Shown one piece after another: positions 1 through 64,000 of a stretch of 64,000 nucleotides of DNA. Location of the stretch: positions 3,038,001 to 3,102,000 of the forward strand of contig NZ_CP033969.1 in the NCBI RefSeq assembly GCF_003854935.1, written 5' to 3'. The notes below the pieces were generated by a model. The model was not told the origin of the DNA. It worked only from the letters and a program-made list of their open reading frames with translations, and made no database searches. A program made the translations under genes and the position numbers. Within the stretch, counting starts at the first letter, position 1. Each line of letters starts with the position of its first letter. This DNA is from Cupriavidus pauculus (GTDB lineage: Bacteria > Pseudomonadota > Gammaproteobacteria > Burkholderiales > Burkholderiaceae).

Positions 1-96
1 GCCGAAGATCAGCGTGAGCCCGCTGGCCACCAGGAACAGCAGCAGGCCGTACTGCACGCTGTTCAGGCACTGGATCAGAAAGGAGACGATGTCCAT
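1..96 (-). CDS. Branched-chain amino acid-type ABC transporter permease, N-terminus only (LivH-like)
   Basis: Only the first 32 codons lie in the window; the gene runs off the left edge. The peptide begins MDIVSFLIQCLNSVQYGLLL and continues into LFLVASGLTLIFG, the typical first membrane helix of LivH-type inner-membrane permeases. It lies 110 bp downstream of the periplasmic binding protein gene on the same strand, the usual order for a HAAT-family uptake system. Its place behind the benzoate-CoA ligase operon suggests uptake of benzoate or a related aromatic acid, which is inference from context. No strong ribosome binding site is visible before the ATG. Confidence 0.75.
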   Translation of the reverse strand, partial: MDIVSFLIQCLNSVQYGLLLFLVASGLTLIFG

Positions 97-206
97 GGCG
101 ATGCCGGCGCGCTGCCGTCCGGGGAGTCCTGGGGGTCGGTGGGGTCGGTGAATTCGGGAGGGTCGATGGGCGCGGTGCGGGGGGCGCCAGGCCGGCGCCC
201 GCTGCG

Positions 207-1424
207 TCAGAGCCGGCAGCCGCGCGCCGGATCGGCCAGCGCCTTCACGGCCACGCCGCTGACCTTGTTCTCGCGCCCGTCCACCTTGCGCAGGTAGAAG
301 TCCTGCACCGGGTTGTGCGCCTTCGACAGCGTGAACGCGCCGCGCGGGCTGTCCACCCGGGCCGCTTCCATGGCCTTGATGATGTCCGGCTTGCGCGTCA
401 TGTCGCCCTTGACCGCGTTGGCACCCACGGCCAGCAGTTGCGCGGCGTCGTAGCCCTGCACGGCGTACACGTCGGGCTGGAGCTTGTACAGCTTGGCGTA
501 GTCGAGCCGGAAGGTCTTGTCGCGCGCGTTGCTGAGGCCGTCGGCATAGTGCAGCGTGGTCTCCAGCCCCTGCGCGGCGGCGCCCTGGGCGTCCAGCGTG
601 CCGTCGGTCAGGAATCCGGACGCGTAGAGCGGAATCTTGTCCTTGAGCCCGGCCGCCTGCCAGTCCTTGACGAACTTCACCGCGCCGCCGCCGGCGAAGA
701 ACACGAACACGGCGTCCGGCTTCAGCGACGCCACCTCGGTAATCAGCGCCTGGAACTCGACGTTCGGGAACGGCAGGCTCAGTTCCTTGACCACCTTGCC
801 GCCCTTGGCCTCGAACGCCTCCTTGAAGCCCTTGACCGACTGCTCGCCGGCCGCGTACTTCCACGTCAGCGTGACCACCTTCTTCATGCCGCGCTCGGCC
901 AGCACGTGGCCCATGGCATAGCCGGGCTGCCAGTTCGAGAACGACGTGCGGAAGATGTTCGGGCCGCACAGCGGGCCGGTGGCCTCGTCCACGCCCGCGT
1001 TCGGAATGATCAGCAGCGTGTTGTTTTCCTTGGCCACCTTGACGATGCCCATCTGCACGCCCGAGTGGACCGTGCCGACCACCACGTCGACCTGGTCGCG
1101 CTTGACCAGCTTGGTGGCCTTCTCAGGCGCCTTGGCCGGGTCCGATTCGTCGTCGACCTTGAAGTACTCCACATCGCGCCCGCCCAGCTTACCGCCCTGC
1201 TGCGTCACATACATCCGGAAACCGTTCTCGATGGCCGTGCCCAGCGCCGCGTAGGTGCCCGTGTACGGCAGCATGAACCCCACCTTGACCTTGCCCCCGG
1301 CGGCCGGCGCGGTCTGGGCGGTGGCCAGGCCGGTGGCGGCCAGCAGCACCGCGGCGGTGCCGGTGGCCAGGGTGGCGGAAAGACGACGAGCGTGCGGCAG
1401 CCTGCGCGATGCAATGCGATGCAT
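207..1424 (-). CDS. ABC transporter periplasmic substrate-binding protein (LivJ/HAAT family), box-cluster associated
   Basis: A 405-residue type-1 periplasmic binding protein. An N-terminal signal peptide (arginine-rich n-region, alanine/leucine core, likely cleavage near residue 37 after ATAQ) is followed by VKVGFMLPYTGTYAALG, typical of the branched-chain amino acid binding family. The ATG at 1424 is chosen over an upstream in-frame start because GGAGGAG lies just before it. The gene is co-oriented with the alpha/beta hydrolase and benzoate-CoA ligase genes and with livH downstream. Family members near aromatic catabolic genes often bind aromatic acids rather than amino acids, so benzoate is the likely ligand. 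Substrate is inference. Confidence 0.85.
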   Translation of the reverse strand: MHRIASRRLPHARRLSATLATGTAAVLLAATGLATAQTAPAAGGKVKVGFMLPYTGTYAALGTAIENGFRMYVTQQGGKLGGRDVEYFKVDDESDPAKAPEKATKLVKRDQVDVVVGTVHSGVQMGIVKVAKENNTLLIIPNAGVDEATGPLCGPNIFRTSFSNWQPGYAMGHVLAERGMKKVVTLTWKYAAGEQSVKGFKEAFEAKGGKVVKELSLPFPNVEFQALITEVASLKPDAVFVFFAGGGAVKFVKDWQAAGLKDKIPLYASGFLTDGTLDAQGAAAQGLETTLHYADGLSNARDKTFRLDYAKLYKLQPDVYAVQGYDAAQLLAVGANAVKGDMTRKPDIIKAMEAARVDSPRGAFTLSKAHNPVQDFYLRKVDGRENKVSGVAVKALADPARGCRL

Positions 1425-1498
1425 GGAATCTCCTCCGGATGGTCTCAAGCCAGCGGCGCCGTGCGGCCCGGATCGGGGGCGATCGGCCGCGTCGCCAA

Positions 1499-2326
1499 TT
1501 ATTTTAGGATTGAAGTATTTGCAGTTATAAACGCCACGGTCGCCGCCGTCAATGCGCCCGTCTGGTCGCGGTGCGGCGAATGCCCACAGCGCGCGAGTTT
1601 AAGCAGTACGGTCTGCGGGGCATATCGCTGGATACCCTCGATCTGGGCCATCGTGCCGTACTCGTCGTCCTCGCCCTGCACGGCCAGCACCGGGCAGCGG
1701 ATGCCGTCCAGCAGCGGGCGCAGGTCGAAATGCCGGAAGGCCGGATCGAGCCAGATGTCGTTCCAGCCCCAGAACGCCGAGTCCACGTCGGCATGGTGGC
1801 GCGCCAGCCGCGCGCGCAGGTCGGTGTGCAGGAAGGTGTCGCGCGTGGTGGCGATGCTGCGCACCGACAGGTCCTCCACCACGATGTGCGGCGCCAGCAC
1901 GGTCAGGCCGTCCACCGCGTCAGGAAAGCTCGCCGCGTGGATCAGCGCGATCGACCCGCCGTCGCTATGGCCCAGCAGCCACGGCCGGCCATGGCGCCGG
2001 CCGGGCCCGATGCCCAGCGCCTCGAACAGCGCGGGCAGCGCCTCGCGCGCCTGGCGGTGCATGAAGTCGACGTCCCACTTTTCGTCCAGCGGGCGCGGCG
2101 TGGACCGGCCGTAGCCGTAGCGCGAGAACACCAGCCCCCGGAAGTCGCCCGCCTCGCAGAACTGGCGCGGAAAGTCGCGCCACATGCTGACCGATCCCAG
2201 CCCCTCGTGCAGGAAGACGACCAGCGGCCGCCGCTCGCGCCGGGGCCGCAGCCACTGGCACTCGATCTCGATGTGCCGCCCGTCGAACGGAATCCGCACC
2301 ACTTCGTCCAGCATGTCGCCACCCAT
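1499..2326 (-). CDS. Alpha/beta hydrolase of the benzoate (box) cluster
   Basis: A 275-residue alpha/beta-hydrolase-fold protein. The oxyanion-hole region LVVFLHEGLGSVSMW is near residues 35-50, the nucleophile elbow GHSDGG places the catalytic Ser at about residue 121, and a C-terminal CGHSPH supplies the likely catalytic His. ATG 2326 is preceded by a strong GGGGAGGGG; an in-frame GTG lies two codons earlier. It sits 33 bp after the benzoate-CoA ligase stop on the same strand, so the two are probably cotranscribed. Possible roles are hydrolysis of a stray CoA thioester or a lactone/enol-lactone side product of the pathway, or ester substrates that yield benzoate. The specific substrate cannot be read from sequence. 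Confidence 0.8.
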   Translation of the reverse strand: MGGDMLDEVVRIPFDGRHIEIECQWLRPRRERRPLVVFLHEGLGSVSMWRDFPRQFCEAGDFRGLVFSRYGYGRSTPRPLDEKWDVDFMHRQAREALPALFEALGIGPGRRHGRPWLLGHSDGGSIALIHAASFPDAVDGLTVLAPHIVVEDLSVRSIATTRDTFLHTDLRARLARHHADVDSAFWGWNDIWLDPAFRHFDLRPLLDGIRCPVLAVQGEDDEYGTMAQIEGIQRYAPQTVLLKLARCGHSPHRDQTGALTAATVAFITANTSILK

Positions 2327-2359
2327 TGCCACCCCTCCCCTGCTCCCTGCGCTGCCGGA

Positions 2360-4036
2360 CTACGACAGCCGTGCCGCTTCCTCGCGCTGGCGCAGGCGGA
2401 AACGCTGGATCTTGCCCGTGGCGGTCTTCGGCAGCTCCGCCACGCATTCGATCTGGCGCGGATACTTGTACGGCGCCAGCCGGGTCTTGACGAACGCCTG
2501 CAACTCGGCCGCCATGCCGTCGTGCCACTGCTGGCCCGGGCGCAGCACGACGAACGCCTTGGGCTTGACCAGTTCGTCGGCATCGGCCACGCCGATCACC
2601 GCCGCCTCCAGCACGGCCGGGTGCTGGGCCAGCGCCGCCTCCACCTCGAACGGCGACACGTAGATGCCGCCAACCTTGAGCATGTCGTCGCTGCGGCCCG
2701 CGTAGGTGTAGTAGCCGTCGGCGTCGCGCACGTACTTGTCGCCGCTGCGCGTCCACGCGCCGACGAACGTGTCGCGGCTCTTGTCGCGGTTGCACCAGTA
2801 CATCAGCGCCGCCGTCGGCCCCTTGATATAGAGGTCGCCAATCTCGCCGTCCGCGCACGGCTCGCCGCGCTCGTCCAGCAGCTTCAGTTCGTAGCCGGGC
2901 ACCGGCTGGCCCGTGGTGCCGTAACGCACCGCGCCGGGCCGGTTCGACAGGAAGATGTGCAGCATCTCGGTGGAGCCGATGCCATCCAGGATGTCGCAGC
3001 CGAAATGGGCCAGGAAGCGGTCGCCAATATCGCGCGGCAGCGCCTCGCCGGCCGACGTGCACACGCGCAGCGCCACGCTGGCCCGGGCCGGCAGGTCGGC
3101 GGCCGCCAGCATGCCCGCAAACAGCGTGGGCACGCCGCAGAACACGGTCGGCCGATGGGTAACCAGCCGCTGAAACACGGCCTGTGGCGTCGGGCGCTCG
3201 GCCATCAGCACCGTCGTGGCCCCCACCGACAGCGGAAACGTCAGCGCGTTGCCCAGGCCATAGGCAAAGAACAGCTTGGCGGCCGAGAACACCACGTCGT
3301 CATCGCGCAGGCCGAGCACGCGCCGGGCGTAGAGATCGGCCGTGTGGAACAGGTTGCCGTGGGTGTGGACCGTGCCCTTGGGCCGGCCCGTGGAGCCGGA
3401 CGAATAGAGCCAGAACGCCATGTCGTCGGGGCCGGTGGGCGCCACGCGGGCCGTGGGGCGGGCCGCCTCGACCATGCGGGCGACGCTGGCGTCCGCACTG
3501 TCCTCCGCGCCTGGCGCCGCGAGGATCACGTCCGGGGACAGCCCGGACTTGTCGATGGCCGCCTGCATCGTCGCGCGCAGCGGGGCCGACACCACCACGG
3601 CCCGCGCGCCGCTGTGCTCCAGCATGTAGGCGTAGTCGTCGACGGTCAGCAGCGTGTTGACGGCCACCGGCACCACGCCGGCCAGCAGGCAGCCCAGGAA
3701 GACGGTCGGAAAATCGATGGTGTCGAGCGCGCAGACCAGCACGCGCTCCTCGCGCCGGAAGCCCGCGTCGTGCAGCGCGCCGGAAAAGCGGCGGCAGCGG
3801 TCGTCGAGCGCGGCAAAGGTCAGCGAGGTGGCATCGTCGATGTAGGCGGTCCTGGCGCCCCGGCCGGCCGCGAGGTTGCGGGCCAGCAATTCGTCGGCGG
3901 CGTTGTAGCGGGCCGGCAGCGTGGCCACGACCGGATCGGTCGCGCCGGCGGGCACGGGCGATGCCTGGGATACGGCCGGGCGCGCCGCCGACTCTGCCGG
4001 GGTGGCAGCGGCGGTGCTCGTCATCGGGGGCGTCAT
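2360..4036 (-). CDS. bclA: Benzoate-CoA ligase (ATP-dependent, AMP-forming)
   Basis: A 558-residue member of the ANL adenylating superfamily that activates benzoate to benzoyl-CoA, the first committed step of the box pathway. The phosphate-binding motif YSSGSTGRPKG lies near residues 211-222, the adenylate-contacting GIGSTEM segment follows, and the C-terminal domain has TRSGDKY and the catalytic lysine region PKTATGKIQRF. Length fits benzoate-CoA ligases, with a slightly long Ala/Pro-rich N-terminus. ATG 4036 is chosen because GAGGAGTGGAG precedes it; another ATG lies four codons in. It is the first gene of the leftward operon and is divergent from boxR. Confidence 0.9.
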   Translation of the reverse strand: MTPPMTSTAAATPAESAARPAVSQASPVPAGATDPVVATLPARYNAADELLARNLAAGRGARTAYIDDATSLTFAALDDRCRRFSGALHDAGFRREERVLVCALDTIDFPTVFLGCLLAGVVPVAVNTLLTVDDYAYMLEHSGARAVVVSAPLRATMQAAIDKSGLSPDVILAAPGAEDSADASVARMVEAARPTARVAPTGPDDMAFWLYSSGSTGRPKGTVHTHGNLFHTADLYARRVLGLRDDDVVFSAAKLFFAYGLGNALTFPLSVGATTVLMAERPTPQAVFQRLVTHRPTVFCGVPTLFAGMLAAADLPARASVALRVCTSAGEALPRDIGDRFLAHFGCDILDGIGSTEMLHIFLSNRPGAVRYGTTGQPVPGYELKLLDERGEPCADGEIGDLYIKGPTAALMYWCNRDKSRDTFVGAWTRSGDKYVRDADGYYTYAGRSDDMLKVGGIYVSPFEVEAALAQHPAVLEAAVIGVADADELVKPKAFVVLRPGQQWHDGMAAELQAFVKTRLAPYKYPRQIECVAELPKTATGKIQRFRLRQREEAARLS

Positions 4037-4151
4037 GTCTCCACTCCTCTGGCCATCCGGCACGTCGCCAGCACCACCGCGCGCCCGATCTGGCTTCCAG
4101 CAGTTTGTCTTGTTGTTCCGACAGCCATGCGCTGCGCCATCGTTATGACGA

Positions 4152-4195
4152 TGCATTTTATTTCATATCGACTATTATGCAAGCAAGGGTATGCA
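4152..4195 (-). promoter_or_regulatory. bclA promoter with TGCA repeats (putative BoxR operator)
   Basis: On the minus strand TTGCAT (4182-4177), a 16-bp spacer and TAAAAT (4160-4155) form a good sigma-70 promoter about 120 bp before the bclA start. TGCA occurs at 4152-4155, 4178-4181 and 4192-4195, so the repeats sit on and beside both promoter hexamers. BoxR/BzdR-type regulators are known to recognise TGCA-containing operators, so repression here by BoxR and relief by benzoyl-CoA is a reasonable inference. Confidence 0.6.
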
Positions 4196-4252
4196 CTATA
4201 TGGCAGTGCCATGGTGCCCGCCTTGGCCAGCCGCCACGCATTTTGCTGCACG

Positions 4253-4258
4253 TATAAT
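4253..4258 (+). promoter_or_regulatory. Possible -10 element of boxR
   Basis: TATAAT lies 42 bp before the boxR ATG and just after a TGCA at 4247-4250. No convincing -35 hexamer sits at normal spacing, so this is a weak or activator-dependent promoter call. Confidence 0.35.
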
Positions 4259-4300
4259 GCGGCGCCGATCGACCCGCCCTTCCAGCCACCGACTGCCTGC

Positions 4301-5257
4301 ATGCGCCGCGACCCCGACACGCTCCTGACGCCCGACCAACCCGCCGCGCCCCACGCGGAGCCGCGCGCCGCCGAACGGGACCCCTACCTGACGCACCTGG
4401 GCGAGCGGATCCGCTCGCTGCGCGCCGCGCGGGGCATGTCGCGCAAGGACCTTGCAAGGGGCGCCGATGTATCCGAGCGATACTTGGCCAACCTGGAGAC
4501 GGGCACCGGCAATGCGTCGGTGCTGCTGCTGCGGCAGGTGGCCGGCGCGCTCGACGTGCCGCTGCCCGTGGTGCTGGCCGAGGTCGACGGTCACGCCGCC
4601 GGCCATGGCGGCCCGCGCGCCACTGAGTTCTCGCAATTGGTGCAGTGGCTGGCCCAGCTACCGGCCAGCGATCTGGCGCGCGTGCGCGAGGCCGCCCAGC
4701 ACGCGCTGTCGCCGGCCGAGTCGCACGACGCGCGCCACCGCCGCATCGCGCTGATCGGCCTGCGCGGCGCCGGCAAGTCGACGCTGGGCCGGGCGCTGGC
4801 GGCGGCCGAGGACATGCCCTTCGTCGAACTCAATGCCGCCATCGAGCAGGAAGCGGGCGCGAGCCTGTCGGAAATCCACTCGCTGTACGGCCAGGCCGCC
4901 TACCGCCGCTATGAGATGCGCGCGCTCGAACGCGTGCTGCGCGACCACGACACGATGGTACTGGCCACGCCCGGCAGCCTGGTGTCGGAGCCGGCCACGT
5001 TCAACCTGCTGCTGTCGCGCTGCCTGACGGTCTGGGTGCGGACGTCGCCCGAGGAACACATGGCGCGCGTGGTGGCCCAGGGCGACATGCGGCCGATGGA
5101 AGGCAATCGCGAGGCGATGACCGACCTGCGCCGCATCCTGCAGGCGCGCAGCCCGCTCTATGCCCGGGCCGACGTGGCCATCGACACCAGCGGCCAGGAT
5201 GCCGCCTCGTCACTCCAGGCGCTCCAGGCGCAACTGCGGCAACTCACCGCCCCCTGA
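4301..5257 (+). CDS. boxR: BoxR-type transcriptional regulator: XRE helix-turn-helix fused to a shikimate kinase-like domain
   Basis: A 318-residue protein with an XRE-type helix-turn-helix (about residues 30-85, including SRKDLARGADVSERYLANLE), a short linker, and a C-terminal shikimate kinase-like domain that starts with the P-loop GLRGAGKST near residue 153. This architecture is that of BoxR and BzdR, benzoyl-CoA-responsive repressors of benzoate degradation in Azoarcus and relatives. The first ATG of the frame that makes sense of the N-terminus is at 4301. The gene sits between divergent bclA and co-oriented boxC, with TGCA-containing repeats on both sides, as expected for a local autoregulated repressor. 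Confidence 0.92.
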   Translation: MRRDPDTLLTPDQPAAPHAEPRAAERDPYLTHLGERIRSLRAARGMSRKDLARGADVSERYLANLETGTGNASVLLLRQVAGALDVPLPVVLAEVDGHAAGHGGPRATEFSQLVQWLAQLPASDLARVREAAQHALSPAESHDARHRRIALIGLRGAGKSTLGRALAAAEDMPFVELNAAIEQEAGASLSEIHSLYGQAAYRRYEMRALERVLRDHDTMVLATPGSLVSEPATFNLLLSRCLTVWVRTSPEEHMARVVAQGDMRPMEGNREAMTDLRRILQARSPLYARADVAIDTSGQDAASSLQALQAQLRQLTAP

Positions 5258-5296
5258 CCCCGCTCCCGGTCAAGACAACCGATCGCACGGCGGGCC

Positions 5297-5355
5297 TTGC
5301 ATCGCCTCCGGCGATGCACTATATTTCATCACAAATGAAATAGCACTATAGTGCA
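5297..5355 (+). promoter_or_regulatory. boxCBA promoter and nested palindromic operator
   Basis: TTGCAT (5297-5302), a 17-bp spacer and TATATT (5320-5325) make a strong sigma-70 promoter. A perfect inverted repeat, TGCATCGCC / GGCGATGCA (5298-5306 and 5310-5318), fills the spacer. Downstream, TGCACTATA (5315-5323) is repeated inverted as TATAGTGCA (5347-5355), enclosing another perfect pair TATTTCAT / ATGAAATA (5322-5329, 5335-5342) and a self-palindrome GCACTATAGTGC (5343-5354). Placement over and just after the promoter suggests repression, presumably by BoxR. Confidence 0.7.
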
Positions 5356-5371
5356 TCAAGGAGACGCCCCC

Positions 5372-7054
<1,683 letters not shown>

Positions 7055-7094
7055 CCCTCCCGGCACATCTGGCATATACCAAAGGAGAACCGCG

Positions 7095-8519
<1,425 letters not shown>

Positions 8520-8546
8520 ACACCGACCGACACGGGACCGACGATC

Positions 8547-9824
8547 ATGGGCGCCGCCGACATCATCAAGCAACATCTGATCGATCCGGAAATCTGCATT
8601 CGCTGCAACACCTGCGAAGACACGTGCCCGATCGATGCCATCACGCACGACGACCGCAACTACGTGGTCAAGGCCGACGTCTGCAACGGCTGCGGCGCGT
8701 GCCTGTCGCCCTGCCCGACCGGCGCCATCGACAACTGGCGCACGATGTTCAAGGGCCAGGCGTACACGCTGGACGCCCAGTTCGGCTGGGACGAACTGCC
8801 GCCCGAGGTGCCGCTCAGCGAATCGGCCATCGAGGCCGCGGCGGAGGCCGAAGCGGCCGACGCGGCCGCGGATGCCGCCGGGCAGGCCATCGGCGACGCC
8901 GCGCAGGCCAGCCGGGCCCCGGTGCTGCAGCAGGTGGAAACCAGCCGCCACACGTCGCCGCGCGCGCCGTGGTCGGCCGCCCATCCCTACGTCAACCTGC
9001 ACGGCATCCGCGAGCCGCTGACCGCCACCGTGGCCGGCAACTACCGGCTGACCGAGGCCGATGCGTCGAGCGACATCCACCACATCGTGCTCGACTTCGG
9101 CAACCAGTTCTTCCCGGTGCTGGAGGGCCAGGCCATCGGCATCGTCCCGCCGGGCACCGATGCGTCGGGCCGGCCGCACTACATCCGCATGTACTCGGTG
9201 GCCAGCCCGCGCGACGGCGAGCGGCCCGGCTACAACAACCTCGCCTTGACCGTGAAGCGGGTGGACACCGACCACGACGGCAATCCCGTGCGCGGCGTGG
9301 CGTCGAACTTCCTGTGCGACCTGGAGAAAGGCGCCACGGTGCAGGTGACCGGCCCGTTCGGCAACACGTTCCTGATGCCGAACCACCGCGAAGCCAGCGT
9401 GATGATGATCTGCACCGGCACCGGATCGGCGCCGATGCGGGCCATGACCGAGCGGATGCGCCGCAACATGGCGCAGTTCGACGGCCGCCGGCTGCTGTTC
9501 TTCGGCGCCCGCAACCGCCGCGAGCTGCCCTACTTCGGCCCGCTGCTCAAGCTGCCCAAGGACTTCCTGGACATCCACTTCGCGTTCTCGCGCGACCCCG
9601 ACGTCCCGCGCCGCTACGTGCAGGACGCGATCCGCGAAGCCGCCGCCGACGTCGCCACCCTGCTGGCGGACCCGCACGGCTATATCTACATCTGCGGGCT
9701 CAAGGGCATGGAGGAAGGCGTGCTGGCCGCGTTCCAGCAGGTCTGCACCGACGCCGGCCACGACTGGCCCGCCATCGAGGCGCAGCTGCGCGCCGAAGGG
9801 CGGCTCCATATCGAAACCTACTAG
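8547..9824 (+). CDS. boxA: Benzoyl-CoA 2,3-epoxidase, NADPH reductase subunit
   Basis: A 425-residue iron-sulfur flavoprotein. The N-terminus has two [4Fe-4S] ferredoxin motifs, [12 protein letters not shown] starting at residue 17 and [12 protein letters not shown] starting at residue 46. An Ala-rich linker (about residues 95-125) follows, then a ferredoxin-NADP reductase-type FAD/NADP domain with RMYSVASP (FAD binding) and [13 protein letters not shown] (nucleotide binding). It passes NADPH electrons to BoxB. It starts 27 bp after boxB and is the last gene of the operon; no strong hairpin terminator is visible before the next transcription unit. Confidence 0.93.
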
Positions 9825-9887
9825 CGCGTTGGTGCGGCAGGCCGCCTTCGGCCTCGATTTGCAACTTCCCATCTGAAACCTGATACC

Positions 9888-9908
9888 TATAATGTTTCTC
9901 AAGAAACA
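9888..9908 (+). promoter_or_regulatory. -10 element and palindromic operator of the Xre-RES pair
   Basis: TATAAT (9888-9893) overlaps by one base a perfect inverted repeat TGTTTCT-CA-AGAAACA (9893-9908), which would cover the transcription start. A TTGCAA upstream (9859-9864) is too far (23 bp) for a normal -35. The site is well placed for autorepression by the antitoxin encoded 12 bp downstream. Confidence 0.55.
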
Positions 9909-9920
9909 GGAGTTCAGGCG

Positions 9921-10307
9921 ATGCAATCGAGGCAGATTCCGGAGACCGCGTCCGACGGCCCTGACGCCGGCGTGACGCTGACGAAGGCCGTGATGCGCGC
10001 CGCCGGCTTCCTCGGCATCAGCCAGGCCATCGTCGCTAACGTGCTCGGCATCAGCACCGCCTCGGTCTCGCGCATGGCGTCGGGCGGCTATGTGCTCGAC
10101 GCGCATCGCAAGGAATGGGAGTTCGCCATCCTGTTCGTCCGCCTGTTCCGCTCGCTGGACGCCATCCTTGGCCACGACGAGCAGGCCCGGCTCTGGCTGA
10201 CCCATGACAACATCGCGCTGGGCGGCAAGCCGCTCGAACTGATCCGCACCACCGAGGGCCTTGTCCGTGTCGTTCACTACCTGGACGCCACCCGCGGTCG
10301 CCTCTGA
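9921..10307 (+). CDS. Xre/MbcA/ParS-family antitoxin (DUF2384)
   Basis: A 128-residue antitoxin of the Xre-RES type II toxin-antitoxin class. The N-terminal half carries a Xre-like helix-turn-helix (LGISQAIVANVLGISTASVSR near residues 33-53), and the C-terminal half matches the toxin-binding MbcA/ParS/Xre domain (LFRSLDAILGHDEQARLWL, then GKPLELIRTTEGLVRVVHYLD). CAGGAG precedes ATG 9921. The stop overlaps the toxin start region by about 40 bp in another frame, so the two are translationally coupled. Expected role: bind and silence the toxin and repress the operon through the adjacent palindrome. Confidence 0.88.
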   Translation: MQSRQIPETASDGPDAGVTLTKAVMRAAGFLGISQAIVANVLGISTASVSRMASGGYVLDAHRKEWEFAILFVRLFRSLDAILGHDEQARLWLTHDNIALGGKPLELIRTTEGLVRVVHYLDATRGRL

Positions 10308-11031
10308 GCGCCGGCCGTTCGCGCTGACGCTCTGGCGCGCCGTCGAGGCCCAGCACGTGGTGTCGACCATGGCCCTGGTCGACACGCTCGCCGAACACGC
10401 CGTGCTCGAAGCGGTGATCGACGCCGGCAAGCCCGCCGTCCCGCCCGACGCGCGCCACCTGCACTACCTGATTTCCACCCCCTTCCGCTATCCACCCACC
10501 GAAGCCGGATCGCGCTTCCGCGGCGGCCAGGACCCCGGTGTCTTCTACGGCGCCGAGTCGCTTGCCGCCGCCTGCGCCGAACTGGCCTACTGGCGCTGGC
10601 GGTTCCTGATGGAAAGCCCGGCACTGCCCCGCATCGACGCCCGCGCCCAGACGCTGTTCCAGGCGGGCGTCAAGACCACCGGCGTCGCGCTGGACGCGCC
10701 TCCGTTTGCCGACGATGCGGCGCACTGGTCCGACCCGGCCGACTACGACGCCTGCCAGACCTTCGCGCGCGTCGCACGCGAGGCGGGCGCCGGCCTGATC
10801 CGCTACCCCTCGGTACGCGACCCGTCCCACGGTGCCTGCGTGGCCGTGCTCACCCCCCGCGCATTCGACCCGCCGCAACCGCTGGCCGCCACCCAATGGA
10901 TGCTGACCGTCCGCCACGACCGCGTGATCTGGCAGCGCGACGACCTGCGCCAGCGCGAGAGCTTCGAAGTGGAAACCACCGCGTGGCAGCCGGTGCGGCA
11001 ACGCACAAGCGAAAGTCCCGACACGCCTTGA
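10261..11031 (+). CDS. RES-domain toxin (NAD+-degrading family)
   Basis: About 256 residues with the RES domain named for conserved Arg, Glu and Ser. Numbered from the TTG at 10261, likely equivalents are Arg26 (LTLWRAV), Glu107 (CAELAYW) and Ser184 (RYPSVRD). Characterised Xre-RES toxins deplete NAD+, and this protein is placed there by family and by its partner. The frame opens inside the antitoxin gene. TTG 10261 gives the longest form, while GTG 10267 is better spaced from GAGGG and may be the real start. The C-terminal 30 residues are polar and probably disordered. Confidence 0.85.
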   Translation: MSVSFTTWTPPAVASERRPFALTLWRAVEAQHVVSTMALVDTLAEHAVLEAVIDAGKPAVPPDARHLHYLISTPFRYPPTEAGSRFRGGQDPGVFYGAESLAAACAELAYWRWRFLMESPALPRIDARAQTLFQAGVKTTGVALDAPPFADDAAHWSDPADYDACQTFARVAREAGAGLIRYPSVRDPSHGACVAVLTPRAFDPPQPLAATQWMLTVRHDRVIWQRDDLRQRESFEVETTAWQPVRQRTSESPDTP

Positions 11032-11098
11032 ACGCGCGACCCGAATCCCGCTCCAATGAAAGAGCAGACGTCGGTATCACAGAAGTTTTAAGTTTCTG

Positions 11099-11127
11099 TT
11101 GCAATGCGCCAACCGACCTCCTATAAT
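11099..11127 (+). promoter_or_regulatory. Promoter of the initiator tRNA gene
   Basis: TTGCAA (11099-11104) and TATAAT (11122-11127) are separated by exactly 17 bp, ending 15 bp before the tRNA 5' end. This is a strong sigma-70 promoter as expected for a stable RNA. Confidence 0.8.
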
Positions 11128-11142
11128 CACAGCTTCGACGGA

Positions 11143-11220
<78 letters not shown>

Positions 11221-11264
11221 CCGATCCTTGCTCAATCGGTACCGTCGACAGCAAGTCCGCATCT

Positions 11265-11293
11265 AACCCGCCACTGGCGGGTTTTTTGTTTTC
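11265..11293 (+). terminator. Rho-independent terminator after tRNA-fMet
   Basis: ACCCGCC-ACT-GGCGGGT forms a 7-bp perfect stem followed by a T-rich run (TTTTTTGTTTT). It lies about 45 bp after the tRNA. Confidence 0.9.
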
Positions 11294-11436
11294 CGGCGCC
11301 GTCATCCGCCGCTCGATCCGGCCCCCGTTGCGCCCGGCTCCGCACCCCGCGCCCTTGGCGCGTTGCCTCACGCTGGCGCCCCGGCGAGCCCCCGTCGCGG
11401 TGATACACTTGCCCCCATTCTTCCCGGACGCCTCCC

Positions 11437-12021
11437 ATGAAATTCTGCTCGAACTGTGGTCATGCGGTTGTGCTGCGCGTGCCAGAAGGCGATAACCGCC
11501 CGCGCAGCATGTGCGACAACTGCGGCACGATCCACTACGTCAATCCGCGTAACGTCGTCGGCACGATCCCGGTCTGGGAAGACAAGATCCTGATCTGCAA
11601 GCGCGCCATCGAGCCCCGCTACGGCTTCTGGACGCTGCCCGCCGGATTCATGGAAATTGGCGAAACCACGGCCCAGGCCGCCGCGCGCGAGACGCTGGAA
11701 GAAGCCGGCGCCCGCGTGGAGGTGGGCGAGCTGTTCTCCATGCTCAACGTGCCGCACGTGCATCAGGTGCATCTTTTCTACCTGGCGCGCCTGAACGACC
11801 TGGACATCGCGCCGGGCGAGGAAAGCCTGGAAGTGAAGCTCGTCGACGAGGCCGACGTGCCCTGGGACGACCTGGCCTTCCCCACCGTGATCCATACGCT
11901 GCGCTGCTTCTTTGCCGACCGCGCCGCCGGCAAGATCGACGCAGGCAATTTCCGCCTGCATACGCTCGACATCGACAAACCCATGCGGCCGCTGACCAGC
12001 CGCGCCACCGTCACACCGTGA
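11437..12021 (+). CDS. Nudix hydrolase with N-terminal zinc ribbon
   Basis: A 194-residue protein. Residues 1-30 contain two CxxC-type pairs (CSNCG and CDNCG), a zinc ribbon seen in NudC-like and related Nudix enzymes. The Nudix box is complete: Gly70, Glu76, then RETLEEAGA from Arg84, matching GX5EX7REUXEEXGU. The family hydrolyses nucleoside diphosphates linked to another group, such as NADH, ADP-ribose or FAD. Substrate cannot be fixed from sequence. Length is shorter than NudC of enterics, so an NADH pyrophosphatase role is possible but not certain. Confidence 0.85.
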
Positions 12022-12055
12022 CCGCGACGCCCGTCGCGACGCCTTCCCACCCAGC

Positions 12056-12820
12056 ATGATTACCTGGCTCGACCCGCAGGATCCGTTTCCGCCGGTCGAC
12101 CGCGCGCTCGGCCCCGCCAGCGACGCGCCCGGCCTGCTGGCCGCCAGCCGCGACCTGACGCCCCAGCGGCTGCTGCTGGCCTACCGGCAGGGCATCTTCC
12201 CCTGGTATTCCGAAGGCCAGCCAGTCCTCTGGTGGAGCACGGACCCGCGCATGGTGCTGACGCCGTCCGCACTCAAGGTGTCGGCCACCTTCCGCAAGAC
12301 CCTGCGCCGCGTGCTGCGCGATCCCGACTGGGAAATCCGCGTCGACGACAACTTCGTGGCCGTTATGCGCGCCTGCGCCATGACCCGGCGCGACGGCCAG
12401 CTCGGCACGTGGATCACCGACGAGATCATCGCGGCGTACACCGCACTCCATCGGCTCGGACTCGCCCACTCGGTGGAAGCCTGGTACCAGGGCGAGCGCG
12501 TGGGCGGGCTCTACGGCGTGGCGCTGGGCCGCATGTTCTACGGCGAATCGATGTTCGCGCACCGCACGGACGCCTCCAAGATCGCGCTGGCCGCGCTCTG
12601 CGGCTTCCTGGACAGCCACGGCGTGACCATGATCGACTGCCAGCAGGAAACCGACCACCTTGCGTCGCTGGGCGCCGCGCCGATCCCGCGCAGCACCTTC
12701 ATCGCCCACGTCCGCGCCGCCGCCGGGGCTGGCGCGATCGAGCCATGGCGGTTCGACAAGCGCGAACTGGCACGCTGGACCGGCCCCAACGGCCACGCCG
12801 ACGCGCCCGGCGCCGCCTGA
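12056..12820 (+). CDS. aat: Leucyl/phenylalanyl-tRNA-protein transferase
   Basis: A 254-residue member of the L/F-transferase family, which adds Leu or Phe from charged tRNA to proteins with N-terminal Arg or Lys, marking them for ClpAP through ClpS. Family features visible include [13 protein letters not shown] near residues 41-53, [10 protein letters not shown], and [16 protein letters not shown] with SKIALAALC. It starts 34 bp after the Nudix gene, suggesting cotranscription. The other N-degron transferase (bpt) is encoded about 600 bp away on the same strand. Confidence 0.95.
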
Positions 12821-12824
12821 CCGC

Positions 12825-13214
12825 CTACCGGCTGGCCCGCCCTTCGAGCCGGCCCACGCGGACGCCGACTTCCGCCACCGCCTTGGACAAGCCGTCGAGC
12901 CGCAGATTGGTCTCGTCCAGCCGCCGGTTCGCATCGTCGATGCGCCGGTTGGTGTCATCGATACGCCGGTACGTATCGTCGAACCGGCCACCGATGCGCT
13001 TGTCCATTTCGTTCATCGCCACGGTCAGCGGCGTGACCTGCGCGTGGATTTCGGTCCGGACCATGCCGACGAACAGCTGGCGCTGGTAATCGAGAATGCC
13101 GAAGACGCTGACGACGATGCCGAGGCTGACCCCGACCAGCGCCGCCAGGTCGGCATGACGCCCCCTTTTCTGCTGGCCGACCCGCCCCCCGGCTTCGATA
13201 GGCAATGACGCCAT
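12825..13214 (-). CDS. Small membrane-anchored coiled-coil protein, function unknown
   Basis: A 129-residue protein with a short basic N-terminus, one predicted transmembrane helix (LAALVGVSLGIVVSVFGIL near residues 19-37) and a long polar helix. Residues about 76-125 are built of heptads (DDTYRRI, DDTNRRI, DDANRRL, DETNLRL), clear coiled-coil repeats with I/L at the last position. ATG 13214 is supported by CAGGAG just upstream; a longer upstream extension of the frame is not supported. It lies opposite to and between aat and bpt, its stop only 4 bp from the aat stop. I do not recognise the family. Confidence 0.7.
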   Translation of the reverse strand: MASLPIEAGGRVGQQKRGRHADLAALVGVSLGIVVSVFGILDYQRQLFVGMVRTEIHAQVTPLTVAMNEMDKRIGGRFDDTYRRIDDTNRRIDDANRRLDETNLRLDGLSKAVAEVGVRVGRLEGRASR

Positions 13215-13395
13215 GATGTGCTCCTGAAGTATCAGTGCCGCCATCGTACAAACCCAGGGCGCGCCGCACCATGCGACGAGTCTCAAAATGGGGGCCGGCG
13301 ATCCATTGTTGTCCTGCAGACGTTGCCCGATGGGCTCTGATAGACTGCCACTCAGGCCGACACAGGCGTCCGACGCGCCCCCTTCATTCGACGTC

Positions 13396-14193
13396 ATGAG
13401 CAAGCTGAAGGAACTTCCGCTATCCGCGCTGCAGTTTTATGCGACGGCGCCGTACGCCTGCAGCTACCTGGAGGGCCGCATGGCGCGGTCGCAGGTGGCC
13501 ACGCCCGCCCACCTGATCAACGCCGACGTCTACTCCCGGCTGGTGCGCGCCGGGTTCCGCCGCAGCGGCATCTTCACCTACCGCCCCTATTGCGACGAAT
13601 GCCGCGCATGCACGCCGTGCCGCGTGCTGGTGGACCAGTTCCAGCCCGACCGCAGCCAGCGCCGCGCCTGGCGCCAGCACCAGGGCCTGCAGGCGCTAGT
13701 GGCGCCGCTGACCTACGTCGAGGAACACTACGCGCTGTACCTGCTCTACCAGTCGATGCGCCACGCCGGCGGCGGCATGGACCAGGACAGCCGCGACCAG
13801 TACGAGCAGTTCCTGCTGCAAAGCCGCGTCAATTCGCGGCTGGTGGAATTCCGCGAGCCGCCCGGGTCTGCCGAAGCCGGCAAGCTGAGGATGGTCAGCA
13901 TGATCGACGTGCTCGACGACGGCCTGTCGTCGGTCTACACGTTCTACGATCCGCTCGTCGCCGGCGCCAGCTACGGCACGTACAACATCCTCTGGCAGAT
14001 CGCGCAGACGCGGGAGCTGGGCCTGCCGCACCTGTACCTGGGCTACTGGATTGCCGACAGCCGCAAGATGGCCTACAAGGCGCGTTTCCAGCCGCTGCAG
14101 GTGCTGACCGGCAACCAGTGGCACGCGTTCGAAGGCCCGGCGGTGGTGCCCGAGCCGCCCGCGCGGCCGCAGCCGGGTCCGGCGCAGGAATAG
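13396..14193 (+). CDS. bpt: Aspartate/glutamate leucyltransferase (bacterial protein transferase Bpt)
   Basis: A 265-residue ATE/Bpt-family enzyme that attaches Leu to proteins with N-terminal Asp or Glu, feeding the ClpS/ClpAP pathway. It shows the family N-terminus [15 protein letters not shown], the Cys-rich segment [15 protein letters not shown], and C-terminal [22 protein letters not shown] 13396 starts at the conserved N-terminus; an in-frame ATG at 13330 would add 22 residues. With aat nearby, both known bacterial N-degron tagging activities are encoded together. Confidence 0.93.
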
Positions 14194-14310
14194 GCACGGG
14201 ACCCGGCGCGCGGCGCCGCCATCCACGGCGAACCGGGGTCTGGCCCGACCCGAACGGCTACAATGCCGCCCTGATTCCGACACCTCGCCGGCCCTGCCGC
14301 CCTCCTGACC

Positions 14311-15348
14311 GTGCTCAACGCGCTCTATCCCCTGTTTCGCCCCGCCCTGTTCTCCATGGATGCGGAGGACGCCCACCATTTCACCCTGAACAACCTGATG
14401 CGCGCGCAGCGCCTGGGGCTGGCCGGCTGCATCGGCAATGCCATTCCCGACGATGCGCGCACCGTGATGGGCATCCGCTTCCCGAATCCCGTGGGCCTGG
14501 CGGCCGGGCTGGACAAGGACGGCGCCTATATCGACGGGCTGGCCGCGTTCGGCTTTGGCTTTATCGAAGTGGGCACGGTCACGCCGCGCGCGCAGGCCGG
14601 CAACCCACGCCCGCGCATGTTCCGGCTGCCGCAGGCCGATGCGCTGATCAACCGCATGGGCTTCAACAACGGCGGCGTGGATGCGTTCATCCGCAACGTG
14701 CAGGCGTCGCGCTGGAAGGCCGAAGGCGGCGTGCTGGGGCTGAACATCGGCAAGAACGCCGACACGCCGATCGAGCGCGCGGCCGACGACTACCTGTACT
14801 GCCTGGAGCGCGTCTATCCGCACGCCAGCTACGTGACGGTGAACATCTCGTCGCCCAACACCAAGAACCTGCGGCAACTGCAGGGCGCCAGCGAGCTGGA
14901 CAGCCTGCTGTCCACGCTCAAGGCCGCCCAGCAGCGCCTGGCAGACCAGCACAAGCGCTACGTGCCGGTGGCGCTGAAGATCGCGCCGGACCTCGATGAC
15001 GACCAGATCCGCAATATCGGCGACGCGCTGGTGCGGCACGGGATCGACGGGGTGATCGCCACCAATACCACCATCTCGCGCGACGCCGTGCAGGGGCTGC
15101 CCCATGCCGACGAGGCCGGCGGCCTGTCCGGCCGGCCCGTGTTCGAGGCGTCGACGCGCGTGGTGCGCGAGCTGCGCCGCGTGGTTGGCAATGATCTGCC
15201 AATCATCGGCGTGGGCGGCATCTTCGACGGCGCCGGCGCGCGGGCCAAGATCGACGCCGGCGCGCAGCTCGTGCAGGTCTACAGTGGCCTGATCTATCGC
15301 GGCCCCACGCTGGTGCGCGACTGCGCCGCCGCGCTGCGCCGGGGCTGA
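14311..15348 (+). CDS. pyrD: Dihydroorotate dehydrogenase (quinone), class 2
   Basis: A 345-residue class 2 PyrD, the membrane-associated flavoenzyme that oxidises dihydroorotate to orotate with quinone as acceptor in pyrimidine synthesis. The start is GTG 14311, because the class 2 N-terminal amphipathic segment [10 protein letters not shown] lies directly after it and would be lost with the ATG at 14356. Motifs include [35 protein letters not shown], and [13 protein letters not shown] with the catalytic Ser region. FMN phosphate binding is by GVGGIFDG near the C-terminus. Confidence 0.95.
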
Positions 15349-15387
15349 CGGGGGCCCGGAGACGCCTGTCGGCCATCAGGCGCATTC

Positions 15388-15419
15388 GCGCCGAAATCGA
15401 CATTTCGGCGCAATTTCTT
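15388..15419 (+). terminator. Terminator after pyrD
   Basis: A perfect 10-bp inverted repeat, GCGCCGAAAT and ATTTCGGCGC with a 4-base loop, is followed by AATTTCTT. It starts 40 bp after the pyrD stop. The T-run is short, so efficiency is uncertain. Confidence 0.65.
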
Positions 15420-15710
15420 GCGGCGCACCCCTCCCCCGTGGGTATTTATCGGCAGGATATGCCGCCATGCAGCACCAAAAGCGATCCCAGCGGGGGCCGA
15501 AAATGGTATGCTCGCAGGCTTCGCGCCGTCGTATCCGATGTGACCACGCGCCCCGCCCGCACCTGCCGCCGGGCGTGCGGCGCACTCAGCCGGACCGCCG
15601 GGCAGCCCCGCGGCATCCGGCATGCCGCCGGCGCCCGGCAGGACGGCTGCGCGTACCGTTTGCGGCTGACTGACTGAAAAGCACCGAATCCTTCGGGGGA
15701 GAACAACTAC
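15420..15710. other. Intergenic leader before the ABC transporter operon
   Basis: About 290 bp between the pyrD terminator and the transporter gene. I see no gene here, no convincing sigma-70 promoter at standard spacing and no riboswitch I can recognise. A ribosome binding site (GGGGGAG) lies just before the next ATG. Confidence 0.5.
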
Positions 15711-16691
15711 ATGCTGCGTCTCAAGGCATCCACCACCCAGTCCATTCTCGGCAGCGCGGTTGCGCTGGCCCTGCTCTACGGCGGCGCCGTACAGGCCCAG
15801 ACGGCGACCGTGAAGGTCCTGTCGATCGTGGACCACCCGGCACTCGACGCCATCCGCGACGGCGTGCGCGACGAGCTGAAGGCCGCCGGCTACGACGCCG
15901 ACAAGAACCTCAAGTGGGAATACCAGAGCGCCCAGGGCAACCCGGGCACCGCCGCCCAGATCGCCCGCAAGTTCGTGGGCGACCAGCCGAGCGCGATCGT
16001 GGCCATCGCCACGCCGTCGGCCCAGGCCGTGGTGGCCGCCACCAAGAGCGTGCCCGTGGTGTACTCGGGCGTGACCGATCCGGTGGCCGCGCAGCTTGTG
16101 AAGGCATGGACGGCATCGGGCACGAACGTGACCGGCGTGTCGGACAAGCTGCCGCTGGACAAGCAGGTGTCGCTGATCAAGCGCGTGGTGCCCAAGGCCA
16201 AGACGGTCGGCATGGTGTACAACCCCGGCGAGGCCAACTCGGTGGTGGTGGTCAAGGAACTGAAGGACCTGCTGGCCAAGCAGGGCATGTCGCTGAAGGA
16301 AGCCGCCGCGCCGCGCACCGTGGACATCGGCCCGGCCGCCAAGAGCCTGATCGGCAAGGTCGACGTGATCTACACGAACACCGACAACAACGTGGTGTCG
16401 GCCTACGAATCGCTGGTCAAGGTGGCCAACGAGTCGAAGATCCCGCTGGTGGCGTCCGATACCGACAGCGTCAAGCGGGGCGCCATTGCCGCGCTGGGCA
16501 TCAACTATGGCGACCTGGGCCACCAGACCGGCAAGGTCGTGGTGCGGATCCTGAAGGGCGAGAAGCCGGGCGCGATTGCCTCGCAGACGTCTGACAACCT
16601 TGAGTTGTTCGTGAACACGGGCGCCGCCGGCAAGCAGGGCGTGACGCTGGCGCCGGACCTGGTCAAGGAAGCCAAGACCGTCATCAAGTAA
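15711..16691 (+). CDS. ABC transporter substrate-binding protein (PF04392-type, TrpX-like)
   Basis: A 326-residue exported binding protein. A signal peptide (about residues 1-27, ending VQAQ) is followed by the two-lobed domain typical of the family annotated as ABC_sub_bind/TrpX: VKVLSIVDHPALDAIRDGV, then AIVAIATPSAQAVVAATKSVPVVYSGVTDPV. The permease and ATPase genes follow in an operon. In Gram-positive relatives (TrpXYZ) the substrate is inferred to be tryptophan; for this operon the substrate is unknown. GGGGGAG lies upstream of ATG 15711. Confidence 0.85.
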   Translation: MLRLKASTTQSILGSAVALALLYGGAVQAQTATVKVLSIVDHPALDAIRDGVRDELKAAGYDADKNLKWEYQSAQGNPGTAAQIARKFVGDQPSAIVAIATPSAQAVVAATKSVPVVYSGVTDPVAAQLVKAWTASGTNVTGVSDKLPLDKQVSLIKRVVPKAKTVGMVYNPGEANSVVVVKELKDLLAKQGMSLKEAAAPRTVDIGPAAKSLIGKVDVIYTNTDNNVVSAYESLVKVANESKIPLVASDTDSVKRGAIAALGINYGDLGHQTGKVVVRILKGEKPGAIASQTSDNLELFVNTGAAGKQGVTLAPDLVKEAKTVIK

Positions 16692-16702
16692 TACTGCCGC
16701 AC

Positions 16703-16731
16703 GCCGCGCGCCCTACCCTGCGGCGCGCGGC
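16703..16731 (+). promoter_or_regulatory. Intra-operon GC hairpin between binding-protein and permease genes
   Basis: A perfect 10-bp inverted repeat, GCCGCGCGCC and GGCGCGCGGC with a 9-base loop, starts 11 bp after the binding-protein stop. There is no T-run, so it is unlikely to terminate. Such hairpins usually protect the 3' end of the binding-protein mRNA and raise its level over the membrane components. Confidence 0.5.
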
Positions 16732-16791
16732 CCGAGGCGCCCCCCATGGCCCTATCCGGGCCGGCCGGACGGCCCGCAAAGGATTTCCCCA

Positions 16792-17688
16792 ATGTCCCTC
16801 TTTTCCCTGCTGGGTGCCCTGGAGATCGGCCTGATCTTCAGCCTCGTGGCACTCGGGGTGCTGATCTCGTTCCGCATCCTCAACTTTCCCGACCTCACCG
16901 TCGATGGCAGCTTTCCGCTGGGCGGCGCCGTCGCCGCGACGCTGATCTCGGCCGGCCAGGACCCGATCCTGGCCACGCTGGCGGCCATCGTGGCCGGTGC
17001 CATTGCCGGCTGGATCACGGGCTGGCTCAACGTGCGCCTGAAGATCATGGACCTGCTGGCCAGCATCCTGATGATGATCGCGCTCTACTCGGTCAACCTG
17101 CGCATCATGGGCCGCCCCAACGTGCCGCTGATCACCGAGCCGACGCTGTTCACCATGTTGCAGCCCGAATGGCTGCCCGACTACGTGCTGCGCCCGCTGG
17201 TGCTGTTCGTGGTGGTGGTGGCCGCCAAGCTGGCGCTGGACTGGTTCTTCTCGTCGCAGCTTGGCCTGGCGATGCGCGCCACCGGCGCCAACCCGCGCAT
17301 GGCGCGCGCCCAGGGCGTGCCCACGGGCCGCGCCACGCTGGCCGGCATGGCGCTGTCGAACGCGCTCGTGGCGCTGGCCGGCGCGCTGTTCGCCCAGACC
17401 CAGGGCGGCTCGGACATCTCGATGGGGATCGGCACGATCGTGATCGGGCTGGCCGCGGTGATCATCGGCGAGACGATCATCCCGGCGCGCCGGCTGGTGT
17501 TCGTGACGCTGGCCGTGGTGATCGGCGCCATCCTGTACCGCTTCTTCATCGCGCTGGCGCTGAACTCGGAGTTCATCGGCCTGAAGGCGCAGGACCTGAA
17601 CCTGGTGACCGCCGCGCTGGTGACGCTGGCGCTGGTGCTGCCGGCCACGCGCAAGAAGCTGTTCGCCCGCAAGAACGGAGGTGCCTGA
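16792..17688 (+). CDS. ABC transporter permease (LivH/TrpY-like)
   Basis: A 298-residue hydrophobic inner-membrane protein with about eight predicted helices, for example LLGALEIGLIFSLVALGVLI and ILMMIALYSVNLRIMG. The segment ATGANPRMARAQGV is the conserved cytoplasmic coupling loop. It belongs to the branched-chain-type permease superfamily and works as a homodimer with the ATPase encoded next. It follows the binding protein by 100 bp that contain a GC hairpin. Confidence 0.87.
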   Translation: MSLFSLLGALEIGLIFSLVALGVLISFRILNFPDLTVDGSFPLGGAVAATLISAGQDPILATLAAIVAGAIAGWITGWLNVRLKIMDLLASILMMIALYSVNLRIMGRPNVPLITEPTLFTMLQPEWLPDYVLRPLVLFVVVVAAKLALDWFFSSQLGLAMRATGANPRMARAQGVPTGRATLAGMALSNALVALAGALFAQTQGGSDISMGIGTIVIGLAAVIIGETIIPARRLVFVTLAVVIGAILYRFFIALALNSEFIGLKAQDLNLVTAALVTLALVLPATRKKLFARKNGGA

Positions 17689-17689
17689 C

Positions 17690-18484
17690 ATGCTACGCGC
17701 AGAGAACCTGAAGCTCACCTTCAACCCGGGCACCCCGATCGAGAACCGCGCGCTGCGCGGCCTGAGCCTGGAGATTCCGTCGGGCCAGTTCGTGGCGGTG
17801 ATCGGCTCCAATGGCGCCGGCAAGTCGACGTTCCTGAACGCCGTCAGCGGCGACACGATGGTTGACAGCGGCCGCATCCTGATCGACGACACCGACGTCA
17901 CGCGCCAGCCCGCGTGGGACCGTGCCCACCTGGTGGCGCGCGTGTTCCAGGACCCGATGGCGGGCACCTGCGAGGCGCTGACGATCGAGGAAAACATGGC
18001 GCTGGCCATGGCGCGCGGGTCGCGGCGCGGCTTCCGGCCGGCGCTGAACAAGGCGTCGCGCGAACTGTTCCGCGACAAGCTGCGGCTGCTGAACCTGGGC
18101 CTGGAAAACCGGCTGACCGACCGGATCGGCCTGCTGTCGGGCGGCCAGCGGCAGGCGGTGAGCCTGCTGATGGCGTCGCTGCAGCCGTCGCGCATCCTGC
18201 TGCTCGACGAGCACACCGCCGCGCTGGACCCCAAGACGGCCGCGTTCGTGCTGGAACTGACCGCGCGCATCGTCGAGGAAAGCCAGCTTACGACGATGAT
18301 GGTGACGCACTCGATGCGCCAGGCGCTGGACTACGGCCAGCGCACGGTCATGCTGCATCAGGGACAGGTGGTGCTGGACGTCTCCGGCGACCAGCGCAAG
18401 GGCCTGGACGTGCCCGACCTGCTGAAGATGTTCGAGCAGACCCGGCACGAACAGCTCGACGACGATGCGTTGTTGTTGAGCTAA
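17690..18484 (+). CDS. ABC transporter ATP-binding protein
   Basis: A 264-residue ABC ATPase. Walker A GSNGAGKST lies near residues 42-50, the Q-loop near VFQDPMAGT, the signature LSGGQRQAVSLLMA near residues 150-163, and Walker B ILLLDEHTAALD follows, then the switch His in MMVTHSM. Position 4 of Walker B is followed by Glu-His, as in related amino acid ATPases. ATG 17690 is fixed by GGAGG (17677-17681); the permease stop codon lies within the interval, so the genes are nearly overlapping. It powers uptake through the permease. Confidence 0.9.
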   Translation: MLRAENLKLTFNPGTPIENRALRGLSLEIPSGQFVAVIGSNGAGKSTFLNAVSGDTMVDSGRILIDDTDVTRQPAWDRAHLVARVFQDPMAGTCEALTIEENMALAMARGSRRGFRPALNKASRELFRDKLRLLNLGLENRLTDRIGLLSGGQRQAVSLLMASLQPSRILLLDEHTAALDPKTAAFVLELTARIVEESQLTTMMVTHSMRQALDYGQRTVMLHQGQVVLDVSGDQRKGLDVPDLLKMFEQTRHEQLDDDALLLS

Positions 18485-18505
18485 GCCTGCCACCACCGGA
18501 GACTG

Positions 18506-18635
18506 GCTCCCTTCTCCCGCACCGCGTTAAAGGGGTTGGGGGTGAGGGCATTGAGCATCTGCTTGCCGACTGGTCGCAATTTGCACTGCTGGCCCTCACC
18601 CCCGGCCCCTCTCTCGCCATGCGGGAGAGGGGAGC
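18506..18635. repeat. 130-bp imperfect palindromic element between convergent genes
   Basis: Outer arms of 15 bp (GCTCCCTTCTCCCGC at 18506-18520 and GCGGGAGAGGGGAGC at 18621-18635) match at 14 of 15. Inner arms of 19 bp (18531-18549 and 18592-18610) match at 17 of 19. It has no coding capacity and lies in the gap between the ABC operon and the convergent lut operon. It looks like a dispersed palindromic intergenic repeat that can fold into a long hairpin and may act as a bidirectional transcription stop. Confidence 0.65.
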
Positions 18636-18666
18636 AAACCATCTGCGCGGCCGACGGCTGTATCTC

Positions 18667-18936
18667 CTACTGAACCGCCCCAGCCTTCTCCAGCCACTTC
18701 GCCAACTGGTCCGTGACTGCCGTGCTCGAAAACGAGCAGCTATCTTGGGCGAAGGCGGCCGACATCTCCATCCGGCGTAGCAATTCCTCCATGACCTGCC
18801 CGAACGCGGGCGGCAGCGACAGCGACGCGGCCGATGCGCGCCAGCGGGCGATCAGCTCGCCGACGGGCAGCGTGCCGGCCACGTGGGCGTCCAGTGCCTG
18901 GCGCATGACGGCCAGCGTGTCCTGATTGGCGCTCAT
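18667..18936 (-). CDS. Small protein coupled to lutB, function unknown
   Basis: An 89-residue helical protein beginning MSANQDTLAVMRQALDAHV, with no transmembrane segment, signal peptide or LUD-domain feature. Its ATG overlaps the lutB stop by one base (TAATG), and AAGGAGG lies upstream inside lutB, so translation is coupled. In many lactate operons the third gene is lutC; this protein is far too short and unlike LutC. A role in assembly or regulation of the LutAB complex is possible but not shown. Confidence 0.75.
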   Translation of the reverse strand: MSANQDTLAVMRQALDAHVAGTLPVGELIARWRASAASLSLPPAFGQVMEELLRRMEMSAAFAQDSCSFSSTAVTDQLAKWLEKAGAVQ

Positions 18937-20345
18937 TACCGCGCCCTCCTTTCCTTGTAGAGTTCGCGGAACGTGCGGCCCGCCGGGGCGGGCATGTCGC
19001 GGGTGTCGGTCCAGCCCTTGCCGGCCATTGGCAGGCTGGCGATCAGCTTGCTGCGCCCGCCCATGCGGGACAGCAGGCGGGCGCCGATGCGCGTCAGGAA
19101 TGCATAGAGGTCCGGGCGGCGCGCCACGTAGCCCCACGCCTGCAAGGCCACGCGCTCCTGCCACGGCCGCAGGTGGCGCTCCATCTGCTTCTCGCGCAGC
19201 TTGCGCAGCAGGTCGGACAGCGGGATCGATGCCGGACACACCCGGTTGCACTCGCCACACATCGTCGCAGCCTGCGGCAGGTCCACGGCATTGGCCAGCC
19301 CCACGTAGCTCGGCGTCAGCACGCTGCCCATCGGCCCCGGATAGACCCAGCCATAGGCGTGCCCGCCGATCTTCTGGTACACCGGGCAGTGGTTCATGCA
19401 GGCGCCGCAGCGGATGCAGCGCAGCATTTCCTGGAATTCGCCGCCGATCAGGCCGCTGCGGCCGCCGTCGACGATGACGAAATACATATGCTCCGGGCCA
19501 TCCTGCTCGCCGGGCGCGCGTGGGCCGGTCAGGATCGAGAAATAGTTCGAGATGGCCTGCCCCGTGGCCGAGCGCGGCAGCAGCCGCATCACCGTGGCTA
19601 GGTCTTCCAGCGTCGGCAGCACCTTCTCGATGCCGGTCACGGCCACGTGCACGCGCGGCATGATCGTGCACATGCCCTCGTTGCCTTCGTTGGTCACCAC
19701 GGCCACCGAGCCGGTCTCGGCAATGATGAAATTGCCGCCGGTCACGCCCATGTCGGCCGACAGGAACTCGGGGCGCAGCACCTCGCGGGCCTCGCGCGTC
19801 ATCTCGGGAATGTCGGTCAGGCGCGGCTTGTTGTGGACCTTCGCGAACAGGTCGGCAATCTCGTCCTTGTCCTTGTGGATCACGGGCGCGATGATGTGCG
19901 ACGGCGGCTCGGCATCGTTGATCTGCAGGATGTACTCGCCCAGGTCGGTCTCGATGCTCTGCACGCCCATCTCGCCCAGCACCTGGTTGAGCCGCATCTC
20001 CTCGGTCACCATCGACTTGCTCTTGATGACCTTCTTCACGCCATGCTTCTGGGCGATCTCGGCCACCAGCCGCGCCGCGTCGGCCGTGGATTCGGCGAAC
20101 AGCACCGTGGCGCCGCGCTGCGTCGCATTGTGTTCAAAGGTGGCGAGCCAGACGTCCAGGTTCTCCAGCGCGCGGTTGCGGCGCTCCTTCAGCGCGGCGC
20201 GCGTGGCGTCGAAGTCGATGTCGCGGATGGCATCGGCGCGGGCCGTGACGAACTTCGTGGACAGTTTCTTGAGGTTCTGCTGCAGCCGCTGGTCGGCCAG
20301 CTTCTGGCCGGCGCGCGCCTTGAACTCCATGCTGTGGACTTGCAT
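18936..20345 (-). CDS. lutB: L-lactate oxidation iron-sulfur protein LutB/LldF
   Basis: A 469-residue protein with an N-terminal LUD domain (for example VLFAESTADAARLVAEI and VKKVIKSKSMVTEEM) and a C-terminal ferredoxin domain with two [4Fe-4S] motifs, CIRCGACMNHCPVY and CGECNRVCP. LutB takes part in oxidation of L-lactate to pyruvate with its operon partners. ATG 20345 opens MQVHSMEFKARAG and follows AAGGAAG; upstream extensions of the frame overlap lutA and are rejected. It lies 23 bp after lutA and is coupled to the small downstream gene. Confidence 0.92.
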   Translation of the reverse strand: MQVHSMEFKARAGQKLADQRLQQNLKKLSTKFVTARADAIRDIDFDATRAALKERRNRALENLDVWLATFEHNATQRGATVLFAESTADAARLVAEIAQKHGVKKVIKSKSMVTEEMRLNQVLGEMGVQSIETDLGEYILQINDAEPPSHIIAPVIHKDKDEIADLFAKVHNKPRLTDIPEMTREAREVLRPEFLSADMGVTGGNFIIAETGSVAVVTNEGNEGMCTIMPRVHVAVTGIEKVLPTLEDLATVMRLLPRSATGQAISNYFSILTGPRAPGEQDGPEHMYFVIVDGGRSGLIGGEFQEMLRCIRCGACMNHCPVYQKIGGHAYGWVYPGPMGSVLTPSYVGLANAVDLPQAATMCGECNRVCPASIPLSDLLRKLREKQMERHLRPWQERVALQAWGYVARRPDLYAFLTRIGARLLSRMGGRSKLIASLPMAGKGWTDTRDMPAPAGRTFRELYKERRAR

Positions 20346-20368
20346 CGTGGGGGCTTCCTTTTGTCGCG

Positions 20369-21094
20369 TCAGGCGTCGCCGGCCAGTACCTGCGCGATAT
20401 GCAGCACGCGCGTGCGCGAATCGCCGGTGCGGCGCAGCCGGCCTTCGATGTTGAGCATGCAGCCCAGGTCGCCCAGCACCACGGCATCGGCGCCGCTGGC
20501 CTGGATGTTGGCGCACTTCTCGTCGACGATGGCCGTCGAGATGTTGCCGTACTTGACCGAGAACGTGCCGCCAAACCCGCAGCACGCCTCGCAGTCCTTC
20601 ATCTCGGTCAGTTGCACGCCGGGCAGCTTGTCCAGCAGCGCGCGGGGCTGCTGCTTGACGCCCAGTTCGCGCAGGCCCGAGCACGAATCATGATAGGTGA
20701 CATGGCCGGCAAAGCCGGAGTCGAGCGTGTCGATCCGGGCCACGTTGACCAGGAAGTCGGTCAGCTCGAACACCCGCTCGCGCAGGCGCTCGTAGCGGCC
20801 GTGGAGTTCGGGGTCGTCGCGCAGCAGGTCGTGGTAGTGATGGCGGATCATCCCGCCGCACGATCCCGAGGGCACCACCACGTAGTCGAACATCTCGAAC
20901 TCGCGCAGGAATTTCTCGGCCAGGTCGCGCGAGACGGTGCGCTCGCCGGAGTTGTACGCGGGCTGCCCGCAGCACGTCTGCGCCTCGGGCACCATCACCT
21001 CGTAGCCGGCCGATTCCAGCAGCTTGAGCACGGAGAACCCGATGTCGGGACGCATGAGGTCCACCAGACAGGTGGCGAACAGTCCGATTCGCAT
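20369..21094 (-). CDS. lutA: L-lactate oxidation Fe-S protein LutA/LldE (CCG domain)
   Basis: A 241-residue protein with two cysteine-rich CCG domains: TCCGQPAYNSGE with SGSCGGMIRHHY, and DSCSGLRELGV with CEACCGFGG. These motifs bind iron-sulfur clusters in heterodisulfide reductase-like proteins, and LutA/YkgE uses them in lactate oxidation. ATG 21094 (MRIGLFATCLVD) follows AAGGGAAG, and a start 11 codons upstream lacks support. It is the first gene of the operon and is divergent from an IclR regulator. Confidence 0.92.
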   Translation of the reverse strand: MRIGLFATCLVDLMRPDIGFSVLKLLESAGYEVMVPEAQTCCGQPAYNSGERTVSRDLAEKFLREFEMFDYVVVPSGSCGGMIRHHYHDLLRDDPELHGRYERLRERVFELTDFLVNVARIDTLDSGFAGHVTYHDSCSGLRELGVKQQPRALLDKLPGVQLTEMKDCEACCGFGGTFSVKYGNISTAIVDEKCANIQASGADAVVLGDLGCMLNIEGRLRRTGDSRTRVLHIAQVLAGDA

Positions 21095-21253
21095 GACTTC
21101 CCTTTTCCAGACCCAGAAACCCCGCAATTATGCCCCGCCACCCTGCCGCTGCGGGCACCGGGCGCCGCAATCCTGCTCATGGCCGGGCCAAATGTGGCTC
21201 ATCGACGGCGCGCTGCCGGGCAGTATCGGCCGAAGGAAATCTCGGAAATCACG

Positions 21254-21290
21254 TTTCACCCGTTGAAATTTTCACGATGCGAGATAGAAT
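21254..21290 (+). promoter_or_regulatory. Promoter of the IclR regulator with palindromic operator
   Basis: TTGAAA (21263-21268), 16-bp spacer and TAGAAT (21285-21290). The -35 is embedded in the repeat TTTCA-CCCGT-TGAAA, with a further TTTCA at 21270-21274, giving alternating half sites at 21254-21274. This is a plausible operator for autoregulation and for control of the divergent lut operon. Confidence 0.55.
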
Positions 21291-21329
21291 CAGGCAACCG
21301 CTTAATATGCCGCACGGCAACATTTTCCC

Positions 21330-22124
21330 ATGGCAGAAATGGCAGAAGCCGACAAGGCGCCCGGCAAGACCTCGATCCAGGTGATCGAGCGCATGATGAC
21401 GCTGCTCGACGCGCTGGCTCAGCACGCCGACCCCGTCAGCCTGAAAGAGCTGTCGGGGGCCACCGGCCTGCACCCTTCCACCGCCCACCGGATTCTCAAC
21501 GACATGGTGGCGTGCCGCTTCGTCGACCGGTCCGACCCCGGCAGCTACCGCCTTGGCATGCGGCTGCTGGAGCTGGGCAACCTGGTCAAGGCACGGCTGT
21601 CGGTGCGCGACGCGGCGCTGGCGCCGATGCGCGCGCTGCACCGGGTGACCGGGCAGACCGTGAACCTGTCGGTGCGCCAGGGCGACGAGATCGTCTATAT
21701 CGAACGCGCCTACAGCGAGCGATCGGGCATGCAGGTGGTGCGCGCCATTGGCGGGCGGGCGCCGCTGCACCTGACCTCGGTCGGCAAGCTGTTCCTGGCC
21801 GCCGACGAAGGCCCGCGCGTGCGCAACTACGCCACGCGCACGGGGCTGGCCGGGCATACGCGCACGTCGATCACCGACCTTGCCAAGCTGGAGCGCGAAC
21901 TGAGCTGGGTCCGGACCAACGGCTACGCGCGCGACAACGAGGAGCTGGAACTGGGCGTACGCTGCATCGCCGCCGGCATCTACGACGATTCGCGGCGGCT
22001 GGTGGCCGGCCTGTCGCTGTCGGCGCCGGCCGACCGGCTGCAGGATAGCTGGCTGCAGAACCTCAAGGAGACCGCGCTGCAGATCTCGCGCGGCATGGGC
22101 TACGTGCCGGAACCGGCGGCCTGA
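21330..22124 (+). CDS. IclR-family transcriptional regulator
   Basis: A 264-residue IclR-family protein with an N-terminal winged helix (IQVIERMMTLLDALAQHADPVSLKELSGATGLHPSTAHRIL, read as separate segments around residues 17-56) and a C-terminal effector domain (for example VNLSVRQGDEIVYIERA and APLHLTSVGKLFLA). It is divergent from lutA with about 235 bp between starts, so it probably controls lactate use. Ligand is unknown, with lactate or pyruvate the likely candidates. A second ATG lies four codons in; no clear ribosome binding site distinguishes them. Confidence 0.87.
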   Translation: MAEMAEADKAPGKTSIQVIERMMTLLDALAQHADPVSLKELSGATGLHPSTAHRILNDMVACRFVDRSDPGSYRLGMRLLELGNLVKARLSVRDAALAPMRALHRVTGQTVNLSVRQGDEIVYIERAYSERSGMQVVRAIGGRAPLHLTSVGKLFLAADEGPRVRNYATRTGLAGHTRTSITDLAKLERELSWVRTNGYARDNEELELGVRCIAAGIYDDSRRLVAGLSLSAPADRLQDSWLQNLKETALQISRGMGYVPEPAA

Positions 22125-22155
22125 CCGCGCCGCCGCCCTTCATCGCCAGACGGCC

Positions 22156-22197
22156 AAAAAAGAACGCGCCGGGAGCGCAAGCTCCACGGCGCGTTTT
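22156..22197. terminator. Bidirectional terminator between the IclR gene and pbpG
   Basis: A stem of AACGCGCCG and CGGCGCGTT (22163-22171, 22187-22195) encloses an inner stem GGAGC-GCAA-GCTCC with a stable tetraloop. An A-run precedes it and TTTT follows it, so it can work on both strands for the convergent genes. Confidence 0.85.
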
Positions 22198-22217
22198 CCA
22201 TGCGCGACGACAACCGC

Positions 22218-23405
22218 TCAGGTGCCGTGCGACTGCTGCGATGCCAGGACCGCCGCAGGGGATTTAGGACCCTGCGTAAGATTGGGTGTAGACGGAAAAG
22301 GGCGCGGCTGGCCCCCTGCCGACGGTGGCTGGTGCTCAAGCCATTGGCGCACCCGCGTGGCATCGGCAAAGCGCGACAGCTTGCCGACCGAATCCAGGAA
22401 CACCATCACCACGTTGCGATCGTTGACGCGCGTCTGCATCACGAGGCACTGGCCGGCTTCCGAGATATAACCGGTCTTCTGCAGGCCGATCTCCCAGCTG
22501 CCGCCACGCACCAGGCGATTGGTGCTGACGTAGTGCATCGTGCGGCCGGCGACGCTGACCTCGTGCTCGGGCTGCGTCGAGAATTCGCGGATCGTCGGGT
22601 TGCGGTAGGCGGCGTTGACCAGGCGCGCCAGATCGACGGCGCTGGACACGTTGCTGCTGGACAGGCCGCTCGAATCGACGAAGTGGCTGTCGTTCATGCC
22701 CAGTTCGCGGGCCTTCTTGTTCATGGCGCTGACAAACGCGGGCAGGCCGCCCGGATAGCTGCGGCCCAGCACCGACGCGGCGCGGTTCTCCGACGACATC
22801 AGCGCCAGCAGCAGCATCTCGTGGCGCGTGAGCGTGGTGCCGAAGCGCAGGCGCGAGCTGCTGTGCTTCTCGGTGTCACGGTCGTCCTCGGTCACCGTGA
22901 GCATCTCGTCCATCGGCAGGCGGGCGTCCATCACCACCAGCGCGGTCATCAGCTTGGTGATCGAGGCAATCGGCAGCACGGCCGTGGAATTCTTCTGGAA
23001 CAGCACCTCGTTGGTGTTCTGGTCCATCACCAGCGCCACCGACGAGCGCAGCGACAGCGCGTCTTCGGTATCGCGCAGGCCCATGGCCTCGCCCAGCGAC
23101 GGCTTGGCCGGCACGAAAGCGGCCCGCACCGGCGCCGCATGGCGGGCCGCCACGACGGAGCGCTTGCCGTTCTTGAGCACGATCACCTTGCGCGGCGACG
23201 CTGCTGCCTTGGCAGAAGCAACGGCTTTGGTGGATTTAACAGCTTTTTGGGTCTTTTTCGCCGACGTTTTCGCCGCAGTCGACTTCGTCGCTGCGTACGT
23301 GGCCGGCGCGGCCATCATGGCGACCGACACCAGCGCCGCAGTGGCGAAAGCGGTCAGTCGAGGAAGGCCGAAGCGTAGAGAAATCATGGATTCGGTCCGG
23401 AACAT
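22218..23405 (-). CDS. pbpG: D-alanyl-D-alanine endopeptidase (PBP7/8 type)
   Basis: A 395-residue exported serine peptidase of the S11 family. A signal peptide ends near AATYAA, then a Lys/Ala-rich basic linker (about residues 40-95) precedes the catalytic domain. The three active-site motifs are present: SITK (in LPIASITKLM), SEN (in MSSENRAA) and KTG (in LQKTGYIS). It cleaves D-Ala-meso-DAP cross-links in peptidoglycan. The ATG at 23405 is used here; MISLRFG at 23387 would give a more standard signal peptide and is an equally good start. Confidence 0.9.
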   Translation of the reverse strand: MFRTESMISLRFGLPRLTAFATAALVSVAMMAAPATYAATKSTAAKTSAKKTQKAVKSTKAVASAKAAASPRKVIVLKNGKRSVVAARHAAPVRAAFVPAKPSLGEAMGLRDTEDALSLRSSVALVMDQNTNEVLFQKNSTAVLPIASITKLMTALVVMDARLPMDEMLTVTEDDRDTEKHSSSRLRFGTTLTRHEMLLLALMSSENRAASVLGRSYPGGLPAFVSAMNKKARELGMNDSHFVDSSGLSSSNVSSAVDLARLVNAAYRNPTIREFSTQPEHEVSVAGRTMHYVSTNRLVRGGSWEIGLQKTGYISEAGQCLVMQTRVNDRNVVMVFLDSVGKLSRFADATRVRQWLEHQPPSAGGQPRPFPSTPNLTQGPKSPAAVLASQQSHGT

Positions 23406-23435
23406 GTCTGTTCAGCGCGGAAACGGAATGGCGCT

Positions 23436-23464
23436 AGTGTAGGAAATTAAGAAATTCTTAGCAA
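23436..23464 (-). promoter_or_regulatory. pbpG promoter
   Basis: On the minus strand TTGCTA (23464-23459), a 17-bp spacer and TACACT (23441-23436). The surrounding 23430-23580 stretch is unusually AT-rich for this genome. Upstream lies a perfect inverted repeat TTTCCA-CAATA-TGGAAA (23509-23525) that could be a regulator site. Confidence 0.65.
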
Positions 23465-23678
23465 GATTAACGACTTACAACGGCTCTTTAAAGTTCGATT
23501 GCCAAACATTTCCACAATATGGAAAAAGAGACGTTTCAGTCATCCCATGCCTAACGTAAATACAACAATACTTTTGCGCCGGCGGCGCCGGGATCACCCC
23601 ACCCTTCAGGCCCCGGATAACGTCATAACGGCCTGCATGGTGAAATCCTAATACCGGAAAACGCCAACTGCGGGTGAA

Positions 23679-24374
23679 TCAGGAGAGGAAACGCACGAAC
23701 TGGCTAACCGGTTCACGTTCCGTCGTCAACTGGTTGGCCGTCGCGTCGGGGTCTGCATAGCCGAGCGACATGCCGCACACCACCATTTCCTCCTCCGTCA
23801 GCCGCAGGTGCTGCTTGATGATCGTATGGAACTGCGTGAACGCCGCCTGCGGGCAGGTGTCCAGCCCGCGGGCCCGCGCCGCCACCATGATGCTCTGCAG
23901 GAACATGCCGTAGTCCAGCCAGCTGCCCTGCTCCATGATCCGGTCGATCGTGAAGATCAGCCCCACCGGCGCGTCGAAGAATCGGAAATTTCGCGCGTGC
24001 TGCTCGTGCATCCGCGCCTTGTCCTCGCGCCGGATGTCCAGCAGGCTGTACAGGTCCCAGCCGAGCTTGCGGCGGCGCGACAGGTATGGGTCCACCCACT
24101 CGCGCGGGTAGTACGGATACTCCTCGCGGTACTTGGCATCGCGTTCGGGATCGTCGTAGGCGGCCAGCACGTCGGCGCAGAACCGCGCCTTGGCTTCGCC
24201 AGACAGGACATAGACCTTCCAAGGCTGGGTGTTGGTACCGGACGGCGCCCGGCTCGACACGGCCAGGATGGCCTCGATGGTCTCGCGCGGCACCGGGGTG
24301 TCCAGGAACGCGCGGACCGAGCGGCGCGTGGTGATGGCGCGATCGACAATCGCGGCGTCATCTGGGGGCGACAT
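23679..24374 (-). CDS. Nitroreductase family protein
   Basis: A 231-residue FMN-dependent nitroreductase-fold enzyme. The N-terminus RAITTRRSVRAFLDTPV contains the Arg pair that binds FMN phosphate, followed by SRAPSGTNTQPW, the classic flavin-binding segment. C-terminal VVCGMSLGYAD completes the fold. Such enzymes reduce nitroaromatics, quinones or other acceptors with NAD(P)H, and the natural substrate here is unknown. ATG 24374 is preceded by CAGGAG. It lies 11 bp after the thioesterase stop, so the two form an operon. Confidence 0.87.
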   Translation of the reverse strand: MSPPDDAAIVDRAITTRRSVRAFLDTPVPRETIEAILAVSSRAPSGTNTQPWKVYVLSGEAKARFCADVLAAYDDPERDAKYREEYPYYPREWVDPYLSRRRKLGWDLYSLLDIRREDKARMHEQHARNFRFFDAPVGLIFTIDRIMEQGSWLDYGMFLQSIMVAARARGLDTCPQAAFTQFHTIIKQHLRLTEEEMVVCGMSLGYADPDATANQLTTEREPVSQFVRFLS

Positions 24375-24385
24375 CGGGTCTCCTG

Positions 24386-24847
24386 TCATGCCTGCTGTCT
24401 GTTGTCCTCGGGCCGGTCGACGACCAGCGCCTGCAATGCCTGCCGCAGCGCCGGCGGCAACGCCACCGGACGCCGCGTCTCGCGGTCCACGTAGACGTGC
24501 ACGAAGTGCCCCTGCGCGGCCGCCACATCGTCATCGTTGCGGAACAGCCCCACCTCGTAGCGCACGCTCGAATTGCCAAGCCGCGCCACGCGCAGGCCCG
24601 CCACGACCGTATCGGGAAAGCTCAGCGACGAGAAGTAGTTGCACTGGGTCTCGATGACGAGCCCGATCGTGCCGCCCCGCTCGATGTCGAGCACGCCTTC
24701 CCGGATCAGGTACGTGTTCACAACGGTATCAAAGTAACTGTAGTAGACAACGTTGTTGACGTGGCCATAGACGTCGTTGTCCATCCAGCGTGTGGTGATG
24801 GGCTGGAAGTGCGCGTACGCGCTTCGGCAATCGGGTTCAGGCTTCAT
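24386..24847 (-). CDS. Acyl-CoA thioesterase, 4HBT (YbgC-like) family
   Basis: A 153-residue single hot-dog-fold protein. The motif TRWMDNDVYGHVNNVVYYSY near residues 16-35 is the 4HBT signature, with Asp in the catalytic position and the HVNN turn. It hydrolyses acyl-CoA or aroyl-CoA thioesters. The start at 24847 (MKPEPDC) is preferred over longer extensions, but no strong ribosome binding site is seen. It is upstream of, and probably cotranscribed with, the nitroreductase. Confidence 0.82.
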   Translation of the reverse strand: MKPEPDCRSAYAHFQPITTRWMDNDVYGHVNNVVYYSYFDTVVNTYLIREGVLDIERGGTIGLVIETQCNYFSSLSFPDTVVAGLRVARLGNSSVRYEVGLFRNDDDVAAAQGHFVHVYVDRETRRPVALPPALRQALQALVVDRPEDNRQQA

Positions 24848-24974
24848 CGGATGCGATCCAGGTCGGCAGGAAGCGAAGACGGGATGAGCGTCGCCGCAGC
24901 CACACGGGAGGTCCGTATGAGCGCACGGCAAACCACAAGGTTCCCAGGATTTTGCGATGTATGCGACGCCATCG

Positions 24975-25919
24975 TCAGACCGCCGCGGCCACGGACGCGG
25001 CCGGCAGGCCGTCGAGCGCGCGATAGCGGGCGTGATAGCCGGCGGCCAGCATGACGGTTTGCCGGTGCACGGCCACGGTGTTCTCGATCTGGTTGCCGTA
25101 GCCGCCGGCCATCGCCACGGCAATCGGCAGGCGCTGCGACAGCGCGAAATCGAACACCATGGTGTCGCGCCGGGCCAGCCCCGCCATGGTCAGGCGCAGC
25201 CGGCCGAGCCGGTCGTCCTCATGGGGATCGGCGCCGGCCAGGTAGATCAGCAGGTCGGGCGCAAAGCGGGCGCGCAGTGTGTCGAGCGCACCAGCCAGCG
25301 CGGCCGCATAGCCGTCGTCGTCGCACCCATCGGGCAGGCCGACGTCGAGATCGCTGGCCTCCTTGCGGAACGGGTAGTTCTTCTCGCCATGCAGCGACAG
25401 CGTGAACACGGTGGGGTCGTCGCGCAGGATCGACGCCGTGCCGTTGCCCTGGTGGACGTCGAGGTCGATCACGGCCACGCGGCGCACGTTGCCGTCGCGC
25501 TGCAGTTGGCGCGCGGCGATGGCGGCGTCGTTGAACACGCAGAAGCCGCCGCCCTTGTCGGCATAGGCGTGATGGGTGCCGCCGGCCAGGTTGACCGCCA
25601 CGCCCTCGGCCAGTGCGGTGCGGCATGCGGCAATCGTCGCACCGGCCGACCGGCGCGAACGCTCGACCATCTCGGCCGACCACGGGAAGCCGATCTCGCG
25701 CTGGCGCGCCGCGTCGAGCTGGCCGCTGGATACATCGGCGATGTAGTCGGCGGTATGGGCCAGCGCCAGCGCGGCATCGTCGGCGCGCGGCGCTTCGTGC
25801 AAGAACAGGCCCGGCACGTCGCGCACCACGGCGTCGCGCAGCATGCTGTATTTGCGCATGGGAAAGCGATGGCCGGGCGGCAGCGGCAGGACGAAGTGGT
25901 CGGCGTAGAAGGCTTGCAT
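24975..25919 (-). CDS. Histone deacetylase family protein (class II-like, AcuC/HdaH type)
   Basis: A 314-residue protein of the arginase/deacetylase superfamily. The zinc site and catalytic segments are visible: LAGGTHHAYADKGGGFCVFND (read near residues 125-145), and IDLDVHQGNGT with the metal-binding Asp and His. In bacteria such enzymes deacetylate acetylpolyamines, acetoin-related or protein substrates, and the substrate here is not defined. ATG 25919 gives MQAFYADHFVLPLPPGHRFP, the typical family N-terminus; longer upstream extension is not supported. Confidence 0.87.
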   Translation of the reverse strand: MQAFYADHFVLPLPPGHRFPMRKYSMLRDAVVRDVPGLFLHEAPRADDAALALAHTADYIADVSSGQLDAARQREIGFPWSAEMVERSRRSAGATIAACRTALAEGVAVNLAGGTHHAYADKGGGFCVFNDAAIAARQLQRDGNVRRVAVIDLDVHQGNGTASILRDDPTVFTLSLHGEKNYPFRKEASDLDVGLPDGCDDDGYAAALAGALDTLRARFAPDLLIYLAGADPHEDDRLGRLRLTMAGLARRDTMVFDFALSQRLPIAVAMAGGYGNQIENTVAVHRQTVMLAAGYHARYRALDGLPAASVAAAV

Positions 25920-26152
25920 CGAACGAATGGGAGGCGCGGGATGCCCGGCGGCGCGTGACGCGCTGGCGCCATTCCCCGACCGGGCAGTCAGCGATGGTAG
26001 CACCGCCGCTGCCGGCGTGTCCGCGCCCGCCTGAAACGGGCGTTTTTCTCGCGTTGCACCACCGGAACCGGCATCTGCCGACTCAGGAAAAACCCTGATC
26101 TGGCGCCGAATAGTGGCCCACGATGCCTTTCCCGGCCCCTTCCGGCCCCTAT
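25920..26152. other. Intergenic region upstream of the deacetylase gene
   Basis: Around 230 bp of GC-rich DNA between the deacetylase start and the phasin control region. I find no gene, tRNA or strong hairpin. A promoter for the deacetylase gene should lie here on the minus strand, but none with good hexamers stands out. Confidence 0.4.
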
Positions 26153-26205
26153 TTTTTGTGCGACGCACAAAAACCGCTTGACACATATCGTCGAATTCTT
26201 AGAAT
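26153..26205 (+). promoter_or_regulatory. Phasin promoter with upstream palindrome (possible PhaR site)
   Basis: TTGACA (26178-26183), a 16-bp spacer and TAGAAT (26200-26205) form a strong sigma-70 promoter. Immediately upstream a perfect inverted repeat has 9-base arms, TTTTTGTGC and GCACAAAAA, around GAC (26153-26173). In Cupriavidus the phasin gene is repressed by PhaR, which leaves DNA when PHA granules form, so this palindrome is a candidate PhaR operator. The transcript would have a leader of about 165 nt. Confidence 0.65.
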
Positions 26206-26377
26206 TGGAATTGTTGCGGCGCATCAAAGCGCTGGACGGTCGGCAACGACAGTCCGGACGGCGCCGCCGGATACGAAGGTACGCTCGGGCTGGCCAGACA
26301 TTCAAGTCATGGCCTTGACATCTGGGCGGCTTAATTTCTTTACGCTTGACCTTGAAGTTCACCACTGGAGACCAGCA

Positions 26378-26956
26378 ATGATCCTGACCCCGGAACAAGT
26401 TGCAGCCGCACAAAAAGCCAACCTCGAGACCCTGTTCGGTCTGACCTCGAAGGCCTTTGAAGGCGTCGAGAAGCTCGTCGAGCTGAACCTGCAAGTGGTC
26501 AAGGCTACGTTTGCCGAGAACGTCGACAACGCCAAGAAGGCGCTGTCCGCCAAGGATGCCCAGGAACTGCTGGCCATCCAGGCCTCGCTGGTGCAGCCGG
26601 TAGCCGAGAAGACCCTGGCCTACACGCGTCACCTGTACGAAATCGCTTCGGAAACCCAAAGCGAGTTCACGAAGGTTGCCGAAGCCCAGCTCGCCGAAGG
26701 CACGAAGAACGTGCAGGCCCTGGTCGACAACTTCGCCAAGAACGCCCCGGCCGGCTCGGAATCGACCGTCGCCATCGTGAAGTCGGCCATCTCGGCCGCC
26801 AACAACGCCTACGAATCGGTCCAGAAGGCCACGAAGCAGGCTGTGGAAATGGCCGAAAGCAACTTCCAGGCTGCCGCCACCGCCGCGACCAAGGCTGCCC
26901 AGCAAGCCAGCGCCACGGCCCGCACGGCTGCCAAGAAACCCACGGCTGCCGCCTAA
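26378..26956 (+). CDS. phaP: Phasin, polyhydroxyalkanoate granule-associated protein
   Basis: A 192-residue Phasin_2-family protein, helical and Ala/Lys-rich, with no signal peptide or transmembrane helix. It coats intracellular PHA granules and controls their size. The N-terminus [20 protein letters not shown] is very close to the PhaP1 type known from Cupriavidus necator, and the C-terminus is an Ala/Thr/Lys-rich tail. ATG 26378 follows TGGAGACC. Strong promoter and codon use suggest high expression. Confidence 0.93.
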
Positions 26957-27301
26957 GCTTCTGCATCTGTAACACTCCAGCGTACCGGCTCCGGCCGGTC
27001 CGTTGGCAGAGCGCCCTCTCCGCCCGTCGACCAGGACGCTCCGCCAACGGCGGCGACCCCCGCAGCATCCCTATCGCCCGCACCGTACCGCTGTCTCCTC
27101 GGTGCCGATCCAAAAGGTATCGATTCAAACCCGGCCCCTGCCAGCAGGTCGCCGGGATTTTTTTCGTCCCGGCATTGGTAGACGCCGGAAATGCTTGGCG
27201 GCGTATGACGCGTTTGTCGGAACGCCGGTTTATAAGCCAGAGCATCTGCATACGGCCGGACTGACTGCAGGCCTGCAGATGACATATCAGTACTAAGAAA
27301 G
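26957..27301. other. Intergenic region between phaP and the pdh terminator
   Basis: About 345 bp with no gene I can support. Short open frames here on both strands lack ribosome binding sites and recognisable content. A perfect 14-bp palindrome CTGCAGGCCTGCAG lies at 27265-27278. No T-tailed hairpin directly follows phaP. Confidence 0.5.
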
Positions 27302-27327
27302 AAAAACCCGCCTCTCGGCGGGTTTTT
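27302..27327. terminator. Bidirectional terminator at the end of the pdh operon
   Basis: A perfect hairpin with A5 and T5 tails: AAAAACCCGCC, loop TCTC, GGCGGGTTTTT. It lies 19 bp beyond the lpdA stop and can also stop transcription coming from phaP. Confidence 0.92.
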
Positions 27328-27345
27328 CTCATTCAACAGCCAAAC

Positions 27346-29136
27346 TCAGCGCTTGCGCGGCGGCGGCACGTCCGTGCACACCCCTTCGTAAATCTCCGCA
27401 GCCATGCCGATCGACTCGCCGAGCGTCGGGTGCGGGTGGATGGTCTTGCCGATATCCACCGCATCCGCGCCCATCTCGATGGCCAGGCAGACTTCGCTGA
27501 TCAGGTCGCCCGCGTGGGTGCCGACGATGCCGCCGCCGATGATCCGGTGCGTTTCCTCGTCGAAGATCAGCTTGGTGAAGCCTTCGTCGCGGCCGTTGGC
27601 GATGGCTCGGCCCGACGCGGCCCACGGGAACACGCCCTTGCCGTACTTGATGCCCTGCTGCTTGCACTGGTCCTCGGTCAGGCCGGCCCAGGCCACTTCC
27701 GGATCGGTGTAGGCCACCGACGGAATCTGCTTGACGTCGAAGTATGCCTTCTCGCCGTGGGCGGCTTCGGCGGCCACGTGGGCCTCGTGCACGGCCTTGT
27801 GCGCCAGCATGGGCTGGCCGACGATATCGCCAATGGCAAAGATGTGCGGCACGTTGGTCCCCATCTGCTTGTCGACGTCGATGAAGCCACGGTCGGTCAC
27901 GGCCACGCCGGCCTTCTCGGCGCCAATCTTCTTGCCGTTCGGCGTGCGGCCCACGGACACCAGCACCGCGTCGTAGCGCACCGGCTCGGCCGGGGCGCCC
28001 TCGCCTTCAAACTTGACGTAGATGCCGTCCGGCTTGGCTTCCACGCCCACCGTCTTGGTCTTCAGCATCACGTTGTCAAAGCGATGCTTGTTCATCTTGT
28101 CCCAGACCTTCACCAGGTCGCGGTCGGCGCCCTGCATCAGGCCATCGAGCATTTCCACCACGTCGATGCGCGCGCCCAGCGTGCTGTACACCGTGGCCAT
28201 TTCCAGGCCGATGATGCCGCCGCCGATGACCAGCATCTTGTTCGGGATGTCGCGCAGTTCCAGCGCGCCGGTCGAATCGAAGATGCGCGGATCTTCGGGG
28301 ATAAACGGCAGCTTCACGGCCTGGCTGCCGGCCGCGATGATCGCCTTTTCAAAGCGGATCACGGTCTTCTTGCCATTGGTGGCCTTGCCGTCGCCCTCGG
28401 TTTCCTGCACTTCCAGGTGATTCGGGTCCAGGAACGTGCCCACGCCGCGCACCACCTGCACCTTGCGCGCCTTGGCCATGCCGGCCAGGCCGCCGGTCAG
28501 CTTGCCGACCACGGTTTCCTTGTAGTGGCGCAGGCCGTCCAGGTCGATCTTGGCTTCGCCGAACAGGATGCCGTGCGCGGCCAGCGCCTTGGCCTCGTCG
28601 ATCACGGCCGCGTTGTGCAGCAGCGCCTTCGACGGGATGCAGCCCACGTTCAGGCAGACGCCGCCCAGCGTGCCGTAGCGCTCCACCAGCACCGTGTTCA
28701 TGCCCAGGTCGGCCGAGCGGAAGGCCGCCGAGTAGCCGCCGGGGCCGGCGCCCAGCACGAGCATGTCGCACTGGATGTCGGCGCTGCCGCCGTGCCGGGC
28801 GGCCGTGGGGGCCGGGGCCGCTGCGGGGGACGGCGCTGCCGCCGGCGCCGGGGCCGGGGCCGATGCAGGAGCCGGAGCCGGCGCGGCTGCTGCCGCCGCG
28901 CCGCCTTCCACCGTGCAGATCACGGTGCCCTTGGCAACCTTGTCGCCTACCTTCACCTTGACGTCCACCACCTTGCCGGCGGCCGACGACGGCACGTCCA
29001 TGCTGGCCTTGTCGGACTCCAGCACGATCAGCGACTGCTCTTCCTCGACCGTGTCGCCGGCCTTGACCAGCACCTCGATCACTTCCACCGCGTCGAAATC
29101 GCCGATATCCGGCACCTTGACTTCGATCACACTCAT
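27346..29136 (-). CDS. lpdA: Dihydrolipoyl dehydrogenase (PDH E3) with N-terminal lipoyl domain
   Basis: A 596-residue E3 component. Residues 1-80 form a lipoyl domain with the modified lysine in [12 protein letters not shown], followed by an Ala/Pro-rich linker (about 80-120) and the flavoprotein disulfide reductase core: FAD site [19 protein letters not shown], redox pair [13 protein letters not shown] site [11 protein letters not shown], and the C-terminal His-Glu region HPHPTLGES. It reoxidises the lipoyl arms of E2 and makes NADH. The lipoyl-E3 fusion equals PdhL of Ralstonia eutropha. It is the last gene of the pdh operon. Confidence 0.94.
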
Positions 29137-29175
29137 GCTTTTCCTCCTGGATGCGCGCCCCGCCCGCCGTGGGGG

Positions 29176-29808
29176 TCAGGCCGCGTCGTCTTTGTTGGTT
29201 GCCGCGTCGCCGGGTTCCTGGGGCGCCGCCTGGATGCTGCCAAGGAGCTGTACCGTATGCACGTCGATCGGGCCGGCCGAGCTCTTGTCGAACTCGATCC
29301 CGGCATCCACGCCGATCCGCGCGATGTCGCCCGCGCCCAGGTCGGGCCGGTCGTAGACCGCGTGCATGGCTCCGAGCGCATAGTTGCGGCCCGAGCCGAT
29401 GCCCCAGAAACGGTCGAACGAGAACACCTCGCGGTAGGAATAGACGCCAAAGATGCCGCCCGGGTTGGCGATCAGGCAGACGATCTGCGAAGACTCGTAC
29501 GGGTCGTCGTCGTCTTCCTTGGTGTTGATGAAGTACTCGGTCTTGAGCCGTTCATGCACCTTCAGGAACGTCCGGAACACGTCGTCGCGCGTCAGCAGCC
29601 GGCATTCGTCGCCCATGCCCGTCAGCAGCGCGCGCATGACCGGGAAATGCGCGGTGGTGCCCGCCAGCGCGACAAAGCTCTCGCCCACGGGAATCACCTT
29701 CTGGTTGCGCTCGTAGGCACGCGACAGCCGCGTATCGCCGAACGTCACCAGCGCATCGGCCGCAATCGCTACCTCGTCACCCTTACGTACGACAACGCAG
29801 GTCGTCAT
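29176..29808 (-). CDS. Betaproteobacterial proteasome homologue (BPH), Ntn-hydrolase in the pdh operon
   Basis: A 210-residue protein with the proteasome beta/HslV-like Ntn-hydrolase fold. MTTCVVVRKGDEVAIAADAL places a Thr at residue 2, the likely nucleophile after Met removal, and the AADALVTFGDTRLS segment resembles the HslV/20S Asp17-Lys33 region (a Lys follows in NQKVIPVGE). GIGSGRNYALGAMHAV is the typical late beta-subunit motif. Proteasome-like genes called BPH have been described from betaproteobacteria. It corresponds to ORF3 between pdhB and pdhL in Ralstonia eutropha. No ATPase partner is adjacent. The last 20 residues are acidic and polar. Confidence 0.8.
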   Translation of the reverse strand: MTTCVVVRKGDEVAIAADALVTFGDTRLSRAYERNQKVIPVGESFVALAGTTAHFPVMRALLTGMGDECRLLTRDDVFRTFLKVHERLKTEYFINTKEDDDDPYESSQIVCLIANPGGIFGVYSYREVFSFDRFWGIGSGRNYALGAMHAVYDRPDLGAGDIARIGVDAGIEFDKSSAGPIDVHTVQLLGSIQAAPQEPGDAATNKDDAA

Positions 29809-29867
29809 GGCTCGCCCCTCGAATCGAATCGGCGGTCAGCCGGAAGCCCGGCGGACCGCCCAGGTAC

Positions 29868-31535
29868 TTAGAGCAGGATGCGGCGGAAGTCTGCCAGCAG
29901 TGCCGCAAAGTACGTGTTGAAGCGCGCGGCCTCGGCGCCGTCGATCACGCGGTGGTCCCACGACAGCGACAGCGGCAGCGTCAGGCGCGGCGCGAACTGC
30001 TTGCCGTCCCACACCGGCTTCATGTACGACTTGCACACGCCCATGATGGCCACTTCCGGCGCATTGATGATCGGCGTGAAGTACGTGCCGCCGATGCCGC
30101 CCAGCGACGAGATCGAGAAGCAGCCGCCCTGCATCTGGTCCGGCTTCAGCTTGCCGTCGCGGGCCAGCTTGGCCAGCTCGCCCATCTCCTGGCTGATCTC
30201 CAGCACGCCCTTCTTGTCGGCGTCCTTGATCACCGGCACGACCAGGCCGTTAGGCGTGTCAGCGGCAAAGCCGATGTTGAAGTACTTCTTCAGCACCAGG
30301 TTGTCGCCGTCCAGCGAGGCATTGAAGTTCGGAAACTTCTTCAGCGCCGCCACGGTGGCCTTGATCATGAACGCCAGCATCGTCACCTTGATGCCGGCCT
30401 TCTCGTTTTCCTTGTTCAGCTGCACGCGGAATGTTTCCAGCTCGGTGATGTCCGCCTCGTCGCAGTTCGTGACGTGCGGGATCATGACCCAGTTGCGGTG
30501 CAGGTTGGCACCCGAGATCTTCTTGATGCGCGACAGCGGCTTGGATTCCACCTCGCCGAAGCGCGTGAAATCAACCTTCGGCCACGGCAGCAGGTCCAGG
30601 CCGGCGCCCGAACCGCCGGCGGCGGCAGCGGCGGCCGGGGCAGCGGTCTGGCCCGACATCACACCCTTGACGAAGCCCTGCACGTCCTGCTGCGTGATAC
30701 GGCCCTTGGGGCCGGTGCCGGGCACGCGCGACACGTCCACGCCCAGTTCGCGCGCGAACTTGCGTACCGACGGGCTGGCGTGGGCGGCCTTGCCGGTCAC
30801 GCCCTGCGCGGCGGCGGGCGCCGGAGCGGCGGCCGGGGCCGGTGCGGGCGACGGCGCGGCGGCAGCGTGTGCCGGTGCAGCGGCCGGAGCCGGGGCCGGC
30901 GCCGAGGCGGCCGGTGCGGCGGCGGCCGCGCCACCGGCGGCTTCCAGGATCAGGATCAGCGTGCCTTCGGCGACGTTGTCGCCGACCTTGACCTTCACTT
31001 CCTTGACCGTGCCGCCCTGCGGGGCCGGCACGTCCATCGTGGCCTTGTCGGATTCCAGCGTGACCAGCGCGTCCTCGGCGTTGATCGTGTCGCCGGCCTT
31101 GACGTGGACTTCGATCACCGGCACGGCGTCATAGTCGCCGATGTCCGGCACCTTGACCTCGACGGTGCCACCGCCGGCCGGAGCCGGGGCAGGTGCCGGG
31201 GCGGCCGCGGGGGCCGGCGCGGCGGCTGCGGGCGCCGGGGCCGGTGCGGCGGCGGCCGGAGCCGGTGCGGGCGCCGGTGCCGACGCGGCGGCGCCGGCCG
31301 GTTCCAGCATTACCAGCACGGAGCCCTCGGCCACGTTGTCGCCGACCTTGATCTTCACTTCCTTGACCGTGCCGGCCTGCGGCGACGGCACGTCCATCGT
31401 GGCCTTGTCCGATTCCAGCGTGACCAGCGCGTCTTCCGCGTTGATCTGGTCGCCCGGCTTCACATGCACTTCGATGACGGGAACGGCGTCGTAGTCGCCG
31501 ATGTCCGGCACCTTGATTTCAATCGCTTGACTCAT
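29868..31535 (-). CDS. aceF: Dihydrolipoyllysine acetyltransferase (PDH E2) with two lipoyl domains
   Basis: A 555-residue E2 core protein. Two lipoyl domains (about residues 1-80 and 118-197), each with [11 protein letters not shown] containing the lipoylated Lys, are joined by long Ala/Pro linkers. A peripheral subunit-binding domain ([20 protein letters not shown] near 257-276) and the catalytic domain follow, ending with [15 protein letters not shown] that carries the active-site His and Asp. It transfers acetyl groups from E1 to CoA. It corresponds to pdhB of Ralstonia eutropha. It lies about 200 bp after aceE on the same strand. Confidence 0.95.
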
Positions 31536-31735
31536 TCAGTGTCTCTCCTGGGCAGCCGGCACCGTGGTCCGTTACGCGCAACGCGGCAAACGCAATCGGC
31601 GAGGTTACTCTCGCCGCACGCATCTGTCACGCTGCCGCGCATCACCTGCGCCGCCGGGCGCCGCCGGACGAGCCGGGGGCGCCCGCGGCGCGGCGGGGCG
31701 CCGTGCTGCGGGGGTTCAGTCGTGCAAGTCCGGGG

Positions 31736-34423
31736 TCAGACCGACATCGGGTTCGGCTTGTTCGGGTCGAGGTTGTACTTCTTGATCGCCTCGGCCACCT
31801 TCTCGCGGCCGATCGCACCCTCGTCGGCCAGCGCCTTCAGCGCGGCCACCGTCACCCAGTTGCGGTCCACTTCGAAGAAGTGGCGCAGCTTCTCGCGCGT
31901 ATCCGAGCGGCCGAAGCCGTCGGTGCCCAGCACCACGTAGCGGCGCGGCACGAACGGACGGATCTGCTCGGCGAAGGCGCGGATGTAGTCGGTCGACGCG
32001 ATCACCGGGCCGCGCACGCCCTTGAGCTTCTGGGCGACGAACGATTCGCGCGGCGTCTCGGTCGGGTGCAGCAGGTTGTAGCGCTCCGTGGCCTGGCCTT
32101 CGCGGGCCAGCTCGGTGAAGCTCGGGCAGCTCCAGATGTCCGATTCCACGCCCCAGTCCTTCTTGAGCATGTCGGCGGCGGCGATCACCTCGCGGAAGAT
32201 GGTGCCCGAGCCCAGCAGCTGCACGCGCGGCGCGTTGCTGTTCTCCACGCCCTTGCGGAACTGGTACATGCCCTTGACGATGTCGCGTTCCACGCCAGCC
32301 GGCATTTCCGGATGCTCGTAGTTCTCGTTCATCACCGTCAGGTAGTAGTACACGTCTTCCTGCTCGGCGTACATGCGGCGCAGGCCGTCCTGCATGATCA
32401 CGGCCAGTTCGTACTGGAACGTCGGGTCGTACGAGATGCAGTTCGGGATGGCGGCGTGGAACACGTGCGAGTGGCCGTCCTCGTGCTGCAGGCCCTCGCC
32501 GTTCAGCGTCGTGCGGCCCGACGTGCCGCCCAGCAGGAAGCCGCGCGAGCGCATGTCGGCGGCGGCCCAGCACAGGTCGCCGATCCGCTGGATGCCGAAC
32601 ATCGAGTAATAGATATAGAACGGGATCATCTGCACGCCGTGCGTCGAGTACGACGTGGCGGCGGCAATCCAGTCGCACATGGCGCCGGCTTCGTTGATGC
32701 CTTCCTGCAGCACCTGGCCCGTCTGCGATTCCTTGTAGAACATGAGCTGGTCATGGTCTTCGGGCACGTACTTCTGGCCTTCCTGGTTCCAGATGCCGAC
32801 CTGACGGAACAGGCCTTCCATGCCGAACGTGCGCGACTCGTCGGGCACGATGGGCACCACGTGCTTGCCGATCTGCTTGTCCTTGAGCAGCGTGTTCAGG
32901 ATCCGCACGAACGCCATGGTCGTGGACACCTCGCGGCCTTCGCCGGTGGCCTTGAGCAGCGCGTCGAACGCCGACAGTTCGGGCACCTTCAGCGCCTCGG
33001 CCTTCTGGCGGCGGGTAGGCAGGTAGCCGCCCAGGTTCATGCGCGCCTGGCGCATGTATTCCAGTTCCTTCGAGCCTTCCTCGAAGGTCAGGTACGGCAC
33101 TTCCTCCAGCTTCTCGTCCAGCACCGGAATGCTGAACTGGTCGCGGAACGCGCGGATGGCGTCCACCGGCATCTTCTTCTGCTGGTGGGCCACGTTCATG
33201 GCCTGGCCGGCGTCGCCCATGCCATAGCCCTTGATCGTCTTGGCCAGGATCAGCGTGGGCTGGCCCTTGTGCTCGCTGGCGGCCTTGTACGCGGCGTAGA
33301 CCTTGTGCGGATCATGGCCGCCACGGTTCAGGCGCCAGATGTCGTCGTCGGACCAGTCGGCCACCATGGCCTTCAGTTCCGGCGTGTTGAAGAAGTGCTC
33401 GCGCACGTAGGCGCCGTCCTTGGCCTTGAAGGTCTGGTACTCGCCGTCCACGGCCTCCATCATCCGCTTCATCAGCAGGCCCTTGGTGTCGCGCGCCAGA
33501 AGCTGGTCCCAGCGGCTGCCCCAGACCACCTTGATCACGTTCCAGCCCGAACCGCGGAATTCCGATTCCAGTTCCTGGATGATCTTGCCGTTGCCGCGCA
33601 CCGGACCGTCCAGGCGCTGCAGGTTGCAGTTGATCACGAAGACGAGGTTGTCCAGCTTTTCGCGGCCGGCCATGCCGATCGCGCCCAGCGATTCCGGCTC
33701 GTCGGTCTCGCCGTCGCCCAGGAAGGCCCAGACCTTGCGGTCGCCGGCCTTGGCCAGGCCGCGGCTGTCCAGGTACTTCATGAAGCGGGCCTGGTAGATG
33801 GCCATGATCGGGCCCAGGCCCATCGACACGGTCGGGAACTGCCAGAAGTCCGGCATCAGCCACGGGTGCGGGTACGACGAGATGCCCTTGCCGTCCACTT
33901 CCTGGCGGAAGTTGTCGAGCTGCTCGGTCGTCAGGCGGCCCAGCAGGAACGCGCGCGAGTAGACGCCCGGAGCCGAGTGGCCCTGCACGAAGACCAGGTC
34001 GCCGCCGCTCTGTTCCGACGGGGCGCGCCAGAAGTGGTTGTAGCCCACGTCATAGAGCGTGGCCGCCGAGGCGAACGACGAGATGTGGCCGCCGACGTTG
34101 GTGTGCTTGTTGGCGCGCAGCACCATGGCCATGGCGTTCCAGCGCGTGTACGAGCGGATGCGGTGCTCGATGTCCTGGTCGCCGGGAATGCGGGCCTGCT
34201 GCTCCACCGGGATGGTGTTGATGTACGGGGTCTCGGCGTGGAACGGCTGCGTCACGCCGTTCACGCGCGCGTATTCGATCTGCTTGTCGATCAGGAAGGC
34301 TGCGCGTTCGGCGCCTTCCGCGTTCAGGACGCCCTGCAGGGCATCCAGCCATTCGTGCGTTTCCTGGGGATCTGCGTCGTTGGCGCTGCTGGCGCCGAGG
34401 ATCTGCTCTGGTACAGCGGACAT
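31736..34423 (-). CDS. aceE: Pyruvate dehydrogenase E1 component, homodimeric type
   Basis: An 895-residue thiamine diphosphate enzyme that decarboxylates pyruvate and acetylates the lipoyl arm of E2. The N-terminal segments YINTIPVEQQARIPGD and FVQGHSAPGVYSRAFLLGRL are characteristic, and the ThDP motif GDGETDEPESLG begins a GDG...N region ending FVINCNLQRLDGPVRG. C-terminal FVPRRYVVLGTDGFGRSDT is conserved. ATG 34423 follows CCAGGAGACAG. The E1-E2-BPH-E3 order equals pdhA-pdhB-ORF3-pdhL in Ralstonia eutropha. Confidence 0.96.
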   Translation of the reverse strand: MSAVPEQILGASSANDADPQETHEWLDALQGVLNAEGAERAAFLIDKQIEYARVNGVTQPFHAETPYINTIPVEQQARIPGDQDIEHRIRSYTRWNAMAMVLRANKHTNVGGHISSFASAATLYDVGYNHFWRAPSEQSGGDLVFVQGHSAPGVYSRAFLLGRLTTEQLDNFRQEVDGKGISSYPHPWLMPDFWQFPTVSMGLGPIMAIYQARFMKYLDSRGLAKAGDRKVWAFLGDGETDEPESLGAIGMAGREKLDNLVFVINCNLQRLDGPVRGNGKIIQELESEFRGSGWNVIKVVWGSRWDQLLARDTKGLLMKRMMEAVDGEYQTFKAKDGAYVREHFFNTPELKAMVADWSDDDIWRLNRGGHDPHKVYAAYKAASEHKGQPTLILAKTIKGYGMGDAGQAMNVAHQQKKMPVDAIRAFRDQFSIPVLDEKLEEVPYLTFEEGSKELEYMRQARMNLGGYLPTRRQKAEALKVPELSAFDALLKATGEGREVSTTMAFVRILNTLLKDKQIGKHVVPIVPDESRTFGMEGLFRQVGIWNQEGQKYVPEDHDQLMFYKESQTGQVLQEGINEAGAMCDWIAAATSYSTHGVQMIPFYIYYSMFGIQRIGDLCWAAADMRSRGFLLGGTSGRTTLNGEGLQHEDGHSHVFHAAIPNCISYDPTFQYELAVIMQDGLRRMYAEQEDVYYYLTVMNENYEHPEMPAGVERDIVKGMYQFRKGVENSNAPRVQLLGSGTIFREVIAAADMLKKDWGVESDIWSCPSFTELAREGQATERYNLLHPTETPRESFVAQKLKGVRGPVIASTDYIRAFAEQIRPFVPRRYVVLGTDGFGRSDTREKLRHFFEVDRNWVTVAALKALADEGAIGREKVAEAIKKYNLDPNKPNPMSV

Positions 34424-34638
34424 GACTGTCTCCTGGGTAAATTCCTGCCCCGGCGGCCGCCCGGTGGGGCGGTTATCGGTCGGCCGGTCTGACGGTGTTG
34501 ACGTCGCGGCGAAAGCCTTGCCTTCCTGCCCTGGCATCGGTGTACGGTCCAGGACGGGGATCTTTCTTGTCGGGTCGCATCGCCCGGATCCTCAAGCTCA
34601 AGCGCATGGCTGGCGCCCGCATTTGTTCGGTCGAAGCG

Positions 34639-34668
34639 ATTCTATGGAAGCACAGCAACCGCTGACAA
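34639..34668 (-). promoter_or_regulatory. pdh operon promoter
   Basis: On the minus strand TTGTCA (34668-34663), an 18-bp spacer and TAGAAT (34644-34639), about 215 bp before aceE. A plus-strand TATAAT at 34699-34704, probably serving the sensor kinase gene, lies 30 bp away, so the two promoters are back to back. Confidence 0.55.
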
Positions 34669-34857
34669 GCTAAATTTTCAGATTACGAAGTCCTTTCTTA
34701 TAATGTGAAATATTGCCGCAGTGCACCAGAATCTGTCCGGTGGCGCGGGCTGGCGGGTCGCCGGGCGCCGCGCCCCGGCTTGTGCCGGATAGGCGCTTTC
34801 CCCAAGCGACGCACTGCAATAAAGCCGATACACTGGCCGGTCGACCGTCAATCCCTT

Positions 34858-37479
34858 ATGCAGTTCTTCGAACGAATCCTCTCCGGCCTGCGCACGGCCA
34901 TCCTGCCCCCGGGCTCCGCCGGCACGGTCGGCGACGCCTCCCACGAGGTGCCGCCCGGCGTGGCATCGGCCCGTCACGGCGATGCGCACCCCGACCACCC
35001 CGACCACGGCGACCCGGCCGATCACGTCGACCATCCCGACGCGATGGAGCCACTGGCCGCCCCGCCGCGCCGGCTGTGGATCATGCGCTGGCGCAACCTT
35101 GTGGCAACCAGCTGGTTCATGTTCATCCCGCTGGTGGCCATCGTGCTGTTTACGGTGGCGATGGGGGTGATCCTCTGGTCGCTGCACGAGACCGAGCGCC
35201 AGCAGCAGCGCGACGCGCTGTACCGCGACGCCGCCTGGGCGCAGCAGCGCGTGCGGCTGTCGCTGCTGAGCAACCAGGACCAGATGGCCTCGCTGGCGCG
35301 CGACATCGCCGCCGCGCAGCTGGACCAGGGCGCCTACCGCACCGCCGCGCAGGAAATCCTGCGCGAGAACCCCGAGATCGTCTTCATCAACTGGCTCGAT
35401 GCCACCAAGCGCGGGCGCTGGTCGCTGCCGTCGACGTCCGAGTTCGCCGGGCGGTTGCGCGAGACCGTGGACAAGCCGCTGGAACCCGAGGTGCTGGACA
35501 CCTTCGACGCCGCGCGCGAGACCCAGCGCGTGGTCTACTCGCGCCCGCTGACCAACGACCGCGGCGACAGCTTCATGCTGATGGAAGTGCCGATCGTGCG
35601 CGACAACGAGTTCCTGGGCACCCTGGGCGCGCTCTATTCGATCAACGGCATCCTGACGCACCTGCTGCCGCCCGAGCTGACCGAGCGCTACCGCTTCTCG
35701 CTGATCGACAAGAACAACCAGACGCGCGCCAGCACGTCGGTGCGCCCGGTGCCGGGCAACGCGCTGTCGTACGAGGTGCTGCTGGACCCGCCCGGCCATT
35801 CGCTGTCGCTGCGGGCCGACGCCTATCCGCCGCCGTCGAACCTGCCCAACAACATGCTGCTGTGGCTGGTGGTGGGGCTGTCGTGCTTCCTGCTCTGGAG
35901 CCTCTGGAGCATGTGGCGGCACACCAGCCGCCGCTCCGAGGCCCAGCGCGCGTTGCTGGCCGAGACGTCGTTCCGGCGCGCGATGGAAAACTCGATGCTG
36001 ATCGGCCTGCGCGCGCTGGACCTGAACGGCCGCATCACCTACGTGAACCCGGCGTTCTGCCGCATGACGGGCTGGGCCGAGACCGAGCTGGTCGGCCGCA
36101 TCCCGCCCTTCCCCTACTGGCCGCCGAACGACCAGCAGGAGATGCAGAAGCAGATCGACCTGACGCTGCAGGGCAAGTCCCCCGCCACCGGCTACGAGAT
36201 GCGCGTGATGCGCCGCGACGGCAGCAGCTTCTTTGCGCGGATGTACGTCTCGCCGCTGGTGGACAGCCGCGGCCGCCACACGGGCTGGATGAGTTCGATG
36301 ACGGACATCACCGAGCCCAAGCGCGCCCGCGAGGAACTGGCCGCCGCGCACGACCGCTTCACCACGGTGCTGGAAAGCCTGGACGCCGCGGTGTCGGTGC
36401 TGGCCACCGACAAGGCCGAACTGCTGTTCGCCAACCGCTACTACCGCCAGTTGTTCGGCTGGGAGGCCGAGGGCCACCTGAAGCTGGCCGGCGACGACTT
36501 CGACAAGGAGCAGATGTCGAGCGACAACACCGACTTTGTCGATGCCTACGCCGGCCTGCCCGCATCGGAGCTGATGCCGTACGCGTCTGACGCGCGCGAG
36601 GTGTTCGTGCCCGACATGCAGAAGTGGTTCGAGGTGCGCCGCCGCTACATCCAGTGGGTGGACGGCCACCTGGCGCAGATGCAGATCGCCACGGACATCA
36701 CCGTGCGCAAGGCGGCCGAGGAAATGGCCCGCCAGCACGAGGAACGCATCCAGTTCACCAGCCGCCTGACCACGATGGGCGAGATGGCGTCGTCGCTGGC
36801 GCACGAGCTGAACCAGCCGCTGGCCGCCATCAACAACTACTGCATGGGCGCCGTGGCGCGGCTGCACTCGGGCCGCAGCACGCCGCAGGACCTGATTCCG
36901 GTGCTGGAGAAGACGTCGGCCCAGGCCGTGCGGGCCGGCACCATCATCAGCCGCATCCGGGGCTTCGTGAAGCGCAGCCAGCCGCAGCGGCGCGAGGCGG
37001 CGCTGCACGACATCGTGGCCGACGCAGTGGGCCTGGCCGACCTGGAAGCCACGCGCCGCCGCGTGACCATCCTGACCCGCCTGCCCGCCCCGCCGCTGAT
37101 GCTCTACGTCGACCCGGTGCTGATCGAGCAGGTGCTGGTCAACCTGCTCAAGAACGCCGTGGAGGCCATGGCCGGCCTGCCCGCCATGCGCGCCGCCGGC
37201 GTGGTGCGGCTGCATGCGCGGGTCGAGAACGTCGAATTCGGCCAGTGCGTCTGCATCGACGTGATCGACCAAGGCCCGGGCGTGGACGAGGCCACCAAGG
37301 AACGGCTGTTCGAACCGTTCTTCAGCACGAAGTCCGACGGAATGGGCATGGGCCTGAATATCTGCCGCTCGATCATCGAATCGCACCAGGGGCGCCTCTG
37401 GGTCGAAAACAATGTGGACGGCATCGGTTGTACGTTTAAAATCACCCTGCCGCTGCAGCCGGCGCTGCCCGAACAGTAA
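34858..37479 (+). CDS. Membrane sensor histidine kinase with two PAS domains (FixL/DctB-like)
   Basis: An 873-residue kinase. Cytoplasmic residues 40-61 hold six His alternating with Asp. A first transmembrane helix spans about 86-107 (SWFMFIPLVAIVLFTVAMG), a periplasmic sensor domain about 108-335, and a second helix about 337-357 (LLWLVVGLSCFLLW). Two PAS domains follow, then the kinase with phosphoacceptor His649 (SSLAHELNQPLAAINNY), N-box NLLKNAVEA and G-box DQGPGVDE...GMGMGLNICRS. The start at 34858 is the first plausible ATG after TATAAT at 34699. Signal is unknown. The partner is the FixJ-like gene downstream. Confidence 0.88.
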   Translation: MQFFERILSGLRTAILPPGSAGTVGDASHEVPPGVASARHGDAHPDHPDHGDPADHVDHPDAMEPLAAPPRRLWIMRWRNLVATSWFMFIPLVAIVLFTVAMGVILWSLHETERQQQRDALYRDAAWAQQRVRLSLLSNQDQMASLARDIAAAQLDQGAYRTAAQEILRENPEIVFINWLDATKRGRWSLPSTSEFAGRLRETVDKPLEPEVLDTFDAARETQRVVYSRPLTNDRGDSFMLMEVPIVRDNEFLGTLGALYSINGILTHLLPPELTERYRFSLIDKNNQTRASTSVRPVPGNALSYEVLLDPPGHSLSLRADAYPPPSNLPNNMLLWLVVGLSCFLLWSLWSMWRHTSRRSEAQRALLAETSFRRAMENSMLIGLRALDLNGRITYVNPAFCRMTGWAETELVGRIPPFPYWPPNDQQEMQKQIDLTLQGKSPATGYEMRVMRRDGSSFFARMYVSPLVDSRGRHTGWMSSMTDITEPKRAREELAAAHDRFTTVLESLDAAVSVLATDKAELLFANRYYRQLFGWEAEGHLKLAGDDFDKEQMSSDNTDFVDAYAGLPASELMPYASDAREVFVPDMQKWFEVRRRYIQWVDGHLAQMQIATDITVRKAAEEMARQHEERIQFTSRLTTMGEMASSLAHELNQPLAAINNYCMGAVARLHSGRSTPQDLIPVLEKTSAQAVRAGTIISRIRGFVKRSQPQRREAALHDIVADAVGLADLEATRRRVTILTRLPAPPLMLYVDPVLIEQVLVNLLKNAVEAMAGLPAMRAAGVVRLHARVENVEFGQCVCIDVIDQGPGVDEATKERLFEPFFSTKSDGMGMGLNICRSIIESHQGRLWVENNVDGIGCTFKITLPLQPALPEQ

Positions 37480-37617
37480 CGGGCGCACCCCCTGGCATGC
37501 CGGGCGACCCTCTGCCGCGGGGCATCGGGAGGCCGGCCGGACCGTTTGCCCAGGGGTGTTGCGCACCGGCGCATGCAGTTACACTTCGTTGCAAACGACT
37601 TTGCCCCAGGAGACTTC

Positions 37618-38250
37618 ATGACCGCAACGCCCAGCCCAACGCCGCATCGTGGCGAGACCGTCTTCATCGTCGATGACGATGAAGCGATGCGCGACTCGCT
37701 GACCTGGCTGCTAGAGGGCAACGGCTACCAGGTGCGCAGCTTCAACAGCGCCGAGCAGTTCCTGTCCGCCTACGACGCCGGCGCGGTGTCGTGCCTGATC
37801 CTCGACGTGCGCATGCCGGGCATGAGCGGCCCGGAACTGCAGGAGCGCATGATTGCCGAGAACATCGACATCCCGATCGTGTTCATCACCGGCCATGGCG
37901 ACGTGCCGATGGCCGTGTCGACGATGAAGCGCGGCGCCGTGGACTTCATCGAGAAACCGTTCGACGAGTCCGAACTGCGCGCGCTGGTGGAACGGATGCT
38001 GCAGAAGGCCCGCACCGACCATTCCGCCGCCCGCGAGCAGCGCGCCGCCAAGGACCTGCTGGCCAAGCTGACCACGCGCGAACAGCAGGTGCTGGAGCGC
38101 ATCGTGGCCGGCCGCCTGAACAAGCAGATTGCCGACGACCTGGGTATTTCCATCAAGACCGTGGAGGCGCACCGCGCCAACATCATGGAAAAGCTCAACG
38201 TCAACACCGTGGCCGACCTGCTGCGCCTGGCGCTGTCGCGCAACGCCTGA
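37618..38250 (+). CDS. FixJ/NarL-type response regulator
   Basis: A 210-residue regulator with an N-terminal receiver (DDDE at 19-22, phosphoacceptor Asp63 in ILDVRMPGMSG, Lys in FIEKPF) and a C-terminal LuxR-type helix-turn-helix (TTREQQVLERIVAGRLNKQIADDL with SIKTVEAHRANIMEKL). The LuxR output and receiver sequence match FixJ/TodT/DctR-like regulators. ATG 37618 follows AGGAGA. It is 139 bp after the kinase gene and is its presumed partner. Target genes are unknown. Confidence 0.92.
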   Translation: MTATPSPTPHRGETVFIVDDDEAMRDSLTWLLEGNGYQVRSFNSAEQFLSAYDAGAVSCLILDVRMPGMSGPELQERMIAENIDIPIVFITGHGDVPMAVSTMKRGAVDFIEKPFDESELRALVERMLQKARTDHSAAREQRAAKDLLAKLTTREQQVLERIVAGRLNKQIADDLGISIKTVEAHRANIMEKLNVNTVADLLRLALSRNA

Positions 38251-38304
38251 GGCGCCCGCGCCCGGCCTGTCCCCCCTCCCGCCGCGCGGGAGCGGGGCGC
38301 CGCC

Positions 38305-39003
38305 CTACTTCCCCCGCAGATAGTCCTCGTCGGCAAACGTCACCACCCATTGCGGGCGGTAGATGACGAAGATCGCCACCAGCATGCCGGTCAGGAACGC
38401 CTCGCCGAACGCGATGACGACCACGCCGGTCAGGCTTTCGGCGGCCGACAGGCCCACGTCGGCCGGAAACCCCGTGTGCGCCAGCCACGCCACGCGCAGC
38501 GCGCCGGCCACGATGGCCGCCAGCAGCGCGGCAAAGTAGCCGTGGCCCAGGATGAAGATGAACAGGTGGCGCGGCAGCCAGCGCCGCATGGCCGCCTGCA
38601 GCGCCACCGTCACGAAGGCGGGCACGGCCGCCATCCAGACGAAGCGCGGCGCCAGCGACACCCAGTGGATGTCCTGCCAGGCCAGGCCGGACAGGTAGGC
38701 CAGCCCCAGCAGCGAGATCACGTTGGCAACCGCCAGCGACACCAGCGCCAGCGGCAGCCCGAACATCGTCACGGCCAGCGTGGCGCCCATCAGCTGGATC
38801 ACCACCCCGCCGCCCAGCGTGGCGCGCGCCGACCAGAGCAGCGCCAGCAGCACCAGCGTGCCCAGCCAGGCATGCTGCAGCGGTTCTCGGTCCAGCACCC
38901 GCCACGGCCGCTGGGCCAGCGCCCAGGCCAGCACCGCCACGGCCAGCGTGGGCAGCGGCCAGGTCGCCAGCAATTCCTGAATTGAAGATTCTTCGATGTC
39001 CAT
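38305..39003 (-). CDS. CbiM-like energy-coupling factor membrane protein, orphan
   Basis: A 232-residue very hydrophobic protein with about six to seven transmembrane helices, for example [41 protein letters not shown] and [34 protein letters not shown] and the C-terminal [21 protein letters not shown] resemble COG3235 and CbiM/NikM substrate-binding S components of ECF transporters. The usual CbiN, CbiQ and CbiO partners are absent nearby, so it is an orphan with unknown substrate. It is convergent with the response regulator gene, with about 55 bp between stops. Confidence 0.75.
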
Positions 39004-39162
39004 CGCCGGATGCTAGCAGCCGCCGGGGCCCGTTTGCTTGCATCGCGTCAAGGCGTCGCCGAATGCCGCCGACCCCTTATAATTCGGCTTTTGCCCCGCG
39101 CAGGCCCCCTTGGCGCGCGGCGCGCCGCCCCATCCTTCCAGCCTTTCCAGTCACGTACACCC

Positions 39163-40020
<858 letters not shown>

Positions 40021-40164
40021 TACCGGGCGCCGGGGCGCGCCGGACGCGCGCCAATCGGCCCGATAGCAAAGTCGTACTGGATATTTGGCCGCCAAGGCCT
40101 CATCTTGCACAGGTACATCGTGCCGCCGTGCGCTGTTGCCGCGGCACGCCAACCGGGAATCGCC

Positions 40165-42270
40165 ATGACTGACACCACCGACCGCGCCAACAATCCCCTG
40201 CTGGATTTCTCCGATCTGCCGCGCTTTGCGGAGATCCGCCCCGAGCACATCGGCCCGGCGCTCGACGTGCTGCTGGCCCAGGCCCAGGCCGCCGTCGATC
40301 GCGCCGAAGACTCGGCCACCCCGGCCACCTGGCTGACCGCCGTGGAAGCGCTGGAAGCGGCCACCGAGCCGCTGGGCCGCGCCTGGGGCGTGGTGGGCCA
40401 CCTGAGCGCCGTGGCGGACACGCCCGAGCTGCGCAAGGCACACGCCGACAATCTGCCGCGCATGACCGAGTTCTGGTCGTCGCTGGGCCAGAGCCTGGCC
40501 CTGTACGAAAAGTACAAGGCCGTGGCCGCCGGGCCCGAGTTTGCCGGGCTGTCCCCGGCCCGCAAGCAACTGCTGGAAAACGAGCTGCGCGGCTTCCGCC
40601 TGGGTGGCGCCGAGCTGCCCGAGGACAGCAAGCCGCGCTTTGCCGAGATCCAGGAGCAGCAGGCGCAGTTGTCCAAGGCGTTCTCGGACCACGTGCTCGA
40701 CGCCACCAACGCCTACGCGCTCTATGTCGAGGACGAGGCGCGCCTGGCCGGCATCCCGGCCGACGCCCAGGAAGCCGCCCGGCTGGCCGCCGAAAAGGAC
40801 GGCAAGGCCGGCTGGAAGTTCACGCTGCACTTCCCGTCGTACTTCCCGGTGCTGCAGTACGCCGACGACCGCGCGCTGCGCCAGACCATGTACGAGGCCA
40901 GCGTCACGCGCGCGTCTGAACTGGGTCCGCAGTACAACAACGGCCAGGCCGACTGGGACAACACGGCCAACATGCGCGAGCAGCTGACGCTGCGCCGGGA
41001 AGAGGCGCGGATGCTTGGCTACGACAACTACGGCGAAGTGTCGCTGGTGCCCAAGATGGCCGAATCGCCGGCCGACGTGCTCAAGTTCCTGGACGAACTC
41101 GCCGTCAAGGCCCGCCCCTACGCCGAGGCCGACTGGAAGGAACTGCGCGCGTTCGCGGCCGCCGAGCTGGGCCTGGACGAGATCGCGCCGTGGGACGTGG
41201 CCTATGCGTCCGAGAAGCTGCGCCAGAAGCGCTACGCGTTCTCCGACGACGAGGTGAAGCAGTACTTTCAGGAGCCCAAGGTGCTGGAGGGGTTGTTCGG
41301 TGTGGTCGAGAAGCTGTTCTCGGTCAGCATCCAGCCGGACCAGGCCCAGACCTGGCACAAGGACGTGCGGTTCTTCCGCGTGGTGTCGCCGCAGGGCGCG
41401 CTGCTGGCCCAGTTCTACATCGACCTGTACGCCCGCGAAGGCAAGCGCGGCGGCGCCTGGATGGACGACGCCCGCGGCCGCAAGGAGCGCGACAACGGCA
41501 CGGTGCAGACGCCGGTGGCCTACCTGACCTGCAACTTCACGGCGCCCGTGGGCGGCAAGCCGGCGCTGTTCACGCATGACGAAGTCATCACGTTGTTCCA
41601 CGAGTTCGGCCACGGGCTGCACCACATGCTGACGCAGGTGGGCGACCTTGGCGTCTCCGGCATCAACGGCGTGGAATGGGATGCCGTGGAGCTGCCCTCG
41701 CAGTTCATGGAGAACTTCTGCTGGGAGTACGAGGTGCTGGCCACGATGACGGCCCACGTCGACACCGGCGAGCCGCTGCCGCGCGTGCTGTTCGACCGCA
41801 TGCTGGCAGCCAAGAACTTCCAGAACGGCATGATGACGCTGCGCCAGATCGTGTTCTCGTCGTTCGACATGCACCTGCACACCGACTACGACCCGCAGGG
41901 CGACGTGTCGGTGCTGGAGCTGTCGCGCCAGATCAACGACAGCAAGCACGTGGTGCCGCAGTCGCCGCTGTCGCGCTGGCCGAACACGTTCAGCCACATC
42001 TTTGCGGGCGGCTACGCGGCCGGCTACTACAGCTACAAGTGGGCCGAGGTGCTGTCCGCCGACGTCTATGCCGCGTTCGAGGAAGCGGGCCAGCTCTCGG
42101 GCAGCGTGCTCGATGGCGAGGTGGGCGAGCGCTACCGCCGCGAAATCCTGTCGGTGGGCGGCAGCCGGCCGGCCATGGAATCGTTCGTGGCGTTCCGCGG
42201 CCGCGCGCCGCAGATCGACGCGCTGCTGCGGCACGGCGGCATGGCGGAAACGGCAGCCGCCGCGGCCTGA
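40165..42270 (+). CDS. prlC: Oligopeptidase A (M3 metallopeptidase)
   Basis: A 701-residue M3-family zinc peptidase that degrades cytoplasmic oligopeptides, including signal peptides. The zinc motif HEFGH is at residues 479-483 (TLFHEFGHGLHHML) with the downstream Glu ligand in GVEWDAVELPSQFMENF. The start at 40165 (MTDTTDRANNPLLDF) is the normal one; an upstream start in the same frame adds a non-conserved 20 residues. It is followed by a small gene 27 bp downstream on the same strand. Confidence 0.95.
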   Translation: MTDTTDRANNPLLDFSDLPRFAEIRPEHIGPALDVLLAQAQAAVDRAEDSATPATWLTAVEALEAATEPLGRAWGVVGHLSAVADTPELRKAHADNLPRMTEFWSSLGQSLALYEKYKAVAAGPEFAGLSPARKQLLENELRGFRLGGAELPEDSKPRFAEIQEQQAQLSKAFSDHVLDATNAYALYVEDEARLAGIPADAQEAARLAAEKDGKAGWKFTLHFPSYFPVLQYADDRALRQTMYEASVTRASELGPQYNNGQADWDNTANMREQLTLRREEARMLGYDNYGEVSLVPKMAESPADVLKFLDELAVKARPYAEADWKELRAFAAAELGLDEIAPWDVAYASEKLRQKRYAFSDDEVKQYFQEPKVLEGLFGVVEKLFSVSIQPDQAQTWHKDVRFFRVVSPQGALLAQFYIDLYAREGKRGGAWMDDARGRKERDNGTVQTPVAYLTCNFTAPVGGKPALFTHDEVITLFHEFGHGLHHMLTQVGDLGVSGINGVEWDAVELPSQFMENFCWEYEVLATMTAHVDTGEPLPRVLFDRMLAAKNFQNGMMTLRQIVFSSFDMHLHTDYDPQGDVSVLELSRQINDSKHVVPQSPLSRWPNTFSHIFAGGYAAGYYSYKWAEVLSADVYAAFEEAGQLSGSVLDGEVGERYRREILSVGGSRPAMESFVAFRGRAPQIDALLRHGGMAETAAAAA

Positions 42271-42297
42271 CCGCCCTGCCCCGCGCGCGCCCGGCCC

Positions 42298-42723
42298 ATG
42301 GACTCCGCGATCCCGATCCGCACGGAGTGTCCGCCGGGCGCCTGCGACTGCCGGCGCGAACTGCTGCTGGACGACCCGGCCGCCGACCGCCGCATCCTGA
42401 TGCTGACCCAGCACGAGGAAAAGCGGCTCGTCGCGCGGCTGGAGGCCATCGAGACCCTGGCCGACCTGCGCCGGATGCAGGACCGGATGCGCGTGCAGCT
42501 TGGCATCGTCGTGACGATCACGCCGAGCGACAACGAGGTGCGCACGGTCAAGGGCTTCGACATCGACGTGGCCGACCAGCCGGGCCTGTGCCGCAAGACG
42601 CGCGCGGCCATCCCGGCCGCCATCCGGCGCTGCATGAAAACCCAACCGCAGATCGCCTTCGACCTGCTGAACGAGCGCGACCTGCTTGGTGGCCTGTTCG
42701 GCCAACCACCCTCACAAGAATAA
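42298..42723 (+). CDS. Conserved-looking small protein, function unknown
   Basis: A 141-residue protein I do not recognise. The N-terminus has three closely spaced cysteines (residues 11, 16 and 18, in ECPPGACDC), followed by DDPAADRRILMLTQHEEKRL and a predicted alpha-helical middle, then VVTITPSDNEVRTVKGFD as a beta-rich segment and a helical C-terminus. It has no signal peptide or transmembrane helix. It is packed between prlC (27 bp) and xth (6 bp), so it is very likely part of one transcript. The Cys cluster could bind a metal. Confidence 0.65.
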   Translation: MDSAIPIRTECPPGACDCRRELLLDDPAADRRILMLTQHEEKRLVARLEAIETLADLRRMQDRMRVQLGIVVTITPSDNEVRTVKGFDIDVADQPGLCRKTRAAIPAAIRRCMKTQPQIAFDLLNERDLLGGLFGQPPSQE

Positions 42724-42729
42724 CGACCG

Positions 42730-43527
42730 ATGAGAATCGCGAGCTGGAACGTCAACTCCCTGAAGGTGCGCCTGCCGCAGGTGCTGCAATGGCTGGCCGC
42801 GCAGGACGCCGCGGGCACGCCCGTCGACGCGCTGTGCCTGCAGGAACTGAAGCTGCCCGACGACAAGTACCCGCTGGCCGAGCTGGAAGCGGCCGGCTTC
42901 CACAGCATCTACACGGGCCAGAAGACGTACAACGGCGTGGCCATCGTCGCGCGCGACAGCACCATGCCGGCGCCGACCGACGTGGTGCGCAACATCCCCG
43001 GCTACGAGGACACCCAGCAGCGCGTGGTGGCCGGCACCTACGGCGACGTGCGGCTGATCAGCGCGTATTTTCCGAACGGCCAGGCGCTCGATTCGGACAA
43101 GTTCGTCTACAAGCTCGACTGGCTCAAGGCCATGACCGACTGGCTGCGCGCCGAGATGATCAAATACCCCAGGCTGGCGCTGCTGGGCGACTTCAACATC
43201 GCGCCCGAAGACCGCGACGTGCACGACCCGGCCAAGTGGGAGGGCCAGAACCTGGTCTCGCCGCCCGAGCGCGACGCGTTCAAGGCGCTGATCGCGATGG
43301 GGCTGGTCGATTCGTTCCGCATGTTCGAACAGCCCGAGAAGACGTTCTCGTGGTGGGACTACCGGATGATGGGCTTCCGCCGCAACGCGGGCCTGCGCAT
43401 CGACCACATCCTGCTGTCGCCGGCGCTGGCCGAGCACTGCACGACCTGCCTGATCGACAAGGAACCGCGCCGCTGGGAGCAGCCGTCCGACCACACCCCG
43501 GTCGTCGCCACGCTCCAGCTCGCCTGA
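42730..43527 (+). CDS. xth: Exodeoxyribonuclease III
   Basis: A 265-residue AP endonuclease/3'-5' exonuclease of the Xth family, acting in base excision repair. Catalytic segments visible are RIASWNVNSLKVRL, CLQELKLPDDKYP with the metal Glu, LLGDFNIAPEDRDVHDP, and the C-terminal RIDHILLSPAL and PSDHTPVVATL with the catalytic Asp-His. It starts 6 bp after the small unknown gene and ends 4 bp before the SulP gene, suggesting an operon. Confidence 0.95.
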   Translation: MRIASWNVNSLKVRLPQVLQWLAAQDAAGTPVDALCLQELKLPDDKYPLAELEAAGFHSIYTGQKTYNGVAIVARDSTMPAPTDVVRNIPGYEDTQQRVVAGTYGDVRLISAYFPNGQALDSDKFVYKLDWLKAMTDWLRAEMIKYPRLALLGDFNIAPEDRDVHDPAKWEGQNLVSPPERDAFKALIAMGLVDSFRMFEQPEKTFSWWDYRMMGFRRNAGLRIDHILLSPALAEHCTTCLIDKEPRRWEQPSDHTPVVATLQLA

Positions 43528-43531
43528 GCCG

Positions 43532-45379
43532 ATGAGCGCCGTCCGCGCCAACGCCGCCGCCACCCCTGCCCTGCACCGCTGGTTCCCGTGGCTGGCGCGC
43601 GTGACGCCGCTGACGCTGCGCGCGGACCTGATCGCCGGGCTGCTGGGCGCGGTGCTGGTGCTGCCGCAGGGCGTGGCGTTCGCCACGCTGGCCGGCCTGC
43701 CACCGCAGTACGGCATCTACACGGCCGTGGTGCCGTGCATCGTCGCCGCGCTGTTCGGATCGAGCTGGCACGTGATGTCGGGGCCGACCAACGCCAATTC
43801 GCTGGCGCTGTTCGCGATGCTCAGCCCGGTGGCGTTCGCGGGCAGTCCGGCCTATATCGCGCTGGCGCTGGCCGTGACGATGCTGGTGGGCATCCTGCAA
43901 CTGGCGGTGGGCGCGCTGCGGCTGGGGTCGCTGGCAAACTTCATCTCGCCGTCGGTGCTGCTGGGCTTCACGTGCGGGGCGGCCACGCTGATCGGGCTCT
44001 ACGCGCTCAAGGACCTGTTCGGGCTGGCCGTGCCCACCGGCACCAGCGCGTTCGGCGTGGTGCGCTATCTGGCGGAGAACGTCGACACAATCAACGTCGG
44101 CGCGGTGATCGTCGGCGCCGTGACGCTGGCCGCGACCGTCGCGGTCAAGCGGATGTCACGCAAGCTGCCGTTCATGCTGCTGGGCCTGCTGGCCGGCTAT
44201 GGCGTGGCGATGCTGCTGAACCATGGCGGCTGGCTGGGCGGCAACGCCGGGCACGTCGACGTGGTGGGGCCGATCCCGTCGGCCATCCCGCCGTTCCACC
44301 TGCCGGACATCAACTGGCGCACCGTGCCGGACCTGCTGGGCATTGCCGCCGCGCTGACCATCGTCGCGCTGGGCCAGTCGATTTCGATCGCCAAAGCCGT
44401 GGCGCTGCGGTCCGGCCAGCACGTGGACGCCAACCGCGAGTTCATCGGCCAGGGGCTGTCGAACATCGCCGGCGGGCTGTTTTCGAGCTACATCTCGTGC
44501 GGGTCGCTGAACCGGTCGATGCCGAACTTCGAGGCCGGCGCGCGGACGCCGCTGGCCAGCGTGTTCTCGGCGCTGCTGCTGGTGGCGCTGGTCACCGTCA
44601 GCGCGCCGCTGCTGGCCCAGATTCCGCTGGCCGCCATCGCCGCCATGCTGCTGCTCGTGGCGTGGGGCCTGTTCGACTTCCAGCGGCTGCGGCGGATAGC
44701 GCGGCTGTCGCGCACCGAGTTCGCCATCGCGGTTGGCACGTTCGTCGCCACGCTGGTCATCCGGCTGGAAATGGCGGTGCTGCTCGGCACGATCCTGTCT
44801 CTGGTGGCCTACCTGTACCGCACGTCGCGCCCGGCCGTGCGCAGCCTGGTGCCGGACGCCGACGACCCGGGCCGGCGCTTTACGCCACTGGACGAACTAC
44901 GACGTCCGCAGCCCGAATGCCCGCAGCTCAAGCTGCTGCGCATGGAAGGCGCGATCTACTTTGGCGCCGTGCAGTACGTGACCGATCGCCTGCACGGGCT
45001 GCGCACCGGCGATGCCGGGCAGAAACACCTGCTGGCGATGACCAAGAGCATGAACTTCATCGACCTGGCGGGCGCGGAAATGTGGGAGGCGGAACTGACC
45101 GAACGCCGCGCGGCGGGCGGCGACCTCTACTTCCACCGGCCGCGCACGCAGGTGCTGGAGACCTGGGAGCAGACCGGCTTTACCGACAAGCTCGGCCGCG
45201 ACCATGTCTTTCCGACCAAGCGGCAGGCACTGCACACGATCATCGCGCGGCTGTCGCCCGAGATCTGCGCCCAGTGCCAGGTGCGCATCTTCGAGGAATG
45301 CGCGCAGCAGCCGGGCGGCCCGCACTACGCGCCGGCCCCGGACAAGGCCAGCCAGCCGGCACCCGTGCAGCGTGCCTGA
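43532..45379 (+). CDS. SulP-family inorganic anion transporter with STAS domain
   Basis: A 615-residue SulP/SLC26-type membrane protein. About twelve hydrophobic helices begin with LIAGLLGAVLVLPQGVAFATLAG, the conserved sulfate-transporter signature GLPPQYGIYTAVVPCIVAALFGSS (read near 67-90) follows, and the cytoplasmic C-terminus from about residue 455 is a STAS domain. The family moves sulfate, bicarbonate or dicarboxylates, and the specific anion here is unknown. It starts 4 bp after xth. Confidence 0.88.
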   Translation: MSAVRANAAATPALHRWFPWLARVTPLTLRADLIAGLLGAVLVLPQGVAFATLAGLPPQYGIYTAVVPCIVAALFGSSWHVMSGPTNANSLALFAMLSPVAFAGSPAYIALALAVTMLVGILQLAVGALRLGSLANFISPSVLLGFTCGAATLIGLYALKDLFGLAVPTGTSAFGVVRYLAENVDTINVGAVIVGAVTLAATVAVKRMSRKLPFMLLGLLAGYGVAMLLNHGGWLGGNAGHVDVVGPIPSAIPPFHLPDINWRTVPDLLGIAAALTIVALGQSISIAKAVALRSGQHVDANREFIGQGLSNIAGGLFSSYISCGSLNRSMPNFEAGARTPLASVFSALLLVALVTVSAPLLAQIPLAAIAAMLLLVAWGLFDFQRLRRIARLSRTEFAIAVGTFVATLVIRLEMAVLLGTILSLVAYLYRTSRPAVRSLVPDADDPGRRFTPLDELRRPQPECPQLKLLRMEGAIYFGAVQYVTDRLHGLRTGDAGQKHLLAMTKSMNFIDLAGAEMWEAELTERRAAGGDLYFHRPRTQVLETWEQTGFTDKLGRDHVFPTKRQALHTIIARLSPEICAQCQVRIFEECAQQPGGPHYAPAPDKASQPAPVQRA

Positions 45380-45562
45380 ATGGCAAAGCCTGCCGATGGC
45401 CGGCGTCGTCGACGCGGTCGGACCTTGAAAAAACTGCAAGAAAAACAGCAAGAGACAGCTTGAAAGGATGCGCCGGGGAATCCGGGCACCTGGCGCGCCG
45501 GCCGGCCCGCGGTGAAGCGGAACCGAAGCCGGCGGCGGAGGGTTGTTACCGTCGGTCGGTCT

Positions 45563-45829
45563 TCAGACCGGCGCCACGTGCGCGCGCTTGACCACGACCG
45601 GCTGGGGCACGCCCTGCTCGATCAGCACCACGGCCGCGCGTTCGATCGTGTCACGACCGGCGCGGAACGCCTCTTCCAGCGACAACACCTGGTCGGCACT
45701 GAAGCCTTCCCAAAGCGCTTCGCGTGTTACCACGCATGTCACTTGCTCGCCATCGACAAGCGCGTGGAACAGCAAACCCTCGTTGTTGATGTCGTAGCGG
45801 TCTTGCTCCTGGAATTTGATTTCCATCAT
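45563..45829 (-). CDS. DUF1488 family protein
   Basis: An 88-residue small cytoplasmic protein starting MMEIKFQEQDRYD, with VDGEQVTCVVTREALWE and EAFRAGRDTIERAA segments typical of DUF1488, a family of unknown function. CATATGGAGGG gives a good ribosome binding site for ATG 45829 (a second ATG follows directly). It is convergent with the SulP gene. I have no basis for a function. Confidence 0.8.
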   Translation of the reverse strand: MMEIKFQEQDRYDINNEGLLFHALVDGEQVTCVVTREALWEGFSADQVLSLEEAFRAGRDTIERAAVVLIEQGVPQPVVVKRAHVAPV

Positions 45830-46117
45830 CACAGCCCTCCATATGCAAGTGGAAAAGAATCCTAACATGGCTTTGCGGAAATCGTCTTCGATCCCCTGCA
45901 CTGCGCAGGCAGAATGCGATTCGTCTCAATGACCGGTGGCGGGTACGGCAAGTTCCATCGACGTGCGTCGCGATGGGTCGGTTCACACCGTCGCCTGTCG
46001 GTCGATCGCCGAGCATCGCATGCGCGTGTGTCAGCGCGATGTGCCATGGTGCCGGACGCGCGCGACGCGGCCGGTGCGCGCGTCCGGCACCATTCATGCG
46101 GGCGCCGCATGAAACGT
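45830..46117. other. Intergenic region before tRNA-Lys
   Basis: About 290 bp separating the DUF1488 gene from the tRNA promoter. I find no gene, hairpin terminator or clear promoter for the DUF1488 gene. Confidence 0.4.
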
Positions 46118-46145
46118 TTGACAAAGCCAGAAATGCTGCTAGAAT
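46118..46145 (+). promoter_or_regulatory. Promoter of tRNA-Lys copy 1
   Basis: TTGACA (46118-46123), 16-bp spacer and TAGAAT (46140-46145), 13 bp before the tRNA. Confidence 0.75.
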
Positions 46146-46158
46146 CTCGGTCTTCGTC

Positions 46159-46234
46159 GGGGCGTTAGCTCAGTTGGTAGAGCAGCGGACTCTTAATCCG
46201 TAGGTCGAGTGTTCGAGTCACTCACGCCCCACCA
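46159..46234 (+). tRNA. tRNA-Lys (anticodon CTT), copy 1
   Basis: A 76-nt cloverleaf with encoded CCA: acceptor GGGGCGT / ACGCCCC, anticodon stem GCGGA / TCCGT around loop CTCTTAA. Identical in sequence to the tRNA at 48832-48907. Confidence 0.96.
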
Positions 46235-46242
46235 GACACCAG

Positions 46243-46275
46243 AAAGGCCGGAAGCAGCAATGCTTCCGGCCTTTT
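46243..46275 (+). terminator. Terminator after tRNA-Lys copy 1
   Basis: A 14-bp stem, AAAGGCCGGAAGCA / TGCTTCCGGCCTTT, with GCAA loop and following T-run; the complementary A-run also allows action on the minus strand for the convergent deaminase gene. Confidence 0.88.
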
Positions 46276-46311
46276 GCTTTTCCACGATTGCCGCGATTGT
46301 CGGTGCCCCGC

Positions 46312-47697
46312 TCAGCCCGCCAGCGACGTCTCGAACAGCGTGCGGGCCAGGCGGCGATGATCGGCCAGCACGTTCGGCAGGTCCACCGTCAGCAGGCGCC
46401 CGTCGCGCACCACCACGCGGCCGTTGATGATGCTGGTCGACACATTGGCCGGCGTGCAGAACACCAGCGCCGCCACCGGGTCGTGGCCGGCGCCCGCGTA
46501 GCCCACCGCGGACATGTCGAACGAGACGATGTCGGCCGACATGCCCGGCGCCAGCGCGCCGATATCGTCGCGGTTCAGCACCCGGGCCCCGCCCAGCGTG
46601 GCGATCTCCAGGGCCTCGCGCGCGCTCATCGCGGCCGGGCCAAAGCCCACGCGCTGCAGCAGCATGGCCTGCCGCGCCTCGCCCAGCATGTGCGCGCCAT
46701 CGTTCGATGCGCTGCCATCCACGCCCAACCCCACCGGCACCCCGGCGTCGCGCATGCGGCGGACCGGCGCGATGCCGGACGCCAGCCGCATGTTCGAGCA
46801 CGGGCAGTGCGCCACGCCCGTACCGGTGCGCGCGAACAGCGCCAGCCCTTCGTCGTCCAGCTTCACGCAGTGCGCGTGCCAGACGTCGTGCCCCACCCAG
46901 CCCAGGTCCTCGGCATACTGCGCCGGCGTCATGCCGAACTTCTCGCGCGAGTAGGCGATGTCGTTGTCGTTCTCGGCCAGATGGGTGTGCAGCGACACGC
47001 CGTAGTGCCGCGCCATCGTCGCCGATTCGCGCATGAGGTCGCGCGACACCGAGAACGGCGAGCACGGCGCCAGCACCACGCGCAGCATGGCGTGCCGCGA
47101 CGCGTCGTGGTACTGCTCCACCAGCCGCTGGCTGTCGCGCAGGATGTCGGCCTCGCGCTCGACCACGACGTCGGGCGGCAGGCCACCCTGGCTGCGGCCC
47201 ACGCTCATCGACCCGCGCGCCGCGTGAAAGCGCATGCCGATCTCGTGCGCGGCGCCGATCGAATCGTCGAGCCGCGACCCGTTCGGATACAGGTACAGGT
47301 GGTCGCTCGTGGTCGTGCAGCCGGACAGCATCAGCTCGGCCATCGCGGTCTGGGTGGACACGCGGATCATCTCCGGCGTCAGGTGCGACCAGATCATGTA
47401 CAGGTTGGTCAGCCAGCCGAACAGCTCGGCGTCCTGCGCCGCCGGCACGGCGCGCGTCAGGCTCTGGTACATGTGGTGGTGCGTATTGACCAGGCCGGGC
47501 ATCACCACGTGGCCGTGCATGTCGGCCACCTCGGCGCGACCCTCGTCGATCATGCGGCGATAGGTCTCGGGCAGGTCCGCCGTGGCGCCGACCCATTCGA
47601 TGGCCGGGCCGTTGGCGACGAGCGCGCCGTCGGCGATCTCGCGGCGCTGGGCGTCCATGGTGACCAGTACGTCGGCGTGCTTCAGGATCAGGGTCAT
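46312..47697 (-). CDS. Amidohydrolase, 8-oxoguanine deaminase / hydroxyatrazine-hydrolase-like
   Basis: A 461-residue amidohydrolase of the TrzN/AtzB/8-oxoguanine deaminase group. The metal-binding motifs are NTHHHMYQ near residue 68, HTHLAEND, HAHCVKLDDEG and VDGSASND. It probably deaminates an oxidised or substituted purine; the similarity to hydroxydechloroatrazine ethylaminohydrolase annotations is by family and substrate is unproven. The ATG at 47697 (MTLILKHADVLVTMDA) is preferred over a GC-rich upstream extension. It lies 108 bp downstream of a LysR gene on the same strand. Confidence 0.85.
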   Translation of the reverse strand: MTLILKHADVLVTMDAQRREIADGALVANGPAIEWVGATADLPETYRRMIDEGRAEVADMHGHVVMPGLVNTHHHMYQSLTRAVPAAQDAELFGWLTNLYMIWSHLTPEMIRVSTQTAMAELMLSGCTTTSDHLYLYPNGSRLDDSIGAAHEIGMRFHAARGSMSVGRSQGGLPPDVVVEREADILRDSQRLVEQYHDASRHAMLRVVLAPCSPFSVSRDLMRESATMARHYGVSLHTHLAENDNDIAYSREKFGMTPAQYAEDLGWVGHDVWHAHCVKLDDEGLALFARTGTGVAHCPCSNMRLASGIAPVRRMRDAGVPVGLGVDGSASNDGAHMLGEARQAMLLQRVGFGPAAMSAREALEIATLGGARVLNRDDIGALAPGMSADIVSFDMSAVGYAGAGHDPVAALVFCTPANVSTSIINGRVVVRDGRLLTVDLPNVLADHRRLARTLFETSLAG

Positions 47698-47731
47698 GGG
47701 ATGTCGGGGTCGGTGGTGGTCAACGCCCCGG

Positions 47732-47761
47732 AGTCTACGCAGCCCGGCCGGCTGCGCCCAA
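47732..47761 (-). promoter_or_regulatory. Promoter of the deaminase gene
   Basis: On the minus strand TTGGGC (47761-47756), an 18-bp spacer and TAGACT (47737-47732), 34 bp before the ATG. The hexamers are moderate, so regulation by an activator is plausible. Confidence 0.45.
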
Positions 47762-47780
47762 GCGCAGAATTTCGCGCGGC

Positions 47781-47801
47781 CTGTCCACAAATTGTGGACA
47801 G
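47781..47801. promoter_or_regulatory. Palindromic operator upstream of the deaminase promoter
   Basis: A perfect inverted repeat with 10-base arms CTGTCCACAA and TTGTGGACAG around a single A, between the LysR stop codon and the -35 element. It has an LTTR-like T-N11-A core and lies 19 bp upstream of the promoter, so it is a likely activator site for the LysR protein encoded just beside it. No T-run, so not a terminator. Confidence 0.55.
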
Positions 47802-47805
47802 CGCC

Positions 47806-48705
47806 CTAGCGGGACAGTGCCTGCAGCGTGTCGGCCATGGCGTCGGCCATCAGGCTGGCGGCCGGCGTCAGCGGGCTGTGCGCGCGGGCCACGAGCCGCA
47901 GCGTCTGGCGCTGCAGGTCGTCGTCGCGCAGCGGCACGAACACCACGGCGCCGCGCGCGCGTTCCTCCATGACGTCGAGCGGATTGAGCAGCGCCACGCC
48001 GGCGCCGGTGGCCACCAGCCGCTGGATCAGCACCACCGACGTCGACTCGACAATCGGCACCACGGCGGTCGACTGGCGCGCGAAACCATCGTCCACCAGC
48101 GCGCGGATCGACAGCGACGGCGCCGGCAGGATCAGCGGATACCCCGCGCATTCGGCCAGCGTGGCCGACGCCTGCGCCGCCAGCGGATGCCCCGGCGCCA
48201 CCACCGCGCCAATCGACCACTCGCGGCTGGCCACCACGCGGAAGGCCGCCACCTCGGGCAGGTCGTAGCCCAGCCCCAGGTCCGCGTCGCCCTGCTCCAC
48301 CGCCTTGACGATGCCATCCACCGGCAAATCGGCCACGCGTACGACGATTCCCGGCTGATGCTGGCGGAAATCGTGCACCAGCGACGGCATCAGCGCGCCG
48401 GCCAGCCCCGACGTGGTGGCAATGGTCACCATGCCGCGCCGGGCGCCCTTGATCTCGGCCACTCTCGCCAGCAGCCCCTGGTGCTCGCGCAGGGTCTGCC
48501 GCACATGGGCCAGCACGGCCTCGCCCAGCGGCGTCAGGTGCAGGCGCTGCTGGATGCGGTCGAACAACGGCGCGCCCAGTTCGGCCTCCAGTTCCAGGAT
48601 CTGGCGGTTGATGGCCGTCGGCGCCACGTGCAGGTGCTCGGCGGCGCGGCGGATGGACCCGCGCCGGACGACTTCATCGAAATAGCGGAGGACGCGCGCG
48701 TGCAT
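47806..48705 (-). CDS. LysR-family transcriptional regulator
   Basis: A 299-residue LTTR. The N-terminal winged helix MHARVLRYFDEVVRRGSIRRAAEHLHVAPTAINRQI is followed by a substrate-binding-like effector domain (from about residue 90, KGARRGMVTIATTSG). The stop is 5 bp from the palindrome. Its adjacent, co-oriented deaminase gene is the obvious target candidate, and the effector may be a purine. Effector and regulon are unknown. Confidence 0.87.
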   Translation of the reverse strand: MHARVLRYFDEVVRRGSIRRAAEHLHVAPTAINRQILELEAELGAPLFDRIQQRLHLTPLGEAVLAHVRQTLREHQGLLARVAEIKGARRGMVTIATTSGLAGALMPSLVHDFRQHQPGIVVRVADLPVDGIVKAVEQGDADLGLGYDLPEVAAFRVVASREWSIGAVVAPGHPLAAQASATLAECAGYPLILPAPSLSIRALVDDGFARQSTAVVPIVESTSVVLIQRLVATGAGVALLNPLDVMEERARGAVVFVPLRDDDLQRQTLRLVARAHSPLTPAASLMADAMADTLQALSR

Positions 48706-48789
48706 GGGCTGTCAGCGGGGAAGAGGCGTGTTCGGGCATCCGCGCATTGTACGGGTCGCAAAATCCTCAAAAAAATAGTGCGAAGGGGC

Positions 48790-48818
48790 TTGCGCGATAC
48801 TATTCGCGTTGCTAGAAT
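48790..48818 (+). promoter_or_regulatory. Promoter of tRNA-Lys copy 2
   Basis: TTGCGC (48790-48795), a 17-bp spacer and TAGAAT (48813-48818), 13 bp before the tRNA. The segment from the -10 to the tRNA differs from copy 1 at only two positions. Confidence 0.7.
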
Positions 48819-48831
48819 CTCGTTCTTCGTT

Positions 48832-48907
48832 GGGGCGTTAGCTCAGTTGGTAGAGCAGCGGACTCTTAATCCGTAGGTCGAGTGTTCGAGTCACTCACGC
48901 CCCACCA
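48832..48907 (+). tRNA. tRNA-Lys (anticodon CTT), copy 2
   Basis: Identical to the tRNA at 46159-46234 over all 76 nt, including CCA. The two copies are 2673 bp apart in the same orientation. Confidence 0.96.
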
Positions 48908-48918
48908 GCGAATTCCCG

Positions 48919-48950
48919 AAAGGCCCGAAGCCACCAGCTTCGGGCCTTTT
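48919..48950 (+). terminator. Terminator after tRNA-Lys copy 2
   Basis: A stem AAAGGCCCGAAGC / GCTTCGGGCCTTT with 5-base loop and T-run. Its sequence differs from the copy 1 terminator although the position and layout are the same. Confidence 0.88.
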
Positions 48951-49168
48951 GCATTTCCGCCATCTCCTTTCCTCTCCACGGCCGTGCCGCCGTACCGAGT
49001 GGTCATATGTCCACGGGTTCCTCCCTATACCCCGTCCCCGCCTTTCCGGGTTGAATGCATCTCGGCGCATATCATGGAACGTAGTTCCGTGATGCGGAAC
49101 CGATAGCCTGTCCCGCGACGGACGGGCAAGACAAGCAGCAACACGCGCAATACGTTGGGAGGCATCTC

Positions 49169-50146
49169 TTGAAAGCAGTTCTGAAAGCGGGCGCTGTGGG
49201 CGCCCTGGCCGCTCTGGGTCTGGTGGCAACGGCGGCACACGCGCAGTCGTATCCGAACAAGCCGATCCGGCTGATCGTGCCGTTCGCGGCGGGCGGCACC
49301 ACCGACATCGTCGGCCGCGCCGTGTCCGACGCGCTGGGCCGCGAACTGGGCCAGCCGGTCGTAGTGGAAAACCGCGGCGGTGGCGGCGGCGCCATCGGGG
49401 CCGACGCGCTGGCCAAGTCCGCGCCGGACGGCTACACGCTGGGCATCGCCACGGTCAGCACCATGGCCACCAACCCGGCCACGAACGCGAAGAACCCGTA
49501 CGACCCGATCAAGGACTTCGCGCCGATCACGAACCTGGTCAACGTGCCGAACGTGCTGACGGTGAATCCGAAGGTGCCGGCCAAGAACCTCAAGGAATTC
49601 GTCGCGCTGCTCAAGGCCAACCCGGGCAAGTACAGCTACGCATCGGCCGGCAAGGGCAGCATCTCGCATCTGGACGGCGAGCTGTTCAAGTTCATCACCA
49701 AGACCGACATGGTCCACATCCCGTACCGCGGATCGGGCCCGGCGCTCAACGACACGCTGGCTGGCCAGGTGAATGCCCAGTTCGACAACCTGCCGTCTTC
49801 GATGCCCCACATCCAGGCCGACAAGCTGCGCGCGCTGGCCGTGGCTGCGCCCAAGCGCGTGGAGGGCCTGCCCAACGTGCCGACCTTTGCCGAGGAAGGC
49901 ATGAAAGACATGAACAACATGGCCTGGTACGGCCTGGTGGCACCGGCCGGCACGCCTGCGGCCATCGTCACCAAGGTGCACGATGCCGCGGTCAAGGCGC
50001 TGCAGGACCCGAACGTCAAGAAGCGCCTGCACGACGCCGGCGCCTACCCCGACGGCAACACGCCGCAGCAGTACGCGGCCCAGATCAAGCGCGAGCTGGA
50101 CCTGCGCAAGAAGATCGCCACCGACCAGAACATCACGCTGGAATAA
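49169..50146 (+). CDS. Bug-family tripartite tricarboxylate (TctC-like) periplasmic binding protein
   Basis: A 325-residue exported binding protein of the Bug family. A signal peptide (about residues 1-27, ending AHAQ) is followed by YPNKPIRLIVPFAAGGTTDIVGR, the standard Bug N-terminus. The start is TTG 49169, preceded by GGGAGG. No TctA or TctB membrane genes lie next to it, which is normal for the many orphan Bug proteins of Cupriavidus and Bordetella. Ligand cannot be inferred. The gene lies behind the second tRNA-Lys. Confidence 0.93.
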   Translation: MKAVLKAGAVGALAALGLVATAAHAQSYPNKPIRLIVPFAAGGTTDIVGRAVSDALGRELGQPVVVENRGGGGGAIGADALAKSAPDGYTLGIATVSTMATNPATNAKNPYDPIKDFAPITNLVNVPNVLTVNPKVPAKNLKEFVALLKANPGKYSYASAGKGSISHLDGELFKFITKTDMVHIPYRGSGPALNDTLAGQVNAQFDNLPSSMPHIQADKLRALAVAAPKRVEGLPNVPTFAEEGMKDMNNMAWYGLVAPAGTPAAIVTKVHDAAVKALQDPNVKKRLHDAGAYPDGNTPQQYAAQIKRELDLRKKIATDQNITLE

Positions 50147-50312
50147 CGGCGGCGAGCGCCTCATAGGTGACGTATCTGCCGCACGTGCGTGGTTACCACA
50201 GTGCTGCGGCAGACCGTCGCGAATCCCGGTACAGTGTCAGTCGATGCAGACATTTTCGACAGATTCCCTATCTGGCTGGCACCCTGCCCGGCCATCACTT
50301 GTGAGGATGATG

Positions 50313-50684
50313 ATGCTGAAGAAGACCGTACCGGCGCTGATCGTTGCCGCCCTGACCGCCCTGGGCGCCGTGCAACTGGCGCATGCACAGAAGAACTACA
50401 CGGACGGCGGCGATCTCTATAGCGGCAGCCGGACCAAGAACCAGGCCAATCCGAACCAGAACCCGGCCAAGTCCGGCAAGTTCGACCCGTACACCGACGG
50501 CGCCAAGAAGTCGACCCGCACCGACCTGGCCCCCAACCGCAAGCCGGACCCGTACACCGACGGCGCCAAGTCGGGCAAGCCCGATCCGTACCTGGACGGC
50601 GCCAAGACCGGCAAGCCGGACCCGTACCTGGACGGTGCCAAGTCGGGCAAGGCCGACCCGTACACGGACGGCGCCAAGAAGTAA
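50313..50684 (+). CDS. Exported DPYxDGAK-repeat protein, function unknown
   Basis: A 123-residue protein with a signal peptide (residues 1 to about 26, LGAVQLAHAQ). The mature part is unusual: the octapeptide DPY[TL]DGAK recurs five times, three copies spaced exactly 12 residues apart (DPYLDGAKTGKP, DPYLDGAKSGKA and so on) and one separated by a KSTRTDLAPNRKP spacer. Asp, Lys, Gly and Pro dominate, with no cysteine. ATG 50313 is chosen for spacing from GAGG; ATGs at 50307 and 50310 are in frame. It is a low-complexity extracytoplasmic protein; metal or surface binding is possible but not shown. Confidence 0.75.
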   Translation: MLKKTVPALIVAALTALGAVQLAHAQKNYTDGGDLYSGSRTKNQANPNQNPAKSGKFDPYTDGAKKSTRTDLAPNRKPDPYTDGAKSGKPDPYLDGAKTGKPDPYLDGAKSGKADPYTDGAKK

Positions 50685-50730
50685 TCGACGCCACGCCGCG
50701 GGCCCTCGCCCGCATGGCAATGCCCGCGCA

Positions 50731-50758
50731 AACCCCCGCCCCACGGCGGGGGTTTTTC
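50731..50758 (+). terminator. Terminator after the DPYxDGAK-repeat gene
   Basis: AACCCCCGCC, loop CCAC, GGCGGGGGTTTTT: a 10-bp stem with a clean T-run, 46 bp after the stop. Confidence 0.92.
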
Positions 50759-50981
50759 TTTGCGCAGGCGCCCCCTGCGGCGCCTCGGCCATAAGATTGA
50801 CTAGGACATACCCGACCTGTCACGCAAATGTCCCAACATTACTGCTAGTGTTCGCCATACCGATTTTTCATAGAAGCGACCGGCCCGATACGAGGCAGGC
50901 GCCACCGCCGTCCGGGCCGGCCAAAGCACCGGCCCAAGAAGTGTCCCAGGCGGCAGCACCCTAATAGGGAGACCTGAGCAA

Positions 50982-51503
50982 ATGCAGCCCAAAGCACTCG
51001 AAATTCACGAGCCCGTCGTGCTCTCGCTCGTCGATGCGGTCACCGCATGGCAGGGCGCCCTCGACCAGACCCTGAGCGATTCGGGGCTGACCTACCCCAA
51101 ATGGCTGTTGCTGCGTGCCATCCGGCTTGGCGATTTCACGCGCGGCGAGCCCTGCCAGGGCGCCATCTTCCTGGACGTGCCGCAGACCGAGCGGCTGCTG
51201 CGCGAGCTGCATGCCGATGGCTGGATCGACTTCCCGGCCGACGGCACGCCGCATATCGCCGCCGATGCCTGCCCGCGCCTGGAGCGCGCCGCCCAGGCCG
51301 TGCGCGCGCTGCATTCGGTGTCCGTGGGCCAGTTGGCCCCGGCCGAGCGCGCCGCGCTGACCAGCCTGCTGCATCGCATGACCACCACGCTCGAAGACCA
51401 CGCGGCGCGCCACACCCGCCGCGCCGCGCGCGACGCCCACGAACTCTCGCTGATCGTCTCCGACCAGGCCAGCCGCAGCGCGCGGCAGGCCCTGGCCGCC
51501 TGA
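50982..51503 (+). CDS. MarR-like winged-helix protein
   Basis: A 173-residue protein with a helical N-terminus (ALEIHEPVVLSLVDAVTAWQGALDQTL) and a segment YPKWLLLRAIRLGD...QTERLLRELHADGWIDF that resembles a MarR winged helix with its recognition region, then a C-terminal dimerisation-like helical pair. Similarity is weak, so MarR-type is a fold-level call, not a function. GGGAGA precedes ATG 50982. It is 21-fold charged at the C-terminus and has no transmembrane segment. A terminator lies just downstream. Confidence 0.6.
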   Translation: MQPKALEIHEPVVLSLVDAVTAWQGALDQTLSDSGLTYPKWLLLRAIRLGDFTRGEPCQGAIFLDVPQTERLLRELHADGWIDFPADGTPHIAADACPRLERAAQAVRALHSVSVGQLAPAERAALTSLLHRMTTTLEDHAARHTRRAARDAHELSLIVSDQASRSARQALAA

Positions 51504-51536
51504 CACGCGCCCGCCCGCTTCTTCCCGCCGCACCGA

Positions 51537-51567
51537 GACGCCCCGCCCAGCGGGGCGTCGCCGTTTT
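51537..51567 (+). terminator. Terminator before the glutamate dehydrogenase gene
   Basis: A perfect 10-bp stem GACGCCCCGC / GCGGGGCGTC with loop CCA, followed by a short T-run (CCGTTTTG). It lies 33 bp after the MarR-like stop and about 75 bp before the gdh start. Confidence 0.75.
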
Positions 51568-51644
51568 GTCGCACCGGCGCCTCAAATCTTTCCTACAGTG
51601 TGAGGATGCACCGGCACACCACCGAGAATGACCGAGGAGACGCC

Positions 51645-54600
51645 ATGCCCCCGGAAAACGAAGAAAAGGTCGCGCAACTGCTGGAGGATCTGGTCGCATT
51701 CGCGCGCGAGCGTCTGCCCGCCGCCACCTTCGCCATCGTCGAGCCGCTGTTTCGCCATTACTACGACCTGGCCGATGCCGAGGACCTGCTGGCGCGCGAC
51801 GTGGCCGACCTGTACGGCGCCGTGATGGCGCACTGGCAGACGGCCCAGAAGTTCGTGCCCGGCGCCGCGCGGCTGCGCGTCTACAACCCGAACCTCGAAG
51901 AGCACGGCTGGCACTCGGACCACACGATCATCGAGATCGTCAACGACGACATGCCGTTCCTGGTCGATTCGGTGACGATGGAAATCAACCGCCACGGCCT
52001 GACGCTGCATTCGGCCATCCACCCGGTGTTCCGCATCTGCCGCGACGCGCGCGGCGCCATCGAGAGCATCGGCCTGGGCGGCACCGAGGCCAGCACCGAC
52101 AGCTGCCGGCTGGCCTCGTTCATCCACTTCGAGGTGGACCGCACCGGCGACGCCACGCGGCTCGACGCGCTGCGGCTGGGCATCGCCGCGGCGCTGGGCG
52201 ACGTGCGCGCGGCCGTGGAAGACTGGCCGCGCATGCGGCAGATCGCGCAGGAAACCGTTGCCGGCATGGCCCGCGCGGCCGACGCCAGCTCGCCCGAAGC
52301 CACCGAGGCGCGTGCGTTCCTGGAATGGATGCTCGACGACCATTTCACGTTCCTGGGCCAGCGCGACTACGAACTGGTGGCGCGCGACGGCCAGTATTTC
52401 CTGCGCGGCGAGCCGGGGTCGGGCACGGGCATCCTGCGCGAGGCGCTGCGCGATCCCGGATCGGACGACCTGACGCCGCTGCCGCCGGCCGCGCGCGCGA
52501 TCATCGAGGGCGCGTCGCCGATCTTCATCACCAAGGCCAACTCGCGCGCCACGGTCCATCGCCCCGGCTACCTGGACTACGTGGGCGTCAAGCTGCTCGA
52601 TGCCGACGGCAAGCTGTTCGGCGAACGGCGCTTCGTGGGGCTGTACACGTCCACGGCCTACATGGTCAGCACCAGCGAGATCCCGCTGATCCGACGCAAG
52701 TGCGCCAACATCCTGGCCCGCGCCGGCTTTCTGACCAAGGGCCACCTGTACAAGTCGCTCGTGACCATCCTGGAGCAGTATCCGCGCGACGAACTGTTCC
52801 AGGCCGACGAGGACGAGCTGGCCGAGATCACGCTGGGCATCCTGCGCCTGCAGGAACATCAGCGCACAAGGCTGTTCGTGCGGCGCGACCGCTTCGACCG
52901 CTTTATCTCGTGCCTGGTCTTCGTGCCGCGCGACAAGTACAACACCGACCTGCGCCAGCGCATTCAGAAGCTGCTGGTGGAGTCGTTCAACGGCACGAGT
53001 TGCGAATTCACGCCGCAGCTATCCGAATCGCCGCTGGCCCGCATCCAGCTGACCGTACGCGGCGAGCCCGGCACCATGCCCGAGGTCGACACGCGCGAGC
53101 TGGAACAGAAGATCGTGCAGGCCACGCGCCGCTGGCAGGACGACCTGGCGCAGGCGCTGCACGACAGCCGGGGCGAGGAACAGGGCAACCGCCTGCTGCG
53201 CCGCTACGGCGACTCGTTCCCGGCCGGCTTCCGCGAGGACTACCCGGCCCGCACCGCCGTGCGCGACATCGCGCTGATGGAACACGCGCGGCAGCACCCC
53301 AGCGGGCTGGCGATGAACTTGTACCGGCCCATCGAGGCCGCGCCGGGCGCGTTCCGCTTCAAGGTGTTCCGCGCCGGCGAGCCCATTGCGCTGTCCGCCA
53401 GCCTGCCGATGCTGGAGCACCTGGGCGTGCGCGTGGACGAGGAGCGGCCGTACCTGATCGAGCCCGAGGGCGGCGAGCCGGTCTGGATTCACGATTTCGG
53501 GCTGGAGATTGCGGCGGACCCAGACGGCCGGCCGCTGGACGTCGAGATCGAGAAGATCAAGCCGCTGTTCGAAGATGCCTTCGCGCGGGCCTGGAACGGC
53601 GAGATCGAGAGCGACGACTTCAACCGGCTGGTGCTGCGCGCGGGCCTGTCCGCGCGCGACGTGACGATCCTGCGCGCCTACGCCAAATACCTGCGCCAGG
53701 TGGGCTCCACGTTCAGCAACGCCTATATCGAGCGCGCGCTGACGGCCAACCCCGGCATCGCGGCCATGCTGGTGTCGCTGTTCCACGCGCGCTTCGACCC
53801 GGCCACGGCCCGGCCGGACGGGCCGGCGGACCAGCGCGGCCAGAAATGGCTGGCCGAGATCGAGGCCGCGCTCGACAAGGTGCCGAACCTGGACGAGGAC
53901 CGCATCCTGCGGCTGTTCCTGAACGTGATTGGCGCCACGGTGCGGACCAACTACTTCCATCGCGGCGCCGACGGCCAGCCGCGCCCGTACGTGTCGTTCA
54001 AGTTCAACCCGGCGCTGGTGCAGGGCCTGCCCGAGCCGCGCCCGATGTTCGAGATCTGGGTCTACTCGCCGCGCGTGGAAGGCGTGCACCTGCGCGGCGG
54101 CCGCGTGGCGCGTGGCGGGCTGCGCTGGTCCGACCGCCGCGAGGACTTCCGCACCGAGGTGCTGGGCCTGATGAAGGCGCAGATGGTCAAGAACACGGTG
54201 ATCGTGCCGGTGGGCTCCAAGGGCGGCTTCGTCGTCAAGCGCCCGCCCCCGCCCACCGACCGCGACGCCTTCCTGGCCGAGGGCGTGGCCTGCTACCAGA
54301 CCTTCCTGCGCGGCCTGCTGGACCTGACCGACAACCTCGTGTCCGGCGAACTGGTGCCGCCGCCCGACGTGGTGCGCCACGACGAGAACGACCCGTACCT
54401 GGTGGTGGCGGCCGACAAGGGCACGGCCACGTTCTCGGACTACGCCAACGCCATCTCGGCCGAATACGGCTTCTGGCTGGACGACGCCTTCGCGTCGGGC
54501 GGATCGGTCGGCTACGACCACAAGAAGATGGGCATCACCGCGCGCGGCGCGTGGGAAAGCGTCAAGCGCCACTTCCGCGAGATGGGCGTCGATATCCAGA

Positions 54601-56516
54601 GCACGCCGTTCACGGTGGTAGGCGTGGGCGACATGTCCGGTGACGTGTTCGGCAACGGCATGCTGCTGTCGCCCCACATCAAGCTGCTGGCCGCGTTCGA
54701 CCATCGCCACATCTTCCTGGACCCCGATCCCGATCCGGCCACGAGTCTGGCCGAGCGCCAGCGGCTGTTCGACCTGCCCCGCTCCAGCTGGGCCGACTAC
54801 GACACCGCGCTGATCTCGGCCGGCGGCGGCGTATTCCCGCGCACGGCCAAGACCATCCCGCTGTCGCCGCAGGTGCAGGCGGCGCTGGGCATCCAGGCCG
54901 CCACGCTGTCGCCCAACGAGCTGATGCACGCCATCCTGGCCGCGCCGGTGGACCTGCTCTACAACGGCGGCATCGGCACCTACGTCAAGGCCAGCACCGA
55001 GACGCACCTGCAGGCCGGCGACCGCTCCAACGACGCCATCCGCGTCAACGGCAGCGACCTGCGCTGCAAGGTGGTGGGCGAAGGCGGCAACCTGGGCTTC
55101 ACGCAGCTTGGCCGCATCGAGTTCGCGCGCAATGGCGGCCGGATCAACACCGATGCCATCGACAACTCGGCCGGCGTGGACTGCTCCGACCACGAGGTCA
55201 ACATCAAGATCCTGCTGGGCCTGGTGGTGGCCGACGGCGAGATGACCGAGAAGCAGCGCAACGCGCTGCTGGCCGAGATGACCGACGAAGTGGGCCTGCT
55301 GGTGCTGGAAGACAACTACTTCCAGACCCAGGCGCTGTCCGTGGCCAACCGCGAGGCGCCCACGCTGCTCGACGCCGAGGCGCGGCTGATCCGCTGGCTG
55401 GAACGCGCCGGCCGCCTGAACCGGCCGCTCGAATTCCTGCCCGCCGACGACGAGATCGCCCAGCGCAAGGCGCTGAACCAGGGGCTGACGTCGCCCGAGC
55501 GCGCCGTGCTGCTGGCCTACAGCAAGATGTGGCTGTACGACGAGTTGCTGGCCTCCGACCTGCCCGAAGACGCGCTCGTGGCCAACCTGCTGGTCGACTA
55601 CTTTCCCAAGCCGCTGCAGGCGCGCCACGCGGCGGCCATGACGCGCCACCCGCTGCGCCGCGAGATCCTGGCCACGCACCTGACCAACATGCTCGTGAAC
55701 CGCATCGGCGCCACGTTCGTGCACCGGCTGATGGAGGAAACCGACGCGCGTCCGGCCGACATCGTGCGCGCCTGCCTGCTGGCGCGCGACGTGTTCGGGC
55801 TGACCGCGCTCTGGCAGCGCATCGACGCGCTGGACAACCACGTGGACGACGCCATCCAGGCGCGCATGTTCGGCGCGCTGGGCCGGCTGCTGGAACGGGC
55901 GACGCTATGGTTCGTGCGCTACCTGCGCGGCGGCGGCACCGTGGATGCCGGCGCCACCCGCTTCACCGAGGCCGCGCAGTGGCTGTTCCCGCAGCTCGCG
56001 GCGCTGCTGCCGCCGGAGACGTCACAGGCGATGGCCGATGCCGCGCTGTCGCTGACCGAGGCCGGCGTGGACGACGACCTGGCCCTGCGCGTGGCGGCCA
56101 GCGACAACGCGGCCGCCGCGCTGGACATCGCCGAGGTGGCGGCGTCGTGCCAGCGCAGCCTGGCCGCTGTGGCGGCCGTCTACTTCGCGCTCGATACGGA
56201 CCTGAACTTCGGCTGGCTGCGCGAACGCGCGCTGTCGCTGCCGTCGGACACGCACTGGGACTTGCTGGCGCGTACCACGACGCTGGAAGACCTGGGCCGG
56301 CTCAAGCGCGCGCTGACCACGAGCGTGCTGGCGCAGGCGCACGACGGCGAGGACGCCTCGGCGCTGATCGACCACTGGCGCGGCAGCCGCCAGACCGCGC
56401 TGGACCGCTACGCGCAGATGCTGGCCGACCAGCGCGCATCGGGCGTGTCGGGCGCGGCCGGGCTGTCGATGCTGTCTGTGGCGGTCAGGGAGATCGGGCT
56501 GCTGGACCGGGCTTGA
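51645..56516 (+). CDS. gdhB: NAD-specific glutamate dehydrogenase, 180-kDa class (GdhB/NAD-GDH)
   Basis: A 1623-residue large NAD-dependent glutamate dehydrogenase that converts glutamate to 2-oxoglutarate and ammonia for amino acid catabolism. The N-terminal half has the regulatory/ACT-like region (HSDHTIIEIVNDDMPFLVDSV, VGLYTSTAYMVSTSEIPLI). The catalytic part has VHLRGGRVARGGLRWSDR, MVKNTVIVPVGSKGGFVVK with the catalytic Lys, and NAD-binding VVGVGDMSGDVFGNGMLLS. ATG 51645 follows GAGGAGACGCC; an earlier ATG is rejected. The stop codon is inside the first unit of a 10-bp tandem repeat. Confidence 0.95.
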   Translation: MPPENEEKVAQLLEDLVAFARERLPAATFAIVEPLFRHYYDLADAEDLLARDVADLYGAVMAHWQTAQKFVPGAARLRVYNPNLEEHGWHSDHTIIEIVNDDMPFLVDSVTMEINRHGLTLHSAIHPVFRICRDARGAIESIGLGGTEASTDSCRLASFIHFEVDRTGDATRLDALRLGIAAALGDVRAAVEDWPRMRQIAQETVAGMARAADASSPEATEARAFLEWMLDDHFTFLGQRDYELVARDGQYFLRGEPGSGTGILREALRDPGSDDLTPLPPAARAIIEGASPIFITKANSRATVHRPGYLDYVGVKLLDADGKLFGERRFVGLYTSTAYMVSTSEIPLIRRKCANILARAGFLTKGHLYKSLVTILEQYPRDELFQADEDELAEITLGILRLQEHQRTRLFVRRDRFDRFISCLVFVPRDKYNTDLRQRIQKLLVESFNGTSCEFTPQLSESPLARIQLTVRGEPGTMPEVDTRELEQKIVQATRRWQDDLAQALHDSRGEEQGNRLLRRYGDSFPAGFREDYPARTAVRDIALMEHARQHPSGLAMNLYRPIEAAPGAFRFKVFRAGEPIALSASLPMLEHLGVRVDEERPYLIEPEGGEPVWIHDFGLEIAADPDGRPLDVEIEKIKPLFEDAFARAWNGEIESDDFNRLVLRAGLSARDVTILRAYAKYLRQVGSTFSNAYIERALTANPGIAAMLVSLFHARFDPATARPDGPADQRGQKWLAEIEAALDKVPNLDEDRILRLFLNVIGATVRTNYFHRGADGQPRPYVSFKFNPALVQGLPEPRPMFEIWVYSPRVEGVHLRGGRVARGGLRWSDRREDFRTEVLGLMKAQMVKNTVIVPVGSKGGFVVKRPPPPTDRDAFLAEGVACYQTFLRGLLDLTDNLVSGELVPPPDVVRHDENDPYLVVAADKGTATFSDYANAISAEYGFWLDDAFASGGSVGYDHKKMGITARGAWESVKRHFREMGVDIQSTPFTVVGVGDMSGDVFGNGMLLSPHIKLLAAFDHRHIFLDPDPDPATSLAERQRLFDLPRSSWADYDTALISAGGGVFPRTAKTIPLSPQVQAALGIQAATLSPNELMHAILAAPVDLLYNGGIGTYVKASTETHLQAGDRSNDAIRVNGSDLRCKVVGEGGNLGFTQLGRIEFARNGGRINTDAIDNSAGVDCSDHEVNIKILLGLVVADGEMTEKQRNALLAEMTDEVGLLVLEDNYFQTQALSVANREAPTLLDAEARLIRWLERAGRLNRPLEFLPADDEIAQRKALNQGLTSPERAVLLAYSKMWLYDELLASDLPEDALVANLLVDYFPKPLQARHAAAMTRHPLRREILATHLTNMLVNRIGATFVHRLMEETDARPADIVRACLLARDVFGLTALWQRIDALDNHVDDAIQARMFGALGRLLERATLWFVRYLRGGGTVDAGATRFTEAAQWLFPQLAALLPPETSQAMADAALSLTEAGVDDDLALRVAASDNAAAALDIAEVAASCQRSLAAVAAVYFALDTDLNFGWLRERALSLPSDTHWDLLARTTTLEDLGRLKRALTTSVLAQAHDGEDASALIDHWRGSRQTALDRYAQMLADQRASGVSGAAGLSMLSVAVREIGLLDRA

Positions 56517-56580
56517 TGGGGCTTGATGGGGCTTGATGGGGCTTGATGGGGCTTGGGAGGGCTTGATAAGGCTTGGGAGG
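56511..56580 (+). repeat. 10-bp tandem repeat over the gdhB stop codon
   Basis: Four perfect units of GCTTGATGGG (56511-56550) plus three degenerate units (GCTTGGGAGG, GCTTGATAAG, GCTTGGGAGG) to 56580. The stop codon TGA lies in the first unit, so copy number changes would not alter the protein. This is a possible variable-number locus. Confidence 0.9.
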
Positions 56581-56623
56581 CAAGCAGGACGGCCGGGCAG
56601 GCCGCGCGGCGGCGGCCCGGGCC

Positions 56624-57013
56624 TCAGTCGTCGTCGATGACGTCGTCGTCGTCGATGTCGCGCAGCGGCGGCGCGTCGTCGCCGTCGTCCATCAGGTCGT
56701 CGTCGGCGCCATCGCCGCGCGCGCGGAATTCCAGCCCCAGGCGCAGGAAGAGCTCGAACGCATCGGCCAGCAGGTGTTTCTGACGCGGCAGCAGGCTGGC
56801 ATACGGCATGTCGTAGATCGACTGGTGCGTGCCCCGCGCGCCCTTGAGCCCGCGGTCACGTGCGATGTCAGACAGCAGCGCGGCAAAGCCCGAGAGATCC
56901 TCCGCGGCCAGCGCGGTGTTCAGCACACGGGCGATGACCTGGGAGGATGCGCCCGCCCAGCCAATGACTTCGGCATTGGAGGCGGAATCGTGGGAGATGT
57001 CGCTAATGTCCAT
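56624..57013 (-). CDS. Small protein with a strongly acidic C-terminus, function unknown
   Basis: A 129-residue protein beginning MDISDISHDSASNAEV, with a helical centre (LNTALAAEDLSGFAALLSDI and LPRQKHLLADAFELFLRLGL) and an acidic C-terminus in which about 16 of the last 30 residues are Asp. No signal peptide or transmembrane helix. It is convergent with gdhB and is followed upstream on the same strand by two more small genes. I do not recognise the family. Confidence 0.6.
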   Translation of the reverse strand: MDISDISHDSASNAEVIGWAGASSQVIARVLNTALAAEDLSGFAALLSDIARDRGLKGARGTHQSIYDMPYASLLPRQKHLLADAFELFLRLGLEFRARGDGADDDLMDDGDDAPPLRDIDDDDVIDDD

Positions 57014-57105
57014 GATTGTCTTAACGGTACGAGACCGCGCAGCCTTGAGGCGACAATCGCGACAACACGTTTCGCGGTTGACGTTGCCCCTCTTGCGCGG
57101 GGACG

Positions 57106-57345
57106 TCAGTGCCGTTTTCGGCCGCGCGGCGGCGGCGGGCCGGGCCGGCGCGCCGGGGCGCTGGGGGCAGGTGCGTGCGACACCTGCCGATACCGTGGCG
57201 CACCATCGGGCCCGGGGCGGGCCTCCAGCGGGTTACGCGCGCCGCACAGCGGACAACGGAACAGCGGGCCCTGGCCCTCGTTCCTGATTTCCACCTCGTC
57301 GGGCGACCACTGCGCACCGCAAGGCTGGTTCTGGCAAACAAACAT
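57106..57345 (-). CDS. Small zinc-ribbon protein
   Basis: A 79-residue protein beginning MFVCQNQPCGAQWSP, with CxxxxC and CPLCGARNP pairs forming a zinc ribbon, and a Pro/Arg-rich C-terminus. GGAG is placed best for ATG 57345; an ATG one codon earlier is also possible. It could be a nucleic-acid or protein-interaction ribbon. No function is assigned. It lies 92 bp upstream of the acidic-tail gene. Confidence 0.6.
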   Translation of the reverse strand: MFVCQNQPCGAQWSPDEVEIRNEGQGPLFRCPLCGARNPLEARPGPDGAPRYRQVSHAPAPSAPARRPGPPPPRGRKRH

Positions 57346-57469
57346 CATGGACTCCGGATGAAGCGAGTCATCGTACCACGCGGGTCTCCCGCATCACACC
57401 GCGCGCGTGTCTGAAACACGCCCCACGTCGGCGGGATGGCGTGGCGGCATCGATGCCACGCCGGCGCGC

Positions 57470-57880
57470 CTAGCCGTTGTTCTGGATCCAGTGGCGCGCC
57501 CACGCGCCGGCAGCGAGCCGCGCTTCGCCGGCCGTCAGAAACGTGGACGGCGGGCCGCCCGCTTCCTGCACGACGGCGCCGGCCTCCCAGATATCGCACC
57601 ACGCGCGATAGCGCTCCGGACCCAGCGCCTGCCAGAACAGATGGACGACGAAGCCACGGTACTCGAACATGTCGGCCCCGCCATCGGTCTCGCGCGATGC
57701 CGCCGCCGGCCGCGAAGTGCCAGCGCGCGGGTCGGTGGACCCGGCCTCGGCCTCCGCGCCGCCCTGCGCGCCCGCGCGACGCGCATGCTGGCTGCCCAGC
57801 AGCGCGCATAACCCGGCCGTGATGGCGCCGGTCAGCAAACCCGCCGCAAACCAGCACGCCCTGCTCTCGCGTTCCACCAT
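57470..57880 (-). CDS. Membrane-anchored small protein, function unknown
   Basis: A 136-residue protein beginning MVERESRACWFAAGLLTGAI, with one N-terminal hydrophobic helix (CWFAAGLLTGAITAGLCALLG, read as residues 9-29) and a soluble part ending FLTAGEARLAAGAWARHWIQ. A linker of Ala/Glu/Arg/Ser (about 33-66) joins them. The helix could be an anchor or uncleaved signal. Unknown family. Confidence 0.55.
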   Translation of the reverse strand: MVERESRACWFAAGLLTGAITAGLCALLGSQHARRAGAQGGAEAEAGSTDPRAGTSRPAAASRETDGGADMFEYRGFVVHLFWQALGPERYRAWCDIWEAGAVVQEAGGPPSTFLTAGEARLAAGAWARHWIQNNG

Positions 57881-58079
57881 GCGTCGCCTCCGCTTCGGGT
57901 CGTCTCTGCGATGTCGAGATGCGCCGGAGATCGGCGGTTCCTACAGGTCAGGTTATACCAATCCGGCACCCGGACAGGCGGCAGGCGCCGCCATGTCGAC
58001 CAGACCCGACTTTGCGCGCCCGGCGCGGCGAGCATTTTGAGAATCGGGCACGTGCAAGGCGGCAGCGGCGTGGCTATAC

Positions 58080-58099
58080 TACTGTACGTTTATACAGTA
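58080..58099 (+). promoter_or_regulatory. lexA box: LexA (SOS) box
   Basis: TACTGTACGTTTATACAGTA matches the proteobacterial LexA consensus, CTGT-N8-ACAG, with symmetric flanks TA and TA. It overlaps a TATACT -10-like hexamer at 58075-58080 and lies 46 bp before the next gene, the standard place for an SOS operator. Confidence 0.7.
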
Positions 58100-58145
58100 T
58101 CCGCCTGACTACGCCTTCCGACCCATTTCGACCCCTGTCCACCCC

Positions 58146-58406
58146 ATGCCCGCCTATCAAGCCGCCTCGATCCTGCTGGAAGCCCATTACTTCGGCGACG
58201 ACGCCGAGCTGCTGCGCCTGCCCTGTGACCGCGTCACCGTGCAGGCGGGCGCCATTGTCGTCGACGGCCTGGAGACCCGATATCTGCGCAATCTGCGCTG
58301 GACGCCCGACTACCTGTCGTTCGAGGCCGGCGGCGACCGCCATCGCTACCCGGTAAGCCGCCCTGCCGTGGTCGGGCCGCAGGCCGCCCGCTTCGCGCTG
58401 CTCTAG
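58146..58406 (+). CDS. Small protein downstream of an SOS box, function unknown
   Basis: An 86-residue protein beginning MPAYQAASILLEAHYFGDDAE, with beta-rich segments (VQAGAIVVDGLETRYLRNLRWTPDYLSF) and no signal peptide or transmembrane helix. It starts 46 bp after a consensus-quality LexA box, so it is likely DNA-damage induced. No homologue is recognised by me. It is convergent with the sensor kinase gene. Confidence 0.65.
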   Translation: MPAYQAASILLEAHYFGDDAELLRLPCDRVTVQAGAIVVDGLETRYLRNLRWTPDYLSFEAGGDRHRYPVSRPAVVGPQAARFALL

Positions 58407-58431
58407 GCTGTCGGGGTGGGGAGTGGAAACC

Positions 58432-59919
58432 CTAGCGCCCGGCCGCGCGCAGCGCGAACGTCAGCGTGGTGCCGGCGGGCCGGTCCACGAGCCGTACCTG
58501 GCTGCCGTTGAGCTGCAACATGCGCTGGACGATCAGCAGGCCCAGGCCGCCGCCGCGATGCGCGCCGCCCGACGGGAACGGCCGCTGGAAGATCGACTCG
58601 CGCAGCGCGGGCGGGATGCCCGGCCCCGTGTCGCTGACCGTGACGGCGACGTTGCCGTCCTGGGCCGCGAGGTCGATCTCGACCGTGCCGCCGGCCGGCG
58701 TGTGGCGGATGGCGTTGTCGAGCAGATTGGTCAGCACCCGCTCGATCATGCCGAGGTCGGCCGAGACGGCTGGCAGCGCCGGCGGCACGCCCGCGCGCAG
58801 TTGCAGGTGCTTGGCCTCGGCCGGCAGCGCGAATTTTTCGAGCACGTCCTGCGTGAGGTCGACCATCGAGAAGGTCTCCGGCACCGCCTGGACCATGCCG
58901 TGCTCCAACCGCGCCAGCTCGAACAGCGACTGGGCCAGCCCGCCGACCTTGGCGCTCTGCGCCAGCGCAATCGCCAGATACCGCTGGCGTTCGTCGGCGC
59001 TGAGGCTGTCGGCCTTGACCGAGAGCGTTTCCAGATAGCCGTGCAGGGATGTCAGCGGCGTGCGCAGGTCGTGCGAGATATTGGCCACCATCTCGCGGCG
59101 CTCCTGATCCTGCTGCTTCAGGGCCCGCCACTGGCTGTCGATGCGCGCCGACATCTGGCGAAACGCCGATTCCAGCGCGGCCATTTCATCGCGTGTCCCG
59201 TCGCGTGTCCCGTCGTGGGCATCGTCCCGGGGCGTCGGCGGCGGCACGGCCGGCGGGGCGTCGGCGCTGCCCGCGCCACCGGCCGACTCGAACTGCCGGA
59301 TCTCGTGGGTCAGCCGCCGCAGCGGGCGCGTGATCAGCGCAAAGGCGACCAGGCCGGCGATCAGGCCCAGCCCGGCCACCAGCGCCATCGACCACAACGT
59401 GGTGCGCATGACCGCGTCCTGCGACGCGCGGGCGGCCAGCTTGTCGTGCGCCTCGCCCATCAGCACGACGTAGATGTAGCCGCCCTGCCGCAGCGGCGCG
59501 GCGCTGAACACCTTGCGGCCGGACGCGCTGCGCGGGTCGTCGCCCAGGATCGGCAGCGCCCCGCCGTCGATCAGCTTCCTGACCGGGGCCAGGTCGACGT
59601 GGTCGCGCAGCAGGTGGCCGCTTGGCGCGTCGTGGCCGCGGATGCGGCCCGTGTCGTCGAGCAGGTACACCTCGACGCTCGGATTGACGACCATCAGCTG
59701 GCCGAACAGTTGCCGCAGGGCCTGCGGCGCGATGGCGCTCTGGTCCTCCAGCAGCGCATTGCGGGCGATGTAGGCGGCCAGCCCGCGCGACAGGCTCTGC
59801 ACGACTTCCTTCTCGTGCATCGTGTTGGCGCGCACCTGCAGCCAGGCCGACGCCCCGCAGCACGCCAGCAGCAGCGCGGCGAAGACGGCCGACAGGCGCT
59901 GGGTCAGGGACAGGTTCAC
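58432..59919 (-). CDS. Sensor histidine kinase (OmpR-system partner)
   Basis: A 495-residue kinase with an N-terminal transmembrane helix (LTQRLSAVFAALLLACCGAS), a periplasmic sensor region (about 30-155), a second helix (LWSMALVAGLGLIAGLVAFALI), a HAMP-like segment with a Pro/Asp-rich insert, and the kinase core: phosphoacceptor His in ANISHDLRTPLTSLHGY, NLLDNAIRHTPAGG and SDTGPGIPP with GGGLGLLIVQRM. The start is GTG 59919, with GGGGAGGG upstream; it overlaps the response regulator stop by 4 bp (GTGA). It probably senses an envelope stress, possibly oxidative, given the divergent msr operon. Confidence 0.87.
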   Translation of the reverse strand: MNLSLTQRLSAVFAALLLACCGASAWLQVRANTMHEKEVVQSLSRGLAAYIARNALLEDQSAIAPQALRQLFGQLMVVNPSVEVYLLDDTGRIRGHDAPSGHLLRDHVDLAPVRKLIDGGALPILGDDPRSASGRKVFSAAPLRQGGYIYVVLMGEAHDKLAARASQDAVMRTTLWSMALVAGLGLIAGLVAFALITRPLRRLTHEIRQFESAGGAGSADAPPAVPPPTPRDDAHDGTRDGTRDEMAALESAFRQMSARIDSQWRALKQQDQERREMVANISHDLRTPLTSLHGYLETLSVKADSLSADERQRYLAIALAQSAKVGGLAQSLFELARLEHGMVQAVPETFSMVDLTQDVLEKFALPAEAKHLQLRAGVPPALPAVSADLGMIERVLTNLLDNAIRHTPAGGTVEIDLAAQDGNVAVTVSDTGPGIPPALRESIFQRPFPSGGAHRGGGLGLLIVQRMLQLNGSQVRLVDRPAGTTLTFALRAAGR

Positions 59920-60656
59920 GATCCGCCCTCCCCGCCTTCCGGCCCGGCCGCCGGGTCCGCCACGAAGCGGTAGCCACGCCGCCAGACCGTCAGGATGCGC
60001 CGGGGCTGGGCCGGGTCTGCCTCGATCTTGGTGCGCAGCCGGTTGATATGGGTGTTGACCGTGTGCTCGTAGCCCTCGTGCTGGTAGCCCCAGACCGCGT
60101 TGAGCAGGTCCATGCGCGAGAACACTTGGTCCGGGTGCCGCGCGAAGTAGTACAGCAGGTCGAACTCGCGCGGCGTCAGGTCCAGGCGCCGGCCATCGAC
60201 CGATGCCTGGCGCGCCAGCGGGTCGATCGCCAGCCCGGCCAGGTCCAGGCTGCCCGCGTCGGCGCGCACGTCGCGCGCCATCGCCTCCACGCGGCGCAGC
60301 AGCGCCTTGACGCGCGCCACCAGCTCCAGCACCGAGAACGGCTTGGCCAGGTAGTCGTCGGCGCCCAGTTCCAGGCCCAGGATGCGGTGGACCTCGCTGG
60401 AGCGCGCGCTGGTGATGATGATCGGCGTATAGCGCGTCATGGCGCGGGCGCGGCGGCAGATCTCCAGGCCGTCGACGCCGGGCAGCATCAGGTCCAGCAC
60501 CAGCGCATCCCAGCCGCCCTGCTCCAGCAGCCGCAGGCCCTCGGCGCCGTCGGCGCTGTGCACCACCTCGTAGCGCTCGTCGCGCAGGTGCATGGCCAGC
60601 ACGTTGGCAATGCCGGCATCGTCCTCGACCAGCAGGATCCGTTTCGGTTGTTCCAT
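59916..60656 (-). CDS. OmpR-family response regulator
   Basis: A 246-residue regulator with receiver (EDD at 11-13, phosphoacceptor Asp55, Lys in YLAKPF) and OmpR-type winged-helix output (TPREFDLLYYFARHPDQVFSR, then EHTVNTHINRLRTKIE and GYRFVAD). It overlaps the sensor gene by 4 bp. The first gene of the divergent msr operon starts 168 bp away, so it is the natural candidate regulator of that operon. Confidence 0.92.
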   Translation of the reverse strand: MEQPKRILLVEDDAGIANVLAMHLRDERYEVVHSADGAEGLRLLEQGGWDALVLDLMLPGVDGLEICRRARAMTRYTPIIITSARSSEVHRILGLELGADDYLAKPFSVLELVARVKALLRRVEAMARDVRADAGSLDLAGLAIDPLARQASVDGRRLDLTPREFDLLYYFARHPDQVFSRMDLLNAVWGYQHEGYEHTVNTHINRLRTKIEADPAQPRRILTVWRRGYRFVADPAAGPEGGEGGS

Positions 60657-60823
60657 GTTGCACCCCGTGGCAGGGGTCTCGGGAATGGGATAGGTGTCGC
60701 TATTGTGCAGAATTCCGGCCGGCCAGTTATCACGAATTGTTTAAGGTTTGGCGAGGACTCCGAGACGCCCCGTTGCCTACCATCCGATCAATCCCTCAAT
60801 CCTTCTCGATCACGGAGTCCATC

Positions 60824-61345
60824 ATGCGCATCACCCGACGCTTCCTGCTGTCCGGCGGCACGCTGGCCGCGGCCGTGGCCACCGTGGGCGGCTGGCGCCT
60901 GCTGGCCGGCCCCGCCGCCGTGGCGGCCACCCCCGGGCAGGCCCCCGCCCGGTTCGACGTCACGCTGAGCGACGCCGAATGGCGGCGCAAGCTGACGCCG
61001 GCCCAGTACAACGTGCTGCGCCAGGAAGGCACCGAACGGCCGTACAGCAGCCCGCTCAACGACGAGCACCGCAAGGGCGTCTTTGCCTGCGCGGGCTGCC
61101 AGCGCGACCTGTTCTCGTCGAACACCAAGTTCGACAGCGGCACCGGCTGGCCCAGCTTCTGGGCGCCGCTGGCCGGCGCGGTGGGCACCACGCAGGACGT
61201 GTCGTTCGGCATGATCCGCACGGCCGTGCATTGCAGCCGCTGCGGCGGCCACCTGGGCCACGTGTTCGACGACGGCCCCAAGCCCACCGGGCAGCGCTAC
61301 TGCATGAACGGCGTCGCCATGACCTTCCGGCCCGTGCCGGCCTGA
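60824..61345 (+). CDS. msrB: Peptide-methionine (R)-S-oxide reductase MsrB, Tat-exported
   Basis: A 173-residue MsrB that reduces Met-R-sulfoxide in proteins. The N-terminus MRITRRFLLSGGTLAAAVA has a Tat signal (TRRFLLSGG), so it acts outside the cytoplasm. Zn-binding Cys pairs are at residues 89/92 (CAGC) and 137/140 (CSRC); the catalytic Cys160 is in GQRYCMNG. ATG 60824 follows CGGAG. It begins an operon with a DipZ-like protein and MsrA, both exported or membrane proteins. Confidence 0.92.
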   Translation: MRITRRFLLSGGTLAAAVATVGGWRLLAGPAAVAATPGQAPARFDVTLSDAEWRRKLTPAQYNVLRQEGTERPYSSPLNDEHRKGVFACAGCQRDLFSSNTKFDSGTGWPSFWAPLAGAVGTTQDVSFGMIRTAVHCSRCGGHLGHVFDDGPKPTGQRYCMNGVAMTFRPVPA

Positions 61346-61372
61346 TCCCCCGCTGCCACGGAGTCCATCGCC

Positions 61373-63211
61373 ATGTTGCTGCTGATACTTGCCTACCTGG
61401 GCGGGGTCCTGACGATCCTGAGTCCCTGCATCCTGCCCGTGCTGCCCTTCGTCTTCGCGCGGGCCGACCAGCCTTTCGTGCGCAGCGGCCTGCCGCTGCT
61501 GGCGGGCATGGGCGTCACGTTCGCCGGCGTGGCGACGCTGGCCGCCGTGGGCGGCGGCTGGGTGGCGCAGGCCAACGAGTTCGGACGCTGGCTGGCCATC
61601 GCGCTGCTGGCGGTGTTTGGCCTGACGCTGCTGCTGCCCAGCCTGGCCGAGCGGCTGACCCAGCCGCTGGTCCGTGCGGGCAGCCGCCTGACCAACGCCG
61701 CGCAGGCCGACGGCCGCCCGGCCGGCCCGGCGTCGTCGTTCCTGCTGGGCATCGCCACGGGCCTGCTCTGGGCGCCATGCGCCGGGCCGATCCTGGGGCT
61801 GGTGCTGACCGGCGCGGCGCTGCAGGGCGCCAGCATCGGCACCACGCTGTTGCTGCTGGCCTATGCGGCCGGCGCGGCCACGTCGCTGGCGGTGGCGCTG
61901 CTGATCGGCGGGCGCGTGTTCGCGGCGATGAAGCGGTCGCTCGGTGCCGGGGAATGGATCCGGCGCGGCATCGGCGCGGCCATGCTGGTGGGCGTCGGCG
62001 CCATTGCGCTGGGGCTCGACACCGGCATCCTGACGCGGATCTCGACAGTGGCCACGGGCGGCCTGGAACAGCGACTGGTCGACACGTTCGCGGCACGCAA
62101 GCCTGACGCGGGCCCCGGCAACCCCGGCAGCGCGATGATGATGCAGGCCGCCGCCACCAATGCGATGGCGCCCAAGCCCGAGGCAGGCGGGTCGATGATG
62201 ATGCGCGCGGCCGGCAACGCCGGGGCGTCGACGCTGCCGGTCGAGGGCACGTTCCCGGGCCTCGATGGCGCCGTGGCGTGGCTCAACTCGCCGCCGCTGA
62301 CCGCCGAGGGCCTGCGCGGCAAGGTCGTGCTGGTCGATTTCTGGACGTACTCGTGTATCAACTGCCTGCGGTCGTTGCCCTACGTCAAGGCGTGGGCCGA
62401 CAAGTACCGCGACCAGGGCCTTGTGGTAATCGGCGTGCACGCGCCCGAGTTCGCGTTCGAGCGCAACCTCGACAACGTGCGCAAGGCGACGAAGGACCTG
62501 GGCGTCACCTATCCGGTGGCAGTCGACAACAACTTTGCGATCTGGCGCGCGTTCCGCAACAACTACTGGCCGGCGCACTACTTCATCGATGCGCAGGGGC
62601 GCGTGCGCTTCCACCATTTCGGCGAGGGCGAGTACGACAAGTCCGAGGCCGTCATCCGCGCGCTGCTGGCCGAGGCCGGCCACGGCGCGGCGATGGAAAA
62701 GACCGCCATGGCCGCACCCGGCGCCATGCAGGGCGTGGAGATGGCGGCCGATGCGGGCGCGGTGCGGTCCCCGGAGACCTACGTCGGCTACGGCCGGGCC
62801 GAGAACTTTGCCTCGCCGGGCGGGCTGCGGCAGGACGCCAGCCGCGCCTATACGGCGCCGGCGCAGCCCGCGCTGAACCAGTGGGGCCTGGCGGGCCAGT
62901 GGAAGGTGGGCGAGGAGAACGCGACGCTGGTGCAGCCGGACGGCCGCATCGTCTATCGCTTCCACGCCCGCGACCTGCACCTGGTGCTGGGCCCGGGCAG
63001 CGACGGCAAGCCGGTGCGCTTCCGCGTGACGATCGACGGCCAGGCCCCGGGCGACGCGCACGGCACCGACGTGGCCGCCGACGGAACCGGCACCGTCACG
63101 GACCAGCGCCTTTACCAGTTGGTGCGCCAGGGTGGCGACATCCGCGACCGCACCTTCGCAATCGAATTCCTCGACCCCGGCGTGCAGGCCTACGCCTTTA
63201 CGTTCGGCTGA
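61373..63211 (+). CDS. dipZ: DipZ-like fusion: CcdA/DsbD transmembrane domain plus thioredoxin-like domain
   Basis: A 612-residue protein. The N-terminal CcdA-type domain (about 1-240) has redox Cys19 (LSPCILP) and Cys136 (WAPCAGP); a periplasmic linker has two MMM clusters at residues 255-257 and 275-277; the thioredoxin/TlpA-like domain has CINC at 328-331 (WTYSCINCLRSLPY); a C-terminal beta-rich domain (from about 500) resembles that of DipZ. It carries cytoplasmic reducing power across the membrane, presumably to the exported Msr enzymes. It starts 28 bp after msrB. Confidence 0.88.
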   Translation: MLLLILAYLGGVLTILSPCILPVLPFVFARADQPFVRSGLPLLAGMGVTFAGVATLAAVGGGWVAQANEFGRWLAIALLAVFGLTLLLPSLAERLTQPLVRAGSRLTNAAQADGRPAGPASSFLLGIATGLLWAPCAGPILGLVLTGAALQGASIGTTLLLLAYAAGAATSLAVALLIGGRVFAAMKRSLGAGEWIRRGIGAAMLVGVGAIALGLDTGILTRISTVATGGLEQRLVDTFAARKPDAGPGNPGSAMMMQAAATNAMAPKPEAGGSMMMRAAGNAGASTLPVEGTFPGLDGAVAWLNSPPLTAEGLRGKVVLVDFWTYSCINCLRSLPYVKAWADKYRDQGLVVIGVHAPEFAFERNLDNVRKATKDLGVTYPVAVDNNFAIWRAFRNNYWPAHYFIDAQGRVRFHHFGEGEYDKSEAVIRALLAEAGHGAAMEKTAMAAPGAMQGVEMAADAGAVRSPETYVGYGRAENFASPGGLRQDASRAYTAPAQPALNQWGLAGQWKVGEENATLVQPDGRIVYRFHARDLHLVLGPGSDGKPVRFRVTIDGQAPGDAHGTDVAADGTGTVTDQRLYQLVRQGGDIRDRTFAIEFLDPGVQAYAFTFG

Positions 63212-63255
63212 GGCCCGCGCCCCACCTTGACGCCGACTACATTAGGAAAACAACC

Positions 63256-64000
63256 ATGAAAGCGACCCCGAACACCTTGACCCTGCTGCAACGCTGGACC
63301 CGCCCCACCACGCTCAAGATGATGGGCCTGGCCATGCTGGCGGCCGTGGCCACCACCTGGCGCGTGCCCGCCCTGTCCGCTGAGGACGCCGTGCGCATTC
63401 CCGCGCCAACCGTCGACGAGAAGGCCGACGCGAGCCATAGCGCCACGGCCATCTTTGCCGGCGGCTGTTTCTGGGGGGTGCAGGGGGTGTTCCAGCATGT
63501 ACGCGGCGTAACACTCGTCACATCCGGTTACGCCGGCGGCGCGGCCAATACCGCGCAGTACGAAAAGGTGGGCACGGGCCGCACGGGGCACGCGGAGTCC
63601 GTCGAGGTGCGCTATGACCCCACGCAGATCAGCTACGGCAAGCTGCTGCAGATTTTCTTCTCGGTGGCGCACAATCCGACCCAGCTCAACTACCAGGGCC
63701 CGGACCACGGCACGCAGTATCGTTCGGCAATCTTTCCGCTGACGGCCGAGCAGAAGCGCATCGCCGACGCCTACATCGCCCAGCTTGGCGCGGCCAAGGC
63801 GTATACGTCGCCAATCGTCACGCGCGTGGAGCCCGGCAAGCCGTTCTATGCGGCCGAAAGCTATCACCAGGACTATCTGACGCGGAACCCCAACGACATG
63901 TACATCGTCTTCAACGACCTGCCGAAGATCGGCAACCTGAAGAAGATGTTCCCGGACGTCTATCGGAACGATCCGGTGCTGGTATCGGGCGCCAAGACGG
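63256..64000 (+). CDS. msrA: Peptide-methionine (S)-S-oxide reductase MsrA, exported, C-terminus cut by window end
   Basis: The first 248 codons lie in the window; the gene runs off the right edge. The N-terminus MKATPNTLTLLQRWTRPTTL leads into a hydrophobic stretch (MMGLAMLAAVATTW) ending near TWRVPALSAED, a signal peptide. Catalytic Cys71 is in AGGCFWGVQ, followed by GYAGGAANTAQYEKVGTG and HNPTQLNYQGPDHGTQYRS, all MsrA motifs. The long extra C-terminus beyond DYLTRNP suggests an accessory segment. It is the third gene of the msr operon, 45 bp after dipZ. Confidence 0.92.
   Translation, partial: MKATPNTLTLLQRWTRPTTLKMMGLAMLAAVATTWRVPALSAEDAVRIPAPTVDEKADASHSATAIFAGGCFWGVQGVFQHVRGVTLVTSGYAGGAANTAQYEKVGTGRTGHAESVEVRYDPTQISYGKLLQIFFSVAHNPTQLNYQGPDHGTQYRSAIFPLTAEQKRIADAYIAQLGAAKAYTSPIVTRVEPGKPFYAAESYHQDYLTRNPNDMYIVFNDLPKIGNLKKMFPDVYRNDPVLVSGAKT

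Follow-up and report, generated by a model that had tools for sequence, protein, structure and literature searches.

BPH, a proteasome homologue encoded within the pyruvate dehydrogenase operon of Cupriavidus pauculus

Gene order at the locus and identity of the protein

The window, which is the whole 64,000-nucleotide stretch of Cupriavidus pauculus DNA analysed here, carries four genes on its minus strand in the order E1, E2, BPH, E3, with gaps of 59 nt between E2 and BPH and 39 nt between BPH and E3. The first encodes the homodimeric-type E1 of pyruvate dehydrogenase (PDH; aceE, 31736..34423), which scores 1636.4 against the TIGR00759 cut-off of 859.9 when scanned from the second codon; we set its start at the ATG at 34423 by choice, and the open frame extends to an ATG at 34537. 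The dihydrolipoamide acetyltransferase E2 (29868..31535) contains two lipoyl domains (TIGR01348, 735.7 against a cut-off of 552.1), and the dihydrolipoamide dehydrogenase E3 (27346..29136) has an N-terminal lipoyl domain (TIGR01350, 471.1 against 408.8). Between them lies the BPH gene (29176..29808), which runs from an ATG at 29808 to a stop codon at 29178-29176 and has 210 codons, specifying a 210-residue proteasome-like Ntn hydrolase of the threonine type. The initial annotation had placed an open reading frame here, between E2 and E3, without naming a strand; the gene is indeed present, on the minus strand, and the plus-strand frame across 29176-29808 is an antisense open frame. A phasin gene on the plus strand (26123-26956; PF09361/TIGR01841) is convergent with the PDH operon, and a further E2-like gene of the genome (G000:C3:1816378-1817067) is 67% identical across the catalytic part.

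A simple sequence scan of the minus strand showed no promoter-like or terminator-like sites in the two gaps flanking BPH, and one terminator-like site in the E1-E2 gap (31616-31597). The numbers of sites from the promoter and terminator scan did not exceed those in shuffled sequence (1 vs 0.8 and 5 vs 5.4). A single transcript spanning the four genes is therefore at most presumed. None of the four scanned neighbours (E1, E2, E3, and the phasin) matched an ATPase family, in agreement with the earlier remark that no unfoldase ATPase is adjacent.

The protein had been assigned from its sequence to the HslV/20S group of Ntn hydrolases, and this assignment is borne out by a score above the cut-off of the Pfam Proteasome family PF00227 (31.7 vs 22.4 bits). 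A phmmer search against solved structures placed 5ovu, the 'beta-proteobacteria proteasome homologue', first (E-value 2.4e-114, 382.6 bits, residues 2-189), with 5ovs (1.2e-35) and then the HslV structure 1m4y (1.1e-4) as runners-up. The HslV equivalog cut-offs were failed by a wide margin (31.1 vs 157.75 and 31.9 vs 137), as was that for the archaeal proteasome beta subunit (22.4 vs 224), and the immediate neighbours of the gene are E2 and E3 rather than hslU. Because the best match is 5ovu and the HslV and archaeal beta-subunit cut-offs are failed, the gene product is BPH, the betaproteobacterial proteasome homologue; the protein, its structure, and its position in a PDH operon are already in print (PMC5777263). 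A chance open reading frame is ruled out by the match to a solved orthologue over residues 2-189 and by a dN/dS of ~0.16, and plain HslV by the HslV cut-offs and the neighbouring genes. A mobile gene was also considered and rejected, as tblastn gave no match among plasmids or phages.

Active site, selection, and relation to HslV

According to PMC5777263, two BPH orthologues form double rings of 14 subunits with seven-fold symmetry, mass spectrometry of the Cupriavidus metallidurans protein shows removal of the initiator methionine to expose Thr1, and this free Thr1 binds epoxomicin. In the window, the predicted nucleophile is Thr2 (codon at 29803..29805, minus strand), identified from alignment and from homology to the BPH of Thiobacillus denitrificans, and it would become Thr1 of the mature protein. 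We aligned 158 BPH proteins, comprising 157 fetched loci and the window, with two loci present twice (L040/L189 and L110/L114). Residue 2 is threonine in 155 of the 158 and serine in three, consistent with the nucleophile named in the initial annotation. D18, K37, G50, G138, and G140 are invariant (158/158), and S139 is found in 151/158, so that the window protein holds T2, D18, K37, G50, and S139 as its counterparts of the Thr1 (or Ser1), Asp17, Lys33-equivalent, Gly, and Ser of the proteasome site (roles as given in PMC5777263). The three serine proteins of the order are L172, L176, and L182. L176 and L182 sit on a long branch, and each is the second BPH of a genome whose other copy has threonine and is linked to argG (L162 and L161). 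Two further BPH relatives belong to the class but not to the order. Of these, L220 (G355) has Ser1 and neighbours that look by eye like riboflavin genes. L219 (G321) has Thr1, against the published rule linking a serine nucleophile to BPH outside Betaproteobacteria (PMC5777263); it is highly divergent and perhaps no true BPH.

The window protein also has an acidic pore-loop segment (residues 93-106, FINTKEDDDDPYES; 29491..29532, minus strand), read from the sequence with the pore loop as described in PMC5777263 and with exact limits that are our own reading. This long loop reads TKEDDDDPYE at 96-105 in the window protein, and it is acidic in the groups of BPH proteins encoded next to PDH, hslO, and arginine genes, with position 100 often lysine in the arginine group. 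Among the loci of the Cupriavidus group, median dN/dS against the window is 0.16 for BPH (33 loci, of which L040 and L189 are one locus from two collections), compared with 0.114 for E1 (28 loci), 0.133 for E2 (33 loci), and 0.137 for E3 (33 loci). BPH is thus under purifying selection, slightly looser than that on E1, E2, and E3.

The earlier reading of the protein as a peptidase holds for the fold, whereas for activity the assays described in PMC5777263, with standard peptides and casein, were negative, even though the active-site threonine reacts with epoxomicin. BPH is therefore a putative peptidase. An alternative is that BPH performs chemistry other than protein breakdown, as a specific ligase, transpeptidase, or processing enzyme comparable to connectase of the same superfamily. 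Its inertness on peptides and casein despite a free, reactive Thr1 (PMC5777263) would fit such a role, as would the precedent of connectase, a monomeric relative that is a protein ligase (PMC8665760). H85 and R126, which are invariant in all 158 proteins, also fit it and are candidates for a BPH-specific function. However, a complete proteasome-type active site inside a closed ring is the arrangement of proteases (PMC5777263), and no substrate is known; we consider this alternative improbable.

HslV is described as the ancestor of BPH (PMC5777263). The genome of the window strain encodes both HslV and BPH, with no third match to the proteasome family. Within a sample of 200 genomes of the order, strong PF00227 matches besides BPH were found in 70 of 76 BPH-bearing genomes and in 86 of 124 others, as raw counts that ignore kinship; strong matches (E <1e-15) were sorted by hand and read as HslV, with Anbu not told apart. 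BPH as a replacement for a missing HslV is ruled out by the presence of both in the window genome and by these 70 genomes. The HslV ancestry and the more frequent strong match in genomes with BPH could instead suggest that BPH serves as a second chamber for the HslU ATPase, shared with HslV. Against such sharing, the residues that contact HslU are reported to be unconserved in BPH, HslU was absent from the published BPH pull-downs, and the rings are seven-fold while the ATPase is hexameric (PMC5777263). In addition, six BPH genomes (G023, G045, G067, G150, G188, and G190) show no strong PF00227 match. An HslU partnership is accordingly extremely unlikely.

Distribution and origin of the position between E2 and E3

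Three prevailing operon contexts have been described for BPH: arginine genes, three genes of the PDH complex (in C. metallidurans), and Hsp33 (PMC5777263). We surveyed these contexts in draws of genomes rather than in all available genomes, with order and family used as GTDB-type groups and with neighbour families assigned on representative neighbours. BPH was found at 78 places in 76 of the 200 genomes of the order sample. Besides the window, the 77 loci comprise 30 that precede hslO, the gene for the chaperone Hsp33 (no more than 1000 bp downstream), 26 next to argG and/or yajQ (argG no more than 800 bp upstream or yajQ no more than 300 bp downstream), seven next to PDH genes (E2 up to 700 bp upstream or E3 up to 700 bp downstream), and 14 with other neighbours, all rules requiring the same strand. 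For L075, L118, and L129 the PDH rule was relaxed, because their E3 open frames overlap or run too far. Contig ends are close to several of the 14 other loci, and five of the 14 directly precede a gene for an S4-domain protein; two of these S4 proteins were tested, and for both the best match was Hsp15, at a score under its cut-off. The PDH position, including that in the window, accounts for eight of the 76 BPH-bearing genomes. The initial annotation had proposed a synteny survey over betaproteobacteria and had named loss of linkage to pdh genes in most of them as counting against its interpretation; for most BPH genes in the order sample this linkage is absent.

Closer to the window, the association is complete. 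BPH occurs in 27 of 121 family genomes, representing three of 25 genera, and in all 27 the BPH match is flanked by those to E2 and E3 on one contig and one strand, the matched parts of E2 and E3 being 975-1180 bp apart. A search with named loci, which reaches close relatives only (Cupriavidus, Ralstonia, Pandoraea, and Oxalobacteraceae among them), returned 117 loci, and the best 80 of these are all in the PDH position; 79 show both E2 and E3, and L075 shows E3 only. The initial annotation had cited retention in this exact position in Ralstonia eutropha, as ORF3, and the Cupriavidus necator loci of the survey (for example L046, L056, and L062) do carry the gene there; the exact position is retained within one lineage. 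For C. necator A5-1, the PDH-BPH region occurs on two contigs (L059 and L062); in L059, the reading frames of E1, E2, and E3 seem to be disrupted, as in a decayed copy or an artefact of assembly. Twelve of 397 genomes drawn across the phylum contained BPH, including three genomes of family-level group f48 with the order E2-BPH-E3. E1 is visible in two of these three, and the contig of the third ends in E2. At least seven further f48 genomes of the draw had no BPH match.

In a tree of 85 BPH proteins, built with no outgroup and leaving out five near-identical rows and 73 of the 80 named loci, a branch supported at 95/88 has the 18 PDH rows, from five family-level groups (f1, f3, f7, f20, and f48), all on one side. 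L219, L220, and L129 are long branches in this tree. The PDH branch appears in 94% of 200 bootstrap trees, and the contexts overall need six changes, against a possible minimum of three. A quick HslV-rooted tree that included 15 named loci likewise needs one change for the PDH context, with weak support (51) when the long row L129 is kept and with 93 when only the other 22 rows are considered. It is most likely that BPH entered the PDH position once, in an ancestor of one Burkholderiales group. In this lineage, BPH was never found outside the position: 27/27 in the family, 3/3 in f48, and 80/80 among the best 80 of 117 named loci. Such complete fidelity counts against mere hitch-hiking, for which at least one move might be expected. 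The retention of BPH in the PDH lineage is real and old.

Its absence is equally real and old. Among family genomes without BPH, 82 carry E2 and E3 together on one contig and the same strand, spaced by at most 868 bp in 79 and by 1284-1554 bp in three; of the remaining 12, nine do not have E2 and E3 both on one contig and three show neither match. The wide E2-E3 spaces, which belong to related genera (L201, L202, and L203, in G217, G257, and G247), hold a GFA-type gene in all three and a glutathione S-transferase gene in two, assigned by Pfam for the pair in G247 and by eye from translations for the others. Eight of the 12 genomes of the genus of the window encode BPH. The other four gave a first impression of four losses, which was abandoned because the contigs of G250 and G297 begin inside E3 and are uninformative. 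The two congeners that remain, G260 and G279, are clean absences, with no BPH by tblastn and with E2-E3 gaps of 24 and ~64 bp. BPH-less congeners retain an E3 with a lipoyl domain. Clean absences with contiguous E2 and E3 speak against a need for BPH, making it dispensable for the PDH operon in the family, but they do not speak against a conditional or minor role.

Probable inheritance of the position, proposed function, and comparison with known systems

The initial annotation had proposed a functional tie to the PDH complex. In its fullest form, this proposal makes BPH a quality-control protease of the PDH lineage that removes damaged, orphan, or unlipoylated E1, E2, and E3, and that keeps its position for this reason. 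The exact position in five family-level groups on one side of a branch, the lack of any other location among the loci examined in this lineage, and short intergenic gaps that fit co-transcription would all agree with it. However, pull-downs with tagged C. metallidurans BPH, including those with a crosslinker, recovered no PDH subunit in the account of PMC5777263. Moreover, the 82 family genomes with E2 and E3 on one contig and no BPH include two congeners, the majority of BPH genes in the order sample are located elsewhere and have the same active site, and the space between E2 and E3 admits unrelated genes in related genera. We regard this explanation as unlikely, and rate it no lower because fidelity to the position is complete in all members of the lineage examined. 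If PDH were the client, BPH would to our knowledge be without precedent as a protease dedicated to a 2-oxoacid dehydrogenase complex. In a narrower version, BPH of the PDH lineage would be a dedicated partner that clips the lipoyl arms of damaged or unlipoylated subunits at their Ala/Pro linkers, so that its fidelity to the position would be selected. The idea follows from the consideration that BPH without an unfoldase would admit only floppy segments, and the long Ala/Pro lipoyl linkers of E2 and E3 are such segments; we hold it to be very unlikely. Overall, a PDH-specific role is possible but unsupported and in part contradicted, and position alone is no proof of one.

Instead, we favor with reasonable confidence the interpretation that the window contains an already described protein at an already described site, namely a barrel peptidase that works without ATP and is encoded in a housekeeping operon, with the space between E2 and E3 as an inherited expression site. 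By homology to the solved structures, BPH subunits would lose Met1 and expose Thr1, and would build a double ring of seven-fold symmetry that encloses the active sites and has an acidic loop at its pore. BPH most likely works without an AAA+ unfoldase of its own, which would make it independent of ATP in the cell. With no dedicated unfoldase, its substrates would already be unfolded, and BPH may thus be a low-throughput peptidase for unfolded or oxidised polypeptides, much like the uncapped 20S proteasome (PMC5777263). A proposed link to oxidative stress was not borne out in that study, where carbonylation patterns were unchanged. The position between E2 and E3 would have been entered once and then have served for expression, through co-transcription with an operon of central metabolism, and it would not be a sign that PDH subunits are substrates. 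For C. necator, pdhA mutants have lower fitness on fructose and succinate (PMC8591527), and a search by term in the main texts of C. necator papers gave no essentiality or expression value for the BPH gene.

BPH is therefore a conserved and structurally solved relative of the proteasome with no known substrate, to which the present analysis adds context counts, a likely single origin of the PDH position, and natural absences within a genus. The PDH position is the inherited address of one lineage, with Hsp33 (and Hsp15-like) and argG/yajQ neighbours commoner in the order sample. Natural experiments are at hand within a genus, where some genomes have BPH between E2 and E3 and others lack it with the two genes contiguous.

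The closest known system is the BPH of C. metallidurans (Rmet_1198; 5ovu), which has the sequence, active site, and acidic loop in common with the window protein and is encoded in an operon with three PDH genes (PMC5777263). We saw no substantial difference between the two, which are orthologues from different strains of one group. The BPH of T. denitrificans (5ovs and 5ovt) shares the family, Thr1, and the double ring, but matches the window protein with only 125.9 bits and is encoded next to argG rather than PDH (PMC5777263). HslV, which the window genome encodes at C2:662115-662627, shares the fold, Thr1, and the N-terminal motif, but differs in having HslU as a partner and in forming dodecamers instead of tetradecamers (PMC5777263). 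An ATP-independent function has been proposed for both BPH and the uncapped 20S proteasome (PMC5777263; PMC8665760), from which BPH differs in its lack of alpha rings and of demonstrated activity in vitro.
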